From the NCBI GenBank assembly GCA_021787985.1, contig JAJYLG010000033.1:1-32879 (forward strand): a stretch of DNA of 32,879 nt. Reading direction: 5' to 3'. The notes under the pieces were generated by a model that worked only from the letters and a program-made list of their open reading frames with translations, made no database searches and was not told the origin of the DNA. Within the stretch, counting starts at the first letter, position 1; each line of letters begins with the position of its first letter. Below are positions 1 through 32,879 of this stretch, piece by piece. The translations under genes were made by a program, and so were the position numbers. The DNA comes from Chloroflexota bacterium. GTDB lineage: Bacteria > Chloroflexota > Dehalococcoidia > DSGV01.

Positions 1-1
1 C

Positions 2-1438
2 GCCGCGGTCGTGCGGCTGGTCGTCGCGCGGACGGCGCGGGCCGTGCTGCAGCCAGCGGCCGCGGTCGTGCTGGCGGCGGCAGCCGTGGCGGGGCTTGGG
101 CTCGCCCCGCGGCCGGGGACGCTTGCCGAGCGACTCTCGGGAGACACCTCGGCTGTGGCCTCGGACGCGCTGCGCGCGGACCGCCTGCGCGCGGTCCTGG
201 GCCAGCTCATCCACGGCACGCCGAAGCCACCGCCGCTCCCGCAGCACCCGGCCCGGTTCGAAGGCCGGCCGCTCCCTGCCGTGAGCGGGCTCCAGGACGC
301 GGTGAACGCGGCCGAGGACGGCGGCTACGTCGAGCGCGTGAACACGGTCGCCGGGGCGGTGCAGCAGTACCAGCGGCAGTACGGTCGTCCGCCGGCGTCG
401 CTGAGCGAGCTGCCGGGCGACGCGGTGGCGAAGGCGGCGACCACGGTGCACTATGCGCTCGAGCCCACGGGATGGGCGGCCTGGGCGCGGCTCCGTTGCC
501 CCTGCTCGCCTGAGTACCCCGTGTACGCGGTCGGGAGCGGTCCGAACATCCTGCGCGACAGCAGCTTCGACGGCGCGCTCGGCTCCGCGCCGGCCGGTTG
601 GCTCCCCCTGCGGACGACTCGCTGGAAGGTGGTGGACGTGCCGGCCTGGGGCAACACCTCGGTCGAGCTCGACGGCGGCGCGGGCGACCGCAACGGGCGC
701 ACGGGGTTCGGGCAGCAGCAGTACGTGGGGGCGCCGGCCGGTACGCCGTTCACCGCCAGCGCGTACGTGCGCATCGATCGGCTCGAGCGCGGTCACTTGC
801 TGCTTTGGGTGAACGTCATCTACGTGGATGGGACGCGCGCCGACCCGCTCGCGACGCGCGACCTGGGCGACGCCACCGGCCTCTGGCATCGCGAGTCGAT
901 CACCGTGGTGCCGAGGAAACCCGTGGCCTACATTGGGGCGTACATCATCGGCCAGGGCTTCCAGGGTTCGGCGCTGATCGATGGCATGCAGCTCGTTCCG
1001 GCGAGCGAGGCGCTCGACTACGGCCACACGCCGCAGGGACCGTCCACCGTGGTGGACCGCTACTCGCCGGAGGCGCTGGTGCGCGGGTCGCCCGTGCTCG
1101 GCGTCGGACCGCGCAAGGAGGTGCAGGTGGCGGCGTTGGACAACGAGTACCTGGTGATGGCGGCGCGCTATGGCCTGGCCGGCCTGGCGGTGTACCTGTG
1201 GGTCCTGGCCGCGGTGGCGTGGGCGCTCGTTCGGTCCGCCGGTGGCCGGTCTGCCCGCCCGGCAGGCGCGCGGCGCGCACGGGGTGAACCCGACTGGCAG
1301 ACGCTCGGGGCGGCCGGTGCGCTGGGCGTGTGGGCCGCCGCCGCCGTCTTCGCGGTCTTCGCCGGCTGGTTGCTGAGCTTTCAGCTCGCAGCGGTGACCT
1401 GGCTCGCTGCCGGCAACGGCCTGACGGAGGAGCGATGA
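2..1438 (+). CDS. O-antigen ligase/polymerase-like membrane protein, C-terminal part (5' partial)
   Basis: The reading frame is open to the left edge, so the true start and the first membrane helices lie outside the window; the first GTG inside is at 11. Seen: an Ala/Leu/Val-rich helix (about residues 10-32 from that GTG), a large extracytoplasmic stretch of about 330 residues, then a GVGP segment, a DNEYL motif and two C-terminal membrane helices. GVGP followed by a (H/D)NEYL-type motif before the last helices is typical of the O-antigen ligase family (Wzy_C). The loop is unusual. Residues about 90-135 resemble the soluble part of type II/IV pseudopilins (QQYQRQYGRPPASLSELPG), and residues about 177-330 begin NILRDSSFDG like a CBM4/9-type carbohydrate-binding domain. 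Likely role (inference): transfer or polymerisation of lipid-linked glycans outside the membrane. It overlaps the next gene by four bases (ATGA). Confidence 0.65.
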   Translation, partial: AAVVRLVVARTARAVLQPAAAVVLAAAAVAGLGLAPRPGTLAERLSGDTSAVASDALRADRLRAVLGQLIHGTPKPPPLPQHPARFEGRPLPAVSGLQDAVNAAEDGGYVERVNTVAGAVQQYQRQYGRPPASLSELPGDAVAKAATTVHYALEPTGWAAWARLRCPCSPEYPVYAVGSGPNILRDSSFDGALGSAPAGWLPLRTTRWKVVDVPAWGNTSVELDGGAGDRNGRTGFGQQQYVGAPAGTPFTASAYVRIDRLERGHLLLWVNVIYVDGTRADPLATRDLGDATGLWHRESITVVPRKPVAYIGAYIIGQGFQGSALIDGMQLVPASEALDYGHTPQGPSTVVDRYSPEALVRGSPVLGVGPRKEVQVAALDNEYLVMAARYGLAGLAVYLWVLAAVAWALVRSAGGRSARPAGARRARGEPDWQTLGAAGALGVWAAAAVFAVFAGWLLSFQLAAVTWLAAGNGLTEER

Positions 1439-2538
1439 TGTCGCGGCGCGTCGTGATGCTGACCTCGGTGCATCCCGCCACGGACGTGCGCATCTTCCAC
1501 AAGGAGGCGCGTTCGCTGGCCGCGCATGGCTTCGAGACCTGGGTGGTCGGGCCGCACTGGCGCCACGAGACGATCGAGGGCGTGCACATCCGCGCGCTGC
1601 CCGAGTGGATGCCGCGCGCCGCCCGCCCGGCGCAGTGGGCGAGGCTGTGGCGCCACGCGCTCGATCTGCGGCCGGCCGTCTTCCACCTGCACGATCCGGA
1701 GCTGCTGCCGCTGGGCGCGACGCTGGCGGCGGCGGGCCAGCGCGTGGTGTACGACGCGCACGAGTTCTACGCGGTGGAGGTGGCGCGGCGCGAGTGGCTT
1801 CCGCGCGGTACGCGGCGGCTGGCGGCGGCCGGCGTCGTGGCGGCCGAGCAGGCGGCTTTCCGCTACGCCGCCGGTGTCGTGACGGTCACGCCGGCGATGG
1901 CGCGCTGGTTCCGCGGGCGCGGTGCGTGCAACGTGGCGCTGGTGCGCAACCTGCCACGATTGGCCGATTATCCCGTGCCGGCCCATAACACCGAGCGACC
2001 GCCGCGCGTTGTGTATCTCGGGACGTTGTCGTCCGACCGTGGCCTTGCGGTGATCGAGGAGGCGGCGACGCGCCTCGCAGCCGAGGGGATCGAGGTGGAG
2101 GTGGTCGGCCCGATTCCGGAGGGAGCGCGCCCGGCCAGGGTGGGCGCGGTGAAATGGCGCGGCCGCGTGCCGCCATGGGAGGTGGCCGCGGCGCTCGGGC
2201 AGGCGGCGGTTGGCTGGGTGCCGTGGCAGCCGACGCCCAACAACGCGCTCGCGCTGCCCACCAAGCTGCTGGAGTACATGGCGGCGGGCCTGCCGGTGGT
2301 GGTCTCGGACGTCGGTGAGCTGGGCAGCATCGTGCGCGCCGAGGGCTGCGGAGCCGTCGTGCCGCCGGCCGACGTGGCGGCGCACATGGCGGCGCTGCGG
2401 GAGCTGGCCCGGGATCCGCAGCGCCGAAGCGCACTGGGGGCTCGAGCGCGCCAGGCGTTTGAACGAGGATACGTGTGGGAGCGCGAGGAGGAACGGTTCG
2501 TGCAATGGTATGGTGAACTCGTGGAGGGGTCGGCGTGA
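1435..2538 (+). CDS. Glycosyltransferase family 4 (GT-B fold)
   Basis: A 367-residue cytoplasmic glycosyltransferase. The N-terminal half starts RRVVMLTSVHPATDVRIFHK and contains VVYDAHEFY, both usual in GT4 sugar transferases acting on surface glycans. The C-terminal half has the nucleotide-sugar region LPTKLLEYMAAGLPVVVSD, with the Lys and Glu of the GT4 signature followed by a second acidic residue (VGELG). Two ATG codons stand together at 1435 and 1438 and overlap the stop of the upstream gene, which indicates translational coupling; the frame upstream of 1435 lies inside the preceding gene. Its stop overlaps the GTG of the next gene, so the three form one operon. Donor and acceptor sugars cannot be told from the sequence. 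Confidence 0.85.
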   Translation: MMSRRVVMLTSVHPATDVRIFHKEARSLAAHGFETWVVGPHWRHETIEGVHIRALPEWMPRAARPAQWARLWRHALDLRPAVFHLHDPELLPLGATLAAAGQRVVYDAHEFYAVEVARREWLPRGTRRLAAAGVVAAEQAAFRYAAGVVTVTPAMARWFRGRGACNVALVRNLPRLADYPVPAHNTERPPRVVYLGTLSSDRGLAVIEEAATRLAAEGIEVEVVGPIPEGARPARVGAVKWRGRVPPWEVAAALGQAAVGWVPWQPTPNNALALPTKLLEYMAAGLPVVVSDVGELGSIVRAEGCGAVVPPADVAAHMAALRELARDPQRRSALGARARQAFERGYVWEREEERFVQWYGELVEGSA

Positions 2539-4241
2539 TCGGCAGCGCGTTCCGCATGGCGTCCCGTGCTGTGCTCTCGCGGCGCTGGCGCAGCCGCATT
2601 CCGGGGATCGTGACACTCGCGGTGGTCGGCGCGTTGCTTGCGCTTGCGGGGAACGCGACCGCCGCGTCGCGCGCGCGCGCCTGGCCGCGGGTCGACTTCC
2701 CACCGCCGGCCGCGCTCAAGTCGGCGGATTACCGGCGCCAGATCAGCACCGGGCGGCAGAACACGTTCATCCAGCTCATGAACGTTGGCCAGCAACCCTC
2801 CACGGTCGTCGTCGACTACTACAAGGACGACGGCACGTTCGTCGCCGAGGATCCGCCGGCGACCGTAGCGGCCAACGGGCCGCTGAGCATCTTCCAGTCC
2901 ACCAACAACCGCCTGCCGCCCGGCTTCTTCGGCACGGCCGTCATCAGCAGCGACCAGCCGTTCCGCGCGGTGATCACGACGAACGTGCAGGACGGCAACC
3001 AGATCAGCCTGGGCGCCGAGAACATCCCGACGCACGGAGCCGTGGTGCAATACCTGCCCACGGTGCAGAAGAACTTCTTCGGCATGCAGACGATGGTGCT
3101 GGTGCAGAACCTGGACGACCAGCAGGCTGCCTGCGTGCGCGTGCTGCTGCGCAGCAATCGCGGCGACGGGCAGCAGATCGACTACCAGGACCCGGCGCTG
3201 CAGGGCTCGCCCGATTGCCCGAACGCGGGCAACCGTGTCGCGCCGCACGGCCAGCTCACCATGGCACCGGAAGACCTGCCGGCAACGGTGTTCTCGGGCG
3301 CGGCGACCGTCGTTTCGCTGCAGAACTCGGCGAAGCAAACGCCGCTGCTGGCGGCGTCGGCGCGCGTTTGGAACAGCAGCGGGCGCCAGCTCCTGGCGTA
3401 CAACGGCTTCATCGACGGCGCACCCAGCGTCGACCCGTCGAGCTGCACCGCGTCCACGCCGCCGCACGGCAACGTGGGGGGCGACGATGTGGCGACCAAG
3501 GTGCTGGCGCCGATCGCGTGGAAGCTCGCCGGCGGCAACCACGATTTCTATAGCTGGTTCCAGATCTTCAATACCGACCCGTGCCTTCCGGCGACCGTGA
3601 CGGCGAGCTACTTCGGGCCGAACGTCCCGCTCGGCTCGGTGACGCACCAGTTCACGGTGCCGCCGCTGGGCTCGTGGGGCGAGACCCCGGTCTTCATCCC
3701 GCAGTTGCCGGCCGGCTTCGTCGGCTCGGCCGTGCTGACCAGCGACCGCCCGATCGCCGTGACCGTGGTCCGCCAACGGCTCGCGAGCGACCTGGTGACG
3801 GCGACGAACGGAGTCCCGGCCGACCCCGGCGACAACCCGCCCAGCGGGTTCTACGGGTCGACGCCGCTCTACATTTACTACGTACCGCTGGCGTACTCGC
3901 ACTACCATGCGCTCTCCGGGATGCTCGGCTGGAACTCGTGGGTGATGGTGCAGACGTTCGACGGTTCGGCGGCCAACTTCCAGACGCTGTTCACGGGGAA
4001 CGACCCGGACGGCGTCTGCCCGAGCGGGCAGTGGAGCAACGCGAACATGAGGGTCAACGGCTCGGGGATCTTCTACCAGAGCATCCTGAACGGCTTCCCG
4101 CCCGGCGTGAACCTGCCCTGCTTCGTCGGAAGCTTACGGATCGTCGCCACGCAGCCGCTGGCGATCATGGCCAACGTAACGACCGACATGTATGCGGGTG
4201 ACACCGACGCGGGCTACAATGCCATCCCCGGCGGGCCGTAG
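2535..4241 (+). CDS. Secreted protein with four Ig-like tandem repeats, function unknown
   Basis: Starts at GTG 2535, overlapping the stop of the glycosyltransferase; an in-frame ATG at 2556 is an alternative. A signal peptide is visible: Arg-rich start, then a hydrophobic core (about residues 26-43) ending near GNATAAS. The 568-residue protein then shows four related blocks of roughly 85-110 residues (about 73-155, 185-285, 338-425, 468-565). Each opens with a hydrophobic strand (TFIQLMNVG, TMVLVQNLD, SWFQIFNTD, SWVMVQTFD). Most close with a shared strand pair such as GFFGTAVISSDQP, GFVGSAVLTSDRP or CFVGSLRIVATQP. The pattern resembles beta-sandwich surface domains. There are no catalytic motifs, no sorting signal and no C-terminal anchor. 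I do not recognise a named family. The position after glycan genes suggests a cell-surface protein, possibly glycosylated (inference). Confidence 0.75.
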   Translation: MIGSAFRMASRAVLSRRWRSRIPGIVTLAVVGALLALAGNATAASRARAWPRVDFPPPAALKSADYRRQISTGRQNTFIQLMNVGQQPSTVVVDYYKDDGTFVAEDPPATVAANGPLSIFQSTNNRLPPGFFGTAVISSDQPFRAVITTNVQDGNQISLGAENIPTHGAVVQYLPTVQKNFFGMQTMVLVQNLDDQQAACVRVLLRSNRGDGQQIDYQDPALQGSPDCPNAGNRVAPHGQLTMAPEDLPATVFSGAATVVSLQNSAKQTPLLAASARVWNSSGRQLLAYNGFIDGAPSVDPSSCTASTPPHGNVGGDDVATKVLAPIAWKLAGGNHDFYSWFQIFNTDPCLPATVTASYFGPNVPLGSVTHQFTVPPLGSWGETPVFIPQLPAGFVGSAVLTSDRPIAVTVVRQRLASDLVTATNGVPADPGDNPPSGFYGSTPLYIYYVPLAYSHYHALSGMLGWNSWVMVQTFDGSAANFQTLFTGNDPDGVCPSGQWSNANMRVNGSGIFYQSILNGFPPGVNLPCFVGSLRIVATQPLAIMANVTTDMYAGDTDAGYNAIPGGP

Positions 4242-4251
4242 CCAAGGTCGA

Positions 4252-4281
4252 TTGACCGTAGTCCTGACCACTCCCTATCCT
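4252..4281 (+). promoter_or_regulatory. Promoter of the M16 peptidase gene
   Basis: TTGACC (4252-4257), an 18-base spacer and TATCCT (4276-4281). The -35 box matches 5 of 6 and the -10 box 4 of 6 consensus bases. Predicted transcription starts near 4288, which excludes the upstream GTG at 4283 and supports GTG 4337 as the start of the peptidase. Confidence 0.55.
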
Positions 4282-4336
4282 CGTGAGACTACCGGGCGAG
4301 CCCTGCCGGCTGGCCCTTGGTGCTGCGGAGCGTGCG

Positions 4337-5599
4337 GTGATCCGAACTACGACCCTGGGCAACGGCCTGCGACTATGTAGTGTCCACATCCCTTCCGCCC
4401 GGTCGATGACCATCGCTGTCTACATCGACGCCGGCTCGCGCTACGAGCCGGACGCCATCGGCGGCGTCTCCCACCTGATCGAGCACATGCTCTTCAAGGG
4501 CACCCGCCGCTACCCGACCGCCTACGCCCTCAGCGCCGCGGTCGACCGGGTTGGCGGGCTGCTCAACGCGGAGACCGACCGTGAGCTGACGGTCTATTCC
4601 TGCAAGGTGCCGGCGGAGCGGATGTGCGTTGCGCTCGACGTGCTGGCCGACATGGTGCAGCAGCCTTGCTTCGACCCCGAGGAGTTCGAGCGCGAGCGGT
4701 CGGTGGTGCTGGAAGAGCTTGCCTCGGTGGCCGACCATCCCGGCGACGTGGCGGAGCAGATCCTCGACGAGCTGCTGTGGCCGAACCATCCGCTCGGCCG
4801 CGAGATCGCGGGAACGCCCGAGTCGGTGCGCGCCCTGGCCTTGGAGCAGGCCATCGATTACTTCCACGAGCGCTACGTGGCGGGCAATGCGGTGGTGTCG
4901 GTGGCCGGGCCGCTGCCGCACGAGCTGGTCGAAGAGCGCGCCGCGAGGGCTTTCGGCGGCTGGCGGTCCGGCTCCGCGCCGCCGCCTCCGCCGGCGCCGG
5001 AGCCGCTGGCAGGCCTGCGCCTTGGGTTGCGCACGCGCAACAGCGAGCAGGCGCATATCCTGTTGGCCGTCCCCGGCCTGCCCACGCGCCACCCCTTGCG
5101 CATCGCCTCCGACCTCGTCTCCGCCGTCTACGGTGAGGCGATGTCGAGCCGGCTGTTCGTGGAGCTGCGCGAGCAGCGCGCCCTTTGCTATGAGGTCGGC
5201 AGCAGCAACAGCCACCTGCGCGACACCGGCAGCTTCGTCTCGTACGCGGCGGTCGCGCCCGAGCGGCTCGACGAGGCGGTCGCCGCCCTCCGCGATGAGC
5301 TGCTGCGGCTGCGCGCCGGGCTGGAGGAGCACGAGCTGGCGCACGCACGCGAGATGACGCACGGGCGCATCGAGCTGCGGATGGAGGACACGCGTTCGCT
5401 CGCCGGCTGGGCGGGGGCGCAGCTCGTGCTCAACGGCCGCGTGCGCGAGGTGGACGAGATCCTGGCCGAGGTCGATGCCGTCACCGTGGCGGACACGCGG
5501 CGCGTGGCGGAGCGGCTGGTGCGGCCGGAGCTGCTGCGGGCCGCGGTGGTCGGCCCGCTGCGCTCGCGCCGCCGGCTGGAGCGGCTGCTGGGCGGGTAG
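4337..5599 (+). CDS. M16 family zinc metallopeptidase (insulinase/processing-peptidase type)
   Basis: A 420-residue inverted-zincin peptidase. The signature HLIEH (residues 46-50) gives two zinc-binding His and the catalytic Glu; the third ligand is expected at Glu126, 76 residues later in VVLEEL. The N-terminus IRTTTLGNGLRL and the segment DAGSRYEPDAIGGVSHLIEH are typical of the short bacterial M16B group. The C-terminal half is the second, non-catalytic M16 domain with the conserved ELREQRALCYEV stretch. GTG 4337 is chosen because GGAG lies six bases upstream and the predicted transcript starts near 4288. No signal peptide is seen, so it is probably cytoplasmic. It ends four bases before the convergent phosphatase gene. 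The substrate is unknown. Confidence 0.9.
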   Translation: MIRTTTLGNGLRLCSVHIPSARSMTIAVYIDAGSRYEPDAIGGVSHLIEHMLFKGTRRYPTAYALSAAVDRVGGLLNAETDRELTVYSCKVPAERMCVALDVLADMVQQPCFDPEEFERERSVVLEELASVADHPGDVAEQILDELLWPNHPLGREIAGTPESVRALALEQAIDYFHERYVAGNAVVSVAGPLPHELVEERAARAFGGWRSGSAPPPPPAPEPLAGLRLGLRTRNSEQAHILLAVPGLPTRHPLRIASDLVSAVYGEAMSSRLFVELREQRALCYEVGSSNSHLRDTGSFVSYAAVAPERLDEAVAALRDELLRLRAGLEEHELAHAREMTHGRIELRMEDTRSLAGWAGAQLVLNGRVREVDEILAEVDAVTVADTRRVAERLVRPELLRAAVVGPLRSRRRLERLLGG

Positions 5600-5603
5600 G
5601 CCG

Positions 5604-6182
5604 TCAGCCGCGCGGATGGGCGGGCCCGGTGGGGATCTCGAACGGCCGAACGAGCTGCCAGGCGGACGGGTCGATCTCGGCCACCGACGGCATCAGCATG
5701 AAGCGCCACTCGGTGAATGACGGTGGGCCGCCGCGCAGCGCAGCCAGCAGCAGGGTGAGCGCCATGCCGTGGCTGACGACCGCGACCGGCCCCTCGCCCG
5801 CTTCGGCGGCAACGGCACGCACGCAGGCGACGATACGCTGCTGCGCGGCGGGCAGCGGCTCCCAGCCGTTGAGCGTCCCGCCGCTCAGGTAGTCGGCGAC
5901 GCGGCGGCGGTAGTCCTCGAGCCAGCCGGTCGGCCGCTGGACCTCGTGCAGGCACTCGCGCACCTGGACGTCGATGCCGAATCGCTTGGCCAGGGGCTCC
6001 GCCGTCTGAATCGCCTTCGGCTCCGGGCTGGAGTAGAGCGCGGCGAGGACGCCTCCGGGCCAATCGGCGGCGAGCTGCTCGGCGGCGCGCCGGCCGTCCA
6101 CAGAGAGCCGCCACTCGGCCGGAGACCGCCGAGGGTCGGGCGCCGGCGCGGCGTGGCGGACCAGGTAGAGGGTGGCGCTCAT
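5604..6182 (-). CDS. Histidine phosphatase family protein (phosphoglycerate mutase-like)
   Basis: A 192-residue protein beginning MSATLYLVRHAAP. The RH pair with His9 is the phospho-accepting histidine of the branch-1 histidine phosphatase fold. The second conserved part is VAVVSHGMAL (second catalytic His), and YSSPEPKAIQTAEPLA is the usual (S)SPxxRAxQTA segment, here with Lys in place of Arg. The ATG at 6182 overlaps the stop of the HAD gene upstream (ATGA), so the two are co-translated. The family acts on small phosphorylated metabolites; the substrate cannot be assigned. The Lys substitution in the second phosphate-binding position is conservative but uncommon. Confidence 0.85.
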   Translation of the reverse strand: MSATLYLVRHAAPAPDPRRSPAEWRLSVDGRRAAEQLAADWPGGVLAALYSSPEPKAIQTAEPLAKRFGIDVQVRECLHEVQRPTGWLEDYRRRVADYLSGGTLNGWEPLPAAQQRIVACVRAVAAEAGEGPVAVVSHGMALTLLLAALRGGPPSFTEWRFMLMPSVAEIDPSAWQLVRPFEIPTGPAHPRG

Positions 6183-6883
6183 GCAACCCCCGCCAGAACC
6201 AGGCCCTGCAGCTCGTTGAGCGAGCCGATGGTCGGACAGTCGACCGGGAACGGCGGGCGGCCTGCACGCGCCAGCAGGACGGGCGTGAGGCCGGCCGCGC
6301 GCGCACCGAGCACGTCGTGCTCGTAGCCATCGCCCACGTAGTACACCCGCTGCCCGGGTCGCACGCGCGCGCGCCGCAGCGCGAGCGAGAAGATCGATCG
6401 CTCCGGCTTCTGCAGCTTCATGACGGCAGAGACGACGACGAACTCCAGGTGCTGTGAGAGCCCCAGGCCGTGCAGGATGGGCACCAGCGTCGAGGCGAAG
6501 TTCGAGATGGCCCCCTGGCGGACGCCGTGGGAGCGCAGCGAGGCGAGCGCCGGCTCGGCGTCCGGGAACGGCTCCCAGCGATCGTGGTCGGAGTACCAGG
6601 CGTACAGCTCGCGGCCGGCCGCGGTCAGCCGACCGTGCGGCGCACGCACGTCGGCGGCGAGCAGCGCATCGCGGTAGAAGCCGACCCACGCGTCCTCGAT
6701 GCGGTCATCGTGGCGCCAGTCGATCGTGCGGAAGCGATGCTCGAAGGCGCGCATGGTGGCCTCGAGGCGCGTGGCAGGGACCTCGTGTCCGAGCAGCAGC
6801 GTGGCGCGGCCGGCGATTTCGGCCGCGGTGGGCCGCGGGCGGATGAGCGTGCCGCCGACGTCGTAGATTACCAACGGATGCAT
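6179..6883 (-). CDS. HAD superfamily hydrolase, subfamily IA
   Basis: A 234-residue HAD protein. Motif I is YDVGGTL with the nucleophile Asp8; motif II is the SN of ISNFAS; motif III is the Lys of KLQKPE; motif IV is VGDGYEHDVLGA. A helical cap lies between motifs I and II (about residues 17-100). In motif I the second Asp of DxDxT is replaced by Gly10. That position is the general acid in phosphatases and is absent in haloacid dehalogenases and phosphonatases, so plain phosphatase activity is not certain. No Shine-Dalgarno sequence precedes ATG 6883, but TATCAT lies seven bases upstream, which suggests a leaderless message. It is coupled to the histidine phosphatase gene downstream. Confidence 0.85.
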   Translation of the reverse strand: MHPLVIYDVGGTLIRPRPTAAEIAGRATLLLGHEVPATRLEATMRAFEHRFRTIDWRHDDRIEDAWVGFYRDALLAADVRAPHGRLTAAGRELYAWYSDHDRWEPFPDAEPALASLRSHGVRQGAISNFASTLVPILHGLGLSQHLEFVVVSAVMKLQKPERSIFSLALRRARVRPGQRVYYVGDGYEHDVLGARAAGLTPVLLARAGRPPFPVDCPTIGSLNELQGLVLAGVA

Positions 6884-6889
6884 GGCAGC

Positions 6890-6895
6890 ATGATA
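6890..6895 (-). promoter_or_regulatory. Candidate -10 box for a leaderless HAD transcript
   Basis: On the minus strand TATCAT (5 of 6 matches to TATAAT) ends seven bases before the A of the ATG at 6883, placing +1 at or next to the start codon. No -35 box is evident. The lack of a ribosome binding site agrees with leaderless translation. Confidence 0.35.
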
Positions 6896-6900
6896 GCGCC

Positions 6901-6927
6901 TTGACCCTTTGCCACACGTGCCATACT
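6901..6927 (+). promoter_or_regulatory. Weak candidate promoter of tatA
   Basis: TTGACC (6901-6906) and CATACT (6922-6927) precede tatA, but the spacer is only 15 bases, shorter than usual. It lies in the 63-base divergent space between the HAD gene and tatA. Confidence 0.3.
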
Positions 6928-6946
6928 GGTGGTGGAGGTGAGGGCC

Positions 6947-7279
6947 ATGGATCTCGGGCCGACGGAGCTCCTCATCATCCTCGCCATCGTGGTGATCATC
7001 TTCGGCGTCGGCCGGTTGCCGGAGGTGGGTGGGGCGATCGGCCGCGGCATCAAGGAGTTCCGCAAGAGCACCCGCGACGACGTGGTGGAGAGCCGCGCCG
7101 AGCCGGTGCGGGCGCCTGCCTCTGCCGCGGGTGGGGCCCCGGCGGCGGGGCCGGGCGCGCCACCGCAGTATGTGCCCACTCCGTCGCAGGCGGTCAGCTA
7201 TGTGCCGCCAGCAGCGCCCGCCGGACCGCCGCAGGCGACGCGCGCGTCGCGCCCGCCCGACTACACGCCGGGGCAGTAG
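6947..7279 (+). CDS. tatA: Sec-independent protein translocase TatA
   Basis: A 110-residue TatA/E-type protein. It shows a short N-terminal membrane helix ([19 protein letters not shown]), the conserved FG-x-(G/K)-(R/K)-LP hinge, then the amphipathic helix [17 protein letters not shown]. The tail (about residues 55-110) is rich in Ala and Pro and probably disordered, making the protein longer than many TatA. ATG 6947 follows GGAGGTGAGG; in-frame GTG codons upstream overlap this site and are unlikely starts. TatA forms the membrane pore for folded proteins with an RR signal; the Rieske protein at 30695 in this window carries such a signal. tatC is not present here. Confidence 0.93.
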
Positions 7280-7283
7280 GGGT

Positions 7284-7325
7284 CTGACGCGAGGTTCCCT
7301 GGCTGCGGACGGCCACCCGCGTCAG
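7284..7325. terminator. Possible bidirectional terminator hairpin between tatA and the PPOX gene
   Basis: CTGACGCG (7284-7291) and CGCGTCAG (7318-7325) form a perfect 8-bp stem between convergent gene ends; the loop of 26 bases contains a smaller GGC/GCC pairing. No T-tract follows on either side, and the right arm includes the stop codon of the minus-strand gene. Confidence 0.35.
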
Positions 7326-7759
7326 GGGGCGGAGCCGGTTGCGGCCCAGCCCACGCAGCGGACCGGCACGATGCGCATGATTGGCCGGTCTTCGAGGCGC
7401 ATCGCCGTGTACTGCGGATAGCGCATACGCAGCGCCGCCAAGACCCGCGACCGTTCGTCCGGATCCGACAGGAGTGACGCCGTGCCCCGCACCTGGAGCC
7501 AGGCGAGCCGTTCCCAGTCCTCGTCGTAGCGATCCGCCACCAGGCTGACCGCGGGATTGTGGGCGATGTTGCGCAGCCGGCGGAGCTGCGCCGGGTCGCC
7601 GCGCTTCGGCTTCTCGTCAATGGCGATGTAGACGTTGTCGTCTACCACGGCGAAGCAGACGGGCACCACATGCGGCCGGCCGTGCGTGTCCACGGTCGCC
7701 AGCCGGCCGACGCGCTGCGACCGCAGAAAGGCCACCTGGTTCGCGGTGAGCACGGGCAT
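7322..7759 (-). CDS. PPOX-class, probably F420-dependent, oxidoreductase
   Basis: A 145-residue split-barrel flavin/F420-binding protein. The segment AFLRSQRVGRLATVDTHGRPHVVPVCFAV is typical of the PPOX-class F420-dependent group (TIGR03668-like, assigned from memory), and DEKPKRGDPAQLRRLRNIAHNP follows as expected. The family reduces small substrates with F420H2 or flavin; the substrate is unknown. Start ATG 7759 (MPVLTANQVAFL) is chosen because it begins at the conserved domain and has GGTGG upstream; a TTG at 7792 would add eleven unconserved residues. The presence of an F420-type enzyme fits actinobacteria and Chloroflexota. Confidence 0.8.
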   Translation of the reverse strand: MPVLTANQVAFLRSQRVGRLATVDTHGRPHVVPVCFAVVDDNVYIAIDEKPKRGDPAQLRRLRNIAHNPAVSLVADRYDEDWERLAWLQVRGTASLLSDPDERSRVLAALRMRYPQYTAMRLEDRPIMRIVPVRCVGWAATGSAP

Positions 7760-7855
7760 CGCGCCACCATCGCGCGAGCGCTCTCGGCTCAAGTCTCAGA
7801 TATCTCAGGTCTCAAATCTCGGCCCCTGCTCTCGCCCCCGTCCCGCGCCCGGCGG

Positions 7856-9742
7856 TCAGGCCGGTGGCGCGGGGGGCAGCGCGTCGGGCGAGCCGGCCTC
7901 ATGGCCGATGCGCCGCATCTCCTCTGGTAGCTTCGCCATGCGCTCGGCCAGGCCGGCGAGGTACGTTCGTTCGGGCGTCACCTTGACCCAGATGCGGCGC
8001 CGCGGGAAGTAGAAGGTCACCACCAGACCGAAGAGCAGCAGCCCCGTGGCCAGCCAGATGAAGTCGGCTCCCGGATCCTTGCGCACGATCAGCCCGGTGA
8101 AGTTCTTGCGGCCGACGAAGGTGTAGATCCGGTTGCCAACCTGTACCGATTGGCCGGCCTTGAGGCTGAGCGAGATCGGGTTGCCCTCGTTGTCCATGCA
8201 GCGGTCGACCGTGATCCCGTCCGGCCCGCTGGAGTAGCGGTCGGGCCCGCAGCGTTCGGCCAGCGTCTGCGCGGAGGCGGCCGCCGGGGCGGGGGGTGCG
8301 GCGCTGGGCTGCCCGTCCGCGGCGGTCGCGGCGGCGCCGTTGGCCGTGTTCGTGCCGCGGTCCGCTTGCGACGGCAGCCCGCTGGTCGTGCCGCCGCCCA
8401 TGTTGCGCATGTCGAGGAAGGGCTGGCCATCGACGCTCGTGCCGAGCTGCAGCATCGCCGCGCGCTCCATGCCCGGGACGTTCTGCCACACGCCGAGCGG
8501 GGCAGCCTTGAGTGAGATGAAGGTGAAGGTCCGTCCGTTGCCCGTCCCGCTCTGACCGGGCGCAAGCGTGAGCTGGAAGTCCGGGTCGCCGTGGGCCGGG
8601 TCGACGCCCTTGTGCAAGATGCCGGCCCGCCACTGGCCTTGCCCATCCTGGAAGAGGGTGAGGATGGTCTGGCCGGTCGGGTCGAGGACGGTTCCCCAGA
8701 AGTCGGTGCTGCCGGCCTGCACGGGTGCGAGCAGCAGGTAGTTGTCCCAGTACACCTGGCCGTCCGCCCCGGTGATGCGCAGCAGCGGCATCGGGGCGCC
8801 GTTCGCGGAGAGGTTGTGTGCCTCGTCGAAGATGACCCGGCCGGTGGTGGCGTCGCGGACCTGGAGATCTACGCCGTTGGCCGAGAACGCCGCCTGGTGG
8901 ACGCTCAGCCCGTCGCAAGAGAGCGGCGTGTTGACCGTGACGCGCCCGCGGCAGATCTCCGCGCCGTCCCGGTACAGCACAACGTCGCTGTGGAACGCGA
9001 TGATGTTGCCCTTGGCGTCGCGGCCCTCGTACGCGCCCAGGCTGCGCACGATGACCTGGTTGTCGGAGCGCACGGGAAACACCGGCGCGGTGCGCCCGTC
9101 GGCGATCTCCACCGTCTGGGAGAAGCCGAGCACCTTCGTCAGCACGGCGCCCGTCAGGAAGAGGATCAGCGAGAGGTGGGTAGCGAAGGTGCCGAGCTGC
9201 GTCCAACTGAAGCGATCGGCGTACAGGTAGGTGGCGCCGTCACGGACCTCGCGCGTGAGCTTATAGTGCCGCTTGCGCAGCGCGCGCTCGATGCGCGCCG
9301 GGTCGGCGGGCGTGCTGAACTCGGCGCGCTGGTGCGCCCGCGTGAAGTACGTCTCGGCGACCCGCTTCTGCGGCCGGCGGATGCTGCGCCAGATGCTCGG
9401 AAAGCGGTTGGCCGTGCAGATGGTCACCGCGAGGAGCACGAAGAGCACCAGGCCGTTGAACCAGTAGGAGTGAAAGACCTCGAACAGGCCGAGCCGGCGC
9501 ATTCCCCAGGTGAACGGACCGAACTTGCCCACCTGCGCCTGCGTCCAGGCGTCGAACGCGGCCGGCGAGGAGCGGATGTCGTCACTGACCTGTGGGATGA
9601 CCACGCCGAGCAGCGCGCCGAACGCGACGAATCCGATGAGCACGAGCGCGAAGCGGACGCTGGTCAGCAGCCGGTAGAGCGAGTAGAAGGGGTTGAAGCG
9701 CCCAAAGCGCGCTCCAGCGGCGGCACGGCCCAAGCTGGTCAT
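7856..9742 (-). CDS. resB: Cytochrome c biogenesis protein ResB (Ccs1-like)
   Basis: A 628-residue ResB-family protein. Membrane helices are seen at about 27-52, 93-113, 177-200 and 565-590, with a large extracytoplasmic domain between the third and fourth, as in System II cytochrome c maturation. Early conserved stretches are YRLLTSVRFALVLI and FHSYWFNGLVLFVLLA. A Pro/Ala-rich, probably disordered insert lies at about residues 455-500 and makes the protein longer than usual for ResB. Its start overlaps the stop of resA by four bases (ATGA), so both are made from one message. ResB works with ResC/CcsA to bring heme and apocytochrome together outside the membrane; ccsA is not in this window. 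Confidence 0.9.
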   Translation of the reverse strand: MTSLGRAAAGARFGRFNPFYSLYRLLTSVRFALVLIGFVAFGALLGVVIPQVSDDIRSSPAAFDAWTQAQVGKFGPFTWGMRRLGLFEVFHSYWFNGLVLFVLLAVTICTANRFPSIWRSIRRPQKRVAETYFTRAHQRAEFSTPADPARIERALRKRHYKLTREVRDGATYLYADRFSWTQLGTFATHLSLILFLTGAVLTKVLGFSQTVEIADGRTAPVFPVRSDNQVIVRSLGAYEGRDAKGNIIAFHSDVVLYRDGAEICRGRVTVNTPLSCDGLSVHQAAFSANGVDLQVRDATTGRVIFDEAHNLSANGAPMPLLRITGADGQVYWDNYLLLAPVQAGSTDFWGTVLDPTGQTILTLFQDGQGQWRAGILHKGVDPAHGDPDFQLTLAPGQSGTGNGRTFTFISLKAAPLGVWQNVPGMERAAMLQLGTSVDGQPFLDMRNMGGGTTSGLPSQADRGTNTANGAAATAADGQPSAAPPAPAAASAQTLAERCGPDRYSSGPDGITVDRCMDNEGNPISLSLKAGQSVQVGNRIYTFVGRKNFTGLIVRKDPGADFIWLATGLLLFGLVVTFYFPRRRIWVKVTPERTYLAGLAERMAKLPEEMRRIGHEAGSPDALPPAPPA

Positions 9743-10389
9743 TGCTGGAGCAGCGCCTGCAGCTTGGCCAGGACTTCGGCGCGGGTCAGCGGTCCGGGAT
9801 GGATTTCCCGTACCACGCCGCGGGAGTCCACCAGGTAGGTGGTGGGGATCTGCTGCGAGACGTGGTAGACCTTCGACACCTGGCCGGGGTCGATGACGAT
9901 GTCGTAGTCGATGCCGAACTCGCGCACGAAGCTGGCCACGTCCTGGCTCGGTTCCTGCAGGTCGACGCCGACAAAGCGGACGCCGGAGGCCTTGAGCTGA
10001 TCATAGGCCGAGATGAGGTCGGGGATCTCCTGGCGACAGGGTGGACACCAGGTCGCCCAGAAGTTGATCAGCACGGGGTGGCCCTGCAGGTCACTCAAGC
10101 GCACGGTCGTCCCGTCCAGCCGCCGCAGAACGAAGTCGGGCGCGGCCCGGCCGACCTCGGCCGCGGGAGGCTTGCCGGTCGCATCGCGGCTGGCAGGAAG
10201 CTGGACGATGCCGATGCCCCTCTCGACCGGGGGCGCGTGGCCGCGGTCGCGGAACTCGAAGAACCAGAGCCCGAGTACGATGCCCGCCAGGATCACGAGG
10301 GGCAGCAGCACCGAGCGGAAGGCGCCGGTCCATTCGCGTGGCCGCTGCGGCCGCTCGATCGGGTCGTCGGGTGCGGAGGTCACAGGCAT
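9739..10389 (-). CDS. resA: Membrane-anchored thiol-disulfide oxidoreductase (ResA/TlpA family)
   Basis: A 216-residue protein with one N-terminal membrane anchor (about residues 24-44), then an extracytoplasmic thioredoxin fold. The active site is WATWCPPCRQE with Cys115 and Cys118, the WCxxC of TlpA/ResA proteins. A conserved Pro precedes the last strands (SQQIPTTYLVDSRG). ResA reduces the disulfide of the CxxCH motif in apocytochrome c so that heme can be attached, and gene order with resB supports this role. ATG 10389 lacks a clear Shine-Dalgarno sequence but is about 40 bases downstream of the predicted transcription start. A cytochrome c domain that would need this pathway is encoded at 31288-32664. 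Confidence 0.88.
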   Translation of the reverse strand: MPVTSAPDDPIERPQRPREWTGAFRSVLLPLVILAGIVLGLWFFEFRDRGHAPPVERGIGIVQLPASRDATGKPPAAEVGRAAPDFVLRRLDGTTVRLSDLQGHPVLINFWATWCPPCRQEIPDLISAYDQLKASGVRFVGVDLQEPSQDVASFVREFGIDYDIVIDPGQVSKVYHVSQQIPTTYLVDSRGVVREIHPGPLTRAEVLAKLQALLQQ

Positions 10390-10434
10390 CGCACAGCGTC
10401 TGACGGCCGAGGGAACGGGCGCCGTCGCATCTGC

Positions 10435-10463
10435 ACCCTACCCGCGGCCCCGCGGGTCGTCAA
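10435..10463 (-). promoter_or_regulatory. Promoter of resA-resB with a palindrome in its spacer
   Basis: On the minus strand TTGACG (10458-10463), a 17-base spacer and TAGGGT (10435-10440), a TAnnnT box. The spacer holds a perfect inverted repeat, CCCGCGG-CC-CCGCGGG (10441-10456), a possible operator. Confidence 0.55.
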
Positions 10464-10624
10464 GCGCATGTGAACGCATTCGCAAAGTGCTCGACAGAAG
10501 ATCGGTGGGGCGCCCGACGTTCTGCGCAGATCGCACCGCCAGTCGGCGAGAATGGGGTTTCGCACTTCACGACGCGTTCATGTTCGCCCGCTAGCCTGCG
10601 ATCGCCCCGATGGAGGGGGCGACG

Positions 10625-12043
10625 GTGCGCATTCCGATTCTCGCTTCTGGTCGCGATCAGTACGGACGACCATTGGGCCGGGTCGCGTGCGGGCGCCCTC
10701 GCCGGCGCTTGAGCTGGCGGCGGCTCGGGCTGGCAGCGGCCGCGCTCGTGCTCCTGTTCGCAGGCGCCTACCAGTGGCGCGAGACGATCGTAGTGGGTGG
10801 CTCGGCGCTGAGCCGCCGCATCATCGGCGAGCAGAACACGATGCGGCTCGAGACGGCCTACTTCGGCGTGCTCGATCTGACCCACCGTGTCGAGTACCGG
10901 GTGTTTGGATCGGGTGGTGGCAACCCGGAGAGTGGCTCGGTACGGCGCAGGGTGGCGCTTCGACCTGCGCCCGTGCTGAGCGCGCGCTCGGCGGGCTCGC
11001 TGGCGACGGAGCGGCGGCGGGCGAGGGTCGCCCCGGCCGCGGTTCGTCCGCTCGGACCGCCCGCGCGGGTGCCGCCGCTGTACCCGCACGCGGCAGCCTC
11101 GGACGAGGGGGTATGGCAGCCGCTGCAGCTCGCTGGCCGCGGCGCCTATCTGGCGCAGCATCCGATCTACACTACCTTCGTGCGGCCGGACCCGTCGCGA
11201 CCCTACGCGACAGTGACCTTGGTGGCATTCGATAGTTCGGCGGTCAGGCTGCATCTCGTCGCCGGCACAAGCGAGCCCGGCTACGCCTACGGCGCGGCCG
11301 GCACGGGGCGCATCCCGCAATCGGTGGTCCGCAGCGGCGCTTTGCTGGCCGCGTTCAACGGCGGCTTCAAGTGGCAGGACGGCCGTTACGGCATGGTTGA
11401 GGACGGGCGCACGGTGGCGCCGCTGCAGCCGGGATTCGCCACGCTGGCGACGTACCGCGACGGCTCGATCCGTATCGGCACCTGGGGGACGGAGATCACC
11501 AGCTCGCCGTCGCTCGTCTCCTTGCGCCAGAACGCGCTGATGCTCATCGATCACGGGCAGATCTCACCCGAGATCAACCGCGGCGGGCACACCTGGGGCT
11601 TCGTCTGGTATACGAGCAGGAAGTTCTACACGACGCGCTCCGCCGTCGCCTTCCTGGCTGACGGGCGCTTCGTGTACGTGGCCGGCTACTCGGTCACGGC
11701 GAAGACCCTGGCCCTTGCGCTGAAGCAGGCCGGCGTTACCCGCGCGATGCAGCTCGACATCAACAGCCCCTACACGCAGATGGCGCTGTACGAGCTGCGA
11801 GGCGGCGTGCATGGCTTCGACCTGACCCGCTGGATGGCCCGCTGCCCCGACTACTTCCTGAGGACGCGGCAGCGCGACTTCGCCTACCTGACGGTCGGAA
11901 AGTGGGGCCGCCAGGCGGCGGCGGCGCGGCCGTCCGGCTCGCAGGGGCGCGGCGGGTCATCGCTCAGCGGCCCCGCCTCGGCGGTGTCGCCGCGCCCAGC
12001 CCCGCCGCGGCGAGCAGCGCCTCGCGCCGCACGAAGCCGATGA
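10625..12043 (+). CDS. Phosphodiester glycosidase family protein (NAGPA/DUF2233-like), membrane-anchored
   Basis: A 472-residue protein with a short cytoplasmic N-terminus, a hydrophobic anchor (LGLAAAALVLLFAGAYQW, about residues 36-56) and an extracytoplasmic domain. The domain keeps the family's marks: AAFNGGFKW, the GMVEDGR region, and QLDINSP near the C-terminal end. Relatives remove GlcNAc-phosphate caps or cleave related sugar phosphodiesters; the substrate here may be a cell-wall or surface polymer (inference). GTG 10625 is chosen because GGAGG lies eight bases upstream; the ATG at 10610 overlaps that site. The last about 55 residues are Arg/Pro/Ser-rich, and the final 80 bases overlap the end of the site-2 protease gene on the opposite strand, which may mean the original stop was lost. 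Confidence 0.8.
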   Translation: MRIPILASGRDQYGRPLGRVACGRPRRRLSWRRLGLAAAALVLLFAGAYQWRETIVVGGSALSRRIIGEQNTMRLETAYFGVLDLTHRVEYRVFGSGGGNPESGSVRRRVALRPAPVLSARSAGSLATERRRARVAPAAVRPLGPPARVPPLYPHAAASDEGVWQPLQLAGRGAYLAQHPIYTTFVRPDPSRPYATVTLVAFDSSAVRLHLVAGTSEPGYAYGAAGTGRIPQSVVRSGALLAAFNGGFKWQDGRYGMVEDGRTVAPLQPGFATLATYRDGSIRIGTWGTEITSSPSLVSLRQNALMLIDHGQISPEINRGGHTWGFVWYTSRKFYTTRSAVAFLADGRFVYVAGYSVTAKTLALALKQAGVTRAMQLDINSPYTQMALYELRGGVHGFDLTRWMARCPDYFLRTRQRDFAYLTVGKWGRQAAAARPSGSQGRGGSSLSGPASAVSPRPAPPRRAAPRAARSR

Positions 12044-13112
12044 CGACCCCGTTTTCGACGACCGCGCCGACGCTGGTCTCGCGCGTCTCCATCTCCTGCA
12101 GCGCGGTGAACGCGTCGGTCTGGGGCGAGAAGGGGGCGATGCGTGAGGCAGGGAGTGCCAGATCGCCCACGCGCGTGGCCATCCGCCGGTCGGGCGGCAC
12201 GGAGCGCAACATGTGCTCGCTTACCAGTCCGACGAACCGGGCGTCCTGGCCCACCGCATGGACGCGCGAGTCGTCCGGCGGGTACGCTTCGGCGAGCGCG
12301 GCGGCGACCGTGTCGTCGACGGCGAGCTCCGGCGGTCCGCTTTGCATCACGTCGCGAAGCGGGAGCTTGTTCAGCGCCTGCTGCACGCGGAGCTGAAGAC
12401 CGCTGCTGCGCGCCGCGCCATCCAGGAAGAGGCCGATGATGATCAGCCACAACCCCTCGAAGGGGTCGAACGTGCCGAAGAAAGAGACCCGCAGCAGCAT
12501 CAACGCGCCGACCGCCATCAGCACGTAGGCGAATCCGCGGCCCATGCTGATGGCGATGCGGGTCGAGCGGTAGTAGTTGCCCGTGATGCCCCACAGCGCC
12601 GAGCGCAGCACGCGCCCGCCGTCCATGGGGAACGCGGGCGCCATGTTGAAGATCCCGACGCCCAGGTTGATCAGCCACAGCCACTGCCACATCAGCGAGA
12701 CAGGTGTATCAGCTCGCCCGCCGGCCTGCCACAGGCCGAGGAAGAAGCCCGAGAGCAGGATGCTGGTCGCCGGTCCAGCCGCGGCCATCACGAGCTCTTG
12801 CCAGCTTCGGCTCGCTTCCTTCGTGATCTGCGCGATGCCGCCGAAGATGAACAGCGTGATCGAGCGGACCGGGATGCCGAAGAGCCGCGCGATCAGGCTG
12901 TGGGCGACCTCGTGGAGGAGGATGGAGGCGAAGAAGATCAAGCCGGTGGTCAAGGCCAGCAGCCATAGCACCCAGCGCGCGTGGCTGGGAAAGGCCTGAG
13001 GGAACACGCCGGTGGCCAGAAGCCCGACGACGAACGCGAGCGCGAGGAACCAGGAGAAGTTGATACCGATGGGGATGCCGAAGACGGTAGCCAGTCGGAA
13101 GTTCTGTCTCAT
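11964..13112 (-). CDS. Site-2 protease family intramembrane metalloprotease (M50) with CBS pair
   Basis: A 382-residue polytopic membrane protease. HEVAH (residues 67-71) lies in a membrane helix and supplies two zinc ligands and the catalytic Glu. NMAPAFPMDGGRVLRS (156-171) supplies the third ligand Asp164 within the family's NxxPxxPxDGG motif. Six or so membrane helices cover residues 1-230. The remainder (about 245-370) reads as a CBS-domain pair with LRDVMQSGPPELAVDDTV and an inhibitory/regulatory ligand site expected. Proteases of this group cut membrane-embedded substrates such as anti-sigma factors; the target is not evident. AGAGGA precedes ATG 13112. The adjacent upstream gene is an inactive-looking paralogue. 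The gene overlaps the convergent DUF2233-type gene by 80 bases. Confidence 0.92.
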   Translation of the reverse strand: MRQNFRLATVFGIPIGINFSWFLALAFVVGLLATGVFPQAFPSHARWVLWLLALTTGLIFFASILLHEVAHSLIARLFGIPVRSITLFIFGGIAQITKEASRSWQELVMAAAGPATSILLSGFFLGLWQAGGRADTPVSLMWQWLWLINLGVGIFNMAPAFPMDGGRVLRSALWGITGNYYRSTRIAISMGRGFAYVLMAVGALMLLRVSFFGTFDPFEGLWLIIIGLFLDGAARSSGLQLRVQQALNKLPLRDVMQSGPPELAVDDTVAAALAEAYPPDDSRVHAVGQDARFVGLVSEHMLRSVPPDRRMATRVGDLALPASRIAPFSPQTDAFTALQEMETRETSVGAVVENGVVIGFVRREALLAAAGLGAATPPRRGR

Positions 13113-13135
13113 CGTGTCCTCTTGCGTTCAGTATC

Positions 13136-13141
13136 AGTATA
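13136..13141 (-). promoter_or_regulatory. -10 box for the site-2 protease gene
   Basis: TATACT on the minus strand (5 of 6 matches), 24 bases before the ATG at 13112, inside a direct repeat ATACTGATACTG. No -35 box is recognisable. Confidence 0.35.
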
Positions 13142-13191
13142 TGGGCCGGCGCGGATCGGCCGCCGACAGGTGAACGCCGGGGACCGCTACG

Positions 13192-13965
13192 CTACGCAGC
13201 GAGGCGGGAGCGGTGGGCGTGCTCGATCGACGCTGGCCGGCCCGCGGTGCGCGCGCCGTGCAGGCCGGCAAGCATCAGCCAGGGCGCGGCCAGCGGGTGG
13301 ATGAACGCGGCGAAGGAGAGGTCTGGCGAGCGCGTCAACGTGTAGGCGATGACGCTGCAGGAGAACGCCAGCAGCGCCAGCGAGGTCATGCGCGCGGTGG
13401 CGGCGACCAGCCGATCCGCGGTGGGCCCCACGCCCAGTAGTCGCATGGCGACGGCATGGAGCAGGCCCGCGCCCTCGAACGGCGGCACGGGCAGCATTCC
13501 GACGGCCGCCAGCCCTTCGAGCACGAGGGCGGACCAGAGCAGCGCCGCCGACAGGGGGGTCTCGGCCCGGCCGCTCGCCGCCCAGGCTGCCAGCAAGACG
13601 CCGCCCAGCGCGCCCTCGACCAGCGAGCCGGACGCGTGGAGCAGCACGCGGCAGCGCGTGCGCCGCGGCTCTCCCGCGAGCTGCGTCAGTCCGCCGAGAA
13701 CGTGCAGCACGAGGTCGCGGGCCGACACGCCGCAGCGGCGCGCCAGGGCGACCCGCGCCAGCGCGCCGGCGAGCACGCCGAGCTGCACCAGGACCGCGCA
13801 GAAGGCGGCCACGGTCCAGAGCGCCCAGCGTTCGTGCCGCGGGAACGCGGGCTGGAAGAGGGTAAGGGCCAGGACGGCCGTCATCGTGAGGGCGAGAACG
13901 CACCACCCGCCGGTGATACGGACCGAGATGCCGCGGACCGTTGCCAGGGTGATGGGGCGGTTCAC
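13192..13965 (-). CDS. Catalytically degenerate paralogue of the site-2 protease (pseudoprotease)
   Basis: A 257-residue membrane protein that aligns without a gap to the first about 170 residues of the intact protease next to it: ATVRGISVRITGGW against ATVFGIPIGINFSW, LFQPAFPRHERWALW against VFPQAFPSHARWVLW, and GRAETPLSAALLW against GRADTPVSLMWQW. At the same positions HEVAH is replaced by GALAR (67-71) and the third-ligand motif NMAPAFPMDGG by GMLPVPPFEGA, so Asp164 becomes Glu. All zinc ligands are thus lost while the membrane fold is kept. It has no CBS domains. GTG 13965 is supported by GAGGAGGT upstream. It may bind the same substrates or dimerise with the active enzyme (inference), as inactive rhomboid relatives do. 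The open frame and good ribosome site argue against a decaying pseudogene. Confidence 0.8.
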   Translation of the reverse strand: MNRPITLATVRGISVRITGGWCVLALTMTAVLALTLFQPAFPRHERWALWTVAAFCAVLVQLGVLAGALARVALARRCGVSARDLVLHVLGGLTQLAGEPRRTRCRVLLHASGSLVEGALGGVLLAAWAASGRAETPLSAALLWSALVLEGLAAVGMLPVPPFEGAGLLHAVAMRLLGVGPTADRLVAATARMTSLALLAFSCSVIAYTLTRSPDLSFAAFIHPLAAPWLMLAGLHGARTAGRPASIEHAHRSRLAA

Positions 13966-14082
13966 CGCACCTCCTCTCAGGGACTATCGGCAGCGGGTGA
14001 GGCGGGCGTCAGGGGAAGGCGAAGCATGCCGACTGAACGGGGAAACGGCGAAGTCACGAAGGCGGGGCGAAGGCGGGGGCAG

Positions 14083-14121
14083 GAACCCAGCGGCCTGCGG
14101 TCACCGCTGGATTCCGGGTTC
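14083..14121. terminator. Hairpin downstream of the DUF488 gene
   Basis: CCAGCGG (14088-14093 region) and CCGCTGG (14104-14110) pair around a 10-base loop; GAACCC (14083-14088) and GGGTTC (14116-14121) can extend the stem with an asymmetric bulge. It lies 25 bases past the DUF488 stop on the minus strand. There is no T-tract. The rest of 13966-14145 shows no gene. Confidence 0.35.
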
Positions 14122-14145
14122 ATGTGGACCTCGCGTTTCCCCGGT

Positions 14146-14709
14146 TCACCGTTCGCCCCGCGGCCTGCGCTTTGCCTTTGCACTGGGCACGCCGTGGGGC
14201 TCCAGGTAGTCGTCCTCGCGGCGCAGGTGGTTCGAGGCCGCGCAGGCGCGGACGGCGCGGGCGATGCGCGTGCTGCGGCCGACGAGGTCGCCATCGCGGC
14301 CGCTGCGGACGTGCGCCAGGCAGAGCGCCAACGGGCCCGGCGACAGCGGATCGTCGGCGGCGCGGTTGAGCAGGTCTTCGAGCAAGCGGGCGTGGCACTG
14401 GGGCTCGTCGGCCGGGCAGAGGCAGAGCAGGGTCAGCGGTTTGCGCTCGAGGCGGACCGCGATGGAGGCCAGGTAGTCGGCTCGCTCCGCCACCTCCGTG
14501 AGAAAGCGGGTCGCGTACTCGTCCCAGCCGAGCTCGCCGTAGTGGTACTCGCGCAGCAGGTCGTAGGAAGGCGCCAGCTCGGGAAGGAACTGGTCGATGG
14601 CGAGCTGCTGCCAAGTCCGGCCGCGCGGCCAGAGGCGCGAGACGAGCAGCCTCCAGCCGTCGTCGGGAGCCGGCGGATCGTGGACGCACCGGACGCGCAG
14701 GTACGGCAT
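14146..14709 (-). CDS. DUF488 family protein (YeaO-like)
   Basis: A 187-residue protein beginning MPYLRVRCVHDPP with the family signature DDGWRLLVSRLWPRG (about residues 16-30). A typical YeaO/DUF488 core follows: LPELAPSYDLLREYHYG, YATRFLTEV, and a strand PLTLLCLCPADEPQCHARLL like the usual LLYGAKD-x-x-xNHA-x-xL, with the Cys-x-Ala-x-x-L variation. The biochemical role of the family is not established. The C-terminal about 60 residues are not part of the usual domain and end in a basic tail. No Shine-Dalgarno sequence precedes ATG 14709; TATACT lies nine bases upstream, so the message may be leaderless. Confidence 0.8.
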   Translation of the reverse strand: MPYLRVRCVHDPPAPDDGWRLLVSRLWPRGRTWQQLAIDQFLPELAPSYDLLREYHYGELGWDEYATRFLTEVAERADYLASIAVRLERKPLTLLCLCPADEPQCHARLLEDLLNRAADDPLSPGPLALCLAHVRSGRDGDLVGRSTRIARAVRACAASNHLRREDDYLEPHGVPSAKAKRRPRGER

Positions 14710-14717
14710 GTGCCGCC

Positions 14718-14723
14718 AGTATA
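14718..14723 (-). promoter_or_regulatory. Candidate -10 box for a near-leaderless DUF488 transcript
   Basis: TATACT on the minus strand nine bases before ATG 14709 predicts a 5' leader of at most about two bases. No -35 box is apparent and no ribosome site exists between box and start. Confidence 0.35.
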
Positions 14724-14750
14724 GTCCCGACCGCCGCGGCCGCCGCAGAC

Positions 14751-14801
14751 GGAGTGGACAGCATACCCCGAGGGGGTCTACATTGTTGATACATCCACTC
14801 C
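14751..14801 (+). promoter_or_regulatory. Promoter and likely operator of the Rrf2-cys operon
   Basis: TGGACA (14755-14760), an 18-base spacer and TACATT (14779-14784). Two inverted repeats sit on it: ACCCC-GAG-GGGGT (14765-14777) inside the spacer, and a wider pair GGAGTGGA (14751-14758)/TCCACTCC (14794-14801) bracketing the promoter. The Rrf2 gene follows at once, so autoregulation by looping or double occupancy is plausible. Confidence 0.5.
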
Positions 14802-14819
14802 ACTATGGAGGGCCTTTCG

Positions 14820-15257
14820 GTGCGGGTCTCGGCCAAGACCGACTACGGCGTCCGGGCGCTCATCGAGCTGGCGCACCACTCCGGGCAGGGCCCGCTGCAG
14901 GCGTGCGAGATCGCCCAGCGGCAGCGCATCCCCGAGCCATACCTCGACCAGTTGCTCACCACGCTGCGGCGGGCGGGCATCGTGCGCAGCCAGCGCGGGC
15001 CGCAAGGCGGGCACAACCTGGCGCGTGACGCGGCCGAGATCCGTCTGACCGAGGTCGTGGAAGCGCTCGAGGGCACGATCTCGCCCATCTCCTGCCTGGA
15101 TGAGGGCAGCGAGTGCTCGCTGGGTGGTGGCTGCGCGCAGCGCGAGGTGTGGGAGCGCGTTCGGCGCGCCACCTACGAGATCCTGGAGAACGTGACGATC
15201 GCGCAACTGGCGGCGCGCGAGCGCGAGCTGACGGGCGCCGCGCGCTATGTCATCTGA
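14820..15257 (+). CDS. Rrf2 family transcriptional regulator, probably Fe-S cluster sensing
   Basis: A 145-residue regulator. The N-terminal winged helix reads VRVSAKTDYGVRALIELA, then IPEPYLDQLLTTLRRAGIV (recognition helix) and RGPQGGHNLAR (wing), all classic for Rrf2/IscR/CymR proteins. Three cysteines at 92, 99 and 105 match closely the cluster-binding cysteines of IscR (92, 98, 104), so a [2Fe-2S] cofactor is likely. GTG 14820 is preferred because GGAGGG lies eight bases upstream; the ATG at 14805 overlaps this ribosome site. It leads the cysteine operon with 11 bases before cysK. A regulator combining Fe-S sensing with cysteine supply is logical because cysteine is the sulfur source for clusters (inference). 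Confidence 0.9.
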   Translation: MRVSAKTDYGVRALIELAHHSGQGPLQACEIAQRQRIPEPYLDQLLTTLRRAGIVRSQRGPQGGHNLARDAAEIRLTEVVEALEGTISPISCLDEGSECSLGGGCAQREVWERVRRATYEILENVTIAQLAARERELTGAARYVI

Positions 15258-15268
15258 GGAGGTGCGCG

Positions 15269-16216
15269 GTGCGCGCTGACCTGGCCGTCCGGCGTGGAGC
15301 GCTGCTGGTCGATTCCGTCCTGGAGCTGGTGGGCGGCACGCCGCTGGTGCGGTTGCACCGGGTGGTGCCATCGGGCAGTGCCGAGGTGCTGGGCAAGCTG
15401 GAGTCGCTCAACCCGGCGGGCTCCGTCAAGGATCGGATCGCCATCGCCATGGTCGAGCAGGCCGAAGTGGAGGGCCGGTTGCGGCCAGGCGCCACGATCG
15501 TCGAGCCGACGAGCGGCAACACCGGCGTGGGGCTGGCAATGGTCTGCGCGGTGCGGGGCTACCGGCTGATTCTGACGATGCCCGAGGACATGAGCATCGA
15601 GCGCCGGCGCCTGCTGCAACGATTCGGCGCCGAGCTGCGACTGACGCCCGCGATCGAGGGGATGACCGGCGCGGTACACGCCGCGGAGGAGCTGCTGGCC
15701 GATCACCCCGACTACTTCATGCCGCAGCAGTTCGTGAACGCGGCGAACCCGGAGATCCACCGGCAAACCACGGCGCAGGAGATCCTGGAGGCGAGCGGGG
15801 GGCGCGTCGATGCCTTCGTCGCCGGAGTAGGGACCGGCGGCACGATCACGGGTGTGGGCGAGGTGCTGCGCGAGCAGAACCCGGACGTGCTGGTGGTCGC
15901 GGTGGAGCCGTCCCGGTCGCAGGTGCTGCGCGGCGGCCGGGCCGGGCTGCACGGCATCCAGGGGATCGGCGCGAGCTTCATCCCGGGCGTGCTCAATCGT
16001 GACGTGTACGATGAGATCGTCGCCGTCGACGACGAAGACGCGTACGCGATGACGCGCCGGCTCACGCGCGAGGAGGGGCTGCTCGTCGGGATCTCCTCGG
16101 GCGCCAACGTCGCGGCGAGTGTGCGCGTGGCGAAGCGGCTCGGCGAGGGCAAGCGAGTCGTGACCATGCTGTGCGACACCGGCGAGCGATACCTGAGCGT
16201 GAACCTTGAGCACTAG
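15269..16216 (+). CDS. cysK: Cysteine synthase, O-acetylserine sulfhydrylase type
   Basis: A 315-residue PLP enzyme of fold type II. The PLP lysine is Lys54 in NPAGSVKDR; TSGNTG (81-86) binds the substrate carboxylate and GTGGT (188-192) the PLP phosphate. The segment GLHGIQGIGASFIPG matches the PHKIQGIGAGF region of CysK-type enzymes using O-acetylserine and sulfide. This separates it from the second synthase of the operon at 17760. GTG 15269 lies just after GAGGAGGTG, which overlaps the stop of the Rrf2 gene, so translation is probably coupled. It makes L-cysteine in the cytoplasm. A role as cystathionine beta-synthase is less likely because there are no CBS domains. Confidence 0.93.
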   Translation: MRADLAVRRGALLVDSVLELVGGTPLVRLHRVVPSGSAEVLGKLESLNPAGSVKDRIAIAMVEQAEVEGRLRPGATIVEPTSGNTGVGLAMVCAVRGYRLILTMPEDMSIERRRLLQRFGAELRLTPAIEGMTGAVHAAEELLADHPDYFMPQQFVNAANPEIHRQTTAQEILEASGGRVDAFVAGVGTGGTITGVGEVLREQNPDVLVVAVEPSRSQVLRGGRAGLHGIQGIGASFIPGVLNRDVYDEIVAVDDEDAYAMTRRLTREEGLLVGISSGANVAASVRVAKRLGEGKRVVTMLCDTGERYLSVNLEH

Positions 16217-16256
16217 GAGCAGGGGACGGGAGACGCCCGCCCCAAGGAGGACCGAC

Positions 16257-17354
16257 GTGTCTGTGCGCGTCTACATCCCGACGCCGTTTCGCCGCATGGT
16301 GGGGAACCGAGTGTACGTGGAAGCGCAGGGCCACACCGTGGACGAGGTGCTGGCAGACCTGGACCATCAGTTTCCCGGGTTCGCCCAACTCGTCTATGAC
16401 GATCGGCGGCGCATTCCGGCGCACATCAACGTCTACCTGAACAACAAGGAGATCCACAGCTTGGATGGGCCGGGAACGCAGGTACAGGACGGCGACGAGG
16501 TGGCGGTGATCCCGGCGATCGCCGGGGGCGACGGCCGCGTCATGAACCCCGACCAGGTGATGCGCTACTCGCGGCACATCATCATGCCGCAGGTCGGCCC
16601 GGTGGGCCAGCGCAAGCTGCTCGATGCCAAGGTCCTCGTGATCGGCGCCGGCGGCCTGGGCGGCCCGGTGGCGATCTACCTGGCGATGGCCGGCGTGGGC
16701 ACCATCGGCATCGTCGACTTCGACGTGGTCGACCTCTCCAACCTCCAGCGTCAGGTGCTGCACACCACGGAAGACGTCGGGCGGCCGAAGGTCGCGTCGG
16801 CGAAGGAGAAGCTGCAGGCGTACAACCCCGACGTGCGTGTGGTCGTGCACGAGGAGCCGATCACCAGCGCGAACGCGATGGAGATCATCCCCCAGTACGA
16901 CGTCGTCGTGAACGGCGCGGACAACTTCGCCACCCGCTACCTCGTGAACGACGCCTGCTACCTGCACGGCAAGACGTTGGTGGACGGTTCCATCCTGCTG
17001 TTCGACGGCCAGGCCACGGTCTACGTGCCGGGGCACGGCTGCTACCGCTGCCTGTTCCCCGAGCCGCCGCCGCCGGGCCTGGTGCCGAGCTGCGCCGAGG
17101 CGGGGGTGCTCGGGTCGATGACCGGCATCATCGGTGCCATCCAGGCGACGGAGACGCTCAAGCAGATCCTGGGGATCGGCGAGTCGCTGGTCGGACGGTT
17201 GCTGATCGTCGACGCGCTGACCATGGAGTTCCGGGTGATGAAAACGCGGCGCAACCCCAAGTGCCCGCTGTGCGGCGACCACCCGACGATCCACGAGCTG
17301 ATCGATTACGAGGAGTTCTGCGGCGCGCCCTTCCCGCACGCGCCGGGAGACTAA
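16257..17354 (+). CDS. Ubiquitin-like (MoaD/ThiS) domain fused to E1-like adenylyltransferase (MoeB/ThiF)
   Basis: A 365-residue fusion. Residues 1-91 are a ubiquitin-like sulfur-carrier domain ending VIPAIAGG; from about 97 an E1-like domain begins MRYSRHIIMPQVG. The E1 part has the ATP loop GAGGLGG (130-136), DFDVVDLSNLQRQ (acidic and Arg residues for adenylation), PSCAEAGVLG, and four zinc cysteines in CYRC (262, 265) and CPLC (336, 339). Such enzymes activate the C-terminal Gly of a carrier protein by adenylation before sulfur transfer. Here the carrier's GG (90-91) is followed directly by DGRV and the E1 domain, so it cannot be activated unless it is cut; it may instead be structural. 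AAGGAGG six bases before GTG 16257 fixes the start. Confidence 0.9.
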   Translation: MSVRVYIPTPFRRMVGNRVYVEAQGHTVDEVLADLDHQFPGFAQLVYDDRRRIPAHINVYLNNKEIHSLDGPGTQVQDGDEVAVIPAIAGGDGRVMNPDQVMRYSRHIIMPQVGPVGQRKLLDAKVLVIGAGGLGGPVAIYLAMAGVGTIGIVDFDVVDLSNLQRQVLHTTEDVGRPKVASAKEKLQAYNPDVRVVVHEEPITSANAMEIIPQYDVVVNGADNFATRYLVNDACYLHGKTLVDGSILLFDGQATVYVPGHGCYRCLFPEPPPPGLVPSCAEAGVLGSMTGIIGAIQATETLKQILGIGESLVGRLLIVDALTMEFRVMKTRRNPKCPLCGDHPTIHELIDYEEFCGAPFPHAPGD

Positions 17355-17375
17355 GGACGGAGCAGGAGGGACGCA

Positions 17376-17705
17376 ATGGCAGTGGAGGTTCGGGTCACCG
17401 CGGTGCTGCAGAAGCTGGTGGGCGGCGCGAAGAGCGTGGCGGCCAGCGGCGGGACGGTCGGCGACCTGCTGCGCGACATCGACCTGCGGTACCCGGGCTT
17501 TCTCGACAGGGTCGCCCAGGATGGGCAGTTGCACCGCTTCGTCAATGTCTATCTGAACGATGAGGACGTGCGCTACCTCGGGCTGCTGGACACGCCCGTC
17601 CACGAGGGCGACGTGGTGAGCATCTTGCCAGCGCTCGCCGGCGGCGACGGCCGAGCAGGCGGCAGCGTGCGTCCGGTCTCTGGTGGTTGGGGCCGGTTGC
17701 GCTAG
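17376..17705 (+). CDS. MoaD/ThiS/CysO-like sulfur carrier protein with C-terminal extension
   Basis: A 109-residue beta-grasp protein paralogous to the domain fused to the preceding E1: VNVYLNDEDVRYL and EGDVVSILPALAGGDGR correspond to INVYLNNKEIHSL and DGDEVAVIPAIAGGDGR. In M. tuberculosis the homologous CysO sits next to cysM and donates sulfur from a C-terminal Gly-Gly thiocarboxylate. Here GG is at 89-90 and 19 further residues follow, rich in Gly and Arg, so proteolytic trimming would be needed. Mycobacteria carry the JAMM-type peptidase Mec beside cysO; none is found in this window. ATG 17376 follows GCAGGAGGG. The gene order E1, carrier, CysM supports a carrier for cysteine synthesis rather than for molybdopterin or thiamine. 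Confidence 0.88.
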   Translation: MAVEVRVTAVLQKLVGGAKSVAASGGTVGDLLRDIDLRYPGFLDRVAQDGQLHRFVNVYLNDEDVRYLGLLDTPVHEGDVVSILPALAGGDGRAGGSVRPVSGGWGRLR

Positions 17706-17759
17706 GATTGAGCAAGCCTGCGGACCCGGACGCGGGCCGCATCTGCGGGGGACTGCCCG

Positions 17760-18698
17760 GTGCTGTACCGAACGATCCTTGACACCATTGGCAACACGCC
17801 GCTCGTCGAGCTGCGGACGATGTCGCCCAAGCCCGACGTCAAAATCCACGCGAAGCTGGAAGGGCAGAACCCCTCCGGGTCGGTCAAGGACCGCTGCGCC
17901 CGCTACATGATCGACGTGGCTGAGCGGGATGGGCTGCTCACGCCGGACAAGATCATACTGGAGCCGACCAGCGGCAACACCGGCATCGCCCTGGCCATGA
18001 TCGGCCGCGTCAGGGGCTACAAGGTGATGTGCGTGATGCCGGAAAGCGTCAGCGAGGAGCGGGCGCAGATCCTACGGGCTTACGGCGCGGACATCGTCTT
18101 CACCGACGGGATCAAGGGCACCAACGGCTCGATCGTTGTCGCGCAGCAGATGGTCGCCGAGGCGCCGCAGCGCTTCTTCATGCCGTACCAGTATGGCAAC
18201 GAGGCGAACCCCCGCGCGCACTTCGAGACGACGGGACCGGAGATCTGGCGCGACTGCCCGGAGATCACGCACTTCGTGGCGGGACTGGGCACGGGCGGCA
18301 CGTTGACCGGCACCGGCCGCTACCTCAAACAGCAGAACCCGGAGATCAAGGTGATCGCGGCCGTGCCCGATCCGGGCGACCTGGTGCAGGGGCTGCGCTC
18401 GCTGGAGGAGGGCTTCATTCCGCCCGTGTTGGACGCGACGGTGCTGGACGGTCGCATCGTGGTGGACAGCCGAACGTCATTCGCGGCAACGAAGGAGCTC
18501 ACTCAGCAGGAGGGCGTCTTCGCCGGCATCTCCTCTGGCGCCACGCTGCGCACCGCGCAGCGGATCGCCGCACGGATCGACCGCGGGCACATCGTGGTCA
18601 TCCTGGCGGATGGCGGCTGGAAGTACCTCTCAACCGACCTCTGGACGACGGACTACGGCGATCTGCCGGCCGACATCGAATCGAAGGTGTGGTGGTAA
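17760..18698 (+). CDS. cysM: Cysteine synthase resembling CysO-dependent, O-phosphoserine-using CysM
   Basis: A 312-residue fold-type-II PLP enzyme. PLP Lys43 lies in NPSGSVKDR; TSGNTG is at 70-75 and GTGGT at 177-181. It is closer to M. tuberculosis CysM than to CysK along much of its length, for example YQYGNEANPRAHFETTGPEI, PEITHFVAGLGTGGTLTGTG, EEGFIPPV and the C-terminal ADGGWKYLST. Arg213 in GLRSLEEGF aligns with the arginine (Arg220 in my recollection of the mycobacterial sequence) credited with O-phosphoserine preference. The sulfur donor is therefore expected to be a protein thiocarboxylate on the carrier encoded just upstream. GTG 17760 has GGGGGA upstream; a gap of 54 bases separates it from the carrier gene. 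The C-terminal tail beyond the conserved core ends in VWW. Confidence 0.9.
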   Translation: MLYRTILDTIGNTPLVELRTMSPKPDVKIHAKLEGQNPSGSVKDRCARYMIDVAERDGLLTPDKIILEPTSGNTGIALAMIGRVRGYKVMCVMPESVSEERAQILRAYGADIVFTDGIKGTNGSIVVAQQMVAEAPQRFFMPYQYGNEANPRAHFETTGPEIWRDCPEITHFVAGLGTGGTLTGTGRYLKQQNPEIKVIAAVPDPGDLVQGLRSLEEGFIPPVLDATVLDGRIVVDSRTSFAATKELTQQEGVFAGISSGATLRTAQRIAARIDRGHIVVILADGGWKYLSTDLWTTDYGDLPADIESKVWW

Positions 18699-18704
18699 GC
18701 CGGC

Positions 18705-19478
18705 TCAGGGGCGAACGGCGGCCGTCACGCAGGTTGGCCAGGCGAAGTGCAGCCCGTCCGGCCGCTCCTCGATCCGGAACGCCTGCCTGAGCGCCGGCGC
18801 GGCGCTGCGCATCTCCGCCTCGACCAGGGCCGCCACTTCGGACGGCGTGCGGCTGCGCGCCACCCACGGGGCAAAGACGAGCGGCGTGAGGGCGATGCGC
18901 TGCGCGGTGACGACCAGGCCGGCGGCATGGAGCGCGCCGCGCCAGCCGCTGGGCGAGATGTTCCAGACGTGCGACGGGTCGCGCAGGCGCTCCCAGCGGT
19001 TCATCACCGCCTGCAGCCACGGCTCTTCCGGAGTCGAGGTGTCGGCCATCAGCAGGCGACCACCGGGGCGCAGCGCGCGGGCGCACTCGCGCAGGAATGC
19101 GGCGACATCGGCGAAATGGTGAGCGGCGACGCGGCAGGCGACCGCGTCGAGCGCGCTGTCGCGGCAAGGGAGGCTCTCGGCGGCCGCCCGCAGCGGCCGG
19201 ACGGCGTCCGTGAGGCCGCGTTCGGCCGCGCCGCGGCGCGTCTCGTCGAGCATCTGCGCGGTGGGGTCGACGGCGAGCGTCACCCGCGCGCGCGGTGCGA
19301 TGGCGAAAGCGGTGAAGCCCGTGCCCGTGCCGATGTCGGCCACGCGGTCGTAGGGGCCGTTGGCGAGCAGCTCGAGCAGCACGTCGAGGGACTCGGAGGA
19401 GCGGTGCACCTCGCTGGTGGCGTAGGCGTGGGCGGTGGCGCCGAACTGGCGCATGGCCTGTCCGTGGGTGTCCGTCAA
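18705..19478 (-). CDS. Class I SAM-dependent methyltransferase
   Basis: A 257-residue methyltransferase of the Methyltransf_11 type. Motif I is VADIGTGTGFTAFAIA (SAM binding), followed by an acidic strand end (TLAVDPTAQML), a DSALDAVACRVAAHHF segment (motif IV region) and ALRPGGRLLMADTSTP (post-motif strand). The substrate is unknown; small molecules such as quinone precursors are common for the group. TTG 19478 overlaps the stop of the ABM-like gene (TTGA), which favours it; ATG 19454 is the alternative and would remove eight residues. It is the last gene of the set headed by the c-di-AMP riboswitch, provided transcription runs through. Confidence 0.83.
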   Translation of the reverse strand: MTDTHGQAMRQFGATAHAYATSEVHRSSESLDVLLELLANGPYDRVADIGTGTGFTAFAIAPRARVTLAVDPTAQMLDETRRGAAERGLTDAVRPLRAAAESLPCRDSALDAVACRVAAHHFADVAAFLRECARALRPGGRLLMADTSTPEEPWLQAVMNRWERLRDPSHVWNISPSGWRGALHAAGLVVTAQRIALTPLVFAPWVARSRTPSEVAALVEAEMRSAAPALRQAFRIEERPDGLHFAWPTCVTAAVRP

Positions 19479-19789
19479 ACGGCAGCTTTTCCTGCCACGT
19501 CGAGCGCCTCGTAGGCGGTCTCCTGGTGGCGTTCTTCGTCGATGAGGAAGTCGAGCCGGCTGCGGAGGCTCATCGGGTGGAGCTCACCGGCCGCCGAATC
19601 GGCGTCATGCTCAGAGCGCCAGACAGTGAGCCGGCCAAGCTCGCCCAGGCCGTCGGCGTTGCACAGTACCCAGCCGCAGACGTAGCCCGGCCATGAGGCC
19701 GCGAAACGCTCGAGCTCGGAGAGGAGATGCTGAACCTCCTCCTCGTGGCCGGGTTTGGGGTGCACGAGCGAGAGACGGATGTACGGCAT
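19475..19789 (-). CDS. Small ABM-like (dimeric alpha/beta barrel) protein
   Basis: A 104-residue protein starting MPYIRLSLVHPKPGHEEEVQHLL, with a following helix, then GYVCGWVLCNADGLGELGRLTVWRSEHDADSA. The beta-alpha-beta pattern with a W in the third strand resembles antibiotic-biosynthesis-monooxygenase-like ferredoxin folds. The family has varied roles from heme degradation to polyketide oxidation, and none can be chosen here. ATG 19789 has an excellent GGAGGGG site; an upstream in-frame start would read through that site. The stop overlaps the start of the methyltransferase. It is 54 bases downstream of the zinc-ribbon gene. Confidence 0.7.
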   Translation of the reverse strand: MPYIRLSLVHPKPGHEEEVQHLLSELERFAASWPGYVCGWVLCNADGLGELGRLTVWRSEHDADSAAGELHPMSLRSRLDFLIDEERHQETAYEALDVAGKAAV

Positions 19790-19843
19790 CGTTCCCCTCC
19801 AGGGGAGTACTGGAGAGGATAGTACCACCGGCGAACGGGAGGA

Positions 19844-20047
19844 CTACAGGCGCAACTTCCCGTGTGATGGCTGCCGGCGCCGCTGACGACTGCCCTGCTG
19901 TTCGCTCAGCAGGTCGATCGGCGGGGCGCTGACGACCTCGTGCACGTAGCCGCAGGCGATGCACGTGCTGTAAGTGCCGTACCAGTCGCGCTCGGAGATC
20001 ATGGAGCCGCGACAGCGCGGACAGTGGCGGGGCGCGATGCTTTGCAT
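19844..20047 (-). CDS. Small zinc-ribbon protein under a c-di-AMP riboswitch
   Basis: A 67-residue protein. CPRCRGSM near the N-terminus and CIACGY about 20 residues later give a four-cysteine zinc ribbon, with DWYGTYSTC between. The C-terminal part is basic (RQRRRQPSHGKLRL), which would suit nucleic-acid binding or a ribosomal contact, but this is inference. ATG 20047 is chosen because GGGAGGA stands seven bases upstream and the reading frame further upstream runs into the riboswitch RNA. It is the first gene after that riboswitch and so its direct target. I do not recognise a named family beyond small zinc ribbons. The unusual point is its regulation, since known targets of this riboswitch class are wall hydrolases, potassium and osmolyte transporters. 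Confidence 0.75.
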   Translation of the reverse strand: MQSIAPRHCPRCRGSMISERDWYGTYSTCIACGYVHEVVSAPPIDLLSEQQGSRQRRRQPSHGKLRL

Positions 20048-20121
20048 GGGTGTCCTCCCGCGGATAAGCGAGCTCAAGCGAGAACCGGCAAACCGGTGAA
20101 CGACCGCACGTCGGCCCTTCA

Positions 20122-20230
20122 TGCCGCCTACGGGGTTAGCTGACGGGTTCGGGCGGAAGGGTCGCCCTACGCACGTGGCGATTCACCCCGGGACGATGGG
20201 TCCCCCGTTCCCTGGCGGGATTCGGCAGCC
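20122..20230 (-). ncRNA. c-di-AMP riboswitch (ydaO/yuaA type)
   Basis: Read on the minus strand, the RNA shows the conserved blocks of this class in the right order: GCCGAATCCC, AACGGGGGACCCA, CGGGGTGAATCG, GTAGGGCGACCC, then CCGAACCCGTCAGCTAACC and GTAGGCGGC. The 5' GCCG (20223-20226) can pair with the 3' CGGC (about 20124-20127) to close P1. It begins about 45 bases after the predicted transcription start and ends about 75 bases before the zinc-ribbon ATG. Between them is a small ACCGG-TTTG-CCGGT hairpin without a T-tract, so control may be at translation or by an unseen terminator. Family blocks are recalled from memory, not computed. Confidence 0.9.
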
Positions 20231-20281
20231 CCGGCCGGTCCGTCTCAAGCGGACGCCGTCCGGGCTTGTGACACCGTGCAC

Positions 20282-20310
20282 AGAGTAGGCGCGGGTGGCA
20301 CGGCTGTCAA
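20282..20310 (-). promoter_or_regulatory. Promoter of the riboswitch-controlled operon
   Basis: On the minus strand a perfect TTGACA (20305-20310), a 17-base spacer and TACTCT (20282-20287). Transcription should start near 20275, 45 bases before the riboswitch core. The stretch 20311-20437 between this promoter and the XdhC gene shows no gene. Confidence 0.7.
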
Positions 20311-20437
20311 CTAAAGGTGAACGCCTCGATGCGCCGCGGCGGATTTCGCCTCGTCCCGCCGTCGAGACACGCCTCGCGGGCCAGCGTCGCCTGCACCGCC
20401 TTGAAGCTGTCCCCGGGGCCGTCCACGCGCCGCTCCG

Positions 20438-20758
20438 TCACGCGGTCGGGGCGATCCGCTCGACGAAGACCTCCATGACGCCCCCGCAGATCTTGTCCTC
20501 GCCGTCGGTGGGGGTGGTCAGGTCGATGACGACGACGCGCGGCCGGCCGTCCTCCAGGCAGGCCATTGCCTCCTGCCAGACCTCGGCCTCACCGCAGCCG
20601 CCGCCGATCGTGCCCAGGAACGAGCCGTCCGGCCGAACGAGCATCTTGGCGCCCGGCTTGCGCGGGGTCGAGCCCCGTGCCGTCGCGATCGTGGCCAGCA
20701 CGACCGGCTCACCCCCATCGAGCGCGCGCGCCAGCTCGCGATACACGTCCTCACTCAT
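20438..20758 (-). CDS. XdhC/CoxI family protein, N-terminal domain only
   Basis: A 106-residue protein with the XdhC/CoxI N-terminal features: LATIATARGSTPRKPGAKMLV, GSFLGTIGGGCGEAEVW and CGGVMEVFVERI. Full-length XdhC proteins carry a further Rossmann domain; this one stops after the first domain, as some short CoxF/XdhC-like proteins do. The family serves insertion or sulfuration of the molybdenum cofactor in xanthine-dehydrogenase-type enzymes; no such enzyme is encoded in the window. GGGGAGG lies 12 bases before ATG 20758. It follows the transglutaminase-like gene by 57 bases in the same direction, so it may share its transcript. Confidence 0.8.
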   Translation of the reverse strand: MSEDVYRELARALDGGEPVVLATIATARGSTPRKPGAKMLVRPDGSFLGTIGGGCGEAEVWQEAMACLEDGRPRVVVIDLTTPTDGEDKICGGVMEVFVERIAPTA

Positions 20759-20815
20759 GCTTCGGCGTAACCTCCCCGGTCCACGACGATCATAGTGCGA
20801 CGCGCCCGCGCGTGC

Positions 20816-23140
20816 TCAGACGACCCGGCCGCGGACGTCCTTGCGCCGCACGATTCGCGCCAGCAACGCGCCGCGCAGCCGCCGCCAGGCCCGTCCGGCG
20901 GTCTCCGCGGCCTCGCCTGGCGGGCGCGCCCCGTAGCGCACGCCGATGTACGCTTCGGCGAGCCGCCGCGGCGCGTCGCCCACGTCCAGCGTGGCCTCCA
21001 GCCGTCGCGCGAACTCCCTCGGCGTCTCGGAGCGCCGCGGGCCCATGCGGGCAGCGGCCGCGAGGCGGGCGCAGCGCTCCCAGAGTCGTACGGCCAGCGG
21101 CTGTCCGCGCAGGCCATGGAGGTAGTACCAGGCAGCGAACGCCAGGACCGCCAGGGCGAGCGTGCCGGCGAGGCCCCCGGCGAACGCCCCATACGGAGGC
21201 CGGGGTGCAGGACGGGGCGCGCTGCCGAGCGCGCCCTCCGGCGGGATGGCGTCGGGGCCCAGCGCGGAGCCGCCGTAGATGCTGGACAGGTCCGGCGGCA
21301 GATTGCGCTCTGTCTCGCCGTGGTCGATCGGGGCGTCGCCGGGGGTGCCGCCGCTGGTCTGCGCGATCGCCACCAGGGGCTGGTCCTGCGAGGGCGCGAA
21401 CTCGATCCAGCCGTAGCCGGGGAAGTAGGCCTCGGGCCAGGCGAGCGAATCGAGCTGGGTGACCGTGAACGGCGAGGAGGCGCGCGTCATGAGGGGCAGG
21501 CGGAAGCCGACCGCCAGCCGCGCCGGGATGCCCTGCGAGCGCAGTAGCATCACCATCGCGGTCGCCAGGTAGTCCGAGTAGCCTCGCTTCTCGTCGAAGA
21601 GCAGCCAGTCGACCGCGTCGTGGCCGGGCGGGACGGGCGGGATGTCGTAGGCCACCGGCAGCGTGCGCAGGTAGTCCTGGATCGCCACCGCGATGTCGTA
21701 CGGGTTGGCGTCAGCGCGCGTGACGAACGCGGCCAACTGGCGGACGCGAAACGGCAGCGACGCCGGGAGCTGCAGGTAGCGGTCGCGGACCCAGGCCGGG
21801 TAGTCGGAGCCGGCGGCGCGGAGCTGGTCCGCCGCGGCGGCCGAGACGGCCCCCTGCACGGTGTACGTCTGACCGGCAGCGATCCGCCCACGCGGCTCGA
21901 CGGTCACCACGTCCAGCGGCGAGGAGCCCGGGAGGTACGACACCCTGGCCGGCGGCTCAGCGGCGACCGGCGTCCCGGTGGTGAGCATCACGTTGGTCTC
22001 CTGGGCGGCCGTCACCTGCAACGTGATCGCGCGCCGGTCCAGCAGGGCAGCCGGCATGGTCGACTCGCCGTTGACCTGGGTGCCGCTGAGCGGTCCTCTG
22101 CTGCGCGGCCCCTGCTTCCACCCCTGGCCGGTGTACTCGTCGTACACCGTGGCCCGCAGCGGCCGGCCATTCGTCGCCCCGCTGAGCACCTTGACGGCGG
22201 CCAGCGGCTTGTTCACCAGCTTGACGCGGCCCTGCAGGGGGAGCGAGGGGCCGAGGTTGTGGAGCGGCACCTCGCGGTGTGCGTCGATGTTGGAGAAGAG
22301 GCGGGTCACGTCGTCGCTCAGCCCGCCGAGCGGGCTGGTCGCGCTGCGCCAGGCGGCGTTCAAGGCGGGTGACTGGTCCGCTCGCGGGAGGACCCAGGCG
22401 AGAAAGAGAATCGCGGCGCCTACCAGCAGCAGCGGTTGGAGCGGGTGCAGTCCGGCGGTCGGCGGCACGCTGGCATCCACGCGCCGCCACCGCCCGACGC
22501 GGCGGTGGAACGCCCCGCGCGAGGCGAGCAGGAGCGCGAGCATGCCGAAGAGCGCCAGGTTGGTCGATGGGCCGGCGTCCAGGTAGATGGTGTTGACCAC
22601 GATCAGACCGGTGCACGGCAGCACGGCCAGGAGCGGGTTACGGGAGCGCAGGCAGCCCCACATGGTCAGGAACGCGCAGATCCAGACCAGCGCCAATGCA
22701 AACGCCACGAACGGCAGGTTGTCGGTCGTGATGCCGCCGGTGCGCGCCACATGGATCCAGTCGCCGATACGGTGCAGCACCGGTCGGACGCCTCCCCAGC
22801 CGTGCGGGAGCCCGGCGTACGACTCAGTCAGCAGGAGGTCGGCCACCGCGCCGGAGACCAGGACGATGAGCCAGCCGGCCGCGCCCGGGATGCGCGCGCG
22901 CGCCAGCGCGAATCCGGCGAGCGCCGCCGCCAACGCCATGCCGATTACGCTGGGGATGCCGTCAGCCCAGCGCGCGTCGTCGATGGCGTGCGCGGTGAGC
23001 GCCACGAGTGCCAGGGCGACGGCGAGCGTGACCCAGGCGTCCCCGTCAGTCAGCCAGGCCGACGCCCACCAGCGCTGCCGGCGAGGGGGTTCGAGCCTTT
23101 CCAGCGTGCGCAGGTACTCGATCCAACCGGCCTGGCTCAC
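20816..23140 (-). CDS. Transglutaminase-like membrane protein (TgpA/DUF3488 type) lacking catalytic residues
   Basis: A 774-residue protein. N-terminal membrane helices (about residues 35-215 and near 236-253) form the DUF3488-like part. An extracytoplasmic region follows with a transglutaminase-like core (about 480-590), then a helix at about 650-672 and a cytoplasmic DUF4129-like tail. The core is recognisable by GYSDYLATAMVMLLRSQGIPARLAVGF and AWPEAYFPGYGWIEFAPS. The usual catalytic Cys (GYC) is Ser522 and the usual His (HAW) is Leu566; Ala582 stands where Asp or Glu is common. The fold is kept but the triad is not, so transglutaminase or protease activity is unlikely. GTG 23140 is six bases past the DUF58 stop. 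The moxR-DUF58-TgpA order is a common trio linked to envelope functions. Confidence 0.85.
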   Translation of the reverse strand: MSQAGWIEYLRTLERLEPPRRQRWWASAWLTDGDAWVTLAVALALVALTAHAIDDARWADGIPSVIGMALAAALAGFALARARIPGAAGWLIVLVSGAVADLLLTESYAGLPHGWGGVRPVLHRIGDWIHVARTGGITTDNLPFVAFALALVWICAFLTMWGCLRSRNPLLAVLPCTGLIVVNTIYLDAGPSTNLALFGMLALLLASRGAFHRRVGRWRRVDASVPPTAGLHPLQPLLLVGAAILFLAWVLPRADQSPALNAAWRSATSPLGGLSDDVTRLFSNIDAHREVPLHNLGPSLPLQGRVKLVNKPLAAVKVLSGATNGRPLRATVYDEYTGQGWKQGPRSRGPLSGTQVNGESTMPAALLDRRAITLQVTAAQETNVMLTTGTPVAAEPPARVSYLPGSSPLDVVTVEPRGRIAAGQTYTVQGAVSAAAADQLRAAGSDYPAWVRDRYLQLPASLPFRVRQLAAFVTRADANPYDIAVAIQDYLRTLPVAYDIPPVPPGHDAVDWLLFDEKRGYSDYLATAMVMLLRSQGIPARLAVGFRLPLMTRASSPFTVTQLDSLAWPEAYFPGYGWIEFAPSQDQPLVAIAQTSGGTPGDAPIDHGETERNLPPDLSSIYGGSALGPDAIPPEGALGSAPRPAPRPPYGAFAGGLAGTLALAVLAFAAWYYLHGLRGQPLAVRLWERCARLAAAARMGPRRSETPREFARRLEATLDVGDAPRRLAEAYIGVRYGARPPGEAAETAGRAWRRLRGALLARIVRRKDVRGRVV

Positions 23141-23146
23141 GGCGGC

Positions 23147-24394
23147 TCACCCCGGTGGCGCCGCCGGGGCCGTGTCGAGCCCCGGCGTCAATGACGTGGA
23201 CAGGTCGGCTCCCTGCTTCACGAGGTAGGTGAAGATGTCGGCCGCCGTGAGCGTGGCGATCGCCTGGATGGCGTCGTGGGGGCCGCCGAAGGTGGACGCT
23301 TCGAGCAGCGCGGCCGCGGCCTTGACGCCGCGCGAGGTGAGCATCTGCAGCGAGGCGATCCAACGCTCGTCCGTGCTCGGCGTCACCACGACGACGGTCG
23401 TGTGCCGGCCGAAGCGCTTGCCCTCCACGGCGAGCAGGTCGGCCAGCGGCACGTCGCCGCCCGCGCGGCAGGTGGCCAGCGCCTCGAGGATGTGGGTCAT
23501 CTGCTGCGGGCCGCGCTCGACCTCGATGATCTCGAGCCGGTCGCCGAAGGCCATGTAGCCGACGTTGCGGTTCTGGACCAGGAAGTGGCGCGCGACGGAG
23601 GCGGCGACCTTGACGGCGTACTCCTCGGTGGACTCGTCGCCCGTGCCCGCGTGCCAGCGGCGCTCGAGGTCGAGCACGACCCAGATGTCGCTGGCCGGGT
23701 CGAGCTCGAAGGTCTTGACCATGAGCCGGCCGGTGCGCGCCGTGGTGCGCCAGTGGATGCGGTTGAAGCTGTCGCCGGGGACATACTCGCGCACGCCGCT
23801 GGCGTTCGGCGTGACGTAGTGGGTGCGCTTGCGATAGCGCCCCTCCCCGGGCAGGCTGGCCGGCGGCACCTGGAAGCTGGCCAGATCGACGAACGGCGGG
23901 TAGACGATGACCTGCCCGGCGCGGCCGTACGCCCGTTCGATGCGGAACAGGCCGAACGGGTCGCCGCCGGCGACGCGGAGCGGTCCGATGCGGTAGACGC
24001 CCCGCCGGGAGAGCCGGGTCTGGATGCGCCAGGTCCGCAGCCGGCGAGCGCCGAGGGTGATCACGCGATGCCCGTGGTGGCCCGGCAGGTCCGAGGGATC
24101 GTCGACCTCCAGCCAGATGCGTGGGAAGAGGCCGCGATTGCGCACCGTGATCCGCTCCTGCGCCACTTGGCCGACCTGGGCGCGGTCGCCGAACCGGCTG
24201 ACCTCGACCTCCAGGCCGCTCAGGTTGTAGCGCGACCAGGCGTAGGCGGCGATGATCACCGCGCCCAGGACGTAGCCCAGGCGAAACAGCAGCCAGAAGC
24301 CGGTGGCGAAACCGAGGCCGAGCGCCACGACGCACAGCACGCCGACGCCGGTGAGGCCGCGGTAGGTGCGGAGCCAGGCGAAGGCGGCGCGCAT
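23147..24394 (-). CDS. DUF58 domain-containing membrane protein
   Basis: A 415-residue protein with two N-terminal membrane helices (about residues 13-53), a beta-rich extracytoplasmic domain, and the DUF58 signature GVREYVPGDSFNRIHWRTTARTG in the middle. A VWA-like fold follows (DIWVVLDLERRW as the metal-site-like strand). The protein is the usual partner of MoxR ATPases and TgpA-like proteins; the biochemical role is not settled. ATG 24394 has GAAGGA upstream and lies 17 bases past the moxR stop. The frame open further upstream overlaps moxR and is not conserved. Confidence 0.88.
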   Translation of the reverse strand: MRAAFAWLRTYRGLTGVGVLCVVALGLGFATGFWLLFRLGYVLGAVIIAAYAWSRYNLSGLEVEVSRFGDRAQVGQVAQERITVRNRGLFPRIWLEVDDPSDLPGHHGHRVITLGARRLRTWRIQTRLSRRGVYRIGPLRVAGGDPFGLFRIERAYGRAGQVIVYPPFVDLASFQVPPASLPGEGRYRKRTHYVTPNASGVREYVPGDSFNRIHWRTTARTGRLMVKTFELDPASDIWVVLDLERRWHAGTGDESTEEYAVKVAASVARHFLVQNRNVGYMAFGDRLEIIEVERGPQQMTHILEALATCRAGGDVPLADLLAVEGKRFGRHTTVVVVTPSTDERWIASLQMLTSRGVKAAAALLEASTFGGPHDAIQAIATLTAADIFTYLVKQGADLSTSLTPGLDTAPAAPPG

Positions 24395-24411
24395 CGGAGG
24401 TCCTTCCGTGG

Positions 24412-25365
<954 letters not shown>

Positions 25366-25383
25366 TGCGCACCTCCCCGCCGT

Positions 25384-25412
25384 CACCGCTCCGCGGTGGT
25401 GCAACCAGTCTA
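25384..25412 (-). promoter_or_regulatory. Candidate -10 box and leader hairpin of the moxR operon
   Basis: TAGACT on the minus strand (25407-25412) is a TAnnnT box; the only -35-like TTGCAC is 20 bases upstream, an overlong spacing. CACCGC-GGA-GCGGTG (25384-25398) lies at the expected 5' end of the RNA. The remaining space to 25655 shows nothing I can assign. Confidence 0.3.
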
Positions 25413-25655
25413 CCGAAGATCGGCTGGGGCGGGTGCAACGACTGTGGCCTCGGCGACGTTTACGCAGATGAGGGCCGGTGTGGATTCCCTGCCCTGTTAC
25501 CGGTCCTGGCCGGACGTGCCGTGCGGACGGCGGCCAGTGCCCGCCCGTGGCTGCCGCCGCCGGCGGCCGGTCGACCGGGGTTCCACCACGCCCTCTGGCG
25601 CGTTGACCGCCGCCGGCTCGACTGGCGGCGCGGCGTGAGAAGTCGCACCATCGGG

Positions 25656-26687
25656 ATGATGCGAGGCGTGCGTCGGTCTGGCGATTGGGCGGGGACGTCC
25701 GCCCTGGGCGGACTCGCGGGGCTCCTGCTCCTGCTGGCAGGGTGCCTCGGCGGCGCTGGCGGCACTCGGCCCTCGCCGACGCCATCGACCGTCGCGCCGT
25801 CGGCCACGCCCAGCCTCAGTCCCACGGCGACCGCCACGCCCAGCCCCACGCCGAGCCCAACGGCCGTCCCCGCGCCCCGCCTCGAGCTCTCGACGTCGTC
25901 CGCGCCCCAGGGCGGGACCTTCCTGGTGCACCTGATCGCGCCGGGCTACACGCAGCCGCACATCTCGTTCCTCGGGCGTGACCTGGAGCCGTTCCCCGTC
26001 CCCGATGGCTGGGCGGCGCTCGGCGCGGTGGGGCAGCCACCGGGCGTCTTCCGCCTGCCCTCGGCGGGCGACTACACGGTCGCCGCCGCCGCGACCCCGC
26101 CGGGCGGTGGCGAGCGTCCGCAGCTCAGCGCGCGTCTGCGGGTCACGGCAGTAGCCTTCCCGGTGGACCACATCACCCTGGGGCCGCCCGGCCTCTCGCT
26201 GCTGACTCCCGGCAGCGAGGCGGTGGACCAGCGCATCCTGTCGCGGGCGTACGCCACGTTCACCCCCGTCGCGATGTGGCACGGGCCGTTGCTGCTGCCG
26301 GTGGACGTGCCGGTGACCGGGCACTTCGGAGAGAAACAGAGCTTCAACAACGGTCCGGCGGTCGGCTCGCACAGCGGCACCGACCTCGGCGCGCCGGAGG
26401 GAACCCCCGTGCGCGCGGCGGCCGACGGGCGCGTGGTGTTCGCCGGTGCGCTGAGCGTGCGCGGGAACGGGGTGGTGATCGATCACGGGCTGGGGGTGCT
26501 CACCGGCTACTTCCACCTGTCGCGCATCGACGTTCACGACGGCGAGCAGGTCAAGCGGGGCCAGGTGATCGGCGCGGTGGGCGAGACGGGCGTGGCCGAT
26601 GGGGCGCACCTGCACTGGGAGCTCGCCGTGGGCGGGCTGCAGGTCGATGCGCTGGCCTGGACGCGCTCGGCGCCGACTGTTCCGTAG
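25656..26687 (+). CDS. M23 family metallopeptidase lipoprotein
   Basis: A 343-residue protein with a lipoprotein signal: hydrophobic LLLLLAGC with Cys30 as the lipidation site. A Ser/Thr/Pro linker (about 35-75) leads into a beta-rich domain, and a C-terminal LytM/M23 domain follows. The zinc site is complete: His239 and Asp243 in HSGTDLG, and His318 and His320 in HLHWEL, with [14 protein letters not shown] between. Such enzymes cut cross-links in peptidoglycan outside the membrane. The start could be ATG 25656 or 25659; no strong ribosome site is seen. A longer frame opens upstream at 25521, but it would put the lipobox far from the N-terminus. A GC-rich hairpin follows the gene. Confidence 0.9.
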
Positions 26688-26745
26688 GGGCGAGGTGCTA
26701 TCTCGCCCACGGCTGCGGGAGGATCGACGTCGCCGGAGAAGGAAG

Positions 26746-26774
26746 CCGCCGGCCCGCTGGAGACGGGCCGGCGG
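26746..26774. terminator. Strong hairpin between convergent M23 and DoxX genes
   Basis: CCGCCGGCCCG (26746-26756) and CGGGCCGGCGG (26764-26774) form a perfect 11-bp stem around a 7-base loop. It lies between the two convergent genes, 58 bases after the M23 stop and 28 bases from the DoxX stop. There is no T-tract, which is common in high-GC genomes. Confidence 0.6.
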
Positions 26775-26802
26775 TCGGCAGGACGAGCGCGACGAGCGTC
26801 CG

Positions 26803-27435
26803 CTATGGGGCGAGTGGCTGCTTGCCACCGCCTCCGGTCGTGCCCGGCGCGGCAGGGCGCGCCTCCCGCACGAAGAGGGTGCCGGGCTTCCATGGCGTGC
26901 CGAGGATCGGCAGCAGCCAATGGTCGATTCCGATGTAGCCGCCGACCTTCCAGCCGAGGATCATCAGCACCGCGAGGCCGAACAGCACGGGGTTCGTGCT
27001 CGAGCTGCCGGCGAGCATGAAGTTGAAGTTCATCAGGCCGCCGAAGAAGGCCGCGAGGCCGACGAACAGGCCCATGATCAGGGCGATGCCGACCAGCGTC
27101 TCACCGATGGCGACGAGCTTGGCGAACCACGTGTACCAGGAGTGGTCCAGCATGAACTGGAGGAAGTCGCGGTACCAGCCGTAGGTGATCGCCGCCCGCG
27201 CCGGGGGCTTGGGAACCGCGATCGCGCGGGTCCAGTAGCCCTGCAGCGCGGTCCCGGTTTCCATCCAGGTGGGATCGAACAGCTTGTGCCGGCCCGCTTC
27301 CAGCCATTGCCAACCCAGGTACACGCGTACGATCAGGAAGAAGATGGCCACGCGCGTGTCTCCGAGGAGGAACCGCACGAGCTTCGGGTCTTCCGCCTGC
27401 TGTGGATGCGTCGTAAGCCTGTTCCAGAAGGACAT
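26803..27435 (-). CDS. DoxX family membrane protein
   Basis: A 210-residue protein with four membrane helices: VAIFFLIVRVYLGWQWLEAG, the AKLVAIGETLVGIALIMGLF region, GGLMNFNFMLAG, and NPVLFGLAVLMILGW. GRHKL in the first helix and LVAIGETLVGIAL are typical of DoxX/DoxD-like proteins. Members are linked to thiosulfate:quinone oxidoreduction or oxidative stress; the exact role is not known here. ATG 27435 is chosen because GGGAGGTGAGG directly precedes it; an in-frame ATG 15 bases upstream overlaps that site. A CRP-type palindrome lies 86 bases upstream, which suggests cAMP- or redox-dependent control. Confidence 0.85.
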   Translation of the reverse strand: MSFWNRLTTHPQQAEDPKLVRFLLGDTRVAIFFLIVRVYLGWQWLEAGRHKLFDPTWMETGTALQGYWTRAIAVPKPPARAAITYGWYRDFLQFMLDHSWYTWFAKLVAIGETLVGIALIMGLFVGLAAFFGGLMNFNFMLAGSSSTNPVLFGLAVLMILGWKVGGYIGIDHWLLPILGTPWKPGTLFVREARPAAPGTTGGGGKQPLAP

Positions 27436-27520
27436 CTCCTCACCTCCCATGAGGTTCTCGGGACGCTCGTCCGCCACCTTGAGAGTTGCAGCCAAGCGAC
27501 GGGCCGGCAGTCAGGCAAAT

Positions 27521-27536
27521 GGTGACATTCTTCACA
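27521..27536 (-). promoter_or_regulatory. CRP/FNR-type palindromic site
   Basis: On the minus strand TGTGA-N6-TCACC, nine of ten bases matching the CRP-type TGTGA-N6-TCACA. It lies in the 219-base divergent space, 86 bases before doxX and 118 before the small membrane gene. Confidence 0.45.
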
Positions 27537-27654
27537 ATCCAGGTCGGGTATTCCCCCACACGATTGCCCAAGCTTGCCCGACAATGACATCGGTCGGCAC
27601 ATGCGATGCTTGCGCTGCGGGGAGCACCCTGACTTGGAAGCTCGGAGGTGGGAG

Positions 27655-27843
27655 ATGCGCCGCATTCCGGTCGTTGGACAGGCGATCATCGTTGTGGCGC
27701 TGTTCAGCCTGGCCGCACTGTTCGCGGTGCAGCTCCAGAGATGGGGGCAGGCCGGCGACATGCCGGAGCTTGTTGGCGGTCTGGTCACCATGCTGGCGCT
27801 GATTCTCGCCTGGGGCATCGGCGAGGCAGTCACAAACCAGTAA
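27655..27843 (+). CDS. Small two-helix membrane protein, unknown function
   Basis: A 62-residue protein with two predicted membrane helices (QAIIVVALFSLAALFAVQL and LVGGLVTMLALILAWGIGE) joined by a short loop QRWGQAGDMPE. No motif is recognised. ATG 27655 follows GGAGGTGGG, which supports real expression. The longer frame upstream contains a cysteine pair but is not preceded by any ribosome site. It is transcribed away from doxX and ends before a strong terminator hairpin. Confidence 0.55.
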   Translation: MRRIPVVGQAIIVVALFSLAALFAVQLQRWGQAGDMPELVGGLVTMLALILAWGIGEAVTNQ

Positions 27844-27908
27844 GGCGGGCGCCGGGGATCGCCTGGCGCCGCGCCGATGAACATGCGGCGCGGGCCGCGC
27901 CGTCGCGC

Positions 27909-27941
27909 GAGCGGGCGGATCCCAAGCGGGTCCGCCCGCTC
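27909..27941. terminator. Strong hairpin between the small membrane gene and the histidine kinase gene
   Basis: GAGCGGGCGGA (27909-27919) pairs with TCCGCCCGCTC (27931-27941); CCC (27921-27923) and GGG (27928-27930) extend it past a one-base bulge to a 14-bp stem with loop AAGC. It lies between convergent gene ends. No T-tract. Confidence 0.6.
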
Positions 27942-28038
27942 TGCCTGCGGCGGCTATCCGTCCCGCAGGCGCGGGGTGGGATGCCCGCGGAGAGTTCGGG
28001 CGAGCTGAGGATGCAGCCCCAGGATCGAGCGTGTGGCG

Positions 28039-29628
28039 CTACTGGCTCGTCCGGACTCGGCGGCTCTTCTTGGGGCCAGGGCGGGCGGATTGTTGTGGCG
28101 GGGTGGGCAAGCATGCCTCGACGTACGTGCCCCTGCCCGGGGTGGACGCAATGCGGAACTTCCCGCCGAGCAGGCCGACCCGTTCTTGCATCCCGACGAT
28201 GCCGAACCTCCCCGTGCTCGCGAGACTGATGGTGGGAGTCGTGACCTGGAAGCCAACGCCGTCATCGGCGACAGTCAGGCATACCTCTTCGTCTCGGTAT
28301 GCGAGCGTCGCGGTCACGTGGGAAGCGAACGCGTGATGTTCCACATTGTGCAATGCCTCCTGAGCGATGCGGAAGAGGCAAAGCTCTACTTCGGGGGGCA
28401 GTCGGCGCTCGACGCCGAGGACGGCCAGCCGTCCGCTGGCATTCCCCCGTCGCTCCAGGTCGTTGAGCAGCCGCCTGACAGCCGGCACCAGGCCGAGGTC
28501 GTCGAGGATCGACGGTCGCAGGTCCCGGATCACGCGCCGCAGCTCGTCGGCCACCGCCTCTGCCGAGTCGCGCAGCTCGCGCATGTGCGCGCGAATAGCC
28601 GGAGACACGGCGCCCTCGCCGGGCTCGTCCAGCACATCCATTCGTCTGAGGAGGAGGACCATGGACTGGAGGCTGCCGTCGTGGACCTCGCGCGCGATTC
28701 GCCGGCGCTCCTCTTCCTGAGCCCGCAGAACTTGCTGGGCGTAGCGCTCGAGTCCGCGCTGCCGTTCGTGCCGGTCGGTCACGTCGTGGAAGATCGCCTG
28801 GGTGAGGGCAATGCCGCTGTCGCTGTCGCTGGTGAGGCGTGTGCAGACGGGTTCGAGCCAGCGGAGGTCGTGGGGCCGCGACCGAAGCGGCAGCTCACCG
28901 CCGGTGGCCATCCCGCCGGGGGTGACGCAGCCGAGCAATCGCTCGGCCTGCTGGGAGCCGATGAGCGCGACGACGTTCTGAGTTCGCAGGTCGGCTGGCG
29001 GTCGCTCGAACAACTCCGCGGCGGCCGCGTTCGCCTCCAGGATCGCGCCCTGGGGGTCGAGCAGCAGAATGGCCTCGGCTGCACCATCGAATAGCCCGCG
29101 GTACTTCGCCTCGGACATCCGCCGGGCCGCCTCCTCCGCCTCCGCGCGGCGGCGGGCGGACACTTCCCGGTCGACGCGGCTGGCGATGATGACTGCGAGC
29201 ACGATGAGGATCAGCATCTCGGTGCTCTCGGCGAGGCGCGCCACGCCGTGATGCCAGACGACGATGTTGGGCACGGTGATCAGTGCGCTCCACACCGCCG
29301 TGGGGATGGCACCCTCGCGGCCGAAGTTAAGGCTGGCATAGATGATCGGGACAAGGTACAGGGCGTACGTGATCTCGGGGTAAAGCAGACCAACGCGCGC
29401 ACTCTCGCGGCTTGCTTCAAGCGTCCAATGAACGGCCTCGGCCGCGACGATCAGCGCCTGGATCGCCCAGAAGCGGCGGTCGTGCAGGCACTGGCGGAAC
29501 CGAGCGAGCGCGCGTTGCCTGCGGCAGGCTGATGACTGCAGCAAGCCGAGCAACAGCGCCAGCCAATCACGCCAGACTTGCAACTGCGCCCGACTCCTTC
29601 CACCGGCCCTCAGCGTAGCTGTCGGCAA
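28039..29628 (-). CDS. PAS-domain sensor histidine kinase (NarL-system type, HisKA_3)
   Basis: A 529-residue kinase. N-terminal membrane helices (about 53-70, 88-100, 107-125 and 136-150) are followed by a coiled segment, a PAS domain (about 170-285, ILLLDPQGAILEANAAAAEL) and a HisKA_3 dimerisation helix with phospho-acceptor His316 in IAREVHDGSLQ. The C-terminal HATPase has EALHNVEHHA (N box), DDGVGF (G1) and GIVGMQERVGLLGG (G2). TTG 29628 is preceded by GAGGAG eight bases away and overlaps the end of the response regulator by 19 bases. It has no ATG near the N-terminus. It phosphorylates the regulator encoded just upstream. The signal is not evident; the membrane-embedded N-terminus and PAS domain suggest redox or energy sensing (inference). 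Confidence 0.92.
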   Translation of the reverse strand: MPTATLRAGGRSRAQLQVWRDWLALLLGLLQSSACRRQRALARFRQCLHDRRFWAIQALIVAAEAVHWTLEASRESARVGLLYPEITYALYLVPIIYASLNFGREGAIPTAVWSALITVPNIVVWHHGVARLAESTEMLILIVLAVIIASRVDREVSARRRAEAEEAARRMSEAKYRGLFDGAAEAILLLDPQGAILEANAAAAELFERPPADLRTQNVVALIGSQQAERLLGCVTPGGMATGGELPLRSRPHDLRWLEPVCTRLTSDSDSGIALTQAIFHDVTDRHERQRGLERYAQQVLRAQEEERRRIAREVHDGSLQSMVLLLRRMDVLDEPGEGAVSPAIRAHMRELRDSAEAVADELRRVIRDLRPSILDDLGLVPAVRRLLNDLERRGNASGRLAVLGVERRLPPEVELCLFRIAQEALHNVEHHAFASHVTATLAYRDEEVCLTVADDGVGFQVTTPTISLASTGRFGIVGMQERVGLLGGKFRIASTPGRGTYVEACLPTPPQQSARPGPKKSRRVRTSQ

Positions 29629-30296
29629 GCGTCGCTCTCCTCATCTGGTGGCACGGCGGGCGGGAACCAGTGATGGGCAGCGCCGTACATCACCGCCTCC
29701 GTACGCGACGATGCGCCGATCTTGGTGAGGATGTGGCTGAGGTGGCCTTCCACGGTTCGCACGCTGATGCTCATCATGGCGGCGATCTCCTTGTTGCGAT
29801 GGCCCTTTGCGGCAAGTCGCAGGATCGCCAATTCACGCGGTGACAGGCGCGGCTCCCGGGCTTCTCCCGCGTTCGCCCTGAGTGAGCGACGTAGCTTCTC
29901 GGCGACCGTCGGGTGGAGGACGACCTGACCCTGGTGGACGGACTGGATAGCCCCCACCATGTCGCGGGCCCGCATGGTCTTCAGTAGATAGCCGGCCGCG
30001 CCGGCCTCCATGGCAGCGACAACGTAGTCTTCTTCGTCGTAGGCGCTGAGCACGAGGACCGCCGCTCTTGGCGCAGCACTGCGAATCTGGGGAAGCCCCT
30101 CGATACCGCTCTGGTCCGGCAGCGCCAAGTCGAGCAACACGACGTCGGGACGTGCGTGCCGCGCGAGCCGCACGGCATCCGCCACGGTACCGGCCTCTCC
30201 CACGACCTCGATCGCGGGGTCACGTTCAAGCACCTGGCGAGTGCCCTCTCGCACGACGGGATGGTCATCGACGATGAGAACACGTATGGCAGCCAC
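29610..30296 (-). CDS. NarL/FixJ family response regulator
   Basis: A 228-residue regulator. The receiver domain has acidic residues Asp10 and Asp11 in VLIVDDHPVV, phospho-acceptor Asp56 in VVLLDLALPD and Lys106 in YLLKTM. The LuxR-type helix-turn-helix (about 150-210) reads LSPRELAILRLAAKGHRNKEIA and ISVRTVEGHLSHILTKIGASSR. GTG 30296 has GGGGTG six bases upstream; GTG 30305 is the other option and adds three residues. It is cotranscribed with the histidine kinase and faces away from the Rieske-cytochrome b operon, separated by 398 bases, so it may control that operon (inference). Confidence 0.92.
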   Translation of the reverse strand: MAAIRVLIVDDHPVVREGTRQVLERDPAIEVVGEAGTVADAVRLARHARPDVVLLDLALPDQSGIEGLPQIRSAAPRAAVLVLSAYDEEDYVVAAMEAGAAGYLLKTMRARDMVGAIQSVHQGQVVLHPTVAEKLRRSLRANAGEAREPRLSPRELAILRLAAKGHRNKEIAAMMSISVRTVEGHLSHILTKIGASSRTEAVMYGAAHHWFPPAVPPDEESDACRQLR

Positions 30297-30376
30297 CGTC
30301 GGCACCCCGCGGCCAGAATAGCAGCACCACGAGTCGAAGGGATCGGTGGTCACACCTATGGCCCTCATAAGTGTTT

Positions 30377-30398
30377 TCACGCGGCAGCTCGTGCGTGA
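30377..30398. repeat. Inverted repeat in the regulator-Rieske intergenic space
   Basis: TCACGC (30377-30382) and GCGTGA (30393-30398) form a perfect inverted repeat with a 10-base gap, 81 bases upstream of the response regulator start. The dyad spacing suits a dimeric DNA-binding protein. Confidence 0.35.
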
Positions 30399-30445
30399 CA
30401 GCACCGATGCGCGCTGGGTGGCGCAGGCACAGACTGCGGATCGAA

Positions 30446-30520
30446 GGTTGGGACAACGCCAAGGAGGGTCTTGGCGCGCTGGTGATCGGCTTGGATGATG
30501 GGCTGCCGTTGGCGACAACC
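30446..30520. repeat. Nested inverted repeats in the regulator-Rieske intergenic space
   Basis: CGCCAAG-GAGGGT-CTTGGCG (30457-30476) is a perfect 7-bp hairpin. It sits between GGTTG-GGA-CAACG (30446-30458) and CGTTG-GCGA-CAACC (30507-30520), whose arms are mutually complementary. The remaining 30297-30694 holds no convincing gene and no clear promoter. Confidence 0.4.
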
Positions 30521-30694
30521 CTGGCGATCTCTCCCACTCAACCGAGTGCGCAGACGCGGGGGCGGCACGGATTTGACGGCCGGGGGGCTGGACAGCGATG
30601 TGGCAGGATCCGAGAATAGCAACAAATCGCGCTCCTGTGGTTTGAGCGGCAGCAGGACCGTGCCGCGTCGGCAGAAACCGCAAGGAGGTTGACG

Positions 30695-31288
30695 TTGCCC
30701 GACTCCGTTGCCGGTGGCGAAGCCCGCAATGGAATGACGGGCTCGCCGGAGAGCACGCGGGGAAGCCTGCGGCGGCGTGCGTTCATCCTCAAGGCCCTGG
30801 CCGCCGTGGGAGCGTATGTCGCCGGCGTCCTCGCCGTGGTGGGGGGGCGCAACCTGGTCGGGCCGGTCCTCCCGCAACACTACCGCTGGTCGCTTTGGCC
30901 TCGGAGTGCCACGGCACCCACGCTGGTGTTCAAATCAGCATGGACGCCCGTCGGCGTGGTGGCCGACATACCGGACGCGAAGACCACCCTGGTCACGGTC
31001 AAAGCGCCTGTTGAGGACGCGTGGGCAAGCGGAGACCAACCGGTCGCGGTCTACGTCAAGCGCAGTGGTGACCAGCTCATGGTCTTCGACATCCACTGCA
31101 CGCACCTGGGGTGCGCGGTTCGCTGGACCCAGGGGGCCGGGCGGTTCTTCTGCCCCTGCCACGGGGGCGTCTACGGGGCCGACGGTCAGGTGCTCGCCGG
31201 GCCGCCGCCGCTCCCCCTGTACCAGTACCCCATCAGGGTTGAGAACGGGACGTTGTACATCAGGCCGCGCGCGGGGGGGACGTCCTGA
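30695..31288 (+). CDS. Rieske 2Fe-2S protein of a cytochrome bc-type complex, Tat-exported
   Basis: A 197-residue Rieske protein. The two cluster motifs are CTHLGC (Cys135, His137, Cys140) and CPCHGG (Cys153, Cys155, His156); Cys140 and Cys155 should form the stabilising disulfide. The N-terminal part has RRRAFILK followed by a hydrophobic helix, a good twin-arginine signal-anchor, as usual for folded Rieske proteins. It transfers electrons from quinol to the c-type cytochrome on the outer face of the membrane. TTG 30695 is chosen because AAGGAGG stands six bases upstream; another TTG at 30689 overlaps that site. Its stop overlaps the cytochrome b start by one base (TGATG). Confidence 0.92.
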   Translation: MPDSVAGGEARNGMTGSPESTRGSLRRRAFILKALAAVGAYVAGVLAVVGGRNLVGPVLPQHYRWSLWPRSATAPTLVFKSAWTPVGVVADIPDAKTTLVTVKAPVEDAWASGDQPVAVYVKRSGDQLMVFDIHCTHLGCAVRWTQGAGRFFCPCHGGVYGADGQVLAGPPPLPLYQYPIRVENGTLYIRPRAGGTS

Positions 31289-32664
31289 TGCGCCGCGTTG
31301 GCCGCTGGGTGGACGAGCGGCTCGGACTGGGGGGGATCCTGCGGGCTTTTCTCGACCGGCCGATTCCTCGGGACATCGGCTGGCCGCACACCTTCGGCAG
31401 CGCGCTGCTGTTCCTGATGGGTGTCCAGCTCGTCACCGGCATGCTGCTCGCCCTGAACTACGTGGCGTCTCCCGGGTCCGCGTACGCGAGCACGAGCTAC
31501 CTGCAGACGCACGTGTCTTTCGGCGCGCTGCTGCGCGGAATCCACCTGTGGACCGCGAGCGCGATCGTCCTGTTGGTCGGGCTGCACATGGTCCGCACGT
31601 TCCTGTACGGGGCCTACAAGTACCCTCGTGAGATCACCTGGCTAAGCGGCGTCATCCTGTTCCTTGTCGTTCTGGGGTTCAGCTTCACGGGCTACCTGCT
31701 GCCGTGGGATCAGAAGGCCTACTGGGCGACGGTTGTCGGCACGAATATCGCCGGGTCCGCCCCCCTGGTGGGGCAGTTGGTGCTGCGCTTGCTGCGCGGT
31801 GGGAGCGCCGTGGGAGCGGCCACGCTCGCTCGCTTCTTCGCGTTTCACGTCCTCATCCTCCCGGCGATCCTTGTGTTGCTGGTCATTGCGCATTTGTACA
31901 TGGTGATCCGGCAAGGCATCGCGGCGCCGCCGCGCAAGCGCGCCTTGGTCGAGCCGCTCCCGGCAGAGCCGACGATGGAGTGGTACGCGCGCGAATACGC
32001 GGCGGAGAAGCGGCAGGGCAAGCCCTTCTACGACGCCCTACTGAAAGACGCCATTCTGGTCGCGGTGCTCTTCTCTGCCATTCTCTTCTTGGCCGAGGTG
32101 GTAGGCGCGCCCCTCGGTGTGGCGGCCGATCCCAACAGCACGAACTTCATCCCTCGTCCTGAGTGGTACTTCCTGGATGTCTTCCAGCTCCTGTGGTACT
32201 TCAAGGGAGCGATAGAACCGGTCGGGCTGTTCTTCATTCCGACGGGCTTCATCCTGTTGCTCATCGCGCTGCCGTTCTTCGACCGCGGCCGACAGCGCCA
32301 TCCGTTGCGGCGGCCGATCGCGACCGCCGCCCTCGTGGCGGTGTTGGCGATGGTGGGCGTGCTCACGTACGTGGGCGCCACCGCACCGACATCCGCGCTC
32401 AACGAGACGCTGTCCACGAGCCAGTTGACCCCGGAGCAAGCCGCCGGCGCGAAGCTGTTCGCAACCGAGGGTTGTGTCAACTGCCACAAGATCGACAACG
32501 TGGGTGCCAGCGTTGGGCCCAACCTGTCGCATGTTGGCCGCATTCTTACGGCAGAGCAGATGGCCAGCATCATTACTACCGGGAAGGGGGCGATGCCACC
32601 GTTCAAGACATTGACACCGCAGGAGCTCAACGAGATCGTTGCCTACTTGCAGTCACGTCGCTAG
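31288..32664 (+). CDS. Cytochrome b (b6 plus subunit IV type) fused to C-terminal cytochrome c
   Basis: A 458-residue fusion. The heme-b ligands are His86/His100 and His187/His202; the 14-residue gap in the second pair is the b6f-type spacing. The quinol-oxidation motif PEWY is at 291-294, within the subunit-IV-like half, where three further helices follow. After the last helix (about 344-364) a linker leads to a cytochrome c domain with CVNCH (396-400) and a Met ligand in GAMPPF (Met436). One polypeptide thus carries the b6, subunit IV and cytochrome c functions; with the Rieske protein it can form a complete quinol:cytochrome c unit. The c domain needs the ResA/ResB pathway. Similar b-c fusions occur in Chloroflexota and some Gram-positive bacteria. 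Confidence 0.92.
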   Translation: MRRVGRWVDERLGLGGILRAFLDRPIPRDIGWPHTFGSALLFLMGVQLVTGMLLALNYVASPGSAYASTSYLQTHVSFGALLRGIHLWTASAIVLLVGLHMVRTFLYGAYKYPREITWLSGVILFLVVLGFSFTGYLLPWDQKAYWATVVGTNIAGSAPLVGQLVLRLLRGGSAVGAATLARFFAFHVLILPAILVLLVIAHLYMVIRQGIAAPPRKRALVEPLPAEPTMEWYAREYAAEKRQGKPFYDALLKDAILVAVLFSAILFLAEVVGAPLGVAADPNSTNFIPRPEWYFLDVFQLLWYFKGAIEPVGLFFIPTGFILLLIALPFFDRGRQRHPLRRPIATAALVAVLAMVGVLTYVGATAPTSALNETLSTSQLTPEQAAGAKLFATEGCVNCHKIDNVGASVGPNLSHVGRILTAEQMASIITTGKGAMPPFKTLTPQELNEIVAYLQSRR

Positions 32665-32688
32665 TTGCCTGGGTGTGGACGATCCATC

Positions 32689-32731
32689 GCCTGGCCGATA
32701 GGGGGCTCTTACCGGCGGTGGGGAGCCAGGC
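32689..32731 (+). terminator. Possible terminator after cytochrome b
   Basis: GCCTGGC (32689-32695) and GCCAGGC (32725-32731) are complementary, and GGCTC (32704-32708)/GAGCC (32723-32727) form an inner alternative stem. No T-tract follows. The stretch 32665-32851 shows no gene. Confidence 0.3.
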
Positions 32732-32851
32732 CCGATTGCCGGGGGCTCGCGCCCAGGGGGACGGTACGGCGGGTGCTGCGAACGGGCGGCGAGAGGAACG
32801 TCTGGGCCGGGCGGGGGTGCCTGACCGGCAGGAAGGAGACGGGAAACCGGA

Positions 32852-32879
32852 ATGAGACGACGAGCATGGCGCAAGGTCG
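32852..32879 (+). CDS. Start of a further gene (3' partial)
   Basis: ATG 32852 starts MRRRAWRKV, a basic N-terminus as in signal or anchor segments, and continues past the right edge. GGAAGGAG lies 13 bases upstream, somewhat far. An alternative ATG is at 32865 in another frame. Too short to identify; position after the cytochrome b gene suggests a further respiratory component. Confidence 0.35.

Follow-up and report, generated by a model that had tools for sequence, protein, structure and literature searches.

Directly upstream of an active-type site-2 protease (S2P), and in tandem with it on the same strand, the window (the whole 32,879-nucleotide stretch of DNA analysed here) carries an S2P paralogue, P0001, whose catalytic site has been lost (Table 1). 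That P0001 is an intact, translated and non-catalytic paralogue with an S2P fold is well supported, because its codon composition, its freedom from stops and indels, the conservation of its loops where synonymous sites are saturated, and its fold all point the same way. We assign a probability of about one half to the reading that P0001 is a genuine pseudoprotease, selected as the non-catalytic partner of the S2P-CBS enzyme (P0002) encoded 79 bp downstream.

Table 1. Positions of the paired S2P genes, their signals and the segments discussed in the text.
Feature	Coordinates	Strand	Details
Active-type site-2 protease with CBS domain (P0002)	11964..13112	minus	382 aa; HEVAH and PMDGGR intact
79-bp gap separating the two co-directional genes	13113..13191	minus	AGAGG precedes the active-gene ATG
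Inactive S2P-fold paralogue (P0001)	13192..13965	minus	257 aa; GTG start, TAG stop
Former xDGG codons, residues 163-166 = FEGA	13468..13479	minus	sequence
TM3-TM4 loop, residues 128-139, predicted extracytoplasmic	13549..13584	minus	8/12 identical to active twin
Former HExxH codons, residues 67-71 = GALAR	13753..13767	minus	sequence
Loop 1, residues 37-53, predicted extracytoplasmic	13807..13857	minus	10/17 identical to active twin
AGGAGG Shine-Dalgarno-like sequence, 4 nt ahead of the inactive-gene GTG	13970..13975	minus	sequence

The twin proteins share 30% identity over 247 aa by BLASTP (97.8 bits, E 5e-28), and their resemblance is therefore not due to chance. They align without gaps over columns 1-200 from the start codon (MAFFT), or over residues 7-202 (BLASTP); the sequence-only reading had described a gap-free alignment of 170 residues, which is correct and in fact an underestimate, as the first gap falls only past residue 200. 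An HMM of active S2Ps matches P0001 at E 5.7e-31, establishing homology in the S2P transmembrane (TM) core, and the nearest relatives identified are S2P-CBS enzymes of bacteria. Pfam, which assigns PF02163 (4.8e-22) and one CBS domain to P0002, does not recognise P0001 as M50, and NCBIfam returns only a sub-threshold match to RseP. The AlphaFold2 model of P0001 is a confident S2P fold (pLDDT 87.5, pTM 0.81), obtained with an input alignment of 14 rows, comprising the window proteins and S2Ps from IMG/VR contigs, which as a set favours this fold; an earlier fold from a two-row alignment (pLDDT 52) was not used. When the model was compared with the PDB by Foldseek, mjS2P (3b4r; E 7e-8, TM 0.62/0.71) and SpoIVFB (8vjl, 8vjm) were the only confident matches. 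The model keeps the substrate-gripping beta-strands (E5-10, E13-17, E82-88 and E91-96), and G91, G92 and E99 are conserved. As a side observation, IMG/VR contigs (L143-L160), several of them longer than 100 kb, bear S2P genes whose motifs are intact in nearly all cases.

Relative to its active twin, P0001 carries H67G, E68A, H71R and D164E, which together alter the catalytic Glu and each of the three zinc ligands; D164E is a conservative change. The earlier claims that HEVAH has become GALAR and MDGG has become FEGA, with every zinc ligand replaced, and that the reading frame and ribosome site are nonetheless intact, are both borne out: the alignment supports the former, and for the latter we find no stop and a perfect AGGAGG. 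Two asparagines of TM4 that are conserved in the family are also gone (N149L, N156G). Altogether, the positions which are invariant in 125 active relatives and changed in P0001 are H67, E68, H71, N149, N156, D164, G166 and R167, while G12, W21, G91, G92, G113, P159, P162, G165, W222 and G227 are retained; at 60 family-conserved positions the tally is 21 kept and 39 lost. P0001 thus lacks both the HExxH motif and the DG motif with its zinc-binding Asp that characterise active M50 peptidases. It also comprises the TM domain alone, with no CBS domain detected by Pfam and the protein ending at residue 257, and so falls outside S2P group III (the CBS type), whereas its twin has the C-terminal CBS domain of that group. 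P0001 contains five cysteines and the active twin none; at four of these positions no active relative has Cys, and a redox or metal role for them is possible.

The distribution of identity between the twins reverses the family norm, in which catalytic and membrane segments are best conserved, and loops least. Identity reaches 0.59 in loop 1 and 0.67 in the TM3-TM4 loop, compared with 0.11 to 0.25 across membrane helices; both loops are predicted to lie outside the cytoplasm, a placement deduced from the S2P model, which has six helices, and from the CBS domain being cytosolic. Comparison of the active protein with its relatives gives 0.51-0.53 in catalytic segments, 0.27 in loop 1 and 0.21 in the TM3-TM4 loop. 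Over both loops, for which limits were chosen after inspecting the alignment, 18 of 29 residues are identical between the twins, against 40 of 170 elsewhere (Fisher 8e-5). The observed count is not reached by shifting the loop labels circularly, and sliding windows of 13 residues score best at these same two sites. Loop-minus-rest identity is +0.23 for the window pair, calculated on the less favourable family alignment, against a mean of -0.24 and a maximum of +0.06 among 8,001 pairs of relatives. Within the loops, the codons of the twins match at 79% of first and second positions and at 41% of third positions, the random expectation for the latter being 42.5%. Third positions at this level indicate that the loops are old, that their synonymous sites are saturated, and that their amino acids have been kept by selection; recent gene conversion of the loops is ruled out on the same grounds.

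Under the partnership reading, the twins would share one membrane topology and almost identical outward loops, and may therefore bind one another, or both bind a single extracytoplasmic partner. In either case the pseudoprotease might regulate the active enzyme, most probably by restricting substrate access, or by keeping it inactive until a signal arrives from outside. More specifically, and only tentatively, we propose that the dedicated regulator of this enzyme is its own dead tandem paralogue, the two forming a mixed complex with a shared extracytoplasmic surface, in which an outside signal would be read by both and the dead member would gate the live one. We infer co-transcription of the pair, physical partnership of the products, and inhibition, rather than stabilisation, as the direction of the effect. 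No terminator or promoter match was found in the 79-bp gap (13113..13191).

A DUF488-N3 protein (active subclade best, PF22751) is encoded at 14146-14709 on the minus strand; its gene lies 180 bp upstream of the one for P0001 and could share a transcript with it. An ORF with a NAGPA phosphodiester glycosidase domain (10610-12043, plus strand) converges on the active S2P gene and overlaps its 3' end by 80 bp. Redox and sulfur genes surround the pair (7856-10389, minus strand; 14805-17354, plus strand), including those for ResB-like and thioredoxin-like proteins, an Rrf2 regulator, a PLP-dependent (cysteine synthase-like) enzyme, and a ThiF/ThiS fusion.

Alternatively, P0001 might act independently of its neighbour as a client adaptor, with other membrane proteins bound, stabilised or moved by means of the inherited gripping fold, in the manner of iRhoms, Derlins and EGY3. 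The retained beta-strands and conserved G91, G92 and E99 are consistent with such a role, as is the finding that EGY3, without acting as a protease, stabilises other proteins of the chloroplast (PMC10978774, PMC9355673). However, an independent adaptor would leave unexplained both the tandem position and the concentration of twin identity in the outer loops, and we regard it as rather unlikely.

It must also be weighed whether P0001 is a slowly decaying duplicate that has no function at present and is under relaxed selection. The branch leading to P0001 is very long, at ~4 changes per site against 0.5 for the active twin (approximately eight times longer), its composition has moved to GC-rich codons with attendant amino-acid drift (GARP 0.41, FYMINK 0.08), and most conserved columns have been lost; together these features are compatible with weak constraint over much of the protein. 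The failure to find an orthologue in samples of the class and phylum is in keeping with decay, and the open frame is by itself weak evidence against it, because at 70% GC two antisense frames here, of 286 and 422 codons, are open as well. Hydropathy, set against random codons, gives no information either way (z 0.9). Against decay, GC at codon positions 1, 2 and 3 (0.752, 0.574 and 0.926) is as sharply partitioned as in live genes of the window; intergenic GC on either side is 0.658 and 0.683, and GC3 tested against 0.67 gives a binomial p of 6e-23. Neutral decay, simulated from the active sequence down to 29% identity with assumed indel rates, yields a mean of 3.75 stops (probability of no stop, 0.01), a GC3 no higher than 0.83 and, with indels set low at 2% of substitutions, at least 8 indels, whereas the real gene shows neither stop nor indel along 200 codons. 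On these grounds a plain decaying gene was judged unlikely, and given also a good ribosome site, and loops conserved at the protein level while third positions are randomised, we consider slow decay improbable. The sequence-only reading had looked to absence from close relatives combined with neutral evolution as the sign of ongoing decay, and neutrality is not what we observe; its proposal of a candidate intramembrane pseudoprotease stands, on the strength of codon GC, the lack of stops and indels, the loops and the predicted fold. P0001 is thus a pseudoprotease in the general sense of a protease homologue that is devoid of catalytic residues and maintained as a protein.

No orthologue of the inactive protein emerged from genomes outside its own order: the searches covered two overlapping sets from the class (294, then 393 genomes), 400 genomes from the phylum and 177 from a second class, and their S2P hits were of paralogue-level similarity. 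Two contig scans with the inactive and active proteins as queries found no relatives, and a plasmid search found nothing. A sister relation between P0001 and P0002 is neither rejected nor proven (p-AU 0.44). Among ~125 S2P genes read, none of the others had a motif-less S2P-like ORF within ~1.5 kb, and a single inactive S2P was identified besides P0001: L014 (G276:C7, 1495-2643), from the same class and the sole match in its genome, in which HALAH and FPLAGG reflect loss of the catalytic Glu and the zinc Asp. L014 retains its CBS domain and 49 of 60 conserved positions, and is nested in a clade of active enzymes, which indicates an origin separate from that of P0001. Its loop conservation is ordinary, and no active S2P was found in the surrounding 15 kb. 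Other candidate parallels were rejected: one apparent inactive S2P (L121) belongs to an active S2P that a run of N interrupts, another (L116) is an unrelated CBS-bearing protein adjoining an active S2P, and in the tandem S2P genes of family f14 (L105, L122, L140) both copies are active types. In these f14 genomes a third gene, of 270-284 codons, is flanked by the two active-type S2P-CBS genes.

P0001 could conceivably serve as a substrate decoy, binding the membrane substrates of the active enzyme and shielding them from cleavage, for which the same fold and a retained beta-strand frame (in the model) would equip it. Yet P0001 is missing the CBS domain together with most of the linker between domains, and in SpoIVFB this linker is a main soluble contact with substrate (PMC11486902). 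Moreover, the cytosolic and membrane face that would meet substrate is the least conserved part of P0001, and there seems little chance that it is a decoy. Least persuasive is a relocated active or binding site, in which the cavity would be rebuilt with polar residues for another ligand or metal, or zinc replaced by an R71-E164 salt bridge: R71, H88, H110, E117, E150, E164, H170 and D184 are absent or nearly so (at most 0.01) at their respective positions among active relatives, and Arg71 and Glu164 should, from known S2P chemistry, be near enough to pair, since H71 and D164 ligate the same zinc in active S2Ps, but no known metal motif is present, drift can also substitute former catalytic columns, and we think such a site very improbable.

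Intramembrane pseudoproteases are known mainly from eukaryotes, as exemplified by iRhoms, Derlins and EGY3, and our literature search turned up no S2P pseudoprotease from a bacterium. If P0001 is indeed the partner of P0002, an adjacent live and dead pair of bacterial S2Ps would offer a simple system for S2P gating, and for the change from protease to regulator, and the inverted conservation pattern suggests that tests should centre on the outer loops. The sequence-only reading likened P0001 to iRhoms, which are catalytically dead relatives of intramembrane proteases that regulate proteolysis (PMC3149277, PMC6451368). The comparison is apt as a concept, but not as a matter of family, as the homology and fold of P0001 are those of M50 S2Ps, whereas iRhoms are eukaryotic members of the rhomboid superfamily (serine-type), with another fold and extra domains. 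Closer analogues are found in SpoIVFB with BofA and SpoIVFA, and in EGY3. SpoIVFB is a group III S2P-CBS enzyme, as P0002 is, and is under the control of membrane partners (PMC9042235, PMC11486902); BofA occupies its cleft, SpoIVFA is required, and the enzyme is thereby blocked (PMC9042235). Among solved structures, mjS2P and SpoIVFB resemble P0001 best, and the supposed partner here differs in being itself an S2P paralogue. BofA and SpoIVFA are not known to be S2P homologues. EGY3 of Arabidopsis belongs to the same protease family as P0001 and has likewise lost the HExxH zinc motif from an intact gene, with active relatives in the same organism; it was described in 2022 as the only pseudoenzyme homologous to the family, found only in plants (PMC9355673). 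EGY3 is a chloroplast protein, conserved across plants and not a tandem twin, whereas P0001 is bacterial, is without the CBS domain of its twin, and adjoins an active paralogue; among these systems, EGY3 is nonetheless the nearest to P0001 in both family and function.
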